The notes beneath the pieces are model-generated. The model was not told the DNA's origin. It did not search any database and saw nothing but the letters and a program-made list of their open reading frames with translations. A program made the translations under genes and the position numbers. A stretch of 44,134 nt of DNA, from the IMG/VR virus record IMGVR_UViG_3300047181_000115, positions 1-44,134 of that record; one strand, written 5' to 3'. Positions 1 through 44,134 of this stretch are shown piece by piece. The first letter of the stretch is position 1; each line of letters starts with the position of its first letter. The stretch is from a virus.

Positions 1-150
1 TCGCGTCAGGGCGCGCGGTCCCCTCACGGAAACGGGCGGCCGTCCCCGAGGCCGCCGCCGCACCTGAAGGCGTTCTACTTCATGACCTTCCTCAACCTGT
101 TCCTCGTGGTCGCCGTGCTGCTGGTCATCGCCATGTGGCGCTGGTGGTGA
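1..150 (+). CDS. C-terminal fragment of a membrane protein (gene begins outside the window)
   Basis: The reading frame is open from base 1 and stops at TGA 148-150. The visible 49 residues begin with a polar, proline- and arginine-rich stretch and end in one hydrophobic segment (about residues 28-46, rich in Leu, Val, Ile and Ala) followed by MWRWW. This looks like a single C-terminal transmembrane helix with a very short tail. The family cannot be identified from so little sequence. It belongs to the host chromosome flank and lies upstream of, and in the same direction as, the thioesterase gene. Confidence 0.5.
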   Translation, partial: SRQGARSPHGNGRPSPRPPPHLKAFYFMTFLNLFLVVAVLLVIAMWRWW

Positions 151-219
151 CCGCCCGGCATCGTCTCTTACTCCGGTGGCATCATAAGATACCGGCGAAA
201 CCGTTTTGGGGGGGAGTGC

Positions 220-648
220 ATGGGCAGTTCGTTTTCCGATCAACTGAAGAGCGGGGAGTTCAAGCCGCCGGCGGGGGATCTGGTCGGGTTCCGGATGGTG
301 TCGTTCGCAAACGGGGAGGCGCGCTTCGAGATGGACGCGGGGCGGCGGCATCACAACCCGATGGGAACGGTCCACGGCGGGATCCTGTGCACGCTGGCGG
401 ACTCGGCGATGGGGATGGCGTTCGCCTCCACCCTCGGGGAGGGGGAGACGTTCACCACCCTCGAGATCAAGGTCAACTACCTCCGTCCCGTCTTCGAGGA
501 GAAGCTGTTCGCCAGCGCGAAGGTCGTCCACCGCGGCCGCACGGTGGGGCTGCTGGAGTGCGATGTCACGACGGAAAACGGGAAACTCGTCGCCCGGGCC
601 GTCTCCACCTGCTCTGTCCTCCGGGGGGAGGAAGCGGAGGGGAGGTAA
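220..648 (+). CDS. PaaI-family hot-dog thioesterase
   Basis: A 142-residue protein of the usual length for the PaaI/YbgC-like hot-dog fold. Around residues 46-66 it has HNPMGTVHGGILCTLADSA, the family signature: the HGG loop followed by the LAD helix carries the acidic catalytic residue. Members hydrolyse acyl-CoA or related thioesters in the cytoplasm; the substrate cannot be told from sequence. The ATG at 220 follows a G-rich Shine-Dalgarno-like tract and the N-terminus matches the family length. The stop is followed after three bases by the start of the DedA remnant, so the two genes probably formed one operon. This is host chromosome, not prophage. Confidence 0.88.
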   Translation: MGSSFSDQLKSGEFKPPAGDLVGFRMVSFANGEARFEMDAGRRHHNPMGTVHGGILCTLADSAMGMAFASTLGEGETFTTLEIKVNYLRPVFEEKLFASAKVVHRGRTVGLLECDVTTENGKLVARAVSTCSVLRGEEAEGR

Positions 649-651
649 GCG

Positions 652-748
652 ATGGACGACTTTGCAGCCCTCGTCGCCCGGTGCGGGGGTTGCCCTGGGA
701 TTCGCCTTCGGGGAGGAGATCGCGGAGACTGCCCGTGGGTTCCAGGGG
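652..748 (+). pseudogene. 5' remnant of a DedA-rhodanese fusion gene (internal deletion, frame broken)
   Basis: A good ribosome-binding site (GGGAGG, seven bases upstream) precedes ATG 652. The first residues, MDDFAALVAR, resemble the N-terminus of DedA-family membrane proteins. After about ten codons this frame loses meaning. From about base 680 the next frame (+1) encodes GVALGFAFGEEIAE and then a transmembrane segment leading into the rhodanese domain, which looks like the C-terminal end of a DedA domain. The simplest reading is a DedA-rhodanese fusion gene that lost most of the DedA part (roughly 130 codons, judged from usual DedA length) in an out-of-frame deletion. A sequencing or assembly error could give the same picture. 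The original protein would have been a polytopic membrane protein with a cytoplasmic sulfurtransferase tail. Confidence 0.5.
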
Positions 749-1231
749 ATGATGGGGTGGTTGCTCCTCTCGGGGCTCGCCGCCACCGTCGCGTGGAGGA
801 TCGCCTACCGGTTCTTGCTGGTGAAGCGGTACGGCGGTAACCGGGTCGACACGGACGAGGTGCACCGGCGGATGCGTGAAGGAGAGGACCTCCTCGTCAT
901 CGACCTGCGACGCGACGACGATTTCGACGCCTCGGAACGAATGATCGCCGGGGCGGCGCGGTTGCGGCCCGCGTCGTTCCACAGGCACGCCATGCACCTC
1001 CCGCGGGACCGCGACCTGGTGTTCTACTGCACCTGACCGGGTGAGGCCACCAGCGCCAGTCTGGCGCGGATCCTCATCCAGCGGGGGTACGACCGGGTGG
1101 GAGTGCTCCACGGCGGGTTCGACGAATGGGTCCGGCGGGACCTTCCCACGCAGCCCAAGACGGAGGAGGTCCGCCTGCACGAAGATGGAGTCTCTCCGGA
1201 GGATCCGCTCGTTTCAAACAGTTCCGCTTGA
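749..1231 (+). CDS. Membrane-anchored rhodanese selenoprotein (UGA at 1034-1036 read as selenocysteine)
   Basis: Read with TGA 1034-1036 as selenocysteine, the frame gives a 160-residue protein. One transmembrane segment (residues 3-20) leads to a rhodanese domain. The active-site loop reads FYCT-U-PGEATSA, where related sulfurtransferases have Cys in the U position, and the sequence continues in frame through LARILIQRGYDRVGVLHGGFDEW, the conserved C-terminal half of the domain. Ending at the TGA would remove the catalytic residue and half of the fold. A SECIS-like hairpin follows at the right distance. Rhodaneses move sulfur (or selenium) between thiols through a persulfide on the catalytic residue. 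The start is uncertain: ATG 749 is the first ATG in this frame after the thioesterase gene, preceded by AGGGG; TTG 662 is possible. The gene looks like the surviving 3' part of a DedA-rhodanese fusion, so it may not be expressed normally. Confidence 0.8.
1041..1077 (+). promoter_or_regulatory. Bacterial SECIS element
   Basis: Directly after the in-frame TGA the RNA can form a two-part stem. The outer stem pairs GUGAGG (1041-1046) with CCUCAU (1072-1077). The inner stem pairs GCGCCA (1053-1058) with UGGCGC (1062-1067), leaving the loop GUC. The apical GU begins 23 bases after the TGA, close to the spacing in E. coli fdhF, whose loop also reads GUCU. Such hairpins recruit SelB to insert selenocysteine. 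Confidence 0.82.
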
Positions 1232-1277
1232 CGGAATCCAGGGCCAGGATTATATTTTCATGTCTGCCGTATCACGT

Positions 1278-1353
1278 TCCCTGGTAGCTCAACCGGCAGA
1301 GCGGGTGGCTGTTAACCACTAGGTTGCAGGTTCGAGTCCTGCCCAGGGAGCCA
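1278..1353 (+). tRNA. tRNA-Asn (anticodon GTT)
   Basis: A full cloverleaf with encoded CCA. The acceptor stem pairs TCCCTGG (1278-1284) with CCAGGGA (1343-1349), the D arm is GCTC/GAGC, the anticodon stem GGTGG/CCACT encloses CTGTTAA with anticodon GTT, and the T arm pairs GCAGG with CCTGC around TTCGAGT. G1350 is the discriminator base and CCA ends at 1353. The prophage begins in its 3' half. Confidence 0.97.
1312..1353. other. Probable left attachment site (attL) in the 3' half of tRNA-Asn
   Basis: The recombinase gene on the minus strand runs without interruption into the tRNA gene. Its last 13 codons and stop are the antisense of the tRNA 3' half, giving the C-terminus WLPGQDSNLQPSG, a familiar sign of integrase genes abutting a tRNA. 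Everything to the left is chromosomal and everything to the right is phage-like. The exact crossover core cannot be fixed because attR is outside the window. Confidence 0.65.
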
Positions 1354-2865
1354 GATGTTACAGTCTGCGAACCGTCGTGTATTTGGTAACCCATACCAAA
1401 CCTCGATGGTTTGACGACTATGGATAAGCACCTTCTTCACCAGCCGGTGGAGGAGGTGCTTCTTTTTTGGGTTGGGCCCTTCGGCCATCACCTTCTCGAA
1501 GTTGTCCACGATGGATGTGAGCATCTCCCGGTCGATGGCCGGCAGCTCCAGCCGCTCCCGCCTGGCCTCCAGCCCTCGCTTTTCACCCTCCAACTCCTCC
1601 ATCCGGGTGCGTAGGTTCCGGACCTTCTCGTTGCAGAGTTCCGCCTTCAGCGTCCCGGCTTCGAAGGCCTCGAAGTACCGGTCGATGGCCCCCTGGGTCT
1701 TGGTCATCTGCCCCTCGATCCGGGCGATTTCCTTCTCCAGGTCCGGCTTCTCGGCCCCGAGCCGTTTATTTGCTTCCTCCCAGATCCGAGCCATGAACGG
1801 CTCGTCCCGGAACATGTTCTTGACGTCCTCGATGATTGCCATTTCGAGGAGTTCGGCCCGCACGTAGTCTTGCTCGCAATCGTGGTCATTGAAGCGTTTC
1901 GAGCAGACGTAATACGGGACGCGGACGCCTTTCTTGGTTCCTGAGGCCCCGAACATATTGCTCTTGCACTTGGCGCATTTGATGATCCCGGTGAGGAGCC
2001 GCTCGTCGCCGTTGTGGAACTGACGACCCTTTGACTCCTCGTGACGTGCCTCGAGGACCTCCTTGGCCTTCTCGAAGATGATGTCGGACACGAGAGGGTC
2101 GTGATGCCCCTCGTATAGAACCTCTCGCCAGCGTATCTTTCCCACGTAGACCGGATTCCTTAGCATGTGGAGGACGACGCGCCGGCCCCACTTCCGGCCG
2201 TTCCGGTTGCGGTTGCCGGCCTCATTGATTTGCTTGCAGATCGCAGACGAGCCTTCCTTCCCGAACGTATACATCTGGAACATCTTCCGGACGATGAGCG
2301 CCTCGTCCTCGTTGATAACCAGGCCCTTCTCCGGGTCGAGCAAGAAACCGTAGGGAACGTTCCCGCCCACGAATTTGCCGGTCTTGGCCTTCTTTTCCAT
2401 CCCGACCTTCGTCCGCTCGACGATGGTGGCATGTTCGAACTCGGCGAAGACGCCCAGCATCTGGAGCATCATCTTTCCGGCGGCGTTGGCGGTATCGAAC
2501 GGCTCGGTGATGCTTTTCAGCGCGACCCCGTTCTTTGTGAGCTCGTCCACCATTTGGGCAAGCTCGCGAACCTTGCGGGATAGGCGGTCCACCCGGAATA
2601 CGAGGAGGGTGTCGAAGGCCCGGGCTCCGACGTCGAAGAGCATCTCTTCGAGCCCGGGCCGGTTCATGTGGGTTCCGGATTCGGTGTCCCGGTAGAGCTT
2701 GTGGAGCCGCCAGTCGTCCCCGTACTGCGCCTTGCAGAAGGCCTCCAGCCGTTCCGACTGGGCTCCGAGGGAATATTTCTGGTGGTCCTCGTCGGTCGAG
2801 ATGCGGGTGTAGAAGGCGACTCGGGTCACCTGGCCGTTCCCGCCGGCATTTTGCGTCTTGGCCAC
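1312..2865 (-). CDS. Serine recombinase (prophage integrase) with zinc-ribbon and coiled coil
   Basis: A 517-residue large serine recombinase. The resolvase domain comes first, with the catalytic serine in YTRIST (Ser23) and the arginine motif FRVDRLSR. Then come the Recombinase domain (VPYGF..., RNPVYVGKIRW), a zinc-ribbon beginning CAKC with later Cys residues, and a long charged coiled coil (about residues 370-460). This domain order is typical of enzymes that integrate and excise mobile DNA by double-strand breakage through a Ser-DNA link. GTG 2865 was chosen because AGGAG lies just upstream and the resolvase domain starts soon after. The gene is last in a four-gene leftward operon, eight bases after the RAMA-like gene, and it ends inside the tRNA. 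Phage integrases that use tRNA genes are mostly tyrosine recombinases, so a serine enzyme here is less usual. Confidence 0.93.
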   Translation of the reverse strand: MAKTQNAGGNGQVTRVAFYTRISTDEDHQKYSLGAQSERLEAFCKAQYGDDWRLHKLYRDTESGTHMNRPGLEEMLFDVGARAFDTLLVFRVDRLSRKVRELAQMVDELTKNGVALKSITEPFDTANAAGKMMLQMLGVFAEFEHATIVERTKVGMEKKAKTGKFVGGNVPYGFLLDPEKGLVINEDEALIVRKMFQMYTFGKEGSSAICKQINEAGNRNRNGRKWGRRVVLHMLRNPVYVGKIRWREVLYEGHHDPLVSDIIFEKAKEVLEARHEESKGRQFHNGDERLLTGIIKCAKCKSNMFGASGTKKGVRVPYYVCSKRFNDHDCEQDYVRAELLEMAIIEDVKNMFRDEPFMARIWEEANKRLGAEKPDLEKEIARIEGQMTKTQGAIDRYFEAFEAGTLKAELCNEKVRNLRTRMEELEGEKRGLEARRERLELPAIDREMLTSIVDNFEKVMAEGPNPKKKHLLHRLVKKVLIHSRQTIEVWYGLPNTRRFADCNIWLPGQDSNLQPSG

Positions 2866-2873
2866 GGTGGCTC

Positions 2874-3281
2874 CTAGTTGCCCACTTTGCGCAGCATGTT
2901 GAGCTTCTTCAGGCCGTTGCCGGGGACCTCGTAGCTCCAGAAGGTCCACCCGTCCACCTCGCGGCCTGTGACCTCTTTCCCGGCGCGGGAAGGGCTGTTG
3001 AAGGTCTTGCCGTTGACCGTGATCGTCCCGTCCTCGTTGACCTTCGCCTTGAGCTCGGTCCCCTTGTACGTGACCACCAGTTCCTTGGGGGCTACCTTGA
3101 GGGAGGCCAGCGCGGGGGTGCGCTTGCCGGCCTTCTTCTCAACCGGCGTCTTCGTGGCGGTTTTCGCCTTCTTGCCAGTCCCCTTTTTCGCCGTCTTCGG
3201 TTTTGTTTCCGGCATCACCCAGGTCTTTCCGTCTGCGCTCTTGCTGGTCTTCTGTTCCGTGGCGTTCTTTTTCTTCGTCAT
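2874..3281 (-). CDS. Lys-rich protein with C-terminal RAMA/DUF2924-like domain
   Basis: A 135-residue protein. Residues 1-55 are a Lys/Thr-rich, probably disordered tail. Residues 65-125 form a compact domain with the pattern YKGTELKAKVNEDGTITVNG, then FNSPSRAGKEVTG and GWTFWSYE. This matches the RAMA and DUF2924 type of small domain, found with DNA methylases and beside serine recombinases. A role in binding DNA and assisting the recombinase is plausible from position but not shown. The start has a strong AAGGAGGTG site upstream. The gene lies four bases after the zinc-binding gene and eight bases before the recombinase start, so the three are surely co-transcribed. Confidence 0.7.
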   Translation of the reverse strand: MTKKKNATEQKTSKSADGKTWVMPETKPKTAKKGTGKKAKTATKTPVEKKAGKRTPALASLKVAPKELVVTYKGTELKAKVNEDGTITVNGKTFNSPSRAGKEVTGREVDGWTFWSYEVPGNGLKKLNMLRKVGN

Positions 3282-3285
3282 GGCG

Positions 3286-3747
3286 TTACACCTCCTTTCC
3301 TTCTTTGCGCTGCATCTTCCAGATCTTCGCGAGCATCACCGCGTGGTCCATCGACCGGGTAAAGTTCTCCGCCGTCCGGATCTCGTCGAGCGTCCCGTCC
3401 GTTCCGCCTGCGCCCCAAGAAACCCGAACCTCCCAGCTCTCCACCCTCATACGGGTTTCGGAGTCGTAGGAGCGATCGATCCGCTCCCGGACCTCGATCG
3501 TCCCCGACCAGAATCCGCGGGGCCTGATCTCCGCGTACCGGAGCCCGTCGTCGTAGGTCTGAACCTTGATCATGAAGAGTCCGTGGTCCACACCACCCGC
3601 CTCGGGAGCGAGGTACCACCAGCACCGGGAGCACATTCCGTTCTCCGGGTTGTAGTCCTTCTCCTTCTCCGTTGCCCCGCACACCGGGCAGGTCACCGTC
3701 GGTTCCGCGGCCATCGTCATCCTCCTCATCGCTGTGGCGTTTCTCAT
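3286..3747 (-). CDS. Unknown protein with N-terminal zinc-ribbon
   Basis: A 153-residue protein of unknown function. A CPVC pair near residue 18 and a CSRC pair about 20 residues later form a likely zinc-ribbon. The remaining part is mixed alpha/beta with no recognised motif; it contains the stretch YDDGLRYAEIRPRGFW and ends in a charged helix. ATG 3747 is preceded by GGAGGG at good spacing; the longer upstream reading has no ribosome site. It is the second gene of the leftward integration operon. Position and small size suggest an accessory role in integration or regulation, but nothing in the sequence proves it. Confidence 0.6.
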   Translation of the reverse strand: MRNATAMRRMTMAAEPTVTCPVCGATEKEKDYNPENGMCSRCWWYLAPEAGGVDHGLFMIKVQTYDDGLRYAEIRPRGFWSGTIEVRERIDRSYDSETRMRVESWEVRVSWGAGGTDGTLDEIRTAENFTRSMDHAVMLAKIWKMQRKEGKEV

Positions 3748-3767
3748 GGCAATCCCTCCTTCGTCCG

Positions 3768-3980
3768 TTAGTTGATTCCGTGGATCTGCCGCGCCATCTT
3801 GAACCCGACCCACTCCCCGTGGAGCCCAAGTCCTCGGGCCGCCAGTTCTTCCTTGGCGATGCGGTTGAGGTCGACCTCGCCCCGGGCAACCGCTGCCAGG
3901 ACTTTCGCGTCGGCGATCTGGATGAACCCGATCTCGTCTACCGAAAACGGCCCCGCGGAGTATCCGGCCTTCTTTTCCAT
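3768..3980 (-). CDS. Small unknown protein, first gene of the integration operon
   Basis: A 70-residue acidic and basic helical protein (MEKKAGYSAGPFSVDEIGF...) ending WVGFKMARQIHGIN. The repeated Ala/Arg/Glu-rich helix (AKVLAAVARGEVDLNRIAKEEL) suggests a small helical fold; no family was recognised. Two starts are possible: ATG 3980, preceded by a near-perfect AGGAGGTG, and in-frame ATG 4013, preceded by AGGAG, which would add 11 residues. I chose 3980 because its ribosome site is the stronger one. The gene opens the leftward operon that ends with the recombinase. Confidence 0.55.
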   Translation of the reverse strand: MEKKAGYSAGPFSVDEIGFIQIADAKVLAAVARGEVDLNRIAKEELAARGLGLHGEWVGFKMARQIHGIN

Positions 3981-4046
3981 CTTCTTGGCACCTCCTAACA
4001 TGTTGTATTTCATCGTTTTTCTCCTTTTTACAGTGACACTCCTACC

Positions 4047-4062
4047 TCGGGGGGCACCCCGA
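4047..4062. promoter_or_regulatory. Inverted repeat in the leader of the leftward operon
   Basis: TCGGGG (4047-4052) and CCCCGA (4057-4062) form a six-base stem with a four-base loop. It lies between the divergent promoters and about 65-85 bases upstream of the leftward start codon. It could be an operator or an mRNA leader hairpin. Confidence 0.35.
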
Positions 4063-4119
4063 ATCAAGGCAAATAGTTGATTTGAAAGAGGCAATCCATG
4101 GGCCTCCTAAAGGTAAAAA

Positions 4120-4136
4120 GGCTACCCTGGGTAGCC
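4120..4136. promoter_or_regulatory. Perfect 17-bp palindrome between the divergent operons
   Basis: GGCTACCC and GGGTAGCC flank a single T, giving eight matched bases per arm. It differs in sequence from the lexA operator at 4205-4222, so a different protein would bind it, or it acts as an RNA hairpin. It sits upstream of both operons, which suits an operator for the leftward integration genes. Confidence 0.4.
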
Positions 4137-4199
4137 GAAGGGGACAGAACTCAAAAGCTTTTGAAATATTTGAGGAATACTTGGGATGAAGAGGAGATC

Positions 4200-4227
4200 T
4201 TGACGCCTAACTCATGTTAGGCATAAT
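4200..4227 (+). promoter_or_regulatory. Sigma70-like promoter of lexA with LexA-type operator in the spacer
   Basis: TTGACG (4200-4205) and CATAAT (4222-4227) are each one base from the sigma70 consensus and lie 16 bases apart. The spacer holds a perfect palindrome, GCCTAAC-TCAT-GTTAGGC (4205-4222). Its core CTAAC-N4-GTTAG has the same layout as known LexA boxes such as the Gram-positive GAAC-N4-GTTC. A repressor bound there would cover both promoter elements. Transcription would begin near 4234, which rules out translation from ATG 4214 and supports the lexA start at 4304. Confidence 0.72.
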
Positions 4228-4303
4228 GTTGGGTCTTGTCTCCGGACCGGAGGCGGTACGGATTGCGGTCGCCAAGAGGGGACAATTCGCCTGGGTAGGA
4301 GAG

Positions 4304-4951
4304 ATGGGGAATATGCCCAATACAGAGAACCTAACCCAGCGTCAGCGGGAAACGCTTGAATGGGTGAAGGATTTCATCCGCGAGAACGAGATGCCACCGA
4401 CTGTTCGGGAGATCGGAGCAGCATTCGGGATCAAGAGTTCCAGCGTTTTCGATTTGCTCACTGTGCTCGAGCGGAAGGGATACCTGCGGCGTGGTGACCG
4501 GGGCGCGCGATCTCTGATCGTCGAAGGTCTGGCTAGCGCCCGAAACGAAATTTCGGAGGTACCAGTTGTCGGGAGCATCGCCGCCGGTCGACCCATCGAG
4601 GCTATTGAGGATGACCGTGGGTCGATTGCCGTCAGCAGAGATTTGACCCGAGGTCGTAAGACATATGCCCTGAAGGTGGAAGGCGAAAGCATGGTGGACG
4701 CCGGCATCCTGGATGGCGACTACGTGATCGTGCGAAAACAGGAGACCGCTGACGATGGGGATATCGTGGTGGCGCTCATTGGGGAAGAGGTAACCCTTAA
4801 GCGATTTTATCGGGAGAAGAACGGTGTCCGCCTCGACCCAGCTAATCAAAACATGTCGTCGATAATAATTTCGGCTGGAGATTTCAGGATCCAGGGGTTG
4901 GTAGTCGGTGTGATGCGAATGTTGGTCAACCGTAAGGAAAAAAGGAAATAG
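4304..4951 (+). CDS. lexA: LexA-type SOS repressor/autoprotease
   Basis: A 215-residue LexA. Residues 10-65 are the winged helix-turn-helix (LTQRQRETLEW, then MPPTVREIGAAFGI). The Ala94-Gly95 cleavage site lies in SIAAGRP, and the S24-type peptidase domain has Ser129 (GESM) and Lys166 (VTLKRF) as the catalytic dyad. RecA filaments trigger self-cleavage after DNA damage, which lifts repression. ATG 4304 follows TAGGAGAG and lies about 70 bases after the predicted transcription start. The gene is the first of a rightward operon with two unknown genes, three bases upstream of the next start. Its place between the integration and early genes makes it the likely master repressor of the prophage, in the position of a cI gene. 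Confidence 0.92.
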   Translation: MGNMPNTENLTQRQRETLEWVKDFIRENEMPPTVREIGAAFGIKSSSVFDLLTVLERKGYLRRGDRGARSLIVEGLASARNEISEVPVVGSIAAGRPIEAIEDDRGSIAVSRDLTRGRKTYALKVEGESMVDAGILDGDYVIVRKQETADDGDIVVALIGEEVTLKRFYREKNGVRLDPANQNMSSIIISAGDFRIQGLVVGVMRMLVNRKEKRK

Positions 4952-4954
4952 CCA

Positions 4955-6076
4955 ATGGGCAAACACCGGACCTTCAACGCGGATCGCTTCTTGGACAAAT
5001 TCCAGGGAAAGGAGCCAATCCTACGCGGCTATGTCGGAATGTGGGAAGGACGCCTGGAACTAGACATTGCGAATCTGAACATTCCAAGGTTCAAGGAGTT
5101 CCTAGTCAACGGCGAAGGTGACGGGAAGGGTGAACTGCTCGATGGGCTCTATCGGGCCTACGATCTCTGCACGGAACGCGGCCACGAAGATCTCCTTGCC
5201 GCATGTAGGGGATGGGGGAATGATCCCGATCCCGAAGAAGAACTCCCCGTGGAGTGCCTGAGCCTGAAGGTTCGGACCGAGGACGAGGATGCCTTCAGCT
5301 TTGCCTATGACAGGAACACATTATGGCGGGCTGAGAGTTTCTCCCTCTTCCGGGGGAAGGAGCCCAAGGCCATCGCCGATGTTCCGGCTGCCGCATCGCG
5401 GTTTCAGGAGAAGCTAGCGGAGGTTTTCAAGGAGGATAAGAATAGCGACCGCGTTCTGGTTCGCCAATATCGTGAGGGGCCGTATACCAACTTCATCGTG
5501 TACCACGAGAAGCGCACCAAGGCTGAGCTGATCTTCAAGGGCACCAAAACACGCCCCAAGATTTCGCCGACCATCCTTCGCCCAGCCCAACAGGATTTCA
5601 TCAGCTACAACAACGAATCGGGCCAGATCGAGATCGAGGCCCGGTTTGAAAAAGATGAAGCCATTCTGCGAAAGAAATTCGCGGAGTGCTGTCTTGAGGA
5701 CTTAGACTTCTTCGAAGGGGGGGAAGCGGGGAAACGTCTCGACTTAGCGAGGATTGGCGAAGAGGATTTCGACATGCCGGTGGACGAAGGGCATTCCGCT
5801 GTGTTGGTTGATCTCCAATTCAAGATGAAGCAGTTGCATGCGCCGTCTGTCGCCATCCGCTCCAAGAACGTGCTGGATACGTTGGATAGAAACAACCTGC
5901 GCAATCAACTCGCCGGAAGTTCAATCTGCAAGGCCGTTTTCAAAATAGGTTTTCCTGACGATCGCCGGGGGAAGCGCGTCGATCTTTCGGGCACGAACAA
6001 GATCAAGTTTAAACGGGCGACCCACGCTGAAGATGTTTTTAGGTATTTACGAAATTGGGGAGTGGCCATTGGCTGA
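4955..6076 (+). CDS. Unknown protein A of the lexA operon
   Basis: A 373-residue soluble protein with no signal peptide or transmembrane segment and no motif that I recognise. It is acidic and mixed alpha/beta; the middle (about residues 165-220) is basic and beta-rich (VRQYREGPYTNFIVYHEK), and the end (residues 315-373) contains paired charged helices. It starts three bases after lexA and overlaps the start of the next unknown gene, so lexA and these two genes should share the promoter at 4200 and be induced by DNA damage. Candidates are a phage-defence, superinfection-exclusion or SOS-effector protein; the sequence does not decide. Confidence 0.7.
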   Translation: MGKHRTFNADRFLDKFQGKEPILRGYVGMWEGRLELDIANLNIPRFKEFLVNGEGDGKGELLDGLYRAYDLCTERGHEDLLAACRGWGNDPDPEEELPVECLSLKVRTEDEDAFSFAYDRNTLWRAESFSLFRGKEPKAIADVPAAASRFQEKLAEVFKEDKNSDRVLVRQYREGPYTNFIVYHEKRTKAELIFKGTKTRPKISPTILRPAQQDFISYNNESGQIEIEARFEKDEAILRKKFAECCLEDLDFFEGGEAGKRLDLARIGEEDFDMPVDEGHSAVLVDLQFKMKQLHAPSVAIRSKNVLDTLDRNNLRNQLAGSSICKAVFKIGFPDDRRGKRVDLSGTNKIKFKRATHAEDVFRYLRNWGVAIG

Positions 6077-7178
6077 CTCCCTCCTTGGTTTTATTCTGAC
6101 TCGGCTTGATCAGATTGAATCCCCCGTGTTTCTCCATAGGGAACTGGAGAGGTTTCCCGCCGAGGACCTGAAGGCGCTTTTATCCGAAGGTCTCCTGCGG
6201 GAGACGTCGAGGGCGACCGAGATCCCTCGTCCCGCACATCTCCCCGCGGGCGGAGATCTTATCGTGCGACAGACGGAAAAGGGCCTATTCGGCGTGGCGG
6301 ATGAGGACGACTACTTTGATCCCATCCCCCTCGTCGAGGATGATGTCCGCCAATACGAGGTAATAATCTCTAAGGTCATCGAGCGCATTCGTCGAGAAAA
6401 CGACCTAGTAGGCGTGCCGGTCGCAAACGGGAGAAAACTATTCCTGGTTGGTGAACGCCTTCTACAGGGCCATGATCGAGCCGATGTTTACCTGTCCCTT
6501 ATCAATGACGATCCGTCTGAATTCTTGTTGATCTGTAAGAAGGTCCAGCCCACAAATCCACGGCCGGTGGTGATGCTCGTCCCGAGGCCGATCCCCTTCT
6601 CCGTGGAAAATGTTCAGCTAATCAGAAGTTGGGGGATATATATCGTTCCTCTAATACCAGATCTGGGCGGCAAGCACTGGGAACTGCCGTGGAGCCAGAT
6701 CTTACGAAAACCCATCGAGGGTGGAATGGCGGAAGTCACGCCTGAAAACATATATTGCCGTGTTATCAGCAAGGATGGAACGCAGTCTCTGGACAAATCC
6801 CGATACCAAGCGCTCTTAAAGACTAGGAACAAATACGACATGTTCATCGACGGGATGACCCGGGAAACAAGTTGTCGAGACGGTAAGGGACACTCGCAGG
6901 CGGCGAAGCTTACACCCAAGGAACTGGGCATCGTGGTCGATGTCATCATGGCGGGCAAGCCGATGCGACCGTATAACACCAAGACGGGTAATAACTGCTC
7001 AAGCAGCAGCTCCGCCTGCAGATTGTTCGTGGAAGCCCGTAAAAAGGTCGACGTGAAACTCGGGCGCTACAGATATCGTGCCTTTCGTCTTCATAAGGAT
7101 GCCAGCGACTCGAAGCTCAACGCCCACGAGTTCACGCCGCCGGATGGTTTTTTGTACTGCTTGATTCTTCCCGCCTGA
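6069..7178 (+). CDS. Unknown protein B of the lexA operon, possible C-terminal winged helix
   Basis: A 369-residue soluble protein if started at TTG 6069, which overlaps the stop of the preceding gene and has GGGGAG seven bases upstream; ATG 6033 in the same frame would add 12 residues but has no clear ribosome site. The centre holds a hydrophobic alternating segment (FLLICKK...PVVMLVPRPIPFS) followed by VQLIRSWGIYIVPL, resembling the core strands of a Rossmann-like or nuclease-like fold. Residues about 280-355 (LTPKELGIVVDVIMAGKP... then a charged helix and wing-like strands) resemble a winged helix. A five-serine run lies within it. No family was recognised. Translational coupling to protein A suggests that the two act together. 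Confidence 0.68.
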   Translation: MADSLLGFILTRLDQIESPVFLHRELERFPAEDLKALLSEGLLRETSRATEIPRPAHLPAGGDLIVRQTEKGLFGVADEDDYFDPIPLVEDDVRQYEVIISKVIERIRRENDLVGVPVANGRKLFLVGERLLQGHDRADVYLSLINDDPSEFLLICKKVQPTNPRPVVMLVPRPIPFSVENVQLIRSWGIYIVPLIPDLGGKHWELPWSQILRKPIEGGMAEVTPENIYCRVISKDGTQSLDKSRYQALLKTRNKYDMFIDGMTRETSCRDGKGHSQAAKLTPKELGIVVDVIMAGKPMRPYNTKTGNNCSSSSSACRLFVEARKKVDVKLGRYRYRAFRLHKDASDSKLNAHEFTPPDGFLYCLILPA

Positions 7179-7314
7179 CGGGGTCTTTCCTACTTCTTCC
7201 GCTTCGCTCCCTTCTCGCTCGCATCTCGCTCCGTCTTCGCACCCGATCCGGATGATGGAAATCATGGCGGCCTGAAAAGGTCTTCTGATTTTCTCGCGGA
7301 AAGGAGATGACGGC

Positions 7315-7518
7315 ATGGCGAAAGAATGGCGCTGTAAAAAGTGCGACACCCTTCTTGGCGTCGAAATCGGCGCGCGTTTGCACCTGCGCTACAAGCAGGT
7401 GCAATACGTCGTGGATGGAGGCGACTACAACGTGATCGCTGTCTGTCGGAACTGCTTCTCGGTGAACGATCGAAAAGGTGAGGAGGAACCGCCCCCATCC
7501 GTAGCTGCGAACGGGTAG
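7315..7518 (+). CDS. Com-like zinc-ribbon protein
   Basis: A 67-residue protein beginning MAKEWRCKKCDTLLG, with a second Cys pair, CRNC, about 33 residues later. The spacing and the opening WRCKKC..LLG match the Com family, named after the phage Mu protein that binds the mom mRNA beside its start codon and opens an inhibitory hairpin. Four cysteines would bind one zinc. GGAG lies upstream of ATG 7315. The next gene has a stable hairpin directly in front of its ATG, which echoes the com-mom arrangement. Confidence 0.72.
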   Translation: MAKEWRCKKCDTLLGVEIGARLHLRYKQVQYVVDGGDYNVIAVCRNCFSVNDRKGEEEPPPSVAANG

Positions 7519-7579
7519 CAACCCAATTCGAAACAACCTCGAGGTGCTTGACGCCCTGATTGGCCCATAAGAGGCGCCA

Positions 7580-7606
7580 GACGCCCGGCCGGAAAGGCCA
7601 GGCGTC
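7580..7606 (+). promoter_or_regulatory. Stable RNA hairpin abutting the start codon at 7607
   Basis: GACGCC (7580-7585) pairs with GGCGTC (7601-7606), and GGCC (7587-7590) with GGCC (7596-7599), around the loop GGAAA, with a single C-A mismatch. The last paired base touches ATG 7607, and no Shine-Dalgarno sequence is exposed. Such a hairpin would block ribosome loading unless it is opened, or it might act as a weak terminator. Confidence 0.6.
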
Positions 7607-8395
7607 ATGGTTTGCCCCTCTAGGAGGGAAGACCGCGAACGATTTGAGCAGGAAATCCATTCCAGTGAGTACAAGAAGCTGTTGCGGGCTCTTCAGCGCG
7701 AAAGTCCGTTTTTCCGCCGGTTTGTTACGTGGAAGGATGTCGTCGCGTTTATGTGGGCAGGACCGTCAACTGACCCTAAGAAGGATGAAATCCTCCGTTC
7801 CATTTTCAATGCATACACAAAGGACCAGGATGCGCGCTGGCACATGATCATCTTGGTAATGTTCCTGCCTGGCTTGGAAAATCTCCACGGACAGAAGCAT
7901 CGCTGGGACCCCGATCCGGAGGAACTCTGGTCCAACATTCTATGGACCGCCCTCGAGGTTCTTTCCCGGATCGATATCAATCGCCGTCCAGACAGACTGG
8001 CCCAGAAAATCTACAACGACACCTTTCACCGCCTATACGAAAGGTATCTCGACATCTGGGAACGCTTGGGCCGCGAGAAGCCCGTTGATTGGGATGAACT
8101 CGTGGCGCTGGCTGACATGAAGGAGGCGAAGGCACATGCCGGCAAATTCGACTGCATCAACTTTTTCACTCATGGATTTCGGGAGGAGAAGGAAAACGAG
8201 GTCCGGCAGCTACACGGGCATATGGAGGCAGGTCGGATAACCGAGGCCGACTTTCTGCTGCTTGTTGGCACGAAGGTTTATGGAAATTCCATCGCCGAAT
8301 ACGCCCAAAAGGTGGGGCTTTCCTACCAAGCCGCCAAGAAACGCCGGCAGCGAGCCGAGGCCGTTATCTACTCGTTTTCAGAGAAGAAACGTTGA
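7607..8395 (+). CDS. Unknown protein with C-terminal sigma-region-4-like HTH
   Basis: A 262-residue protein. The first 130 residues are helical and Trp-rich (WKDVVAFMW, then ELWSNILWTALEVL). The last 35 contain a helix-turn-helix, SIAEYAQKVGLSYQAAKKRRQRA, like the DNA-binding region 4 of sigma factors. It is therefore probably a transcription regulator or sigma-like factor that turns on later genes; this is inference from the HTH. The N-terminal region does not show the usual sigma region 2 motifs. The start at 7607 lacks a Shine-Dalgarno sequence and sits against a hairpin; no better in-frame start is visible within the next 20 codons. Confidence 0.62.
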   Translation: MVCPSRREDRERFEQEIHSSEYKKLLRALQRESPFFRRFVTWKDVVAFMWAGPSTDPKKDEILRSIFNAYTKDQDARWHMIILVMFLPGLENLHGQKHRWDPDPEELWSNILWTALEVLSRIDINRRPDRLAQKIYNDTFHRLYERYLDIWERLGREKPVDWDELVALADMKEAKAHAGKFDCINFFTHGFREEKENEVRQLHGHMEAGRITEADFLLLVGTKVYGNSIAEYAQKVGLSYQAAKKRRQRAEAVIYSFSEKKR

Positions 8396-8487
8396 CCCCC
8401 AAGGCAGTGTGTCCCCATCAATGGCCTCCCTACCCCTTTTCACTTTTAGAGGGGACTGAAAAGACGAACGAGGGAGGTGAGGGACCC

Positions 8488-8754
8488 ATGATCACGAAAG
8501 CGGAAGCGAAAGAACTGATCAACGACCTGTTCGAGGAGGAGGCCCTTCTCATCGGGGGGTTGGCGGCCGTCCACAAAATGGAGGACGACCTTGTCTGGCG
8601 GCTCGTCCGGAACCTCGATGTGATTCGCCAGAAAGTCCTGCGTCGCCTTGATGACAAGGCCCCGGAGGAGGGGGAGGTGGGACCGCCGAGGAGGCCGAAC
8701 CTCAAACCTCACCCGGCGATCGAGGATTTTCTCCTGTCGTTGAGGAGGGGGTAG
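8488..8754 (+). CDS. Small acidic helical protein, unknown
   Basis: An 88-residue protein. ATG 8488 has GGGAGGTGAGGG upstream. The first 60 residues form amphipathic helices rich in Glu, Leu and Lys (AEAKELINDLFEEEALL); the end is Pro-rich and basic (PPRRPNLKPHP), followed by a short helix. No family was recognised. It opens the early rightward block leading to the recombination genes, three bases upstream of the next small gene. Confidence 0.6.
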   Translation: MITKAEAKELINDLFEEEALLIGGLAAVHKMEDDLVWRLVRNLDVIRQKVLRRLDDKAPEEGEVGPPRRPNLKPHPAIEDFLLSLRRG

Positions 8755-8757
8755 CCG

Positions 8758-8928
8758 ATGGCGGAGATGGGGTCCATCGAGTTGAAGCGCCACTACCGCG
8801 AGCTTTCCCCGAAGGAAATCGACGAATTGGTCTCTGCCGTGGCGGACCTGATCGTGGACTTTCTCAAGAAAAGGTGTGATCCCGTGCAATCGGACAAACC
8901 CAAGCCGGAGCAGGAGGTCCTGGCATGA
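8758..8928 (+). CDS. 56-residue unknown protein
   Basis: A short gene between the previous small gene (three bases away) and the RecE-like nuclease gene, whose ATG overlaps its stop (ATGA at 8925-8928). The protein reads MAEMGSIELKRHYRELSPKE and then IDELVSAVADLIVDFLKKRC, two predicted helices with a polar Pro/Glu-rich tail. Ribosome site: GAGGAGGGG upstream. The tight packing on both sides is the main evidence that it is real. Confidence 0.6.
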   Translation: MAEMGSIELKRHYRELSPKEIDELVSAVADLIVDFLKKRCDPVQSDKPKPEQEVLA

Positions 8929-9773
8929 CCCTACCAACCGTATTTAAGAGACGCCGCAGCGACTCCGAGGCCCTCGTGGACGACCTGTCGTTTCTGATCC
9001 AAGAACCGGCTGATGTCTACCACGCCCAAAGGACCAGGTACCTGTCCAGCCACCAATTGGCGGAGTTCCGCCGCAACCCGCTGTTGTTCCACAAGAAGGA
9101 GCAGGAACTGGTGACGGACGAGGACCGGCCTGCGTTTCTCCTCGGCCGGGCCGCGCACACGCGCACCCTCGAGGGGCGGGAAGCCTACGAGCGTGAGTAC
9201 GCCTTCGGAGGGCCCGTCAATCCGAAGACCGGCGAGCCCTTCGGCAGCCGCACGAAGGCCTTCCTGGAGTGGGCCGACGCTCAAGGCAAACCGGTCTTAA
9301 CCGATGATCAGGTGGCGCTAATCGAGAACTTAAACACTGCCGTCCACGCCCACGAGCACGCCGCGGCGCTCCTGGCCGACGGTGTCGCCGAAGGGGTAAT
9401 CCGCACGGACTATTGCGGGGTGCCGTGTCAGGCGAGGTTCGACTGGCTGAACCCACTGCGCGGGATCGTCGACCTCAAGACCTGCGACAGCATCGACTAT
9501 CTCCAACTCGACGCACGCTCCTACGGATATGCACATCAGATGGCGTTCTACCGGTCTCTTCTGACCTGCGTCTCCGAAACGGTCGTGCCCGCCTACCTCA
9601 TCGCCGTTGAAAAACGCGAGCCATTCCGGTGCGGCGTCTGGCGGATGGGAGAGGACGTCCTCGGGATCGCGCAGAAGGAGAACGAGGAGGGGATTGCCCG
9701 CCTCAAGGAGTGTCGGGCGAACGACCGGTGGCTGACTGGATACGAGGACATACGTGTCTTCGACTGGATCTAA
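8925..9773 (+). CDS. RecE-like PD-(D/E)XK exonuclease
   Basis: A 282-residue protein of the phage exonuclease VIII-type (PDDEXK_1/DUF3799) family. Seen in order: LGRAAHTRTLEG (the early His motif), a basic central part, RFDWLN followed by GIVDLKT (the Asp and Asp-x-Lys of the nuclease centre), and QMAFYR with the conserved Gln and Tyr. Such enzymes resect DNA ends 5' to 3' so that a partner can anneal single strands. The next genes, a RecA-like ATPase and a DUF669 protein, are usual partners in phage recombination blocks. Its start overlaps the stop of the preceding small gene. Confidence 0.86.
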   Translation: MTLPTVFKRRRSDSEALVDDLSFLIQEPADVYHAQRTRYLSSHQLAEFRRNPLLFHKKEQELVTDEDRPAFLLGRAAHTRTLEGREAYEREYAFGGPVNPKTGEPFGSRTKAFLEWADAQGKPVLTDDQVALIENLNTAVHAHEHAAALLADGVAEGVIRTDYCGVPCQARFDWLNPLRGIVDLKTCDSIDYLQLDARSYGYAHQMAFYRSLLTCVSETVVPAYLIAVEKREPFRCGVWRMGEDVLGIAQKENEEGIARLKECRANDRWLTGYEDIRVFDWI

Positions 9774-9803
9774 CCCACTTTTCAGAAGAAGGAGGTGTGT
9801 CAG

Positions 9804-10550
9804 ATGACGTTGCTGGAACAGGTTATGAGCGGGAAAACCCCCGCGCCGAGACGGGTAATGCTCTACGGGGTGCAGGGTGTGGGGAAAAGCACGTGGGCCG
9901 CGTGTGCCCCCAAGCCGATCTTTCTCCAGACGGAGGACGGGCTGGGGGAAATCGACTGCGACAAGCTCCCCCTTTCCACGACGTATGACGGGTCGATGAA
10001 GGCCTTGTCGGCGCTCTACACCGAACCGCACTCCTACCAGACGGTCGTGGTGGATTCCCTCGACTGGCTGGAGCGCCTGATCTGGGTGGAGGTCTGTCGG
10101 AAGCGGAACGTCGAGAGCATCGAGGACATCGGCTACGCGAAGGGTTACATCTTCGCCCTCACGCAATGGCGCGAGTTCCTCGAAGGACTGACCGCACTGC
10201 GTAACGACAAGGGGATGGCGGTCGTATTGATCGCCCACGCGAAGATCGAGCGGTTTGAAAACCCCGAGACAGAGTCGTACGACCGGTTCGTGCCGCGCCT
10301 GCACAAGCTCGCTGCAGCGGTGGTGCAGGAATGGTGCGACGAGGTCTTCTTCGCCAGTTACAAGGTCTACACCAAGCAGACGGAAGAGGGATTCAACCGC
10401 AAGCGCGCCCAGGGTATCGGCACCGGCGAACGGATCATCCGCACGCAGGAGCGCCCTGCCCACGTGGCGAAGAATCGCCTGAACCTCCCCGAAGAACTGC
10501 AACTCGACTGGAACGCCTACGCCCAATATCTGACCCAAGGAGGGAAGTGA
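9804..10550 (+). CDS. RecA-like P-loop ATPase of the phage recombination block
   Basis: A 248-residue protein with Walker A GVQGVGKST (residues 22-30) and Walker B TVVVDSLDWL (about residue 80). It belongs to the AAA_24/Sak4-like group of phage RecA-fold ATPases that assist single-strand annealing. A conserved VVLIAHAKIERFENP strand and the basic segment near residue 200 agree with this group. ATG 9804 was chosen because AAGGAGGTG lies upstream; a GTG nine bases earlier is inside the ribosome site. The stop is two bases before the next ATG. Confidence 0.85.
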   Translation: MTLLEQVMSGKTPAPRRVMLYGVQGVGKSTWAACAPKPIFLQTEDGLGEIDCDKLPLSTTYDGSMKALSALYTEPHSYQTVVVDSLDWLERLIWVEVCRKRNVESIEDIGYAKGYIFALTQWREFLEGLTALRNDKGMAVVLIAHAKIERFENPETESYDRFVPRLHKLAAAVVQEWCDEVFFASYKVYTKQTEEGFNRKRAQGIGTGERIIRTQERPAHVAKNRLNLPEELQLDWNAYAQYLTQGGK

Positions 10551-10552
10551 TC

Positions 10553-11008
10553 ATGGCAAATCTGAACGGTTTCAACGCAGCCAACGTCGACCCCGCAACC
10601 GACTTCGAACCAATCCCGGCGGGGAAATATCTCGCCATCATCTCGAACTCGGAGATGAAGCCGACCAAGAGCGGGAGCGGCACCTATCTGGAGCTGACCT
10701 TCCAGGTGATCGAGGGGCAATACAAGAACCGCCTACTCTGGTCGCGGCTCAACCTGAGCAATCCCAATAATCTGGCGGTGCAAATCGCGCAGGGGGAACT
10801 CTCCGCCATCTGCCGGGCGGTGGGCGTGATGCAACCCAAGGACTCCGTCGAGCTCCACAACATCCCGTTGCAAATCACCGTCAAGGTCAAGAAGCGCGAG
10901 GATTCAGGCGACCTGGTGAACGAGATCAAGGGGTACGCCAAGAAGGAAGCGGCCACGGGTCTGCCCCAGCAGGAGACGTCGAGCACCCCTCCCTGGTCCC
11001 GTAAATGA
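10553..11008 (+). CDS. DUF669 family protein, probable ssDNA-binding recombination accessory
   Basis: A 151-residue protein with the DUF669 pattern: FEPIPAGKYLAIISNSEMKPTKSG, then YLELTFQVIEGQYKNRLLWSRLNLSN, then GYAKKE near the end. Members are small OB-like proteins encoded beside phage Sak4/RecA-like ATPases and are thought to bind single-stranded DNA. AGGAGGG precedes ATG 10553. The end overlaps the rusA start by four bases (ATGA). Confidence 0.82.
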   Translation: MANLNGFNAANVDPATDFEPIPAGKYLAIISNSEMKPTKSGSGTYLELTFQVIEGQYKNRLLWSRLNLSNPNNLAVQIAQGELSAICRAVGVMQPKDSVELHNIPLQITVKVKKREDSGDLVNEIKGYAKKEAATGLPQQETSSTPPWSRK

Positions 11009-11349
11009 TCGAGTTGGAACTGCCTTTCCCTCCGTCGGTAAACCACTACTACCGGCGGGTGGGGCCGAGGACTCTCATCAGCCGCGAGGGGCGCAGGTTT
11101 CGGGAAAAGGTCTGTGCGCTCCTCGCGGGGATGGGGGTCGGGCGTTTAATTGGGCCACTCCAGGTCGAGATCGAGGTCTACCCCCCGGACCGCCGGCGCA
11201 GAGACATCGACAATTTGCAAAAGGGTCTCCTTGACGCGCTCGAGCACGGCGGCGCGTACCGGGACGACAGCCAGATCGTGAAGCTAACAATCGAGAAGCG
11301 CGAGTGTGTCCCCGCTGGCCGAACGATCGTGCGAATTAGGGAGATATGA
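11005..11349 (+). CDS. rusA: RusA-type Holliday junction resolvase
   Basis: A 114-residue protein of the usual RusA length (about 110-120). It starts MIELELPFPPSVNHYYR and has the catalytic acidic cluster RRRRDIDNLQKGLLDAL (about residues 54-70) followed by YRDDSQI. RusA dimers cut four-way junctions symmetrically, resolving recombination and replication intermediates before packaging. It overlaps the preceding gene by four bases and is directly followed by the helicase gene. Confidence 0.93.
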   Translation: MIELELPFPPSVNHYYRRVGPRTLISREGRRFREKVCALLAGMGVGRLIGPLQVEIEVYPPDRRRRDIDNLQKGLLDALEHGGAYRDDSQIVKLTIEKRECVPAGRTIVRIREI

Positions 11350-13077
11350 ATGCTCGAGCTTCGACCCTATCAACACGAGGCGGTGGATGCGATCTACCGC
11401 CACCTGCGGGAGCGAGACGACAACCCGTGCGTCGTCTTGCCCACAGGATCGGGGAAAACGTACGTCATGGCCACGGTTTGCCGGGACGCCGTGGGGCGGT
11501 GGGACGGGCGTGTGCTGATCCTCGCCCACGTAAAGGAGTTGCTCGAGCAAACGAAAGACAAGATCTACCGGGTCGCCCCGGAGATGGGATTAAAGACCGG
11601 CGTCTACTCCGCGGGCTTAAAGAGCCGCGACACCGGGTATCCGATCACGATCGCCGGCATTCAGAGTGTCTACAAGCGCGCCTGCGAATTTGATCCATTC
11701 GACCTTGTCGTCATCGACGAAGGGCACATGATCCCGCCGGATGGTGAGGGGATGTACCGGACCTTTCTGGAAGACGCCCGGAAGGTCAATCCAAACCTGC
11801 GGGTGATCGGGCTCACCGCGACGCCCTTCCGAATGAAGAGCGGGATGATCTGCGCGCCGGGAAACGTCCTGAACCGCGTCTGTTACGAGATCGGTGTGAA
11901 GGAACTGATCGTCCAGGGATATCTGTGCCCGCTCATCACCAAGGCAAGCCGGGAGAAGGTCGACACGTCAGGCCTCCACGTCCGTGCCGGGGAGTTCGTG
12001 GCGGACGAGGTCGAAGACCTGATGAATACCGACGATCGGGTCGAGTCGGCCTGTGGTGAGATCGTCGAGCAGACCGCCAAGCGCCAGTCGGTGCTCATCT
12101 TTGCCTCGGGGGTTCCGCACGGACAGCACATTGCCGAAGTGATGCGGGAGATCTCTGGTGCAGAGGTCGGCGCGGTCTTCGGCGACACGCCCGACTTGGA
12201 TCGCGACCGTGTGCTGTCGGACTTCAAGGCCGGGAAGATCAAGTACCTCGTCAATGTGAACGTGCTGACTACGGGGTTCGACGCCCCCAACATCGACTGC
12301 GTGGCGATGATCCGGCCGACGCTCTCCCCCGGGCTCTATTTTCAAATGGTTGGTCGTGGATTCCGGCTTAACCCCGGGAAGGATAACTGCCTGGTGCTCG
12401 ATTTCGGGGGGAACGTGCTGCGGCACGGGCCGGTGGACGACCTCCGCATCCATGAGCGGGACCAGCGGGGGAGCGGAGAAGCTCCCGCGAAGGAGTGCCC
12501 GGAGTGCCGAAGTTTGATCGCGGCGGGATATTCGGTGTGCCCTGACTGCGGGTACGAGTTCCCCCAAAAGGAAAGACGCAATCACGACGCGACTGCATCG
12601 TCAGAGGGGATTCTCTCCGGTCAGGTGATGACTACCGAATACCCGGTGCAGGAGGTCCGATACTCCGTTCACCACAAGCGGGGAGCGCCGGAGAACTCGC
12701 CGAGGACGATGCGGGTGGAGTATCGGCTGGGCTTCAAACAGTACCAATCGGAGTGGATCTGCTTCGAGCATACGGGATGGGCGAGGAAGAGGGCGGAAAG
12801 CTGGTGGCGCAAGCGTTCCCATGCTCTCGTCCCAGAGTCGATTGAGGAGGCAGTGGGGCTTGCCGAGGCCGGGGCGCTTTGTCCAACAAAATCGATCACA
12901 GTCCGCAGCGTCACCGGCGAGGAGCACGCCAGCATCATCGGATACGAGTTGGGGGAGAAGCCCCCCTGGCGCGAGCCGGGCTGGGATGAGGACGAATCGG
13001 GTCAGCTCGAACCGAACCATGCCCATGCAGGCCCCGTAGCCGCTGTGGCGGCAGGAAGTGAGGACATCCCCTATTGA
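11350..13077 (+). CDS. SF2 DEAD/DEAH-type helicase with zinc-ribbon
   Basis: A 575-residue superfamily 2 helicase of the type III restriction/UvrB-like group. Motif I is LPTGSGKT (residues 30-37), motif II VVIDEGH, motif III GLTATPFRM, and motif VI QMVGRGFR, followed near residues 380-400 by CPEC...CPDC, a zinc-ribbon. A further 150 residues without recognised motifs contain WRKRSHALVPES. Phage homologues lie in recombination/replication blocks and probably unwind or remodel DNA at forks or junctions. ATG 11350 directly follows the rusA stop, and the end overlaps the primase start (TGATG). Confidence 0.88.
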   Translation: MLELRPYQHEAVDAIYRHLRERDDNPCVVLPTGSGKTYVMATVCRDAVGRWDGRVLILAHVKELLEQTKDKIYRVAPEMGLKTGVYSAGLKSRDTGYPITIAGIQSVYKRACEFDPFDLVVIDEGHMIPPDGEGMYRTFLEDARKVNPNLRVIGLTATPFRMKSGMICAPGNVLNRVCYEIGVKELIVQGYLCPLITKASREKVDTSGLHVRAGEFVADEVEDLMNTDDRVESACGEIVEQTAKRQSVLIFASGVPHGQHIAEVMREISGAEVGAVFGDTPDLDRDRVLSDFKAGKIKYLVNVNVLTTGFDAPNIDCVAMIRPTLSPGLYFQMVGRGFRLNPGKDNCLVLDFGGNVLRHGPVDDLRIHERDQRGSGEAPAKECPECRSLIAAGYSVCPDCGYEFPQKERRNHDATASSEGILSGQVMTTEYPVQEVRYSVHHKRGAPENSPRTMRVEYRLGFKQYQSEWICFEHTGWARKRAESWWRKRSHALVPESIEEAVGLAEAGALCPTKSITVRSVTGEEHASIIGYELGEKPPWREPGWDEDESGQLEPNHAHAGPVAAVAAGSEDIPY

Positions 13078-15230
13078 TGCCGATCACGACGGAGCATCTG
13101 GTAAATGCTGCGCTGCGGTACGCCGAGCTGGGCTACCCGGTCTTCCCCTGCGCGCCCGGAGGCAAGGTCCCCTTCACCCCGCACGGGTTCAAGGACGCCA
13201 CTACCGACGCTGCGCAGATCGAGGCGTGGTGGGAGAAGACGCCGGACGCCAACATCGGCGTCCCCACGGCTGGCCTCCTCGTCGTTGACGTGGATGATCC
13301 GGACAACCCCTGGCCGGCCGATCCCACCTTTGCTGAGGACCTGGCGGGCAGCCCTATATCGCTTACCCCGCGCGGGGGTCGGCACCACATCTTTCGGCAG
13401 CCGATGGGCAAGGCATGGAAGAACACCGCGGGGCGAATCGCGCCGAAGGTCGACACCCGAGCAGATGGTGGCTACATCGTCGTGCCCCCCTCGGTCGTGG
13501 ATGGAAAGATGTACCAGTGGGCGGAGACCTTTGAACTGGACGTTTCTCCTGATCAACTCCCGGAACCGCCCGGGTGGCTTACGGATCTGCTCGATAGCCC
13601 GGGCGACCTGTTCACGCGGGGGAATACCGGCGTCGCAGGAGATAGGCAGATCCCGCCCACGGTCGCGCAAGGTTCGCCCAAGGGCCCGGATTCCCCCCCG
13701 GATGGCAATCTAATCCCATCGGGCACAAGGAACGCGACCCTGGCGCGTCTGGGGGGAACCATGCGCCGGGTGGGGATGACACAGGACGAAATCTTCGCCG
13801 CCCTGGCGCAGGCAAATGAGGACCGGTGCAGGCCTACGCTTCCGATGCGCGAGGTCGAGAAGATCGCAGCCAGCATCTGCCGGTACGAGCCGAACCAGGT
13901 CGCCGTTGCCGTGGCCGAGAACCACTGGGAGCAGAACCAGCAACCCGAGCCGTCGACCGACGGCAACGCCCCGTCACTCCCCGACCCTGGACCGCTTCCT
14001 GAAGAACTCTTGCGCGTACCAGGATTTGTATCCGAGGTCATGGACCACTGTTTGGCAGTTGCCCCGTACCCGAACGTGGTGATGGCTTTCTGCGGAGCGC
14101 TTGCGCTCCAGGCGGTGCTCGCCGGGCGCAAGGTCCGCGATCCGGGAGACAACCGGACGAATCTCTACCTCCTGGGTCTCGCGCATTCTTCCGCGGGCAA
14201 GGACCTGCCGCGCAAGGTCAACACCGAGATCCTGCACTCCATCGGTCTGTCGAGTCAGGTCGGTGGGCGGTTCGCCTCCGGAGAGGGGGTCCAGGATGCA
14301 CTGTTCATGGAGCCGAGCATGTTGTTCCAGACCGACGAGATCGACGGGATGCTCCAGTCGATCAACAAGTCCAAGGACGCCCGGCACGAAAGCATCATGA
14401 ATACGTTATTGACGATGTACTCGTCGGCGAACTCGGTGTTCCCCATGCGGCGCAAGGCTGGCAAGGATGCACCGGGAACCATCAACCAGCCCCATCTCGT
14501 CGTCTTCGGCACGGCGATCCCGAACCACTACTACGAGGCGCTCTCGGAGCGGATGCTCACTAACGGTTTCTTCGCCAGGATGATCATCCTCGAATGCGGC
14601 AAACGCTCTCCGGGTCAGGAGCCGAGCATCCGGTCACTGCCGGCGCGTGTGTTGGAGGTTGCCAAGTGGTGGGCGGATTTTCGACCTGGTACGGGGAACC
14701 TTCAGAACTGGCACCCCGTCCCGCGGGTCGTTCTACATACGGATGAGGCCAAGATGATCCTGATCGAAACCCGCCTCGAGGCGGAGGAGGAGTACGACAG
14801 GGCGGAAAGCGCAAGAGACGCAGTCGGGACGACGGTGTGGGGTCGGGTGAGCGAACACGTCCGCAAGCTGGCCCTGCTCTATGCCGTGAGTGAGAACCAC
14901 GAACAACCGGAGATCGGCAGGGCGGCTGCCGAGTGGGCAAAGCGGTTTGTCATCCACCAGACGCGGCGGATGCTCTTCATGGCGCAGGCCTACGTCGCAG
15001 ACAACCCCTTCCACGCCGAGTGCCTTAAATTCCTGCAGAAATTGCGCGAGGCCCCTGGAGGGGAGCTCTCTCATAGCGTCTTGCTCAAGCGGATGAAGAT
15101 CGGTTCCAGGGACTTCCTCGCTCTAGTGGACACGCTCGAGCAGAGCGGAGACATCGTGATCCGGAAGCAGTCCACCTCTGGCAGAGCGGGCCGCTTCTAC
15201 CGGCTTGCCGACTTGCCCCTCTTGGATTAA
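13077..15230 (+). CDS. PrimPol primase fused to DUF3987 helicase-like domain
   Basis: A 717-residue replication protein. The N-terminal primase-polymerase domain has the metal-binding DVD (Asp71, Asp73), the GGRHHIF motif (about 100-106) and DTRADGGYIVVPPS (126-139), all diagnostic of the archaeo-eukaryotic PrimPol fold. A linker with a primase C-terminal-like helical part (MRRVGMTQDEIFAAL) leads into a DUF3987 domain (about 320-660) with GLAHSSAGKDLP as the P-loop-like motif and FQTDEIDG as the acidic partner. Such proteins prime and unwind phage DNA at the origin. ATG 13077 overlaps the helicase stop. It is the last gene before a repeat-rich gap, in the place where P4-like primases sit beside their origin. 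Confidence 0.9.
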   Translation: MPITTEHLVNAALRYAELGYPVFPCAPGGKVPFTPHGFKDATTDAAQIEAWWEKTPDANIGVPTAGLLVVDVDDPDNPWPADPTFAEDLAGSPISLTPRGGRHHIFRQPMGKAWKNTAGRIAPKVDTRADGGYIVVPPSVVDGKMYQWAETFELDVSPDQLPEPPGWLTDLLDSPGDLFTRGNTGVAGDRQIPPTVAQGSPKGPDSPPDGNLIPSGTRNATLARLGGTMRRVGMTQDEIFAALAQANEDRCRPTLPMREVEKIAASICRYEPNQVAVAVAENHWEQNQQPEPSTDGNAPSLPDPGPLPEELLRVPGFVSEVMDHCLAVAPYPNVVMAFCGALALQAVLAGRKVRDPGDNRTNLYLLGLAHSSAGKDLPRKVNTEILHSIGLSSQVGGRFASGEGVQDALFMEPSMLFQTDEIDGMLQSINKSKDARHESIMNTLLTMYSSANSVFPMRRKAGKDAPGTINQPHLVVFGTAIPNHYYEALSERMLTNGFFARMIILECGKRSPGQEPSIRSLPARVLEVAKWWADFRPGTGNLQNWHPVPRVVLHTDEAKMILIETRLEAEEEYDRAESARDAVGTTVWGRVSEHVRKLALLYAVSENHEQPEIGRAAAEWAKRFVIHQTRRMLFMAQAYVADNPFHAECLKFLQKLREAPGGELSHSVLLKRMKIGSRDFLALVDTLEQSGDIVIRKQSTSGRAGRFYRLADLPLLD

Positions 15231-15352
15231 GGCCGTGAGCGCCGAGCAAGGGGTGAAAGATGTGGCTGGGAAAAAGGCGAGGGGTGAAAGAAGTCGGATG
15301 AAAAGACTGGCTCGGGGGGTGAAAGAAGGGGAAAGAAGGGTGAAAAAAGGCC

Positions 15353-15427
15353 GGGGTGAAAGAAGGGAAAGAAGTTTTGAAAAGTCCTTGCACATCAAGC
15401 CGCTATCTTCTTTCCCTCTTTCACCCC
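15353..15427. repeat. Long inverted repeat (two 21-22-bp arms) inside the origin region
   Basis: The arm 15353-15374 begins GGGGTGAAAGAAGGG, and the arm 15407-15427 is its reverse complement except for one base (a single A missing from an A run). The 32-base spacer contains TTTTGAAAAG. Each arm includes one iteron. The structure could extrude as a cruciform or form an RNA hairpin. Confidence 0.75.
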
Positions 15428-15483
15428 ATCTCGCAGGGGGCAGGTATTTTACCTCTCTCTCTCTTCTTTCTCTCTTTCACCCC

Positions 15484-15531
15484 CGCGCGCGTATATGCCC
15501 CCCTGCGTGCGCGTATGCGTGTGTGTGTGCG
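15484..15531. repeat. Alternating pyrimidine-purine tracts (Z-DNA-prone)
   Basis: 15484-15498 (CGCGCGCGTATATGC) and 15504-15531 are strictly alternating pyrimidine-purine; the second tract runs 28 bases and includes five GT steps in a row. Such sequence readily adopts Z-DNA under negative supercoiling. It lies between the last inverted iteron and a further forward copy. Confidence 0.65.
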
Positions 15532-15624
15532 GGGGGGGTGAAACGGGAAAGAAAAGAAAGAAATCCTTTGGGATGGACGTCGGCGGCGGTGGCCTAGATG
15601 CCGCGTTCCCCGCGAGGACACTTC

Positions 15625-15906
15625 ATGCGAGCAGCCGAGCTTCGGACGCTGGTCCAGGCTCCGTCGACCGTCAAGTATCGCAAGGAGCCCCCGGCTCCGA
15701 TCAAGTGCGACTACTCGAACGAGCGCCTGCAGTACTGCGTCGACATCGCTGTGCTCACCGAAAAGTGCGACCGGTCTGGATACATGGCTGCCTACCTTTC
15801 AGGAATGCGGTGGGAGGCGATCCCGGAGGTCTTCCGGGGAAGGTGTGCGGCGGACATTCGACGGCTCCGGCGCGAACTGAGGAATGGAGGATATTCCGTT
15901 GAGTGA
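15625..15906 (+). CDS. Small unknown protein next to the origin
   Basis: A 93-residue basic protein. The first half has KYRKEPPAPIKCDYSNERLQYC; the second, helical half (GYMAAYLSGMRWEAIPEVF, then ADIRRLRRELR) looks like a small DNA-binding helix pair, which is inference only. I chose ATG 15625, preceded by GAGG at suitable spacing; in-frame ATG 15598 would add nine residues but has no ribosome site. The end overlaps the next gene, suggesting co-translation. Confidence 0.5.
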   Translation: MRAAELRTLVQAPSTVKYRKEPPAPIKCDYSNERLQYCVDIAVLTEKCDRSGYMAAYLSGMRWEAIPEVFRGRCAADIRRLRRELRNGGYSVE

Positions 15907-16111
15907 CTGGCTCGTTGGTAAAAAGGCGGTGGCGAATGCGCTCGGGGTGAGCGTGAGTACCCTTAAACGGTACCTGAAGCGGTATCCGGATTTTCCGGCG
16001 CATGGGCGTGGAGGGACGATCTTTGTGTCGCCGGCGGCGCTCGCGGCGTGGGTTGAAAATCGAGCGATCAAGAAGTGCCTAACTTGCGGTATTGGAATCC
16101 CGTTGGTATAA
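15899..16111 (+). CDS. Small HTH (excisionase/Nu1-like) protein at the island border
   Basis: A 70-residue protein with a MerR/excisionase-like winged helix: WLVGKKAVANALGVSVSTLK, then RYLKRYPDFPAHGRGGTIFVSP, the recognition helix and wing. Roles could be excisionase, a small regulator, or a Nu1-type DNA-binding subunit. TTG 15899 is the likely start: GGAGG lies eight bases before it, whereas ATG 15884 has no spacing for a ribosome site. The last dozen residues (KKCLTCGIGIPLV) fall where base composition changes to AT-rich, so the C-terminus may have been replaced when the island inserted. Confidence 0.6.
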   Translation: MSDWLVGKKAVANALGVSVSTLKRYLKRYPDFPAHGRGGTIFVSPAALAAWVENRAIKKCLTCGIGIPLV

Positions 16112-16181
16112 AGTATTTCAATGTGTTAAATCGAGTTTGCCTTGGCTCCCCGAATTTAAAGAAAAAGAGGTTGTTAACACT

Positions 16182-17513
16182 ATGAATGTACTCTTTATAT
16201 CTGAGGATTTGGTAGCCGGCAACCTGGCGTATCTTTTAAGTAACGAAGGTCACGAGGTCAAGCTTTATATTAAAGATAGAGGTAGACGGGATAATTTTGA
16301 AAATTTAGTGCCCAAAGTACAGGACTGGAAAAAAGAACTTCGATGGGTGGGCAAGAAGGGATTGATTGTTTTTGACAGTTGCAGCCACGGTAAAATACAA
16401 GATGACCTTCGCAGGGAAGGTTATTCTGTAGTCGGTGGCTGCGAAATAGGGGATAAACTGGAAAACGATAGGGTATTCGGGGCTGGGATATTTAAACTCT
16501 ATGGAATGCAAACAGTTCCACAATTCAATTTTAAAAGTATTGATGCTGCAATCCGATTTATTAAAAAGAGGAGAGGTAAATGGGTAATTAAGCAGAATTT
16601 TTCAGGCACTGGTCTTAAAAGTTTTAACTATGTTGGAATATTAGAAAGTGGCGATGATGTAATTAACGTACTGAATAATTACAAGACACATTATAAAATT
16701 ATTAATACAATAATTACTCTCCAACAGAAAATTGACGGAGTTGAAATTGCTGCAGGTAGATATTTTAATGGAAGCGATTGGATTAGCCCAATTGAAATGA
16801 ACATAGAACATAAAAAATTATTTCCTGGTGATTTAGGGCCGTCTACAAGTGAAATGGGGACTATTGCTTGGTACGACAATGATGAAAACAATAAACTATT
16901 CAAAGAAACATTGGGCAAATTAAAGCCATTTCTTATAGATATAGGTTTTAGAGGAGATATTGATATTAATTGTATCGTCAATGATAAAGGAGCTTTCCCC
17001 TTAGAGGCAACAGCACGTTTTGGCTCGCCGATAATCCATCTACATAGTGAGATTCATTCATCCCCTTGGGGTGAATTTTTAAAGTGCGTAGCCGACGGGC
17101 GTACCTACAAATTGAGATGGAAAAAAGGATTTGGTATCGTAGTCGTTGTTACAGTTCCAACAAGCCAGCCTTTTCCATTTACAAAATCAGAAAGATATAT
17201 TTCACCGAAAGGCCTGAATATATATTTTAGCGATAAAATAAAGAAGGGAGGAAAGCTAGATCATATCCATTTTGAAGACGTTTCGATGAGATTTCATAAT
17301 CGCGAAAAACAATATTATATTTCAGATGATCGAGGATATGTTCTTTACGTGACAAGTATCGGTAAAACTGTGGAGGAAGTGAGAAAAAAAGCGAATATAT
17401 TGCTAAATAATATTTATATTCCCAAGATGTTCTTTAGGAATGATATAGGAATCAGATTTCTTACAGAGGACGCGGCAAAACTCGAAAAATGGGGATACCT
17501 AAATACTATATAA
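16182..17513 (+). CDS. PurD-like ATP-grasp enzyme of the AT-rich cassette
   Basis: A 443-residue ATP-grasp protein. A Rossmann-like pre-ATP domain opens it (MNVLFISEDLVAGNLAYLL); the ATP-binding lysine lies in WVIKQNFSGTG (residues 134-144); STSEMGTIAW corresponds to the TGGMG loop of PurD; and PLEATARFGSP (273-283) to the metal-binding E-x-N-x-R-F-G-D-P motif, here with Thr in place of Asn. PurD joins glycine to phosphoribosylamine, but these changes and the cargo context point to another carboxylate-amine ligation; the substrates are unknown. ATG 16182 has AGAGG upstream. The gene is strongly AT-rich, unlike the phage genes, and converges with the decarboxylase gene (eight-base overlap of the 3' ends). 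Confidence 0.82.
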   Translation: MNVLFISEDLVAGNLAYLLSNEGHEVKLYIKDRGRRDNFENLVPKVQDWKKELRWVGKKGLIVFDSCSHGKIQDDLRREGYSVVGGCEIGDKLENDRVFGAGIFKLYGMQTVPQFNFKSIDAAIRFIKKRRGKWVIKQNFSGTGLKSFNYVGILESGDDVINVLNNYKTHYKIINTIITLQQKIDGVEIAAGRYFNGSDWISPIEMNIEHKKLFPGDLGPSTSEMGTIAWYDNDENNKLFKETLGKLKPFLIDIGFRGDIDINCIVNDKGAFPLEATARFGSPIIHLHSEIHSSPWGEFLKCVADGRTYKLRWKKGFGIVVVVTVPTSQPFPFTKSERYISPKGLNIYFSDKIKKGGKLDHIHFEDVSMRFHNREKQYYISDDRGYVLYVTSIGKTVEEVRKKANILLNNIYIPKMFFRNDIGIRFLTEDAAKLEKWGYLNTI

Positions 17514-18654
17514 CAATATATTTTGCTTTCGGCAGAGAAATAAAATCGGACCCAAAAGTATACGCGCCACAGTTTTTAAAAACAAGATAATCCCCACCTT
17601 TAAGGTTATGTAATTTAACTTCCCGACTGAACACATCGCGTGAATCAGGCGTACTTCCTCTAATAGTATAAGATTTTAATTTAGCATTATTGAATGTTTT
17701 ATTAATTTTTGCGACCGGCAAGTTCAGATCAACGATCAACGTATCCAGGGAGTGATTGTAAAGAGAACAATTTAGTATAGCAACATCTTTTGATAGAAAT
17801 TTTTTCGTATGAACGACTTGCGTAATTAACAGGACAGACTCAGCAATGAGCTTTCTTCCCGGTTCGAATATATAATGGATTTCAGGATATGCTTTTGAAA
17901 TCCGCGTTTGAGCATTCGTTATCAAGTTTGATATTTCGTCCAACCTTGGAACCGGTTTTAAATATCTCACTGGATATCCTCCACCGAAATCCATTGAATC
18001 TATTCTTATACCTTCCAATTTCATTTCCAAGACAAATTTTGTAATTTCCTTCAAATTCAGTTTCCACATATCCAAATGAGTATTTTGAGAAATTAGATGA
18101 TTATGAACCCCTAATCTTATTCTACCTTTTTTTCTTAAAGTATTTAATTTCTTTAATGCCAGCCTCGCTTTTATTAAAGGAAATCCCAAATACGAATCCA
18201 TTCCATAGGAAAGTTCAGGCTTTTTAACTTTGACTCCGGTGTTTATTCTTATAAGCAATTCCAACACATTATCGTTCGATTTAATGTTGCCGAGAAGCAA
18301 TCTGAGTTGGTCCTCAGAATCAATAATAAAGCGCCTGACGCCCAATTTCCTTATTCCTTGTAGTTGATCATAGGTCAAACTTGGAGACTGAAATATTAAT
18401 TTATCCGTTGAAATGTTTGGCTGTCTTACTAAGCTCATCAATTCTTCGACAGAGGACAGCAAAAAACTGCATCCCATATTTGCGACCAATTCAATGATCG
18501 AATTGTGACAGTTTGTTTTGTGCGAGTATGCAATCTCACCCTTAAAAGTATTTAGTAGGATATGGATATTCTTTTCGAGAGCTTCTGAATTAACGACAAA
18601 ACATGGTGTTTGATTTTCCCATTTGGGACGATTCTGCGTTAGAAAATTATACAT
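17506..18654 (-). CDS. Fold-III PLP-dependent decarboxylase (Orn/DAP/Arg family 2)
   Basis: A 382-residue protein of the alanine-racemase-fold decarboxylases. AYSHKTN carries the PLP lysine (Lys46); DFGGGYPV is the phosphate-binding glycine loop; FEPGRKL is the EPGR motif; and NCGAYTF near the end contains the substrate-site Tyr. The family removes CO2 from ornithine, diaminopimelate, arginine and related amino acids or carboxy-polyamines; which one cannot be read here. It lies 55 bases downstream of the transporter gene on the same strand, forming a two-gene operon, and converges with the ATP-grasp gene. Base composition is AT-rich like its neighbours. Confidence 0.87.
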   Translation of the reverse strand: MYNFLTQNRPKWENQTPCFVVNSEALEKNIHILLNTFKGEIAYSHKTNCHNSIIELVANMGCSFLLSSVEELMSLVRQPNISTDKLIFQSPSLTYDQLQGIRKLGVRRFIIDSEDQLRLLLGNIKSNDNVLELLIRINTGVKVKKPELSYGMDSYLGFPLIKARLALKKLNTLRKKGRIRLGVHNHLISQNTHLDMWKLNLKEITKFVLEMKLEGIRIDSMDFGGGYPVRYLKPVPRLDEISNLITNAQTRISKAYPEIHYIFEPGRKLIAESVLLITQVVHTKKFLSKDVAILNCSLYNHSLDTLIVDLNLPVAKINKTFNNAKLKSYTIRGSTPDSRDVFSREVKLHNLKGGDYLVFKNCGAYTFGSDFISLPKAKYIVI

Positions 18655-18709
18655 TTACGAAGCCACCCCCTGGCAGTAATAATATTTATTAATCTCCATG
18701 TTATTAGAT

Positions 18710-19654
18710 TTACATATTTATCAAATAGATACCAAACCCCATCAATACGATAGCTATAAATTTGGATCCAATCCCAACAAGCTGTTCTTCATAAATATTT
18801 TTCATAATTTCACGCTTTTTCAGAGAAAAAAGGGTAAAGAAAACAAAAGATAAAGCACTTATCATCAAAATAAACGCAGGCTGAAAACTCTCAATGACAG
18901 CCACGAAAGAGACGGAAGGACTTCTATCTATCGTCCTTTGAGCACATAATACCCCCGCAATAGTTATCATCTCTGTCATTAAAAACCATCCAAAATATTT
19001 CTTATTAAGATGTAATATATGCCCTATGTTATTTCTTTTTTTTAACAACAGGAGACATATTGAACCCAAGACATTTCCAAAGCAAAAAATTAAAAGTCCT
19101 GACCAAAAATCTGTAGACGAATAGACCTTATCTTGAATTACCATACTCAATGACAAGAAAAATATAGCACCTAGCATTATTAGAATTATTTTTGAATAAT
19201 TTGAGCGTCGCAGTTTTTTATTAGCGCTCATAAGACCTGCACCTAAAAAAGTTACAAAAATTCCTGCATACTGAATTAAAGTGAGCTTTTCGTCGAGTAG
19301 TAAGAAAGCCATGCATGGAACAAAGATGGCGACCAAATTCCATAATACCTGTAGCAATGAAATATCATCGACAACGAACAAGGCTTTGAAATAAAAAAAC
19401 ATCGCTAAAAAGAAAAAAACGCCACCAAATAAAGCTAAAAGGATTATTTTATTGTCTGCCGTCGGAATACCACGGGACAGGATTGCAACAGCGGGAATTA
19501 TTTGAAAGAATCCAGTGATGATGGCTCCTTCATATTCATCCTCATAGGCTTCCATCACAAAATAGAGATCAATTACGTTAACAGCGGCCCAAAAAAAAGG
19601 GGCCGCAAAAGCAAGCAACAGCCAGTTATTCCATATACCAAATATGATGTTCAC
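18710..19654 (-). CDS. EamA/DMT-superfamily transporter, probable exporter
   Basis: A 314-residue integral membrane protein with about ten hydrophobic segments in two similar halves, typical of the 10-TM EamA drug/metabolite transporters. The first half has FFYFKALFVVDDISLLQVLWNL and then LLLDEKLTLIQYAGIFVTFLGAGLM, the family pattern of an acidic DEK loop followed by a Gly-rich helix. Members export amino acids, nucleosides or drugs through the inner membrane. It starts with GTG at 19654; AGGAG lies about 14 bases upstream. It is the first gene of the leftward cargo operon, so it probably exports the product of the neighbouring enzymes. Confidence 0.85.
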   Translation of the reverse strand: MNIIFGIWNNWLLLAFAAPFFWAAVNVIDLYFVMEAYEDEYEGAIITGFFQIIPAVAILSRGIPTADNKIILLALFGGVFFFLAMFFYFKALFVVDDISLLQVLWNLVAIFVPCMAFLLLDEKLTLIQYAGIFVTFLGAGLMSANKKLRRSNYSKIILIMLGAIFFLSLSMVIQDKVYSSTDFWSGLLIFCFGNVLGSICLLLLKKRNNIGHILHLNKKYFGWFLMTEMITIAGVLCAQRTIDRSPSVSFVAVIESFQPAFILMISALSFVFFTLFSLKKREIMKNIYEEQLVGIGSKFIAIVLMGFGIYLINM

Positions 19655-20113
19655 TTTGAATTCGTCAACTCCTGAATAATAGACAAAAATTATTCAAATT
19701 AAACAACTGGTCGTTCAGGACGACGAAAATTAGTACACGATAGGAAATTGATTTTTCGTACCACGCCGGAAGATCACCTCGATGAGTCGGGCTTCATTGC
19801 ATAAACCCCCAATTCATCATTCCCCCGTTTCGTTATCACGCTGAAAATAAATACGAATGAAACCTCCCAGGTACGGCCCACTTCGATTTTGCTGGATATT
19901 ATCAAATGTTGTTTCCATAGGCGATATGTTATTTACCTCTCCTGCGTTGAAAAGAATGAGTTGATTGAAGTCTTGTTGCCCCATATTGACCCCTTCCTGA
20001 TCCCCCCTTGCATCGTGTAATATCGAATTACACTGGTTGAACTGCCGGGAGATGACCTCCCGTTATGGCCGGGTTTCCCTCGAGGAGATCCGGCCTTTAT
20101 CTTTGGAGCGAAT
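19655..20113. other. Gene-free right border of the AT-rich island
   Basis: No gene is visible. The left part is AT-rich like the cassette and should hold the promoter of the leftward transporter operon; the composition returns to GC-rich near 20040. A perfect inverted repeat, GTGTAAT-ATCGA-ATTACAC (20015-20033), looks like an operator. Short hairpins follow at 20047-20075 and 20074-20096. A promoter for the late genes may lie here, but I see no convincing pair of boxes. Confidence 0.5.
20015..20033. promoter_or_regulatory. Perfect 7-bp inverted repeat, operator-like
   Basis: GTGTAAT and ATTACAC flank ATCGA. It differs from the lexA operator. It lies about 80 bases upstream of the first late gene and at the edge of the island, so it may bind a regulator of the late genes. 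Confidence 0.4.
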
Positions 20114-20728
20114 GTGGACATTCAAATCCAGGTCACGGGCATTGTCGAACTTGTAAGAAACCTGCGGGATCTCGGCGTCAATCGCATCCCGAACTATGTC
20201 GCGCGTGCGCTTACCGGAATTGCAGATCAGGCGCAGAGCGCGATGGAAAAGAATATGCGATCCGCGCTCACGATTCGCGGGACGTGGGCAACCAGGGGAT
20301 ACAAGTACTCGGTAAAACGGATCGCGGCGAATAAGAAAAACCTTGAGGCCGAAGTCTACACCGAAGCGCCGTGGCTATTTGAGCAAGAGACGAAGTCGAC
20401 CATCACGCCACGTAAGGCGGGGCTGCTGGCGACCCCCACACGATGGGTACGCCCATCGCGGCTGAACGAGGAGGTCATCAAGAAAGCCCTCCGTCCTCGC
20501 AGCCTAAAGCGCACGTTCAAAGTAATGTCGCGCTACGGGAACGAGGTGATCTATCAGCGGTCGGGCACGGGAAGGCTGTCCACCATCCTGCCCATGTACG
20601 TACTGCGCAGGCAGACGCCCGAGCCACAACGCATCCACCTGGTTGACGTCGCAGTCGAAGCAATCAACAAGGCAATAGATCCGGTCATCGCGGACATGCT
20701 GGATCAGGCGATCAAAGAGAACCCATAG
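20114..20728 (+). CDS. Lambda gpZ/HK97 gp10-like minor tail protein
   Basis: A 204-residue protein, close to lambda gpZ (192 residues). It begins VTGIVELVRNLRDLG, followed by the helical NYVARALTGIADQAQSAMEKNMRSAL, and continues with a basic beta-rich region. The end, VDVAVEAINKAIDPVIADML, is typical of the Z/gp10-like tail-completion proteins, which sit at the head-proximal end of the tail. GTG 20114 follows GGAG. The oddity is location: in lambda-like genomes Z lies between FII and U, here 29422 and 29733, which overlap with nothing between them; this gene instead precedes the methyltransferase and terminase. Confidence 0.62.
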   Translation: MDIQIQVTGIVELVRNLRDLGVNRIPNYVARALTGIADQAQSAMEKNMRSALTIRGTWATRGYKYSVKRIAANKKNLEAEVYTEAPWLFEQETKSTITPRKAGLLATPTRWVRPSRLNEEVIKKALRPRSLKRTFKVMSRYGNEVIYQRSGTGRLSTILPMYVLRRQTPEPQRIHLVDVAVEAINKAIDPVIADMLDQAIKENP

Positions 20729-20749
20729 GTACTTCCCGGGCCTTTTTAC

Positions 20750-20764
20750 CGCGGGTTCCCCGCG
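20750..20764 (+). terminator. GC hairpin after the Z-like gene, weak terminator candidate
   Basis: CGCGGG and CCCGCG enclose TTC; a T-rich run (TTTGTTTTT) follows only after nine further bases, so termination is uncertain. Confidence 0.35.
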
Positions 20765-20825
20765 ACCCCGGTTTGTTTTTAGCGACAGGATATATCTTTC
20801 AATTTCACTACATTAAAGAGGCCCC

Positions 20826-22145
20826 ATGAACGTTGCGATGGTCGACATCCAGCGGGTGATCCCATACGCCCGCAATCCCCGGAAGAACGAGCTCGCGGTG
20901 GCCAAGGTGGCCGCCTCCATCAAGGAGTTCGGTTGGCGGCAGCCGATCGTCGTCGACAGTGAAATGGTCATCGTCGTCGGACACACCCGGTACCTGGCAG
21001 CCATGCAACTCGGGATGGAGAAGGTTCCGGTGCATGTGGCCGAGGGTTTGACCCCGGAGCAGGTCAAGGCGTACCGGATCATGGATAACCGATCGCATGA
21101 GTCTTCAGAGTGGGACGACTCGCTCCTGGCGATCGAACTGACCGAACTTAAAGATGCTGACTTCGACATGGATCTGACGGGGTTCGATGATGACGAACTC
21201 GCCGAGAAGTTGGCAGCTGGGATCGTGGGGACGGCGGGGCTAACCGATCCCGACGAGGTGCCAGAACCACCTGATGATGCGATCACGCAGCCGGGGGACC
21301 TGTGGATCTTAGGCGACCATCGCCTTCTGTGTGGGGACAGCAGCAGTGTGGCGGACGTTGATTACCTGCTCGGTGGGGCGACGATCCACCTGGTCAACAC
21401 CGATCCGCCGTACAACGTGAAGGTCGAGCCCCGCAGCAACAACGCGATCGCCGCCGGGAACAGCTCGTTTTCTAAGACGCATCACCAGAGCCTGGACCTC
21501 GCCCTTCATCCGGGGAAGGACAAGCCGACCACCAAGAAGATGCGGCCTAAAGACCGGCCGCTGATGAACGACTTCGTCTCTGACGAGGCGTTCGAGAAAC
21601 TCCTTCAGGCGTGGTTTGGGAATATCTCCCGGGTGCTGGAGCCGGGGAGGGGCTTCTACATCTGGGGCGGGTACGCCAACTGCGGGAACTATCCGCCGGT
21701 CTTGAAGGAGAACAAGCTCTACTTCGCGCAGGCGATCATCTGGGTAAAGGAGCACCCGGTCTTAACGCGCAAGGATTTCATGGGCAATCATGAATGGTGT
21801 TTTTATGGTTGGAAAGAAGGCGCTGCACACCACTGGCTGGGCCCCACGAACGCCACCGACGTCTGGTCGGTGAAGAAGGTCAACCCCCAGAGCATGATCC
21901 ACTTAACCGAGAAGCCGGTGGAGTTGGCGGTCCGGGCGATGCAGTACTCCTCGAGGCCCGGTGAAAACGTCCTGGACCTCTTCGGCGGGAGTGGATCGAC
22001 GCTGATCGCCGCGGAACAGACCGGCCGAAAGTCCTTCCTCATGGAGATCGACCCACCGTACTGCGACGTCATCGCGCAACGTTACGAGAACTTCACTGGC
22101 AAGAAACCCGAGAGGGTCCCGCGTGGCGAGCGCGTGGCTGTTTAA
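20826..22145 (+). CDS. ParB-like domain fused to DNA N-methyltransferase
   Basis: A 439-residue fusion. Residues 1-90 are a ParB/Srx-like domain (IPYARNPRKNE, VVVGHTRYLAAMQLG, the nucleotide-binding G-H-x-R motif). Residues about 150-430 are an N6-adenine or N4-cytosine methyltransferase: the catalytic DPPY in NTDPPYNV (about 194) comes before the SAM-binding DLFGGSGSTLIAAEQTG (about 382), the beta-class order. LTEKPVELA is the usual motif before it. Such genes beside the terminase are common in temperate phages; they probably protect phage DNA from host restriction or mark it for packaging. RBS AAGAGG lies before ATG 20826. Confidence 0.9.
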   Translation: MNVAMVDIQRVIPYARNPRKNELAVAKVAASIKEFGWRQPIVVDSEMVIVVGHTRYLAAMQLGMEKVPVHVAEGLTPEQVKAYRIMDNRSHESSEWDDSLLAIELTELKDADFDMDLTGFDDDELAEKLAAGIVGTAGLTDPDEVPEPPDDAITQPGDLWILGDHRLLCGDSSSVADVDYLLGGATIHLVNTDPPYNVKVEPRSNNAIAAGNSSFSKTHHQSLDLALHPGKDKPTTKKMRPKDRPLMNDFVSDEAFEKLLQAWFGNISRVLEPGRGFYIWGGYANCGNYPPVLKENKLYFAQAIIWVKEHPVLTRKDFMGNHEWCFYGWKEGAAHHWLGPTNATDVWSVKKVNPQSMIHLTEKPVELAVRAMQYSSRPGENVLDLFGGSGSTLIAAEQTGRKSFLMEIDPPYCDVIAQRYENFTGKKPERVPRGERVAV

Positions 22146-22257
22146 GTACATCCTACCATCCGACCTCAAGCGCTATCTCACGGAAGGATGGAGGGTGGTC
22201 GGACCCGGGCCCAATCTCGGGGGGTGGGGGTCGCTGATCGTCCGTCGGAAGGTATAA
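22123..22257 (+). CDS. 44-residue unknown protein between methyltransferase and terminase
   Basis: A short frame from GTG 22123, preceded by AGAGGG, to TAA 22255-22257, directly followed by the ATG of the small terminase. The protein reads MASAWLFKYILPSDLKRYLT and then EGWRVVGPGPNLGGWGSLIV, a small alpha/beta protein with a basic end. Its start overlaps the methyltransferase by 23 bases. The tight fit and the sensible protein sequence argue that it is real; function unknown. Confidence 0.55.
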   Translation: MASAWLFKYILPSDLKRYLTEGWRVVGPGPNLGGWGSLIVRRKV

Positions 22258-22842
22258 ATGGCAACCCAAACCTATCCGGTAGCGGTGATCTCCAAGTTGC
22301 TCGACCTATCCCCCCGGCGGGTGTATCAACTCGCCAACGAAGGAGTGATCCCCCGGGCGGAGAAGGGCCGATACGAGCTGGTTCCCGCGGTGCGCGGGTA
22401 CATCCGGTACCTGCGGGACCGTGCCATCGGAGTGGGTGCGCTGCCGGAGGACGCCGCCCGGGCGTGCCGGGCAAGGCTCATCAAAGCGCAAGCCGAGGCG
22501 CAGGAGATGGAGAACGAAAAAGTCCGCGGGGAGTTGATCCCGAAGGCGGTCGTAGGCCGTGCTTGGGGCGAGATGGCGATGGCGTTTCGAGCCAGATCCT
22601 TATCCATCCCCAAGAAAGCCCCCCCGCAGATCGTTGGAGTCAATTCGATCTCCGAGATCGAGGGGATTTTGGAGCAAATGACCATGGAAGCACTCGATGA
22701 ACTCAGCCGTGCAGATTACTCCGGAAGTACAGAGAGCGATTTCGAAGCTGAAGAAGGAGACGGCGTGGCTGGTGAAGCCGCCTCCGAAGCTGAACGTCAG
22801 CCAGTGGGCAGATCGGTATCGAAAGTTAAGCCCCGAAAGTAG
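22258..22842 (+). CDS. Terminase small subunit, Nu1-like
   Basis: A 194-residue protein. Residues 5-50 are a winged HTH (VAVISKLLDLSPRRVYQLANEG) as in lambda Nu1, followed by a helical region (ARLIKAQAEAQEMENEKVRGELIP) and an acidic Glu/Gly-rich tail. Nu1 proteins bind cos DNA and bring the large subunit to the cutting site. It is followed by the GpA-type large subunit, as expected. The 3' end overlaps the next gene by 146 bases in another frame, an unusually long overlap; the acidic tail is encoded there. Confidence 0.85.
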   Translation: MATQTYPVAVISKLLDLSPRRVYQLANEGVIPRAEKGRYELVPAVRGYIRYLRDRAIGVGALPEDAARACRARLIKAQAEAQEMENEKVRGELIPKAVVGRAWGEMAMAFRARSLSIPKKAPPQIVGVNSISEIEGILEQMTMEALDELSRADYSGSTESDFEAEEGDGVAGEAASEAERQPVGRSVSKVKPRK

Positions 22843-24613
22843 CGCCGAGCCCGGGCAATGGTTTACCGCTCGTGCGGAATACCAGCGCGGGATGATGGAT
22901 GCGTTCTCGGACCCATCCATCGAGACGGTTGTGGTCATGTCCTCTGCACAGGTGGGCAAGACCGAGATCATCAACAACGTGATCGGGTTCCACATTCATC
23001 AGGACCCGGCTCCGATCCTGTTGGTTCAACCGACGATCGAGATGGCCGAGACGTGGAGCAAGGACCGCCTTGCTCCGATGCTTCGAGATACGCCGGTCTT
23101 GAAGGGCCTTGTGAAAGACCCTCGCAGCCGCGATTCGGGGAACACGCTCCGCCAGAAGCAGTTCCCGGGTGGCCAGATCGCGATGGCCGGCGCGAACTCC
23201 GCGGCGTCGCTGGCGTCCAGGCCGGTGCGGCTGGTGCTGCTGGACGAGGTGGATCGCTTCCCACCGTCTGCCGGTACGGAAGGCGATCCGGTAAAGCTTG
23301 CGATCAAGCGCTCGACCACCTTCTGGAACCGGAAGGTGATCCTGACCTCGACGCCTACGACCAAGGGTGCCTCTCGGATCGAGCAAGCCTGGGAGGAGAG
23401 CGATCAGCGGCAATACGAGGTCCCCTGTCCCATATGCGGTAGCTACCAGACGCTGCAGTGGGGGCATATCAAGTGGGAGAAGAGCGAAAAAGGGAACCCC
23501 GAAGGGGTCAGGTACGAATGTGAACATTGCAGAGCGCAGCTCACCGAGGGCGACAAGCACCGGATGATCCGCAACGGCCGTTGGGTAATCGCCCGCCCGT
23601 GGATCAAGCACACGGCCGGGTTCCACATCAACGAGCTGTACTCGCCGTGGTCGTCTTGGAAAAACATCGTCGAGAACTTCTTGGAGGCCAAGAAGCGGCC
23701 TGAGACGCTGCGGGTATGGGTCAACACTTCTCTTGGCGAGACGTGGGAAGAGGAGGGGATCACCGTTGATGACGCCGCCCTTGGCGGCCGTCGCGAGGAT
23801 TACGGGATTGGGGATCCTCTGCCGGAGGGGATTCTTCTCCTCACCGCAGGTGTGGATGTTCAGGGCGACCGCATCGAGGCGACGGCCTGGGGCTTTGGGA
23901 TAGGCGAGGAATCCTGGGTGGTCCGGCACTCGGTCTTCCGTGGGAACCCGGAGACCTCGCTGCAAGTATGGCGGGATTTAGACGACTGGCTGCTTAAAGT
24001 CTATCCACACACTTCGGGGACCGTCCTGCGGATCGCCTCGGCGTGCGTGGACTCTGGCGGTCATGCCACCCAGCAGGTGTACGACTTCTGCCGCAAGCGT
24101 GAATCGCGACGTATCTGGCCGATCATCGGTCGCTCCGGGGCCGGCTTGCCGCTTTTGAAACTCACCCCCCGTCGCACCCGGGCGAAGGTGGTCTTAGGAA
24201 TCGTCGGAACGGATACGGCAAAGGGGCTGCTCTTCTCCCGATTGGGGTTGTCGGAGTTCGGCCCCGGGTACATCCATTTCCCACGGGATGTGGATGACGA
24301 GTGGTTCAAGCAGTTAACCGCAGAGAAGTTGATGACCAAGCATATAAAAGGGATCCCGACCCGGGTCTGGAAGCAGATCCGGGCGAGGAACGAAGCGTTG
24401 GACTGCGCTGTGTACGCCTTCGCCGCATACGCATCGCTGAACGCAAACCTCGAGCGAATCGCGCAGCGAACCGCGCAGCGGATGGAGATGCAGGCAGAGA
24501 AGGCCGCAACGGAAGAAACGTCCGACCGGAAGAATCCGGGAGAGATTCCAAGACCAGTGACGCCCCGCTGGCCTCATCGGCCCCGGGGCGGCTGGTTTGC
24601 AATCCGCTGGTGA
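22697..24613 (+). CDS. Terminase large subunit, GpA family
   Basis: A 638-residue protein of lambda gpA length (641). The ATPase has Walker A SSAQVGKTE (residues 82-90) and Walker B VRLVLLDEVDRFP. A zinc-binding pair CPIC...CEHC lies near residues 240-280, and the nuclease domain has TAGVDVQGDRIEA (about 382) with a further Asp in ACVDSGG. It cuts concatemers at cos and pumps DNA into the prohead. ATG 22697 gives the usual N-terminus before LNVSQWADRYRKLSP; GTG 22775 is a possible alternative that would shorten the overlap with Nu1. Family membership predicts cohesive DNA ends. Confidence 0.93.
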   Translation: MNSAVQITPEVQRAISKLKKETAWLVKPPPKLNVSQWADRYRKLSPESSAEPGQWFTARAEYQRGMMDAFSDPSIETVVVMSSAQVGKTEIINNVIGFHIHQDPAPILLVQPTIEMAETWSKDRLAPMLRDTPVLKGLVKDPRSRDSGNTLRQKQFPGGQIAMAGANSAASLASRPVRLVLLDEVDRFPPSAGTEGDPVKLAIKRSTTFWNRKVILTSTPTTKGASRIEQAWEESDQRQYEVPCPICGSYQTLQWGHIKWEKSEKGNPEGVRYECEHCRAQLTEGDKHRMIRNGRWVIARPWIKHTAGFHINELYSPWSSWKNIVENFLEAKKRPETLRVWVNTSLGETWEEEGITVDDAALGGRREDYGIGDPLPEGILLLTAGVDVQGDRIEATAWGFGIGEESWVVRHSVFRGNPETSLQVWRDLDDWLLKVYPHTSGTVLRIASACVDSGGHATQQVYDFCRKRESRRIWPIIGRSGAGLPLLKLTPRRTRAKVVLGIVGTDTAKGLLFSRLGLSEFGPGYIHFPRDVDDEWFKQLTAEKLMTKHIKGIPTRVWKQIRARNEALDCAVYAFAAYASLNANLERIAQRTAQRMEMQAEKAATEETSDRKNPGEIPRPVTPRWPHRPRGGWFAIRW

Positions 24614-24625
24614 AGGAGAGGGTAG

Positions 24626-25147
24626 ATGCCAGGGATTCCCGAGACGATCTACGCAGGCGACTCGCTTTCGTGGGCTGAAACCGCGGGGGAGTATCCCACC
24701 CCGACGTGGACGATGTACTACGCCATCCGGGGCGCATCGGCGCTGGACCTAATTTCCACTCCAAGCGGGTCGGAGCATGCATTATTAGCGACTGCTGTGC
24801 AGACAGCGGCCCTCACTCCCGGCCGATACTCCTGGCAGTCGTATGTGATCAAGGGAACGGGTGAGCGGTACACCATCGGGACTGGTACGGTCACCGTCCG
24901 CCCCAACCTCCCGGCGCAGTTCACCGGCTACGACGGGCGGTCGCACGCGCAGAAGGTACTAGACGCGATCGAAGCAACGATTGAGGGTCGGGCTTCGAAG
25001 GCGCAGGCATCCATAACCATCAACGGAAGGGCGATCACCTATATGCGGCCAGACGAGTTGCTGAGTTGGCGAGCGTCCTACCGGCGGGAGGTGGCCAGGG
25101 AGAAGGGCGAGAGCATGGTCGTCCGCGCCCAGTTCGGGAGCGCCTGA
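24626..25147 (+). CDS. gpW-like head-tail joining protein with N-terminal beta domain
   Basis: A 173-residue protein. The last 65 residues (AQKVLDAIEATIEGRA, then ITINGRAITYMRPDELLSWRASY) match the gpW fold, which joins the portal to the neck; lambda gpW has only 68 residues. The first 95 residues form a separate beta-rich domain (PTWTMYYAIRG, GRYSWQSYVIKGTGERY), an unusual addition. GGAGAGGG lies upstream. The stop overlaps the portal start (TGATG), and the gene holds the W position between terminase and portal. Confidence 0.72.
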   Translation: MPGIPETIYAGDSLSWAETAGEYPTPTWTMYYAIRGASALDLISTPSGSEHALLATAVQTAALTPGRYSWQSYVIKGTGERYTIGTGTVTVRPNLPAQFTGYDGRSHAQKVLDAIEATIEGRASKAQASITINGRAITYMRPDELLSWRASYRREVAREKGESMVVRAQFGSA

Positions 25148-26697
25148 TGGGAATCGTACGGCAATTCCTGCGGGACTACGGATACATTCACAAATCCGAT
25201 ATTCCCCGGGGCCAACGGCGAGCCTACGCCGCAGCCAGCATGAACCGGCTCTCGGGCGATTGGCTAACAACCGCCACGAGCATCGACCACGACATCCGCT
25301 CGGGGATGTCCGCCGTGCGATCCCGTGCGCGGGACCTGTCGCAGAACTCCGAGTTCGCCAAGGCGTACCTCCGGGCCGTGCGTAAAAACGTGGTCGGAAG
25401 CGAGGGCTTCGCGCTCCAGGTCAAGGCGGTGAACTACGAAAACAGCAAGGCCGTCTCCGACCGGATCGCCAACAGCAAACTGGAAACTGGTTTTTACGAC
25501 TGGGGGAAGCCTGATACGGCTACGGTCACCGGCAAGATCTCCTTCCGCAAGGCGCAGGAGGTCCTGATTGAGACCGTGGCTCGGGACGGTGAGGCATTCG
25601 TGCGCCTCGTCCGGGGGAGAAACGTCAACCGGTATGGATTCTCACTGCAGCTGATCGAGCCCGACTGGATCGACGAGAAGCACAACACCGAGCTTGGCAA
25701 CGGGAACATCATCCGCATGGGTGTGGAGATCGACCGGTGGAGACGGCCCGTGGCGTACCACGTAAGCACCCGCAACGACACGCTCGATCTGTACGGCACC
25801 ATCGTTCCAACGTCTCCGTACGTGCGGGTTCCCGCGGGCGACATGATCCACCTGTTTGACCCGGAACGGGCGGACCAGACCCGGGGGATCTCCTGGATGG
25901 CTCCGGCGATGGTGGGGCTGCATAACTTAAAAGGCTACATCGAGGCCGCCGTCATCAACGCCAGGGTCGGGGCCTCGAAGATGGGGTTCTTTCGGGATCC
26001 GACCGGGGGCGACGGCCCATACGAAGGAGACGGGAAGGACGTTGCCGGGAACCGGATCACGACGATCGAGCCGGGGATCTTCGAGGACATCGGGAGCAAG
26101 GAGTTCCACCCTTACGACCCGAAATACCCAGACCAGCAGTTCGATCCGTTTGTGAAGGCGATCCTTCGGGGGGTAAGCGCGGGGCTTGGCGTGTCGTTTT
26201 CTTCCCTATCGAACGACTTAACCGAGGTGAACTTCTCGTCGATCCGCGCGGGTTTAATCGAGGAGCGCGAGACGTGGAAGAGTTTGCAGGCGTGGTTTGT
26301 GGAGTCGTTTTTAAACCGCGTCTATTCCGAGTGGTTGGAGATGGCGCTTTTAAGCGAAGCGGTGACTCTCCCTTACGCGAAACTCTCCAAGTTCAACGCG
26401 CCGAAGTGGACCGGGCGCCGCTGGGCGTGGGTCGATCCGCTAAAGGACGTGGAGGCGTCGAAGGCCGCTGTCGCGGCTGGGTTTAAATCCGCGACGCAGA
26501 TCATCAACGAAGCGGGCGGCGACATCGAGGAGTTGTATCAGGAACTATCCGACGAAAAGGCGCTCGCCAAGGAGTACGGGCTTGAGTTCAGCCTCGGGGA
26601 AAAAAGCGCCTCCTCGCCCCCCGACGAAGGGGACGACGAGCTTCCGCCTAAGGGCAACGGCAAGGGGAACGGGAAGGCGGTAGCCGAGAACGCATAG
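25147..26697 (+). CDS. Phage portal protein, lambda family
   Basis: A 516-residue portal protein. The N-terminal part has the family pattern RAYAAASMNRLSGDW, then SRARDLSQNSEFAKAYLRAV and a conserved NVVGSEGF; later IEPDWIDEK, HLFDPERADQTRGISWMAPAM and GVSFSSLSNDLTEVNFSSIRAG are strong matches to the lambda gpB-like portals. Twelve copies form the ring through which DNA enters the head. ATG 25147 overlaps the stop of the gpW-like gene. The C-terminal tail is Gly/Lys-rich and acidic. A terminator hairpin follows. Confidence 0.93.
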   Translation: MGIVRQFLRDYGYIHKSDIPRGQRRAYAAASMNRLSGDWLTTATSIDHDIRSGMSAVRSRARDLSQNSEFAKAYLRAVRKNVVGSEGFALQVKAVNYENSKAVSDRIANSKLETGFYDWGKPDTATVTGKISFRKAQEVLIETVARDGEAFVRLVRGRNVNRYGFSLQLIEPDWIDEKHNTELGNGNIIRMGVEIDRWRRPVAYHVSTRNDTLDLYGTIVPTSPYVRVPAGDMIHLFDPERADQTRGISWMAPAMVGLHNLKGYIEAAVINARVGASKMGFFRDPTGGDGPYEGDGKDVAGNRITTIEPGIFEDIGSKEFHPYDPKYPDQQFDPFVKAILRGVSAGLGVSFSSLSNDLTEVNFSSIRAGLIEERETWKSLQAWFVESFLNRVYSEWLEMALLSEAVTLPYAKLSKFNAPKWTGRRWAWVDPLKDVEASKAAVAAGFKSATQIINEAGGDIEELYQELSDEKALAKEYGLEFSLGEKSASSPPDEGDDELPPKGNGKGNGKAVAENA

Positions 26698-26724
26698 TAC
26701 GGACAGGAAGAGCGAATCGAGAAG

Positions 26725-26751
26725 GGCCTTCGCAAGTTGGAAGGCCTTTTT
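26725..26751 (+). terminator. Rho-independent terminator after the portal gene
   Basis: GGCCTTC (26725-26731) and GAAGGCC (26740-26746) form a seven-base stem with an eight-base loop, followed by TTTTTC. It would limit read-through between portal and capsid genes. Confidence 0.75.
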
Positions 26752-26769
26752 CAATTGGAGGTGACAACG

Positions 26770-28692
26770 ATGGCAAAGATTGTTCCGCCGAAGCGGGAAA
26801 GCCGGATGTTCACCCTTTCCCGGGCGCAGATCAAAGAGGATGCAAGGACGGTCGACCTCGCATTCTCCTCCGAGGAGCCCGTATTGCGGGGCTGGGGGAT
26901 CGAGATCCTCGACCATGCTCCTGGCGCGATGCGGTCTGGCCGGGCGAATCAGGGGATCCCGCTACTGTTTAACCACGACCGCGACGCGCATCTTGGGGTT
27001 CTCGAGGATTGCCGCTGTGGCGACGACAGGAAGGCAAGGGGGGTCGCCAGGTTCTCGCGGTCGGCCCTGGCCGAAGAGAAGTGGCGGGACGTCTCTGACG
27101 GAATCTTAAAGGACGTATCCGTTGGCTATGCAGTCCATTACCTGCAGGAAATTCAACCCAAGGATCTGTCCCCCGACCTGGCGACGCTGGCGGCCCAGGA
27201 AAAGCTGCCCGTCTACCGGATCACGGACTGGGAGCCCTTCGAGGCCTCCCTCGTGACGGTTCCCGCGGATCCGACGGTCGGCGTCGGACGAGCCGCGGAA
27301 GCCCATCCCGAAGGGGGCGACGAGAAGAACGAGGAAGATCTGCCGCCAACACCAACCACTGTCATCGAGGAGGTAAGGAACATGCAGGAGCCGAAGCAGG
27401 ACATCGATCTCACGCATTACGAGCAGGACATGGAAAAGCAGCGCAAGCGGGCGGGGGACGACGCCCGGGAGAAGGAGCGCTCCCGCGTCCAGGGCATCAA
27501 CGACATCTACGAGAAGTTCCGGGCCTACGTCCCCGAATTCATCCGCCGGAAGGCGGTCGATGAGGGGATGCCGCTCCAGGACTACCAGGACATCGTCCTG
27601 AAGCGGATCGGGGACGGCTCGCCGATCGACACCCCGGTCACGGAGCTCGGGCTGTCCAAGCATGAGATCCGGCGGTACAGCATCACCCGGGCGATCCTCT
27701 CCCAGTGGAAGGAGTCCAACGTCGACGCCTCGTTCGAGCGGGCCTGCCACTCGGAGATCGAGAGGCGGCTCGGCGTCGCATCGAAGGGGATCTTCGTTCC
27801 GTTCGACGTGATGCGGCAGCCGGCGGACCCCAAGGGCACCGGGCGGCGAGATCTTTCCGTGGGGACGGCTGCTGCCGGAGGGTACCTCGTGGGGACCGAC
27901 CACCTGGGGTCGGAATTCATCGACCTGCTCCGCAACATGATGCTCATCCGCCAGCTCGGCGCGAAAGTGCTCTCGGGCCTGCGGGGGTCCGTCGTGATCC
28001 CGCGGCGCACGGCGGGCGCGACGACCTACTGGGTGACCGAGGGCACCCCGCCGTCGGAAGGCGCCAACACCTTCGGGCAGCTCTCGCTCTCCCCCAAGAG
28101 CGTGGCGGCGAACCTGGACTACACCAGAAATTTGCTCCTACAGTCCAACCCGTCGATCGATTCTCTGGTGAACGGGGACCTGGCCAAGGGGATCGCCCTG
28201 GCGGTCGACTTGGCAGCGTTCCACGGCTCCGGCGCGGCCGGGCAGCCGACCGGCATCGCCAACACCTCCGGCATCGGCTCGGTTACCGGCACGAGCATCG
28301 CCTACGGCGGGATGCTCGAGTTCCAGACCGACGTAGCCGCGGCGAACGCCCTCGCCGGCAACTGCGCCTACGTAACTACCCCGGCAGTGGCCGCGCTGCT
28401 CGCGCAGCGGGCCCGGTTCTCCAACACCGACACCCCGCTGTGGAAGGGGAACATCCTGCAGGCCGACGACGTGTGCGGCTTCCGTGGGTACTCCACGAAC
28501 CAGATCGCCGCGGGCAATCTCTTCTTCGGGGATTTCTCCCAGGTGTTTTTGGCCGAGTGGGGGGTGCTCGAGCTGGTCGTCGACCCGTACACCCAGAGCA
28601 AGAGCGGCATCATCCAGGTCACCGCGTTCCAGAGCGTGGACGTCGGAGTCCGCTACCCGGGGGCGTTCTCCCTGGCGACCAGCGTGACCTGA
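26770..28692 (+). CDS. Fused prohead protease-scaffold-HK97 major capsid protein
   Basis: A 640-residue fusion of maturation protease and capsid protein. Residues 1-180 are an HK97-type prohead protease with His69 (FNHD) and Ser117 (KDVSVGY) as catalytic residues. Residues about 195-300 are a charged coiled coil like a scaffolding delta domain. Residues 340-640 are the HK97-fold capsid protein (AAAGGYLVGTDHLGSEFIDLL, VIPRRTAGATTYWVTEG, then FFGDFSQVFLAEWG). Usually the protease is a separate gene. ATG 26770 follows TTGGAGGTG. Self-cleavage should release the capsid part after assembly. A strong terminator follows. Confidence 0.92.
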   Translation: MAKIVPPKRESRMFTLSRAQIKEDARTVDLAFSSEEPVLRGWGIEILDHAPGAMRSGRANQGIPLLFNHDRDAHLGVLEDCRCGDDRKARGVARFSRSALAEEKWRDVSDGILKDVSVGYAVHYLQEIQPKDLSPDLATLAAQEKLPVYRITDWEPFEASLVTVPADPTVGVGRAAEAHPEGGDEKNEEDLPPTPTTVIEEVRNMQEPKQDIDLTHYEQDMEKQRKRAGDDAREKERSRVQGINDIYEKFRAYVPEFIRRKAVDEGMPLQDYQDIVLKRIGDGSPIDTPVTELGLSKHEIRRYSITRAILSQWKESNVDASFERACHSEIERRLGVASKGIFVPFDVMRQPADPKGTGRRDLSVGTAAAGGYLVGTDHLGSEFIDLLRNMMLIRQLGAKVLSGLRGSVVIPRRTAGATTYWVTEGTPPSEGANTFGQLSLSPKSVAANLDYTRNLLLQSNPSIDSLVNGDLAKGIALAVDLAAFHGSGAAGQPTGIANTSGIGSVTGTSIAYGGMLEFQTDVAAANALAGNCAYVTTPAVAALLAQRARFSNTDTPLWKGNILQADDVCGFRGYSTNQIAAGNLFFGDFSQVFLAEWGVLELVVDPYTQSKSGIIQVTAFQSVDVGVRYPGAFSLATSVT

Positions 28693-28714
28693 TCGCGATG
28701 CTGACCACCAAGGA

Positions 28715-28748
28715 GGGCCGGGCGCTTTTGCCCGGCCCATCATCTTTT
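28715..28748 (+). terminator. Strong rho-independent terminator after the capsid gene
   Basis: GGGCCGGGC (28715-28723) and GCCCGGCCC (28730-28738) form a nine-base stem with loop GCTTTT, followed by ATCATCTTTT. The stem is the strongest of the window and would keep capsid transcript levels separate from those of downstream genes. Confidence 0.8.
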
Positions 28749-28763
28749 ACCGAAGGAGGAAGG

Positions 28764-29030
28764 ATGAAGACCGTCGTCATTACATACAAGGGTGTTGTGA
28801 TCAAAGATCCGCATCAGCCGTTTGGGAAGCGTGCGGGGGCTGGGGACGTGGTCAGCGTCAGCGACGATGACGCGACCCTGCTGATCGGGATGGGCAGAGC
28901 CAAACTCTACGATCCGCCGAAGGAGCCCCCGAAGGTGGATCCGGAGAAAGAGTGGGAGAAGGAGCCGGCGAGGGAGCTGAAGAAGGAAGCGCACAGCGCC
29001 CTGCCAAGACCCGAGCGGAAAAAGGAGTAG
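28764..29030 (+). CDS. Small head protein, unknown
   Basis: An 88-residue protein with a beta-rich first half (MKTVVITYKGVVIKDP, GDVVSVSDDDATLLIGMGRAKL) and a Pro/Lys/Glu-rich tail. The first half resembles small proteins encoded just after the capsid gene in many siphophages (FI-like position), but no family is certain. GGAGGAAGG precedes the ATG, and the gene is four bases upstream of the next. Confidence 0.65.
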   Translation: MKTVVITYKGVVIKDPHQPFGKRAGAGDVVSVSDDDATLLIGMGRAKLYDPPKEPPKVDPEKEWEKEPARELKKEAHSALPRPERKKE

Positions 29031-29034
29031 AGCC

Positions 29035-29412
29035 ATGCAGGAGATCCTAGGTGCAAGCGTGCTTTCCCTGTTCGACCCGTCCGATCGCTCTGCGTCGGCG
29101 AACGGCACCGCGGTCGATATTCTCAGCTACGAGGGCCAGGCCGCCGCGATCCTCCAGTCTGCGGCGGGCACGGGTACGACCCCAACACTCGATGTGAGAC
29201 TTCAGGATTCATCCGACGGCTCCACGGATTGGGCGGATGTTACCGGCGCGGCATTCGCGCAGGTGACAAACGTCGCCGCATCCACGCAGATCGTCAAGTT
29301 CAACGCCTCGGCGGTCAGGCGATACGTCCGGGCGGTGGCGACGATCGCTGGAACGACCCCGTCGTTTACCTGCGCCGCCTCCTTCGTCGGCAAGAAGCAG
29401 ATCATCCCATAA
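29035..29412 (+). CDS. Putative head decoration/accessory protein
   Basis: A 125-residue beta-rich protein with no cysteine pairs or charged core: SLFDPSDRSASANGTAV, then DVRLQDSSDGSTDWADVTG and VRRYVRAVATIAGTTPSFT. The pattern is like phage proteins that store or decorate the capsid surface and are encoded after the capsid gene; this is inference from position and composition. Its stop is nine bases before the FII-like gene. Confidence 0.6.
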   Translation: MQEILGASVLSLFDPSDRSASANGTAVDILSYEGQAAAILQSAAGTGTTPTLDVRLQDSSDGSTDWADVTGAAFAQVTNVAASTQIVKFNASAVRRYVRAVATIAGTTPSFTCAASFVGKKQIIP

Positions 29413-29421
29413 AGACCCGAC

Positions 29422-29736
29422 ATGATCGACTTCGACGCATTCAACTCCGATCTCTTGGATATCGATGTATTCGCGCAAACGGCAACTTTCACCCCCGCGG
29501 GCGGGCAGCCCAAGGAGATCCGTACCTGCTTCGCCCTCGGGGTGGGGGATGTATCGCTTGGCGGGGAGATCGTGCCGCAGGGGGTCGTCGGGCAGGCTGG
29601 GTGCAGGTCCTTGGACATCGCAGGTGTGAAGAACGGCGATACGGTTGAGGTGGGCGGCGTGGCGTACCGCGTTCTCAAAATCCAGCCCGACGAGACCGGC
29701 TGGACGACGCTGTTTCTCGGGAAGAGGCATCCATGA
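29422..29736 (+). CDS. FII-like head-tail attachment protein
   Basis: A 104-residue protein beginning MIDFDAFNSDLLDIDVFAQTATF, followed by beta strands and the ending YRVLKIQPDETGWTTLFL. This matches lambda FII-like connectors that close the filled head and dock the tail. The end overlaps the next gene by four bases (ATGA), so no Z gene lies between, in contrast to lambda. Confidence 0.7.
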   Translation: MIDFDAFNSDLLDIDVFAQTATFTPAGGQPKEIRTCFALGVGDVSLGGEIVPQGVVGQAGCRSLDIAGVKNGDTVEVGGVAYRVLKIQPDETGWTTLFLGKRHP

Positions 29737-30137
29737 GCGTCCGCAGTTCCATCCTCGCTGACATGGAAGCGGTCCTTAAAGGCATATCCGGTGTGGGGGA
29801 TGTCTACACGGGCAAGTATGAGCAGGTGGATCTCGACCAGCTTACGCTTCCGGCGCTGTTCGTCCTGCAGGGGTCCGATCAGGAAGCCGCTCGGTCCACG
29901 GGATACGAGGTATTCACCTGGCGGGTAGTCGTCGAGGCGTGGTGCAAGGATACCGACGCCGAAACGGTTTTCGCATCGATCCATACGGCCTTGTCCGCCG
30001 ATCCGACCAGAGGCGGCACATCCATGAATTGCCGTCGTACCGGATCGGACATTTTATCCCTGGACCCCGGACGGGGCTTAATCGCCTTGCAGCAGACCTA
30101 CGAAATCTTGTATCGGCACCCCATCGGGTCGCCGTAG
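29733..30137 (+). CDS. Tail terminator protein, gpU-like
   Basis: A 134-residue protein with the layout of tail terminator proteins: an N-terminal helix (SSILADMEAVLKGI), a strand pair with PALFVLQGSDQ, and a C-terminal strand (GRGLIALQQTYEILYRHP). A hexamer of such a protein caps the tail tube and stops its growth. It lies directly between the FII-like protein and the tail tube protein, as expected for U. Confidence 0.7.
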   Translation: MSVRSSILADMEAVLKGISGVGDVYTGKYEQVDLDQLTLPALFVLQGSDQEAARSTGYEVFTWRVVVEAWCKDTDAETVFASIHTALSADPTRGGTSMNCRRTGSDILSLDPGRGLIALQQTYEILYRHPIGSP

Positions 30138-30149
30138 GAGGTCCGATTT

Positions 30150-31085
30150 ATGTTTAAGAACAAGGCATTGGTTCTTGCCAAGCAGGAAGTGACATACGGT
30201 ACGGACCCCACGCCCACCACGGCGACAAACGCCATCCTGACCGACCTTCCCGAGGTCGACGTCGTGATGAAGAAGTTGGACCGCCTAAACGTGAAGCCGT
30301 TTCTGGGCAACCGTCCCGCGATCAGCATCGGAGAGGCGATCAAGATCTCCTTTTCGACCGAGGTGAAAGGCAGCGGAGACTCGACCCCGGACACGCCTCC
30401 GGAGATCGGCGTCCTGTTCGTCGGATGCGGGATGCTGGAAACCGTAACTCCAACTACCGGACCGGTCGTCTACACCCCACAAGATGACCTCGAAGGTCCG
30501 TCGATCACGATCCATTTCTGGCAGCACGACATCCGGTACGTGGTCACCGGCTGCCGCGGCACTTGGTCCTTGGACGGGAAGGCCGGTGAGTTCGGCAAGA
30601 TCAAGTGGGAGTTCCAGGGGCTCTACGCTGGTCCCGCAGACCTTTCGATCCCAACCGACGCCGTGTACAACGCCTCCATCCCGCCCGCGCTTAAATCCGG
30701 ATTGTTTACCTTAGGGTCCTTCGCCGGGACGATCGAGAGTTTCAAGCTCACGTACGGGAACGATATCGCCAAGCGTCCGGATGTCAACGCGCCGACCGGG
30801 TTCCTCGCGCACTTCATCAAGGACCGCAAGGTCACGGCGGAGATCGACCCGGAGGCTCCCGCGCTCTCCTCGTTCAACCCCCTGACGCTATTAACCGACG
30901 GTACCGAGCAGCCGCTCTCCATCACATTCGGAGAGACGGTTGGCAACCGCATGAAGCTTGACTGCCCGAAGGTTGTCGTCGATTCGAGCAAGTTCGGGGA
31001 GCGGGAGGGGATCTTAACCCACGCCGTATCGCTTCTGGTCTGCCCGGACGCCGGCGAAGACGACGTTACCGTGACGTTCAACTAA
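30150..31085 (+). CDS. Tail tube protein
   Basis: A 311-residue beta-rich protein with the start typical of siphophage tube proteins (LVLAKQEVTYGTDPTPT) and the repeated pattern of long strands (SIGEAIKISFSTEVKG, VYTPQDDLEGPSITIHFW, GTWSLDGKAGEFGKIKWEF). It is longer than lambda V and may carry an extra surface domain in its C-terminal third. Stacked rings form the tail tube. It lies between terminator and chaperone genes, the standard place. Confidence 0.82.
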   Translation: MFKNKALVLAKQEVTYGTDPTPTTATNAILTDLPEVDVVMKKLDRLNVKPFLGNRPAISIGEAIKISFSTEVKGSGDSTPDTPPEIGVLFVGCGMLETVTPTTGPVVYTPQDDLEGPSITIHFWQHDIRYVVTGCRGTWSLDGKAGEFGKIKWEFQGLYAGPADLSIPTDAVYNASIPPALKSGLFTLGSFAGTIESFKLTYGNDIAKRPDVNAPTGFLAHFIKDRKVTAEIDPEAPALSSFNPLTLLTDGTEQPLSITFGETVGNRMKLDCPKVVVDSSKFGEREGILTHAVSLLVCPDAGEDDVTVTFN

Positions 31086-31100
31086 GAATTCGGAGGTTTT

Positions 31101-31526
31101 ATGAGAGACCTTAAAAAAGACGACCGGAACAAGCTCGTCTTAGACGACACGCTATCCGGTACGCAGATCGCTGTTTTCTATGCAACGCCCACGACCAGCC
31201 AGGTGAAATCGTACCGCCAGCAGTCGATCCGCCGGAAAGGAAACAAGGTCGTGGTCGACAACTTCGATCCGGCGCTCAAATTCGGCCTGGAGATCCTCAC
31301 GGGGTTCGAGGAGGGGGTGTTTGGGTACGACGGGCAGCCGATCTCCGCTGATCCGGAATCCCCGCACTACCGGGAGGACTGGAAGAATTTGCTTAAGGAA
31401 ACCGCCGCCGACATCGTGACGACCGTCGCGCATATCGTCTTCGACGGGATCCGGTCCGGGCAGAGCGCGGATGATGTCGAATTTGGCGAGGAGGCGGAAG
31501 AGATCGTCCCTTTGGGGAAGAACTGA
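31101..31526 (+). CDS. Tail assembly chaperone, short form (G)
   Basis: A 141-residue protein in the lambda G position between tube and tape-measure genes. It starts MRDLKKDDRNKLVLDDTLSG and ends with a helical acidic part (QSADDVEFGEEAEEIVPLGKN). It coats the tape-measure protein with the GT form while the tail assembles. GGAGG lies upstream. The last codons contain two candidate slippery heptamers for a -1 shift. Confidence 0.8.
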   Translation: MRDLKKDDRNKLVLDDTLSGTQIAVFYATPTTSQVKSYRQQSIRRKGNKVVVDNFDPALKFGLEILTGFEEGVFGYDGQPISADPESPHYREDWKNLLKETAADIVTTVAHIVFDGIRSGQSADDVEFGEEAEEIVPLGKN

Positions 31527-31789
31527 AGGCCCTTCGGGAGAACTGCACCCCGGAGCGCAAAAAAGGATGCGCCAAGGGTAGCGGGCCGCATCTGCCGGAA
31601 CTATGCGCGAGGTGTGAACACCGGGAACCGTATATCCCATCGACGTGGTTCAGCCATATTTGGTTTCTGTTCTCTCTGCAGCAGGGGGGCTTCCCCTTTG
31701 CTCAAAACGACCTCTCCATCGAGGAATGGCTGGATCTTGGTGCGATGAAGCGCGAATTGGAAACTCCGAAGGTGCCCGATGGCCAATGA
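31101..31789 (+). CDS. Tail assembly chaperone, frameshifted long form (GT)
   Basis: After base 31510 the frame one position back stays open until TGA 31787-31789, adding about 91 residues to G: EELKALRENC..., PYIPSTWFSHIWFLFSLQQGG and IEEWLDLGAMKRELE. No start codon of its own exists, so the T part can only be made by a -1 shift near the G stop, as in lambda. The T part has four cysteines near its beginning. It overlaps the tape-measure start by 11 bases. Confidence 0.78.
31508..31517 (+). promoter_or_regulatory. -1 ribosomal frameshift site of the tail chaperone
   Basis: Relative to the G frame the bases read C-CCT-TTG-GGG. This contains two overlapping X-XXY-YYZ heptamers, CCCTTTG (31508-31514) and TTTGGGG (31511-31517). 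The G stop is at 31524-31526. Confidence 0.7.
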
Positions 31790-34169
31790 GAACAGGATAA
31801 GCGTCGTCATCTCCGCCGATCCAACCGGTGCCGTCACCGGTATCCGGATGGTCGGGGACGAAACGGAGAAGCTGGGGGGGCGCACGCAGTCCTTCACGCA
31901 GCGCCTGAAATCCCATTGGGCTGAGGCTACCGTTGCCATCTATGCCGCAACGCGGGCATTTCAGGCGGTATGGGATTATGCAGACAAGGCGGCAAAGGTC
32001 GAGCAGGCGATGGCTTCTCTCGACGCCCTGACCCGGCAGTACGGCACGACAGCGGAGGAACTGACTGGGCGGATATCGGAAGCCTCTCGGGGCCTGATCG
32101 ATATGCACGACTCCGCCCGGATCGCCGGAGAGGGGATCCTGAAGGGGCTCGGCCCGGACCAGGCCACCCAAATGGCGTCCTGGGCGGTCTCCCTCTCCCA
32201 TATCAAAGGCGGGGCGGTATCCGCAGCCGAAGCGTTCGAGATGCTTTCCCAGTCCATCGCCACGGGCAGGGAGCGGGGACTGAAAGCACTCGTCGGCATA
32301 GTGGACCTGGAAGAAAAGTACGGGAAATACGCCGACACGATGAGCAAGGCCGAGAAGGCCCAGGCGATGCTTGCCATAGTGTCCGAACGGATGGCGCAGG
32401 TACAGGCGACGCTCGGGATAGAGACGGATTCGGCGGCCGACAAGATGGCCCGGTTCAAAAATCAGGTTGAAGATCTGAAAATCTCCATAGGCGATTTCGC
32501 TCTTCGAATCGGCCAGGCAATGTTCGGGGTGTTTCAGTCAATCGCCGGATCTATATCGATCATCATCGGGGCGATCTTCAAGCTGTTTGAAGCAAGTTCA
32601 TGGATCACGGACAAGCTCGGCATCACGAAGAGTGCGGCAGGAGGATGGAGCGATGCGGCTGAAGCGGCGCGGTTGTCCGGGGAGGACCTGAAGAAGAGGG
32701 CGCAGGAAAACTACGACTTGGCAGTGAGGAGGCGTTCTGCGACGGAATCGGGGACCGGCATCCCGCTTCCGGATGTCGGGGAAGGGTCCCGCAAACGGAC
32801 AGAGGAGTTGCTGGCGATTTACCGAAAATATATCGAAGAAAGGGATGCTCTCTCGGCAAGTGAACTCGACCGAGAACTTGTCCGTATCGAGGCGTGGAAA
32901 ATCGATCAAATAAAGATCCTCGACGACATTCGCGCAGGGAAAAGAGAGCGCGATGCGATGGAGGAGGATTACCAGGCGAAGAAGGCCGCCGCCACGATCG
33001 ATCGATCCCTGAAAATATCCGCCATCGAATTGAAGATGCACGAGGAGACGCAGAAAAGGAAACTCGAATCCACGCAGGCGATCGGGAAGGCATCCCTCGA
33101 TGCCGAGGAACAGCGCATCCGGGCCGGGCAGGAATTAAACGCGGCGGCTATCAAGTCTGGCCATACCACAGAGATGCAGGGAATCGCGGAGCGGGCCGCA
33201 TCCGACCGCGCCCTGCTCGAGATCCAGCGGCAGCGGAACTGGCTGGCGATGGAGGCTCTCTCCATCGAGGGGGAGTTTGTCGGGACGAACGCGCAACTTC
33301 TGGAGATCCTCGGGAAGGAAGCGGTTCTACAGGATCAGATCGCCTCGAGCAGGGCACTGGAGGCCAACGACCTATCCGCCCGGCAGGTGGAAGTAGAAGG
33401 GAAAATCGCGGATCTCATGCGGGAGCAGCGGGATCTGCTTTTTGAGCAGCAGGCCGCAAGGACGCAGGAGGCGTTTAGCAAGATCGGCGGGAGCGAGTTC
33501 GGCCAGAATCTGGGCGTGGTATCCGCCATCAACGCCGGGGAGGATCCGTACACCCAGGATTTCAAGCGCTGGTCGGATCTTCAGGACCAGAAGATCATGT
33601 ACCTCGAAGAGATCGGGGCGTCCGAGCAGCAGATCAAGGACGCCTATCGGGAGTACGACCTCCAGCAGGAGGCGATGGTCAACCAGCAGAAGGTTGCGAT
33701 GACCGCGGCTACCTTCGGGATGCTGGGATCGCTTGCCACCTCTCTCTACAACATGCAGGGGAAGCAGGGCGGCGCGGCGTTCGAAGCGATGAAGGCGTTT
33801 CGAATCGGCGAGACGATTATGAACACGTACTCCGCCGCTGTCGGTGCCTACAATGCGCTGGCGTCCATTCCGTACGTCGGACCGTTCCTTGGGGCGGCGG
33901 CAGCTGCGGCGGCGATAGCGTTCGGCATGGCGCAGGTCTCCGCAATCTCCTCCATGAAGCCAGGCGGCGGTGTTGCGGCGTCGGCATCCGTCGGCGGATT
34001 CGGAGGTGGCGCTCCATCCATCCCTTCCGCCCCTGCTCCCGCGACGCAGGAGGAGATTCATACATCGACCGTCAACGTCCACATCTACGGCAACGTCGTG
34101 GACCACGATAAATTCGCCCGGGAGCTTGTCCCGGCGATCACGAAAGCGATCGGAGACGGGGTCGCATGA
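31779..34169 (+). CDS. Tape-measure protein
   Basis: A 796-residue protein, mostly alpha-helical. It starts with ISVVISADPTGAVTGIRMV, has a hydrophobic stretch near 245-275 (FGVFQSIAGSISIIIGAIFKLF), a long coiled-coil middle with many Glu/Lys/Arg heptads (about 350-600), and a Gly/Ala-rich second hydrophobic region near 690-730 (AYNALASIPYVGPFLGAAAAAAAI). Such proteins set tail length and help DNA cross the cell envelope. The residue count would predict a tail of roughly 120 nm by the usual 1.5 angstrom per residue rule. Confidence 0.9.
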   Translation: MANENRISVVISADPTGAVTGIRMVGDETEKLGGRTQSFTQRLKSHWAEATVAIYAATRAFQAVWDYADKAAKVEQAMASLDALTRQYGTTAEELTGRISEASRGLIDMHDSARIAGEGILKGLGPDQATQMASWAVSLSHIKGGAVSAAEAFEMLSQSIATGRERGLKALVGIVDLEEKYGKYADTMSKAEKAQAMLAIVSERMAQVQATLGIETDSAADKMARFKNQVEDLKISIGDFALRIGQAMFGVFQSIAGSISIIIGAIFKLFEASSWITDKLGITKSAAGGWSDAAEAARLSGEDLKKRAQENYDLAVRRRSATESGTGIPLPDVGEGSRKRTEELLAIYRKYIEERDALSASELDRELVRIEAWKIDQIKILDDIRAGKRERDAMEEDYQAKKAAATIDRSLKISAIELKMHEETQKRKLESTQAIGKASLDAEEQRIRAGQELNAAAIKSGHTTEMQGIAERAASDRALLEIQRQRNWLAMEALSIEGEFVGTNAQLLEILGKEAVLQDQIASSRALEANDLSARQVEVEGKIADLMREQRDLLFEQQAARTQEAFSKIGGSEFGQNLGVVSAINAGEDPYTQDFKRWSDLQDQKIMYLEEIGASEQQIKDAYREYDLQQEAMVNQQKVAMTAATFGMLGSLATSLYNMQGKQGGAAFEAMKAFRIGETIMNTYSAAVGAYNALASIPYVGPFLGAAAAAAAIAFGMAQVSAISSMKPGGGVAASASVGGFGGGAPSIPSAPAPATQEEIHTSTVNVHIYGNVVDHDKFARELVPAITKAIGDGVA

Positions 34170-35269
34170 ACCCGATGATCCTCTACGACAACCGGTTCCT
34201 GGACGGCATTCCCATGGCGACCGACACCTCGCCGGGATTCTCCGCCTTAAACGTCGTGGATTTAAAGACCTTCACATTCTGGCAGGCGGGAGAGCCTGGG
34301 TATGAGGATATCGCCGTGGATTGCGGGGCCGCCAAGAGCGCGGATACCCTCGGGATCATCGGGCACAACCTGGGAACGGTGCAAGCGGACATATCCGTCG
34401 AGTCTTCCGACGATGGGGATACGTGGACGCAAGCATTGGAGCCGTTCACTCCGACAAGCGACATTGCCATCCTGAAAGTGTTCCCATCTGTCGCCGCGCG
34501 GTACTGGCGCGTGGTGATCGACCCGGCGCTCGATACTCTTCCGTACATCGCCGTGCTCGTGCTGGGGTCTAGGCTTACATTCCCCGTACCGATGGACGCG
34601 CCGTTTAAGCCGATCGAAGAGGGGATGGAATCAGGAAGCAAGCGCAGCAAAGCCGGCCACCTGCTGGCGCATTACGTCAAATACAAGCCGTATTCGATCT
34701 CTCCGCGATTCTCGTACCTTGACAGGAACTGGCTGGAATCGGTGTTCCTTCCGTTCTGGTTGAATTACGCAAGCGACCTCCATCCGTTCTTCTGGGGCTG
34801 GGATCTGGGCTCCTACCCGGAAGACGTCCGGTTCGTCCGATTCAAGGCGGAGTACACGTACAAACCGGAAGTGACCATTCTTAGCTATTACGATTCCCTC
34901 GACCTCGATCTCGAAGGAGTGCGGGAAGCGGTCAGTAGATTTACAGGGAGTGCGGTTGTAACGGCAGGTGTGGTTTTAACGGCAAGTGAGTATATGTACG
35001 GTGGGGGCTTAGATGGTTGCTCTGATTTAGTGTGGGTTCCTACAGGAGTTTCAGGGGCTACGGGGATAAAAGTATATGTTAAAGACGAGAATTTAAATAC
35101 TTATTCTCTCTTTGATACGTTGAGTCCAACCGAACTTACTTATCAAGCCACCGGATTATGGCTTATCCCTGATTCAGGGGGAGCCAGAACTTTCTATGTT
35201 CAATACTTTAATGGGGATGGGGCCATTATTGATTCCAATGAAGCAATATCTTTTGCGCGTCTGGCTTAA
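34166..35269 (+). CDS. Tail-tip protein with foreign low-GC C-terminus
   Basis: A 367-residue protein. The first 255 residues, GC-rich, include a discoidin-like beta domain (ADTLGIIGHNLGTVQADISVES) and FWLNYASDLHPFFWGWDLG, as in baseplate or distal-tail proteins following the tape measure. After about base 34930 the DNA turns AT-rich and the protein continues with 110 Gly/Ser/Thr/Tyr-rich residues (SEYMYGGGLDGCSDLVWVP...). The sharp change within one gene shows a recombination junction that swapped the C-terminal domain. Confidence 0.65.
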   Translation: MNPMILYDNRFLDGIPMATDTSPGFSALNVVDLKTFTFWQAGEPGYEDIAVDCGAAKSADTLGIIGHNLGTVQADISVESSDDGDTWTQALEPFTPTSDIAILKVFPSVAARYWRVVIDPALDTLPYIAVLVLGSRLTFPVPMDAPFKPIEEGMESGSKRSKAGHLLAHYVKYKPYSISPRFSYLDRNWLESVFLPFWLNYASDLHPFFWGWDLGSYPEDVRFVRFKAEYTYKPEVTILSYYDSLDLDLEGVREAVSRFTGSAVVTAGVVLTASEYMYGGGLDGCSDLVWVPTGVSGATGIKVYVKDENLNTYSLFDTLSPTELTYQATGLWLIPDSGGARTFYVQYFNGDGAIIDSNEAISFARLA

Positions 35270-35304
35270 TAAGCGAATCAGGAACTCATAAGGAGGGTTG
35301 CCCC

Positions 35305-35673
35305 ATGCCGTACTCAACTGTTGGAAAGAACCTGATGCTCGACGCCCTGCGGGGGACAAACCCAACGGTGGCCATCGCCTACGCCTCGCTTCACACGGCG
35401 AGTCCCGGCGATACCGGCACGAACGAAGTGACGGGTGGATCCCCGGCCTACGCACGGAAGGGGATCACGATTGCTGCCGCGTCCGGAGGCGAGGTTGCGG
35501 CGTCGACCCAGCCGGTCTTCGACGTCCCGGGAGGGACGACCGTAACCCACGTCGGCTTCTGGTCGGCGGTCTCCGGGGGGACGTTCCTTGGGAGTGCGGA
35601 CGTGACCGACGAAACCTTTGCCTCGCAGGGGACCTACACGCTCACGAGCGCGACGCTTGATCTGAACGCATAG
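35305..35673 (+). CDS. Small tail protein, unknown
   Basis: A 122-residue protein: MPYSTVGKNLMLDALRG, then VAIAYASLHTASPGDTGTNEVTGG and ARKGITIAAASGG. This pattern (ASLHT..PG..G.NE.TGG.YAR) is frequent in phage proteins near tail tips and fibres and forms an all-beta jelly-roll-like fold. Composition is again GC-rich, unlike the end of the preceding gene. AAGGAGG lies upstream. Confidence 0.7.
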   Translation: MPYSTVGKNLMLDALRGTNPTVAIAYASLHTASPGDTGTNEVTGGSPAYARKGITIAAASGGEVAASTQPVFDVPGGTTVTHVGFWSAVSGGTFLGSADVTDETFASQGTYTLTSATLDLNA

Positions 35674-35690
35674 GGCGGTAAGAAAGCGTC

Positions 35691-36476
35691 ATGAACAACG
35701 TTTCCGGCGGCGGATCTCTTGTTGTCGTAGGGAGCGTGGGAGCGCAGGAAACCGCCGTCCTCTCTGGCGGGGGATCTCTTATTGGCGTCGAGTCGAAAGG
35801 AAGTCTGGGATCTTCAGTCGTCTCTGGGAACGGGACCGTCGTCGTCGCAGGGCGAGCGGGGACGCGGAAGGTCGTCCTCGTCCATGGTGGCGGGAATACC
35901 GTGGCGGCGGGTTGGAAAGGTGCGAAGGTCGCGGCACACCTACCCGGTGGTGGCGCGGTCGTTATCACGTACATCCGAACGGGCGGCAGCATCCACTACG
36001 TATATCTCCCCGGTGGCGGGGCGGTGGTGGTGCAGGGGATCAAGGAGGCAAGAGCGCCTCCTGCCATTACTGGTGGCGGGGACTTCGTCGTTGCCGGCGT
36101 TCGTTTCTACACGGACGTCGCGGTCCGGGCTCCGGCCAAGTACGAACCGATTCGGCTGGTCTATCTCTATCTGGATTACTGCGGGAACGTATTCGGCACC
36201 TCCCCGTGCCTCGCTTCGGGCACACCTTGCTTTAACACGTGGAAGACCTGCAAATACCTATCCGCGTTCGACAACATCGGTAAGACGTACAAGTACAGCG
36301 AAGTCGACGCCGCGCTCCCGTTCAAGGGCATCCGCCCGTACGTAAAATCCGTGAAGCTGCTCCCCACGGAGATCAAGACGAATCTGACCGTGAACGCTCG
36401 GGTGTCCGTCACCATGGTGGATGAGATGGACCAGGATGTGGACACGGACCCATACCTCTCGGGCAGCCGGATCTGA
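35691..36476 (+). CDS. Repeat-bearing N-terminal piece of a split tail-hub protein
   Basis: A 261-residue protein with two parts. Residues 1-140 are seven imperfect 20-residue repeats of the type (S/P)GGGxxVVxGxKGxxxxxx. Residues 150-261 are the start of a tail-hub protein, with the Cys pattern LDYCGNVFGTSPCLASGTPCFN and TWKTCKYLSAFDN, ending VTMVDEMDQDVDTDPYLSGSRI. In related phage proteins this segment runs straight on into an RNP-rich domain that here appears only at residue 295 of the next protein. The gene thus looks like the first fragment of a hub gene split by a Kelch insertion. Confidence 0.65.
   Translation: MNNVSGGGSLVVVGSVGAQETAVLSGGGSLIGVESKGSLGSSVVSGNGTVVVAGRAGTRKVVLVHGGGNTVAAGWKGAKVAAHLPGGGAVVITYIRTGGSIHYVYLPGGGAVVVQGIKEARAPPAITGGGDFVVAGVRFYTDVAVRAPAKYEPIRLVYLYLDYCGNVFGTSPCLASGTPCFNTWKTCKYLSAFDNIGKTYKYSEVDAALPFKGIRPYVKSVKLLPTEIKTNLTVNARVSVTMVDEMDQDVDTDPYLSGSRI
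35694..36113 (+). repeat. Seven 60-bp coding repeats (20 residues each)
   Basis: The encoded units begin at each GGG triplet: SGGGSLVVVG, SGGGSLIGVE, SGNGTVVVAG, HGGGNTVAAG, PGGGAVVITY, PGGGAVVVQG and TGGGDFVVAG. The DNA copies have diverged, so the array is old or under selection for variety. Confidence 0.7.
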
Positions 36477-36499
36477 CGTTGAAGGGGAGAACGTAACGC

Positions 36500-38740
36500 A
36501 TGGGAAACTGGACCACCGCGCCTTTGTCGCCAATTGGAACCAGATACTGGGTTTTCCATGGACAGGTAGGTGACGTTTTTTATGTCCTGTGCGGAACGAT
36601 CGGTAATGGATCGAATACCGCCTCGGTAGAAGCCTTCGACATGTCGACCGGGACATGGTCAACAAGAACCGCCCGGCCGTACGGATCGATGACGCAAGGC
36701 GGTTCCTGTGTCGTAGGCACGAAAATCTTCTGTTTCGGCGGGCAAGAGGGCGGATCGGTTTCTGCGAGCACGACGGTTACGATCTACGATACTGCAACGG
36801 ATACGTGGTCCATAGGGGGGATGATCGACGGCAGCAATTATGTGAGCTATTTCCCTACGATGATCGCAGTAGGCACAGATATTTATATCGCCGGAGGCTA
36901 TCCATTTTGGCAAAATTTCCACAGATACAATACGTTAACCAATACATTCGCGACAAATATTTCAACAACTCCCAACCGATTGTACCGATCAGCGCCTCTC
37001 GTACTTGACGGCGACCATATTCGATATATTGGCGGCGTCTACCCGACAGGAAATCCCGCCGCGGACTATGGGGTCAATTGGAACTGGGAATACAGAATTT
37101 CCACGAATGCTTGGGACACTTCTTCCTACGCGTCAGTTCCTCGCCCTGGTGGAGGAGCGTTTTTTGCGAGACTTGGGAATGAAATCCATCTCATTGGAAG
37201 ATCCAATGGGATCGGCAACGCGCACGACATTTACGATGTTGTAAACAACACCTGGGTCCAAGGCCCCGACAAGCCTACGGGCTCCGACGGCGGCGCTACA
37301 GGATATTACAACGACAAGATTTTCTGCTATTCCGGTGTAGGCGGCGCGATTCATGATGTTTATCAATTTGTTCCGCCTATCTCGTATAGACCGATCACGC
37401 TGCGCTCGTATTGGAAGCGGTTCATGTCCCGGAACCCGAATTACAAAGGCCGCCTGATGGAGATCTACGAGGGCCAAGTCGGGATGGCCGAGTCGGAGTT
37501 CACCAGGACATGGGTCGGGAAACTGACGAACGTAACGACGCAGCACGGGGAGTTCACGTTCGAGTCCACGGACCTGCTGAAAGACCTCTCCGGAATCGAC
37601 GTCCCCACGAAACTCGAATTGAAGCTTGCGGCGGACCTGTCGGGCGTAGAGTCCGGGCAGATCACGCTCACCAGTGTTGAGGGGCTGGGTTCCGGGCCTG
37701 GGTACATTCGGATCAAAGACGAGATCATCGGCTACGCCACGCTAAACACCACGACGAAAGCCCTCCAGACGCTAACGCGCGGAGCTTTCGGCACGGTAGC
37801 GGATGAGTACAAATCCAGGGATAAGGTCCAGGCAGTCCGCTACTACGCTCCCTCGAATCCCTGGGACATTCTGCTGGAGATGCTCCGGGTGGATGCCGGA
37901 ATTGCCGACGCAGACATCGATCTCGATGCGTTCGCACTGGCGAAACGGACTCCGGGGAACGATAAATTGTTCCGCGCGGTGCTCTCCGAACCGGAGAACC
38001 TCGACAAACTGTTCTTCGAGATCACCGACATCCTCGACGCGAAGGCGTGGGTCGGAGAGGACTTGCGGATCACCATTAGCAGGAACGTCCAGAACGCGCC
38101 GGGGCGTGCCTACTACCGGATGACGGACGGGGCAAACATCGTCGACAACTCGGCTTCCGTGGATTTCAACGAGAAGTCCAGGCTGACGCGGATGCTGATC
38201 TATTGGCATAAATCGGTCTTGGGGAAAAAGGACGATCCGGCGGCATTCGACCGCCTGGACATTGCGGTGGACGCGGATGCGGAAGCCTCGTACGGGGACG
38301 TCGTCGAAAAGAAGGTCTTCTGCCGGTGGATCGACCCAATAACGAACGAGGAGGATTCCGCCGAGACGTATGTCAAGAATCTCGGGATGCGGCAGGTGCG
38401 CAGAAGCCGGGACGCGCAGCCGCTGATCTCGCTCTCCCTCTCCTTGCGCGACTTAGGCGTCAAGACCGGCGACCACGTGCGGCTGGATACCGACGAGCTG
38501 GTCAGGTTCAACGGGGATCCCATCACCAACGAGATATTCCAGGTGGTGAAGCGGGAACTGCAGGACGACTTTTCGCTGAAGGTTTCGCTCCTTAGAGTGT
38601 CGACGCGACGCTTGGCGCTGATCGCTCCGGATGGATACCCGAATTATCTGGACGCCACGGACGCGCAGAAGGAGTTCGGATTCATCACGCAGGACACCGG
38701 CCTTATGGAAAACGAGGACCAAGGCTACTACATCTGGTGA
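36500..38740 (+). CDS. Kelch beta-propeller fused to tail-hub protein
   Basis: A 746-residue protein. Residues 1-290 are a Kelch-type beta-propeller: repeated pairs of a strand with GG (FCFGGQEGG, IYIAGGYPF, IRYIGGV, IHLIGRS) and a later W-containing strand (TGTWSTR, TDTWSIG, TNAWDTS, NNTWVQG), about six blades. From residue 295 (YRPITLRSYWKRFMSRNPNY) a different, GC-rich phage tail-hub sequence begins and continues to the end, including LTRGAFGT, YWHKSVLG and a final QGYYIW. The hub part has no start of its own. The Kelch DNA is clearly less GC-rich. Propellers bind sugars or proteins, so this is a likely receptor-binding module. Confidence 0.78.
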   Translation: MGNWTTAPLSPIGTRYWVFHGQVGDVFYVLCGTIGNGSNTASVEAFDMSTGTWSTRTARPYGSMTQGGSCVVGTKIFCFGGQEGGSVSASTTVTIYDTATDTWSIGGMIDGSNYVSYFPTMIAVGTDIYIAGGYPFWQNFHRYNTLTNTFATNISTTPNRLYRSAPLVLDGDHIRYIGGVYPTGNPAADYGVNWNWEYRISTNAWDTSSYASVPRPGGGAFFARLGNEIHLIGRSNGIGNAHDIYDVVNNTWVQGPDKPTGSDGGATGYYNDKIFCYSGVGGAIHDVYQFVPPISYRPITLRSYWKRFMSRNPNYKGRLMEIYEGQVGMAESEFTRTWVGKLTNVTTQHGEFTFESTDLLKDLSGIDVPTKLELKLAADLSGVESGQITLTSVEGLGSGPGYIRIKDEIIGYATLNTTTKALQTLTRGAFGTVADEYKSRDKVQAVRYYAPSNPWDILLEMLRVDAGIADADIDLDAFALAKRTPGNDKLFRAVLSEPENLDKLFFEITDILDAKAWVGEDLRITISRNVQNAPGRAYYRMTDGANIVDNSASVDFNEKSRLTRMLIYWHKSVLGKKDDPAAFDRLDIAVDADAEASYGDVVEKKVFCRWIDPITNEEDSAETYVKNLGMRQVRRSRDAQPLISLSLSLRDLGVKTGDHVRLDTDELVRFNGDPITNEIFQVVKRELQDDFSLKVSLLRVSTRRLALIAPDGYPNYLDATDAQKEFGFITQDTGLMENEDQGYYIW

Positions 38741-38749
38741 GGGGAAGAG

Positions 38750-39850
38750 ATGCCATATATCGCATTGAACGATTCGGAGATCCAGTCGGGCGAGCCGATC
38801 TCGCAATCCCTGGTGCAGAAGATCAAGGAGAACTTCGACGACCACGAGGCGCGGATCGCCGGGGGCGGGGGTGGCGGAAGCGTTAGCGGCGGCGGAGATG
38901 TGCTCAACGGGTCGCTGGAAGCGGATGCCGATGCGGACGGAGTCCCGGACAACTTCCTCGTTTCATACTACCCGGGAGGGACCGGCGGGTTCGACACGGC
39001 CGACTACGTCCACGGGACGAAGTCGTGGCGATTCGACCTGAACGGCGGGGCGAATACCGGAGGCGGATACCTGGAGACGGATTACATCTTCGTCAACAGG
39101 TTCTACTGCAAGCCGATCTGGCTGGCGTACAAGGCGGAATCGACCTCCGGCATCCCGCGAGTGCAGGTCATCGCACGGTGCTTCGACCGGAACAAGGCGT
39201 ACCTCGGAGAAGTGACCATTTGGGACACGGTCACCCATCTGTCGGGTTGGAACCTCGCGGTGATCCACAACATCACCTTATCCTTCATTGAAACCGAATA
39301 CGTGAAATACCGGCTCGTCGGCGGGGCGGTGGATGCGGCGGGAGTCGTGGGGTCGGTCTGGTTCGACGCCATCGGAATTGAAGGATACAGGATGCAGGTC
39401 ACGGTCCCAGAATCCATCAACCAGCCGGATGTTGCTGTGTCGATGGGGGGATGGAGCGCGGCCGGCAGCGTTTTCAACATCAATATCCCGGCGGGGAAAT
39501 TCCAATGGCTCGTAGTTCCCGTAAGGGCCATCGGGACTTTGCAATGGGTTGGGGAATCCGAAGCTTCCTATCCGACGAGAATCCGGTGCTACATAGACTC
39601 GGCGTACTCCACGGTGGTCGAGTCTCCCACAAATCAATGGGTTACGGGGAACTGCCTACTCTATATCGGGGGGATGGCCGGGGCGAAGCAGTTGCGATTT
39701 CAGGCGAGTGGAGCTGACTCTTACGGCTGGTATTGGGGAGGTCAATTCGGATCTCCTTCGTCCTTTCGAAAGTTCTACGCCACGAATTTTCGCGACGTGG
39801 ATCATGGGGCGGGAACGGAAACCAACACGTACGTGAAGCCGGCGGTTTAG
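38750..39850 (+). CDS. Putative tail fibre with carbohydrate-binding-like domain
   Basis: A 366-residue protein. It begins with MPYIALNDSEIQSGEPISQSL, then a coil and a Gly/Ser linker (GGGGGGSVSGGG), then a jelly-roll-like domain of the carbohydrate-binding type (about residues 50-225: VLNGSLEADADADGVPDNF, GTKSWRFDLNGG, VWFDAIGIEG) and a C-terminal beta domain. The opening pattern is common in proteins next to siphophage tail hubs. Function as side fibre or adhesin is inferred from domains and position. GGGGAAGAG precedes the ATG. Confidence 0.65.
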   Translation: MPYIALNDSEIQSGEPISQSLVQKIKENFDDHEARIAGGGGGGSVSGGGDVLNGSLEADADADGVPDNFLVSYYPGGTGGFDTADYVHGTKSWRFDLNGGANTGGGYLETDYIFVNRFYCKPIWLAYKAESTSGIPRVQVIARCFDRNKAYLGEVTIWDTVTHLSGWNLAVIHNITLSFIETEYVKYRLVGGAVDAAGVVGSVWFDAIGIEGYRMQVTVPESINQPDVAVSMGGWSAAGSVFNINIPAGKFQWLVVPVRAIGTLQWVGESEASYPTRIRCYIDSAYSTVVESPTNQWVTGNCLLYIGGMAGAKQLRFQASGADSYGWYWGGQFGSPSSFRKFYATNFRDVDHGAGTETNTYVKPAV

Positions 39851-39942
39851 AGGGAAAAACTTGCGCTTGCGGGCGAAGTGCCACGAGGGGATGTGGACGG
39901 TATTGGCGGCTTTATAGCCATTTATTTCGAGGTGAAGGCATC

Positions 39943-42018
39943 GTGGCCGAAATAACATCATTACGCACCCGGTACTCAAAGACGTTCGACCTCGGGGGAG
40001 GGGTGCGCCAGGAAGTCGTCGGCGCGGCTCCGATCCACTACCCGGACGCCAACGGCGCATACCAGGAGATCGACAGCAACCTCAAAGCATCCTCCGGCGG
40101 GTATGGTTGGGAGAACTCCGCCAACGAGTTTTCCGCCAAGTTCAAGGCGAACTTGAACGATGTCGCGCCGATCACTTTCACCCGCGGCGGGGTGACGGTG
40201 TCCTTCCGTCCACGCGGTATCGCGCTGTACGACAGGAAGTTGAACGCCTATACGATCATCGCCCAGCCGAGCAATACCGCCCCCACGGTTAGCGGGCGGG
40301 AGATCCTTTTCCCCAACCTGTACCCCACCGTGGATGCGGCGTATCAGATCGGACCCACCGGCATCAAGGAGTTCATCCGGGTGAAGGCGGGGGCGAACGT
40401 CCCTTCACCCGCTACCTACGGATACGATCCCGCGACGACGTACCTCGTGATGGCGACCGAGATCACGATTACGGGCGCGGATTCGTATCAGGACGAACTC
40501 GGTGCGTTGACGCAGACCCGTGACCTCGGGAAGATCGCCTTCATAAAAGGTGGAGTGGCGCAGTTCTCCATCCCGGAATTGCTCGGATGGGAAGGCAATG
40601 GAGCTGTAAAGAACGTCCTGAAGAAACGCCTGAAGATCGTCGGTGGGAAGCCGTACCTGCTTCATGGGATCGAGTACGCGATGTACGCCGCCGCCACGAA
40701 GTTCCCTTATGTCCTCGACACCACCGCGCAGTACGACACAGGATCGGGGAGTTGGGCTTGCCCGAGCGGTGTCACCTCCGTTCAGATCGAATGCTGGGGT
40801 GGAGGCGGGCGGGGCGAGGACGGGACCGGTGGTCCCGGTGGTCTGGGTGGCGGTGGCGGAGCGTATGCGAAGAAGAACTCCCTTGCGATCAGCTACCCGA
40901 ATACATACGCCTATTCCGTTGGGGGAGAGCAAGCGGCCAGCTGGTTCAAAGACACCGCCGGAACGAAAGCATGTGAGTCGGTCGGTGCGAATTATCAGAC
41001 CGGCGGCGCGTCAGGTAGTTGTACCGGCGATGTAAAGACAAGCGGATCAAATGGCGGTGATAGTACAAATGAGTACGGCGGCGCGGGCGGCTCAAGTCCC
41101 AATGGTGGAGTCGGCGGTGCGGGTGGCGACCCCGATCAGAATGGTATCGACGGCTATCCCCCCGGTGGCGGAGGGGGCGGAGGCGGCGGCGATTGGGGCA
41201 ATGGTGGGGCGTACGGCGGATACGGAGCAGCCGGAAGGATTTTGCTTACCTATGCGAGCGGAGGGACGAATTATACGCTACCCGCAAGCAGCGGTTCTTT
41301 TACGGAGACAGGCACCGCCGTCGGACTAAAGGTTGGCCGCAAGGTAGTCGCAGTTTCAGGTGGTTACGTTGAAACCGGAACAGCCGTTTCGCTGAAGTGT
41401 GGGCGGAAAGTAGCGGCGGCCTCGGGCGCATTTACTTTCACTGGCTCGGCGGTAGCGTTCCCGAGGACATACCGGGTAGCGGCGGCGGTTGGATCCTATG
41501 CCGAAACGGGCACGGCGGTCCTGCTGAAATGCGCAAAGCTACTTGTTACGGGCGCAGGGGCATTCTCGCTCGCGGGAACGGATGCGGGATTAAGGGCCGG
41601 GCGCAAGGTTGCGGCAGGTTCTGGAACGCACTCCTTCATGGGACAGGATGTTGCGCTGATCTACACGCCAGTCGGTGTGTACATCCTCACTGCTGGCGGG
41701 GGCGCATACCAGTTGACGGGGCAGGATGCGGCGTTCCGTGCGGCGAGGTTGATCGGGGCGATATCGGGATCATTCGTGGAAACCGGTGCCGGTGTAACAC
41801 TGCGCAAGGATTCGCATCTCGGGGCCGGCGCCGGTTCCTATGCTCTTACGGGATCGGATGTGGCATTCATCCACGCGGCGACCGGTGATTCCCTTCTTCC
41901 GGCGGATCCGGGGGCCTTCATCCTGACGGGCTATCCGGCGTCGATGGTGAAATTCGGGATTCTACCCGGTCGCGGGTACAGGTCCACGGGGCCGCGCACT
42001 GGGCATATCTCGAATTAG
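39943..42018 (+). CDS. Glycine-rich adhesin/tail fibre with 22-residue repeats
   Basis: A 691-residue protein. Residues 1-255 form a beta-rich domain (MAEITSLRTRYSKTFDLGGG, then APIHYPDANGAYQEID), a pattern also seen at the start of large secreted wall-associated proteins. Residues 270-440 are a Gly-rich domain (VQIECWGGGGRGEDG..., long GG runs), like phage adhesins with polyglycine helices that bind receptors. Residues 450-680 are about ten 22-residue repeats such as SGSFTETGTAVGLKVGRKV. GTG 39943 has GAGGTGAAGG upstream; the frame is open further upstream, so the start is not certain. Confidence 0.72.
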   Translation: MAEITSLRTRYSKTFDLGGGVRQEVVGAAPIHYPDANGAYQEIDSNLKASSGGYGWENSANEFSAKFKANLNDVAPITFTRGGVTVSFRPRGIALYDRKLNAYTIIAQPSNTAPTVSGREILFPNLYPTVDAAYQIGPTGIKEFIRVKAGANVPSPATYGYDPATTYLVMATEITITGADSYQDELGALTQTRDLGKIAFIKGGVAQFSIPELLGWEGNGAVKNVLKKRLKIVGGKPYLLHGIEYAMYAAATKFPYVLDTTAQYDTGSGSWACPSGVTSVQIECWGGGGRGEDGTGGPGGLGGGGGAYAKKNSLAISYPNTYAYSVGGEQAASWFKDTAGTKACESVGANYQTGGASGSCTGDVKTSGSNGGDSTNEYGGAGGSSPNGGVGGAGGDPDQNGIDGYPPGGGGGGGGGDWGNGGAYGGYGAAGRILLTYASGGTNYTLPASSGSFTETGTAVGLKVGRKVVAVSGGYVETGTAVSLKCGRKVAAASGAFTFTGSAVAFPRTYRVAAAVGSYAETGTAVLLKCAKLLVTGAGAFSLAGTDAGLRAGRKVAAGSGTHSFMGQDVALIYTPVGVYILTAGGGAYQLTGQDAAFRAARLIGAISGSFVETGAGVTLRKDSHLGAGAGSYALTGSDVAFIHAATGDSLLPADPGAFILTGYPASMVKFGILPGRGYRSTGPRTGHISN
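41290..41960 (+). repeat. About ten 66-bp coding repeats (22 residues) in the adhesin
   Basis: Unit pattern: (S/A)G(S/A)(F/Y)xxTGTAVxLKxGRKVAAx. Most units are 22 residues; two are 26. They diverge in DNA, and several keep the TG-x-AV/DA core. Similar repeats occur in other phage tip proteins. Confidence 0.75.
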
Positions 42019-42027
42019 GAGGACACG

Positions 42028-42330
42028 ATGGGAGTCACCTACGCCGATAAACCGAAACAGCCGTGGGAGGAGATCCTTGACCACATAGAGTTCTCCGGGC
42101 GGTTGGCTGCCGGCGACACGATCAGCGCGAAAACCGTGACGGGATACAGCGGGGCCACGGGGGAGGTGGACGACACCATCGTTTCCAACGATGCGATCAG
42201 CGGTACGAAGATCCTTTTTGTCTACAAGGGCGGCACGGACGGGGGAATGTACAAGATCACGTTCAAGGTGACATCCACAGCCGGGGCGAAACTCGAGGAG
42301 GACTTCATCTTCACCGTCAAGGAATACTGA
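42028..42330 (+). CDS. Small Ig-like/fibre-associated protein
   Basis: A 100-residue beta-rich protein (MGVTYADKPKQPWEEILDH, FSGRLAAGDTISAKTVTGYSG, GGMYKITFKVTSTAGAKLEEDF). The final part is the pattern of phage proteins with an Ig-like strand set found beside fibres. It is nine bases downstream of the adhesin gene and followed by a terminator, so it ends the tail operon. Confidence 0.68.
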   Translation: MGVTYADKPKQPWEEILDHIEFSGRLAAGDTISAKTVTGYSGATGEVDDTIVSNDAISGTKILFVYKGGTDGGMYKITFKVTSTAGAKLEEDFIFTVKEY

Positions 42331-42357
42331 AGATACAAAGATAGCAACCCACGGAAG

Positions 42358-42378
42358 GCCCGCAATGCGCGGGCTTTT
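42358..42378 (+). terminator. Rho-independent terminator after the tail operon
   Basis: GCCCGC (42358-42363) and GCGGGC (42369-42374) with loop AATGC, followed by TTTTCT. Confidence 0.82.
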
Positions 42379-42400
42379 CTAATTTAAGGAGGAAAAGAAA

Positions 42401-42814
42401 ATGGCCGCGTTCAACAAGTTCAACTGTTTCGTCGGCGACATCGGGCTGAAACTCCACAACCTCAATACGGACACGCTGAAGGTGTACCTGACCAACGCGA
42501 CCCCCGTTGCGACCAACACGGTCTACAACACCCCTGCCGACCTGAGCACCGCGAACGGCTACACGGCAGGCGGGGCAGGGGTTTCGAACACCTATTCGCA
42601 GACTTCCGGCACGGGGACTCTCGCTGTCGGGTCGGACATTGTGTGGACGGCATCGGGTGGGAGTATCGGCCCTTTCCGATATGCGGTCCTCTACAACGAT
42701 ACTGCCACCGCGAAGAACCTTATCGGCTGGTGGGACTACGGGTCGTCGATCACGATACTGGCCGGAGAGACCTTCACGTTTGACATGACCACGAGCCTGT
42801 TCACGCTCGCCTAA
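42401..42814 (+). CDS. Small structural protein, unknown
   Basis: A 137-residue protein without charged clusters: MAAFNKFNCFVGDIGLKLHNL, TDTLKVYLTNATPVATNTVY, ADLSTANGYTAGG and FRYAVLYNDT. It matches a frequently seen phage protein type near head or tail genes, of unknown role, all-beta by appearance. It is a single gene bounded by terminators on both sides, with GGAGGAAAAG upstream, which suggests separate, perhaps high, expression as expected for a structural protein. Confidence 0.7.
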   Translation: MAAFNKFNCFVGDIGLKLHNLNTDTLKVYLTNATPVATNTVYNTPADLSTANGYTAGGAGVSNTYSQTSGTGTLAVGSDIVWTASGGSIGPFRYAVLYNDTATAKNLIGWWDYGSSITILAGETFTFDMTTSLFTLA

Positions 42815-42837
42815 TTCGAATCCGGTTCACGACACAG

Positions 42838-42858
42838 CGGCCCTTCGGGGCCGTTTTT
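42838..42858 (+). terminator. Rho-independent terminator upstream of the lysis genes
   Basis: CGGCCC (42838-42843) and GGGCCG (42848-42853) with a UUCG loop, followed by TTTTT. Confidence 0.85.
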
Positions 42859-42872
42859 ATTTGGAGGTGTGT

Positions 42873-43349
42873 ATGAATCCCCAATACATCGTGATCCACC
42901 ATTCATTGACGAAGGATGGATCGGTCATCGATTGGGATGCGATCCGGCGGTTCCACAAGGAAACAAACGGCTGGTCCGACATCGGGTACCACTACGGGAT
43001 CGAGAGGGTAGGCGGCGGGCTATCTCTGCAGATCGGCCGTCCCGAGTCACAGCCCGGAGCCCACACGAAGGAGATGCACATGAACAGCAAGTCCATCGGG
43101 ATCTGCGTGGTGGGGAACTTCGACCTCGCCCCGCCCGGGCTGGAGATCATGCGGTTCCTGGTGGACATCGTCAGGCGGAAGGTCGCGGAGTACGGCATCC
43201 CGGTCAACGCGGTTCTCGGGCATCGGGAGGTCGGGCTGATGGCTGGTTTCGACTGGAAGAAAGGGAAGTACAAGAGTTGCCCGGGCAAGCACTTCCAGAT
43301 GGACCTGCTCCGGGAGATGGTCGGTTCACAAATCATAAATGCAGTTTGA
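42873..43349 (+). CDS. N-acetylmuramoyl-L-alanine amidase (T7 lysozyme type), endolysin
   Basis: A 158-residue amidase_2/PGRP-fold enzyme, close to T7 lysozyme in length (151). Zinc ligands are visible: the first His of IHHS (His9), His117 in GHREV and Cys136 in SCPG. It also has GYHYGI and SIGICVVGNFD, which are typical. It cuts the bond between muramic acid and L-Ala, opening the cell wall for phage release. It has no signal peptide, so a holin is needed. ATG 42873 follows GGAGGTG. It begins the lysis operon. Confidence 0.92.
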   Translation: MNPQYIVIHHSLTKDGSVIDWDAIRRFHKETNGWSDIGYHYGIERVGGGLSLQIGRPESQPGAHTKEMHMNSKSIGICVVGNFDLAPPGLEIMRFLVDIVRRKVAEYGIPVNAVLGHREVGLMAGFDWKKGKYKSCPGKHFQMDLLREMVGSQIINAV

Positions 43350-43351
43350 AG

Positions 43352-43636
43352 ATGTGCAAAAGGCGGCTTTGTTGGGCGGGATTCGATGCGTGGGCCCCGC
43401 CTTTCACGAAGGAGCAGGTCTGCGCGATCTGCAAAGAAAGATACGGGAGGTGTGACGATGGGAAGCATTCTGTCTCTGGTGGTTCCAGCGCTGATTCCGG
43501 CGCTGGCGGACGGACTGAGGGGAGTGTTCAGCAGGCTCACAGGCGGGGCAGGCGCAAAGCCGCAGAACGTGGAGGAGCAGATCAAGCTTATGACGGCAGA
43601 GAACGAGCGGCTGAAGGCCGTGGCCGAGCTGGATAA
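43352..43636 (+). CDS. Doubtful small Cys-rich frame between endolysin and holin
   Basis: From ATG 43352 the frame gives MCKRRLCWAGFDAWAPPFTK followed by EQVCAICKERYGRCDDGKH, with a CAIC pair and other cysteines that look like a zinc-binding protein, but it then runs on for 55 codons of low-complexity sequence overlapping the holin gene in another frame. Only the first 36 residues look like a real protein; a short gene with a lost stop or a chance frame are both possible. It fills the 108-base gap between the two lysis genes. Confidence 0.25.
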   Translation: MCKRRLCWAGFDAWAPPFTKEQVCAICKERYGRCDDGKHSVSGGSSADSGAGGRTEGSVQQAHRRGRRKAAERGGADQAYDGRERAAEGRGRAG

Positions 43637-43841
43637 GCCGGCAGAGAACATCTCTCCGTGGGTAGCGGATCTGCGGGCGTCGTTCCGCTACATCGCCGGC
43701 GGCTTGATCATCTTGGCGGCGGTTTCCTCGCTTTACGTCCGCGTGGATCTTTACCTTCAGGATGCCGTCTGGAACCTCGCCGGGAGCGTGTTTGCATTCC
43801 TGTTCGGGGACCGGATGTATTTCAAGTTCGCGAAGCGGTAG
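43458..43841 (+). CDS. Holin-like membrane protein
   Basis: A 127-residue protein. A hydrophobic N-terminal segment (MGSILSLVVPALIPALADGL) is followed by an amphipathic linker and two strong transmembrane helices (about 76-90, YIAGGLIILAAVSSLYV, and 98-115, AVWNLAGSVFAFLF). This is the arrangement of three-segment GTA/phage holins. Holins form lesions that let the endolysin reach the wall. GGGAGG lies upstream of ATG 43458. Position right after the amidase supports the call. Confidence 0.72.
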   Translation: MGSILSLVVPALIPALADGLRGVFSRLTGGAGAKPQNVEEQIKLMTAENERLKAVAELDKPAENISPWVADLRASFRYIAGGLIILAAVSSLYVRVDLYLQDAVWNLAGSVFAFLFGDRMYFKFAKR

Positions 43842-43846
43842 GAGAG

Positions 43847-44134
43847 ATGGCGATGGAGCAGTCGGTATCGGCGATGGTGACGGGGGCGATCATCGCGGGA
43901 GGAGTGGCTGGATTAGTGTCTGTAGGCGGGGCGATCGCCACGGTCTCCTTCTTGCGGCAGTCGTTCACGGAGTACAAAGCGGAAACAGCTTCTGCATTCC
44001 GCGAGCTATGGAAGAAGGAGGGGGAGCAAGATGTGCGGCTGAACACGGTCGAGCGGAAGCACGAGGGGCTCGAGAGGGAGCACAACATTCTTACCCGAGA
44101 GCACCGAGTGCAACATGGAATAGATGCGTCATGA
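43847..44134 (+). CDS. Membrane-anchored coiled-coil protein of the lysis cluster (spanin- or holin-partner-like)
   Basis: A 95-residue protein with one N-terminal transmembrane helix (SAMVTGAIIAGGVAGLVSVGG) and a charged coiled coil (TEYKAETASAFRELWKKEGE, VERKHEGLEREHNILTREH). This matches inner-membrane spanins such as Rz in shape, or an antiholin-like partner; no outer-membrane partner is visible before the window ends. It lies five bases after the holin-like gene with TAGGAGAG upstream, and its stop falls on the last base of the window. Confidence 0.6.
   Translation: MAMEQSVSAMVTGAIIAGGVAGLVSVGGAIATVSFLRQSFTEYKAETASAFRELWKKEGEQDVRLNTVERKHEGLEREHNILTREHRVQHGIDAS

Follow-up and report, generated by a model that had tools for sequence, protein, structure and literature searches.

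A predicted selenocysteine rhodanese in host DNA beside a prophage, from a probably broken DedA fusion gene

Described rhodanese selenoproteins and the locus

Rhodaneses with a C-x-U motif have been predicted as selenoproteins before: the NCBIfam family NF041203 (rhodanese_LYCAU, "rhodanese-related (seleno)protein") is listed as "Rhodanese-like form 3, CxU" in a 2026 review (PMC13188914), and CxU rhodanese appears among the predicted selenoproteins of unclear function (PMC9312934). Fusions of DedA and rhodanese domains (COG0586 with PF00581) have also been reported, their purpose being unclear (PMC10127716; PA1209 in PMC12893004). In these fusions the domain order is the one described here, VTT/DedA and then rhodanese, but the rhodanese carries Cys where ours has Sec; the passages on them in these two papers do not mention selenocysteine. 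TsoB (NF045694), a rhodanese/DsbD fusion-like selenoprotein, likewise joins a Sec rhodanese to a membrane part, but has two Sec in a UxxxxU motif, and our sequence reaches 36 bits against its cut-off of 805. Escherichia coli GlpE and other single-domain rhodaneses share the fold and align without a gap at the active-site position; unlike them, the protein described here has a C-x-U pair, a modelled helix directly after the Sec and a membrane link. We found no description of the DedA fusion as a selenoprotein in the literature, which is weak evidence of novelty since subscription papers were mostly outside the search.

The locus lies at the left end of a virus record of 44,134 nucleotides (IMGVR_UViG_3300047181_000115), called the window here. 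Its frame at 749–1231 reads ...DLVFYCT-TGA-PGEATSASLARILIQRGYDRVGVLHGGFDEWV... and is closed by a second TGA at 1229–1231. With the first TGA taken as a residue (Sec96 counted from 749, two residues after an invariant Cys94), the frame matches Pfam Rhodanese at 7.4e-11, in agreement with a preliminary description in which the rhodanese was seen to continue past an in-frame TGA. The best family match is NF041203 (3.8e-30), which shares the domain, the C-x-U motif and the position of the Sec; the sequence FYCTU fits the broader motif [LF]YC-x-U but differs from LYCAU, and the window and its relatives are set apart by fusion to DedA, most of which the window copy has lost. The window scores 104.1 bits and its relatives 91–104, below the curated cut-off of 115, and by sequence comparison this group is a close sister group of NF041203 and no member by NCBI's own threshold. 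The features of the locus are as follows.

220–648, + strand: host hotdog-fold thioesterase gene (TIGR00369, 2.1e-28; Pfam 4HBT; same neighbour upstream of the fusion in relatives)
652–688, + strand: native start of the DedA-rhodanese gene (MDDFAALVARCG...), severed by the deletion (alignment with the intact gene starts of L185 and L186)
683–689, + strand: junction of a 413-bp out-of-frame deletion in the DedA transmembrane part (413 extra bases in L185 and L186)
689–1231, + strand: remaining open frame, with the last DedA transmembrane helix and the Sec rhodanese, stop TGA 1229–1231 (identity to L185; Pfam Rhodanese; NF041203)
1034–1036, + strand: predicted UGA codon for selenocysteine (TGA at the same codon in at least 118 loci and the nine closest complete relatives)
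1053–1067, + strand: predicted upper stem-loop of a bacterial SECIS, with 1059 as the apical G (covariation, frozen synonymous sites, folding energy)
1278–1353, + strand: host tRNA-Asn(GTT), prophage attachment site (ARAGORN; tRNA flanks in relatives)
1312–2949, − strand: prophage large serine recombinase, the integrase (Pfam Resolvase, Recombinase and Zn_ribbon_recom; PHROG 95 integrase, 1.5e-123)

The UGA codon, its hairpin and the decoding machinery

A degenerate DNA pattern run against about 85,000 genomes detected at least 118 loci with TGA at the Sec codon, the TGA being there by construction because the pattern required it in the motif. In all of the loci listed, which span Acidobacteria, Rokubacteria, Deltaproteobacteria, Beta- and Gammaproteobacteria, Chloroflexi and others, the rhodanese frame is open before and after the TGA and contains a YCxU motif. 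A protein search made without the TGA requirement covered 198 genomes from the phylum to which the closest match belongs. It revealed TGA in all nine of the nearest relatives whose sequence is complete there; its best matches contain one TGA each, and a few Cys homologues occur at greater distance. The alignment across the TGA that the preliminary description had proposed as a check places Cys at the UGA position in two homologues (L132 and L146), which read CDCPNEASS there. Both sides of the TGA are under purifying constraint (pN/pS 0.25–0.53 downstream), and a chance TGA was ruled out by conservation. Searches of viral contigs by protein and by Sec motif returned no real relatives (L001 and L002 were chance pattern matches), while tblastn found no match in phages and three distant rhodaneses in plasmids.

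The predicted SECIS hairpin begins 16 nt 3' of the TGA and consists of GCGCCA (1053–1058), a GUC loop with the apical GU at 1059–1060, and UGGCGC (1062–1067). Across 123 distinct homologues, 96.7% of cells in its five pairs are paired (shuffles 83.7%, maximum 85.9) and 56 double changes occur (shuffles 8.9, maximum 17). Columns 22 and 23 were fixed and column 20 restricted by the search pattern, which predetermines part of the 5' side of three pairs; the 3' partners are free of that constraint. The same geometry slid to other places gave at most 58.5% pairing. The apical G is invariant in the 123 sequences, and the next base is U (100) or G (23). Among nine close sequences the hairpin codons are nearly without synonymous change and the neighbouring codons vary, with synonymous sites frozen in seven of eight hairpin codons versus 3/23 and 4/15; the folding energy has a z of −3.26 relative to codon shuffles. 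Covariation thus bears out the upper part of the two-stem hairpin with apical GU that was first described, but the outer stem, present in the window and in only some relatives, is no general feature. Rfam at its threshold gave no match over the TGA and found the tRNA alone.

With the window itself being a virus record, selenocysteine machinery was counted in the genomes of relatives. In the nearest family (24 genomes) selB was detected in 18 and selA in 21, and both genes are present in all nine host-family genomes with a complete Sec rhodanese. Three genomes (G223, G224 and G226) have no selA, no selB and no Sec rhodanese gene, absences whose weight is limited by the incompleteness of the genomes. 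All 12 gene-bearing genomes picked from a wider set contain selB, and tRNA-Sec scored above the cut-off in 19 of the 23 genomes tested. In most family genomes (G111, G210, G215, G001, G225 and others) selD contains a TGA in frame, and selenophosphate synthetase is therefore probably a selenoprotein itself in the host's family. The TGA conservation, the constraint on both sides of it, the covarying hairpin, the Cys homologues and the selA, selB, selD and tRNA-Sec genes of that family agree with the original proposal of Sec in a rhodanese, and comparatively selenocysteine in the CxU rhodanese gene family is well supported. Such proteins had been called few and little explored; the existence of a curated family at NCBI and of clearly more than a hundred loci speaks against the former, and the latter stands, as we found no biochemical test of CxU rhodanese selenoproteins in the literature.

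Host origin of the gene and probable loss of its DedA part

The gene order in relatives is thioesterase, DedA-rhodanese, tRNA-Asn. Similarity to unoccupied relatives stops at the 3' end of the tRNA-Asn (1353) and the large serine integrase then begins, so the comparison identifies the Sec rhodanese as host DNA flanking the prophage and not as prophage cargo. We rejected a phage-encoded selenoprotein because the gene is left of the attachment site and syntenic in unoccupied genomes. The sequence 3' of the tRNA-Asn is different and terminator-like in L186, L192 and L196, and window-like in L185 and L187. Sequence 74–78% similar to window positions 1278–2949 was observed at the same tRNA in no fewer than three related genomes (L185, L187 and L189), which makes this tRNA-Asn a repeated integration site. 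No second copy of the tRNA end was found elsewhere in the window, which thus does not take in attR. Further into the phage, positions 20826–22145, directly before the terminase gene, hold a gene whose N-terminal part matches a ParB-like nuclease and whose C-terminal part matches a DNA methyltransferase in PHROGs, and two large frames (39733–42018 and 16092–17513; 761 and 473 residues) have no PHROGs match.

Along its whole length the frame 689–1231 shares 79% identity with L185. Intact relatives have an open frame of 320–432 codons, in L185 and L186 with a VTT/DedA domain before the rhodanese, an arrangement found in 57 of 118 Sec loci among the matches listed. The 413 bp missing from the window are not a multiple of three, so the frame from the native start at 652 stops after 62 codons; most of the VTT/DedA domain is gone, the last helix is left, and the window copy does not qualify as a DedA-rhodanese by its domains. 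Position 749 is an internal Met of the fusion gene. The preliminary description was therefore right about the Sec rhodanese and the frame within 749–1231, but took 749 as the start where homology points to 652, and overlooked that the rhodanese forms the end of a DedA fusion from which 413 bp are missing out of frame, and that it belongs to the host DNA flanking a prophage. The window copy is broken, shortened or misassembled, and we consider it probably broken.

We are confident that this is the Sec half of a host DedA-rhodanese whose UGA is read as Sec in intact relatives, in a copy that has lost 413 bp and has a prophage next door. The gap might instead be an assembly error in a host with an intact Sec DedA-rhodanese, given that the record is metagenomic, that the remaining part has no further stop or frameshift and a dN/dS of about 0.28 versus L185, and that the gene is intact in relatives; however, the roughly 6–7 shared bases at the junction (GCGGGG) are short for an assembler join and resemble an ordinary slippage deletion, which leaves such an error somewhat unlikely. 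A shortened gene in use, restarted at ATG 749/752 to give a Sec rhodanese of 160 residues that has a single membrane helix, is improbable: the frame is open, the UGA and hairpin are intact and AlphaFold models a confident rhodanese (pLDDT 90.5) whose N-terminal helix is long (residues 2–29), but AGGGGATGATG is also present in intact L185 and so did not arise as a start, and the Shine-Dalgarno-like bases are poorly spaced. That the TGA at 1034 is a true stop followed by a dead remnant might be suggested by the disruption upstream in the window, yet the TGA and the downstream protein are kept in more than 100 loci of several phyla and the hairpin covaries, and we give this reading almost no credence.

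The C-x-U pair and its membrane partner

The model aligns with solved rhodaneses at Z up to 17.3, and phmmer places residue 96, ungapped, on the active-site Cys both in GlpE and in 6mxv. In the likeliest alignment Sec96 thus takes the position of the catalytic Cys, as had been proposed, a picture complicated by the invariant Cys two residues upstream. Cys94 could itself be the rhodanese cysteine, with Sec96 a resolving partner off the sulfur-accepting position: its invariance would fit, as would the model, where a strand ends at residue 93 and a helix starts at 97, right after U96. Set against the ungapped phmmer placement, we find this doubtful, and a selenenyl-sulfide pair of Cys94 and Sec96 likely.

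The host bacterium would belong close to the genome family of the Deltaproteobacteria isolate FeB_35. Decoding of the UGA as Sec by the ribosome in intact relatives would proceed through the hairpin, SelB and tRNA-Sec, as the machinery and covariation suggest, and would yield a DedA (VTT) membrane domain that carries a C-x-U rhodanese domain. U96 is most likely the nucleophile, which may accept sulfane sulfur or become oxidised, with C94 then resolving it as a selenenyl-sulfide. The native protein would not be made as such from the window copy, because 413 bp of the DedA part are lost out of frame, and the fragment would have come to lie within a viral record because the prophage occupies the adjacent tRNA-Asn. 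At other loci (L006, L025, L039, L065, L066, L069, L071, L082, L086, L097 and L112), a Sec CxU rhodanese ends a non-DedA frame of 440–510 residues, possibly a multi-domain rhodanese.

The locus illustrates two traps of annotation, a UGA taken as a stop and host genes within viral records. Comparison supports the predicted selenoprotein family and adds to it more than 100 loci and a clean alignment of the SECIS. Of the CxU rhodanese selenoproteins among the loci listed, about half form the C-terminal domain of a DedA membrane protein; we tentatively suggest that a selenoenzyme is thereby fused to a putative undecaprenyl-phosphate flippase, which it might control by redox or sulfur state. The DedA fusion makes it testable why a Sec rhodanese would be carried on a proposed lipid-carrier flippase.

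Follow-up and report, generated by a model that had tools for sequence, protein, structure and literature searches.

The 44,134-nt IMG/VR virus record IMGVR_UViG_3300047181_000115 (the window, meaning here the whole stretch of DNA analysed) carries, side by side, genes for an ATP-grasp ligase, a PLP-dependent decarboxylase homologue and an EamA-type transporter, raising the question of what such genes are doing in a phage and whether their products work together. The record is that of a temperate tailed phage, with primase, terminase, portal, capsid, tape measure and tail fibre genes (PHROG and annotation). Its temperate lifestyle is supported by its gene content, because it encodes a serine integrase (1312 to 2949, minus strand; PHROG 95) and a LexA-like repressor, in agreement with the prophage setting first proposed for the locus. 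The integrase gene adjoins a tRNA-Asn gene (1278 to 1353), and the 42 bp shared by the tRNA gene and the 3' end of the integrase ORF suggest integration at tRNA-Asn; a second copy of the tRNA end, which would mark the right attachment site, was looked for within the window and not found. Elsewhere, adjoining the terminase genes, an ORF at 20826 to 22145 (plus strand) fuses a ParB-like N-terminal domain to an N6/N4 DNA methylase, and many related phages have a counterpart of this fusion at 59-75% identity.

The three genes lie in a foreign cassette of ~3.9 kb (16094 to 19980), delimited by breakpoints, GC profile and codon usage. The 443-residue PurD/GARS-like ATP-grasp ligase is encoded at 16182 to 17513 (plus strand), the 382-residue fold-type-III PLP enzyme of the ODC/LysA superfamily at 17506 to 18654 (minus strand) and the 314-residue EamA-type multi-spanning membrane transporter, with a GTG start, at 18710 to 19654 (minus strand). 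All three are long, open, intact frames, each with a Pfam match, and the gene calls of the first-pass annotation hold roughly where it had placed them. The ATP-grasp gene is co-directional with the phage genes, while the EamA and then the PLP-enzyme gene run the opposite way, in a convergent arrangement that forms no single operon; the 3' ends of the ATP-grasp and PLP-enzyme genes overlap by 8 bp. To the right lies a non-coding arm (19655 to 19980) with no ORF of 60 residues wholly inside it. This is where the leftward EamA-PLP pair should have its promoter; a promoter scan gave scores no better than those of shuffled sequence.

The composition of this block differs from that of the phage. GC content is 34-40% across the cassette against ~60% in the phage, GC3 is 0.31-0.35 in its genes against 0.70-0.86 in the phage genes compared, and codon usage, alike among the three genes (r 0.80-0.86), correlates poorly with that of the phage core (r 0.05-0.19, with helicase and primase compared). 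Because codon usage is shared among the three and unlike the core, they probably come from one low-GC donor, consistent with the earlier suggestion that they had been acquired together. Transposon-type direct repeats were sought around the cassette, with only short, chance-like matches.

Comparison with sister phages defines the site of this acquisition. Sisters were found by a scan with the neighbouring primase, and three contigs (L093, L094 and L175) were compared with the window by blastn. The four related phages have flanks that are 77-96% identical (at the DNA or protein level), common breakpoints and four unrelated cargoes. The left breakpoint, common to all three sisters, is at 16093/16094, inside the last codons of an HTH_17 (excisionase-like) ORF (15884 to 16111, plus strand; Pfam and PHROG). 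In L093 and L175 homology picks up again at 19981; the contig of L094 ends within its cargo. At the right edge of the slot, a terminator-like hairpin (20067 to 20095, plus strand; 12-bp stem and T-rich tail) is followed by a neck/tail-completion gene (20114 to 20728, plus strand; PHROG 1924/27). In L093, most proteins on both sides are 91-96% identical to those of the window, the neck gene being only 58% identical, and the same site holds a different 4.7-kb insert (L093:4360-9060) with a type IV Mrr restriction enzyme (PADLOC mREase_IV, E 7.5e-96; Pfam Mrr_cat and Mrr_N) and a nucleotidyltransferase-like gene. The cargo of L094 (L094:13010-14020) encodes a DUF2569 membrane protein, and that of L175 (L175:8500-12930) is different again from those of L093, L094 and the window. 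The remaining cargo genes of the sisters mostly have no family.

Since sisters with the same breakpoints carry different cargo at the same site, positions 16094 to 19980 of the window are one filling of an interchangeable cargo (moron) locus, and block acquisition from a low-GC donor is the best explanation for the cassette. Phage morons and other variable cargo loci have the same foreign GC, common breakpoints, differing sister cargo and intact flanks. The hairpin at the right edge is a putative terminator, its sequence being kept in L093, and, in the three sisters only, a promoter-like sequence lies just inside the left edge (TTGATR-17 bp-TATACT, read by eye in L093, L094 and L175 and absent from the window).

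As to the proteins themselves, the ATP-grasp ligase matches Pfam GARS_A at 1.8e-6 (over the cut-off) and GARS_C at 7.6e-7 (under the cut-off), and on the PurD profile TIGR00877 it scores 76.3 bits against an NCBIfam cut-off of 288. Its AlphaFold (AF2) model is confident (pLDDT 92). Foldseek puts only GAR synthetases at the top of the solved structures (E 1e-31 to 3lp8), and we confidently assign the model to the GAR-synthetase fold. In the tree, its family is a sister clade of PurD, split off with 100/100 support, with members in phages, two delta-proteobacterial MAGs, one haloarchaeal plasmid and two alphaproteobacterial plasmids (the Sphingomonas plasmid copy, split over two annotated ORFs, was omitted from the tree). 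Nearest to the window protein are the two MAG proteins, at 48-50% identity and with 94/88 support. Within the one phylum searched (that of G001), the gene was found in 2 of 297 genomes, and further genomes of the same order or class yielded none.

The fold, the domain order, the HK..GD.GP.T.EMG motif and the C-terminal FR.DIG motif are those of PurD, and the ATP-grasp residues kept include K137, E188, E209, E275 and R279. However, the (I/L)E(F/Y)N.R.GDPE motif, seen in two of three PurD outgroups, reads LEATARFGSP in the window protein and LExTxRxGxP across the sister family. Because ENxR.GDPE is replaced in this way by ExTxRxG, the family is unlikely to carry out the PurD reaction. Judged from these features, the ligase is a member of a PurD sister family, and neither PurD nor a recognised siderophore ligase.

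The PLP enzyme matches Pfam Orn_Arg_deC_N (4.9e-29) and Orn_DAP_Arg_deC (1e-10), and falls below every curated NCBIfam cut-off (151.8 bits against 297.9 for LysA TIGR01048). It is divergent within the ODC/LysA superfamily, no relative found exceeding 29% identity; an alignment-based scan returned relatives at 22-24% identity only. Its domain order, PLP lysine and GGG, EPGR and GAY motifs are shared with the fold-type-III PLP decarboxylases (LysA, ODC, L/ODC, SbnH, BtrK, PvsE-like), and the PLP-site residues are in place (K46 as the PLP lysine, H186, GGG224-226, EPGR264-267 and GAY363-365). Unlike those decarboxylases, which have a catalytic Cys within GPTCDSxD (CxxxD), the cassette enzyme has Pro336, in the motif GSTPDSRD; the Cys is present in all seven aligned relatives. 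A second change concerns the Asp that in ODC binds the distal amine of the substrate (ODC position 332; NDGVY in relatives), which aligns with Cys296 (NCSLY). The Arg and Tyr that are substrate-specificity residues in LysA were looked for in the alignment and are absent.

Because the catalytic Cys and the ODC Asp are missing, simple amine formation is doubtful, and the original view of a plain amino-acid decarboxylase supplying an amine fits these residues poorly. The AF2 model of the enzyme is weaker than that of the ligase (pLDDT 71, with a poor C-terminal third); it matches fold-III decarboxylases (Foldseek) and is too weak at residues 297-310 and 332-347 to show whether Cys296 might stand in for the missing Cys. 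By its title, PDB entry 9cpz is a Cys387Ser fold-III D-Orn/D-Lys decarboxylase with PMP and 4-guanidinobutanal, a mark of decarboxylation-dependent transamination and what is expected with that Cys missing. The natural prediction is that the cassette enzyme, if active, would give an aldehyde or take an unusual substrate; it may also be inactive or run another reaction. Elsewhere, on a Nostoc commune plasmid (L180:7030-9131), a fold-III decarboxylase adjoins a class II aminoacyl-tRNA synthetase-like protein, with JmjC/cupin and DUF3865 proteins upstream, in what looks like another small-molecule cluster.

The third protein matches Pfam EamA at 2.4e-6 and only marginally, through one repeat that scores 28.3 bits where the cut-off is 28.2. 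Hydrophobic segments run along its full length. It is a marginal member of EamA/DMT.

Our best guess, held tentatively and at somewhat less than an even chance, is that the lysogen makes a small molecule on which all three proteins work, and exports it. Mechanistically, the PLP enzyme would decarboxylate an amino acid or an amino-acid conjugate. With Pro in place of the proton-donating Cys, it would probably differ from standard ODC and LysA enzymes and release an aldehyde together with PMP, by decarboxylation-dependent transamination, or else use a relocated residue. The PurD-like ATP-grasp would activate a carboxylate as an acyl phosphate and join it to an amine, and the EamA protein would export the product or flip it across the membrane. 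The gain would be the lysogen's (competition, signalling or an envelope change), with none for virion production. Several features count against such a joint pathway, namely that partners such as adenylation, NIS and other tailoring enzymes are absent, that the gene order is convergent and not that of an operon, and that the EamA score is marginal. The more specific version, in which a Cys-less decarboxylating transaminase making an aldehyde, an ATP-grasp forming an amide and EamA export would constitute a previously unknown kind of minimal pathway to a secreted metabolite, appears distinctly improbable.

The wider distribution of the genes bears directly on this proposal. Scans of the viral contig collection with each of the three cassette proteins as a single query returned no real relatives, and the one EamA match (L012) was discarded, since it covers just 35 residues within the ORF of an integrase; short-peptide patterns likewise found no close relative of the PLP enzyme in viral contigs. 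A separate scan identified at least 528 viral contigs with relatives of the ATP-grasp, and within the DNA fetched none of the 80 examined had a PLP-enzyme or EamA homologue beside it. Neither gene was found near any of the five cellular or plasmid ATP-grasp loci (Halarchaeum, Roseomonas, Sphingomonas and the MAG loci), and across 395 genomes of the G001 phylum the PLP enzyme had no match at E 1e-40, in a search run without a positive control. The first-pass annotation had named absence of the three-gene neighbourhood elsewhere as one half of what would speak against its proposal, and no co-occurrence was found in this search, limited to one phylum and one viral collection. As the trio was not found elsewhere, the case for functional linkage rests on physical co-acquisition, on shared composition and on position.

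These observations lend weight to a reading in which the genes are unlinked: the ligase would be one more of the phage PurD-like ATP-grasps, with virion or host proteins as targets, and the EamA-PLP pair would be a passenger with its own promoter. The ATP-grasp may work by itself, as its phage relatives seem to do. One viral clade has the gene between the terminase large subunit and portal genes (L019, L020, L024, L026 and L027; the terminase is PHROG-confirmed in L019 and L026 and the portal in L020, L026 and L027, the others being read from sequence), and other phage copies lie near neck, head-closure, head, tail or lysis genes (further loci in this set are L013-L015, L023, L005 and L030). 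A different phage ATP-grasp clade, R2K, has been described and suggested to modify host proteins (PMC4431377). The opposite orientation of the ligase gene relative to the other two also favours separate roles. However, the window ligase groups with cellular proteins, it lies in a cargo slot outside the head module, and its codon usage is that of the other two cassette genes. On balance, we regard independence of the three genes as rather unlikely.

The cellular neighbourhoods of the ligase suggest a further role, in envelope modification. In this form of lysogenic conversion, which we consider unlikely, the ATP-grasp would amidate a carboxyl group (of a uronic acid or other) on a surface glycan precursor, the PLP enzyme would supply the amine or aldehyde and EamA would flip the product, the altered surface excluding competing phages. 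Temperate phages commonly change host surfaces, and envelope-sugar genes occur around or close to the two cellular ATP-grasps most similar to the window ligase, a modest lead: one (L006) adjoins a set like that for ADP-heptose (PfkB kinase, cytidylyltransferase-like protein and HAD phosphatase) and a formyltransferase, and the other (L010/L011) is downstream of a UDP-sugar dehydrogenase. Polysaccharides of uronic acids decorated with amino acids do exist, according to a published account (PMC4663550). Yet these neighbourhoods are fragmentary and come from two genomes only, the cassette has no glycosyltransferase or GtrA-type gene, and the literature searched gave no account of a uronamide role for ATP-grasps of this type. 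At L011:7509-9557, the ATP-grasp homologue is directly followed by a short methyltransferase-like protein, which has no match in Pfam and looks by eye like guanidinoacetate methyltransferase.

Anti-phage or abortive defence through small-molecule chemistry is suggested by the restriction enzyme and nucleotidyltransferase-like gene in the L093 slot, but known systems do not typically include an exporter or the homologue of a biosynthetic decarboxylase, and we judge defence cargo of this kind highly unlikely. A known defence system was rejected, none of the three proteins matching PADLOC-DB even at E 1. The vibrioferrin locus (PvsA-E), to which the genes had been likened through PvsA and PvsE, also has an ATP-grasp, a PLP decarboxylase homologue and an exporter in one place, but a locus of that type is rejected because its defining IucA/IucC-type NIS synthetase (PF04183) is absent from the 44-kb record, which may be incomplete (controls were positive), and the ligase is of PurD type. 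Further differences are an EamA exporter in place of MFS and the lack of a receptor and a regulator.

As to the setting of the proposed joint pathway, the cargo known from temperate-phage slots consists mostly of defence genes, toxins and enzymes that modify the surface. A literature search on this gene combination gave nothing relevant, and no description of such a metabolic trio as the content of a phage cargo locus was found in the literature searched; the cassette is best classed with a known type of locus, the phage cargo slot, as content of a new kind. The survey has also exposed a large family of phage PurD-like ATP-grasps, of which five representatives were tested against PHROG with no match. 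For fold-III enzymes, the natural loss of the catalytic Cys in a homologue predicts an aldehyde and PMP, and not an amine, as products. If the joint pathway is true, the exchange of a restriction enzyme for a small-molecule pathway at one site would add to the list of cargo known from temperate phages.
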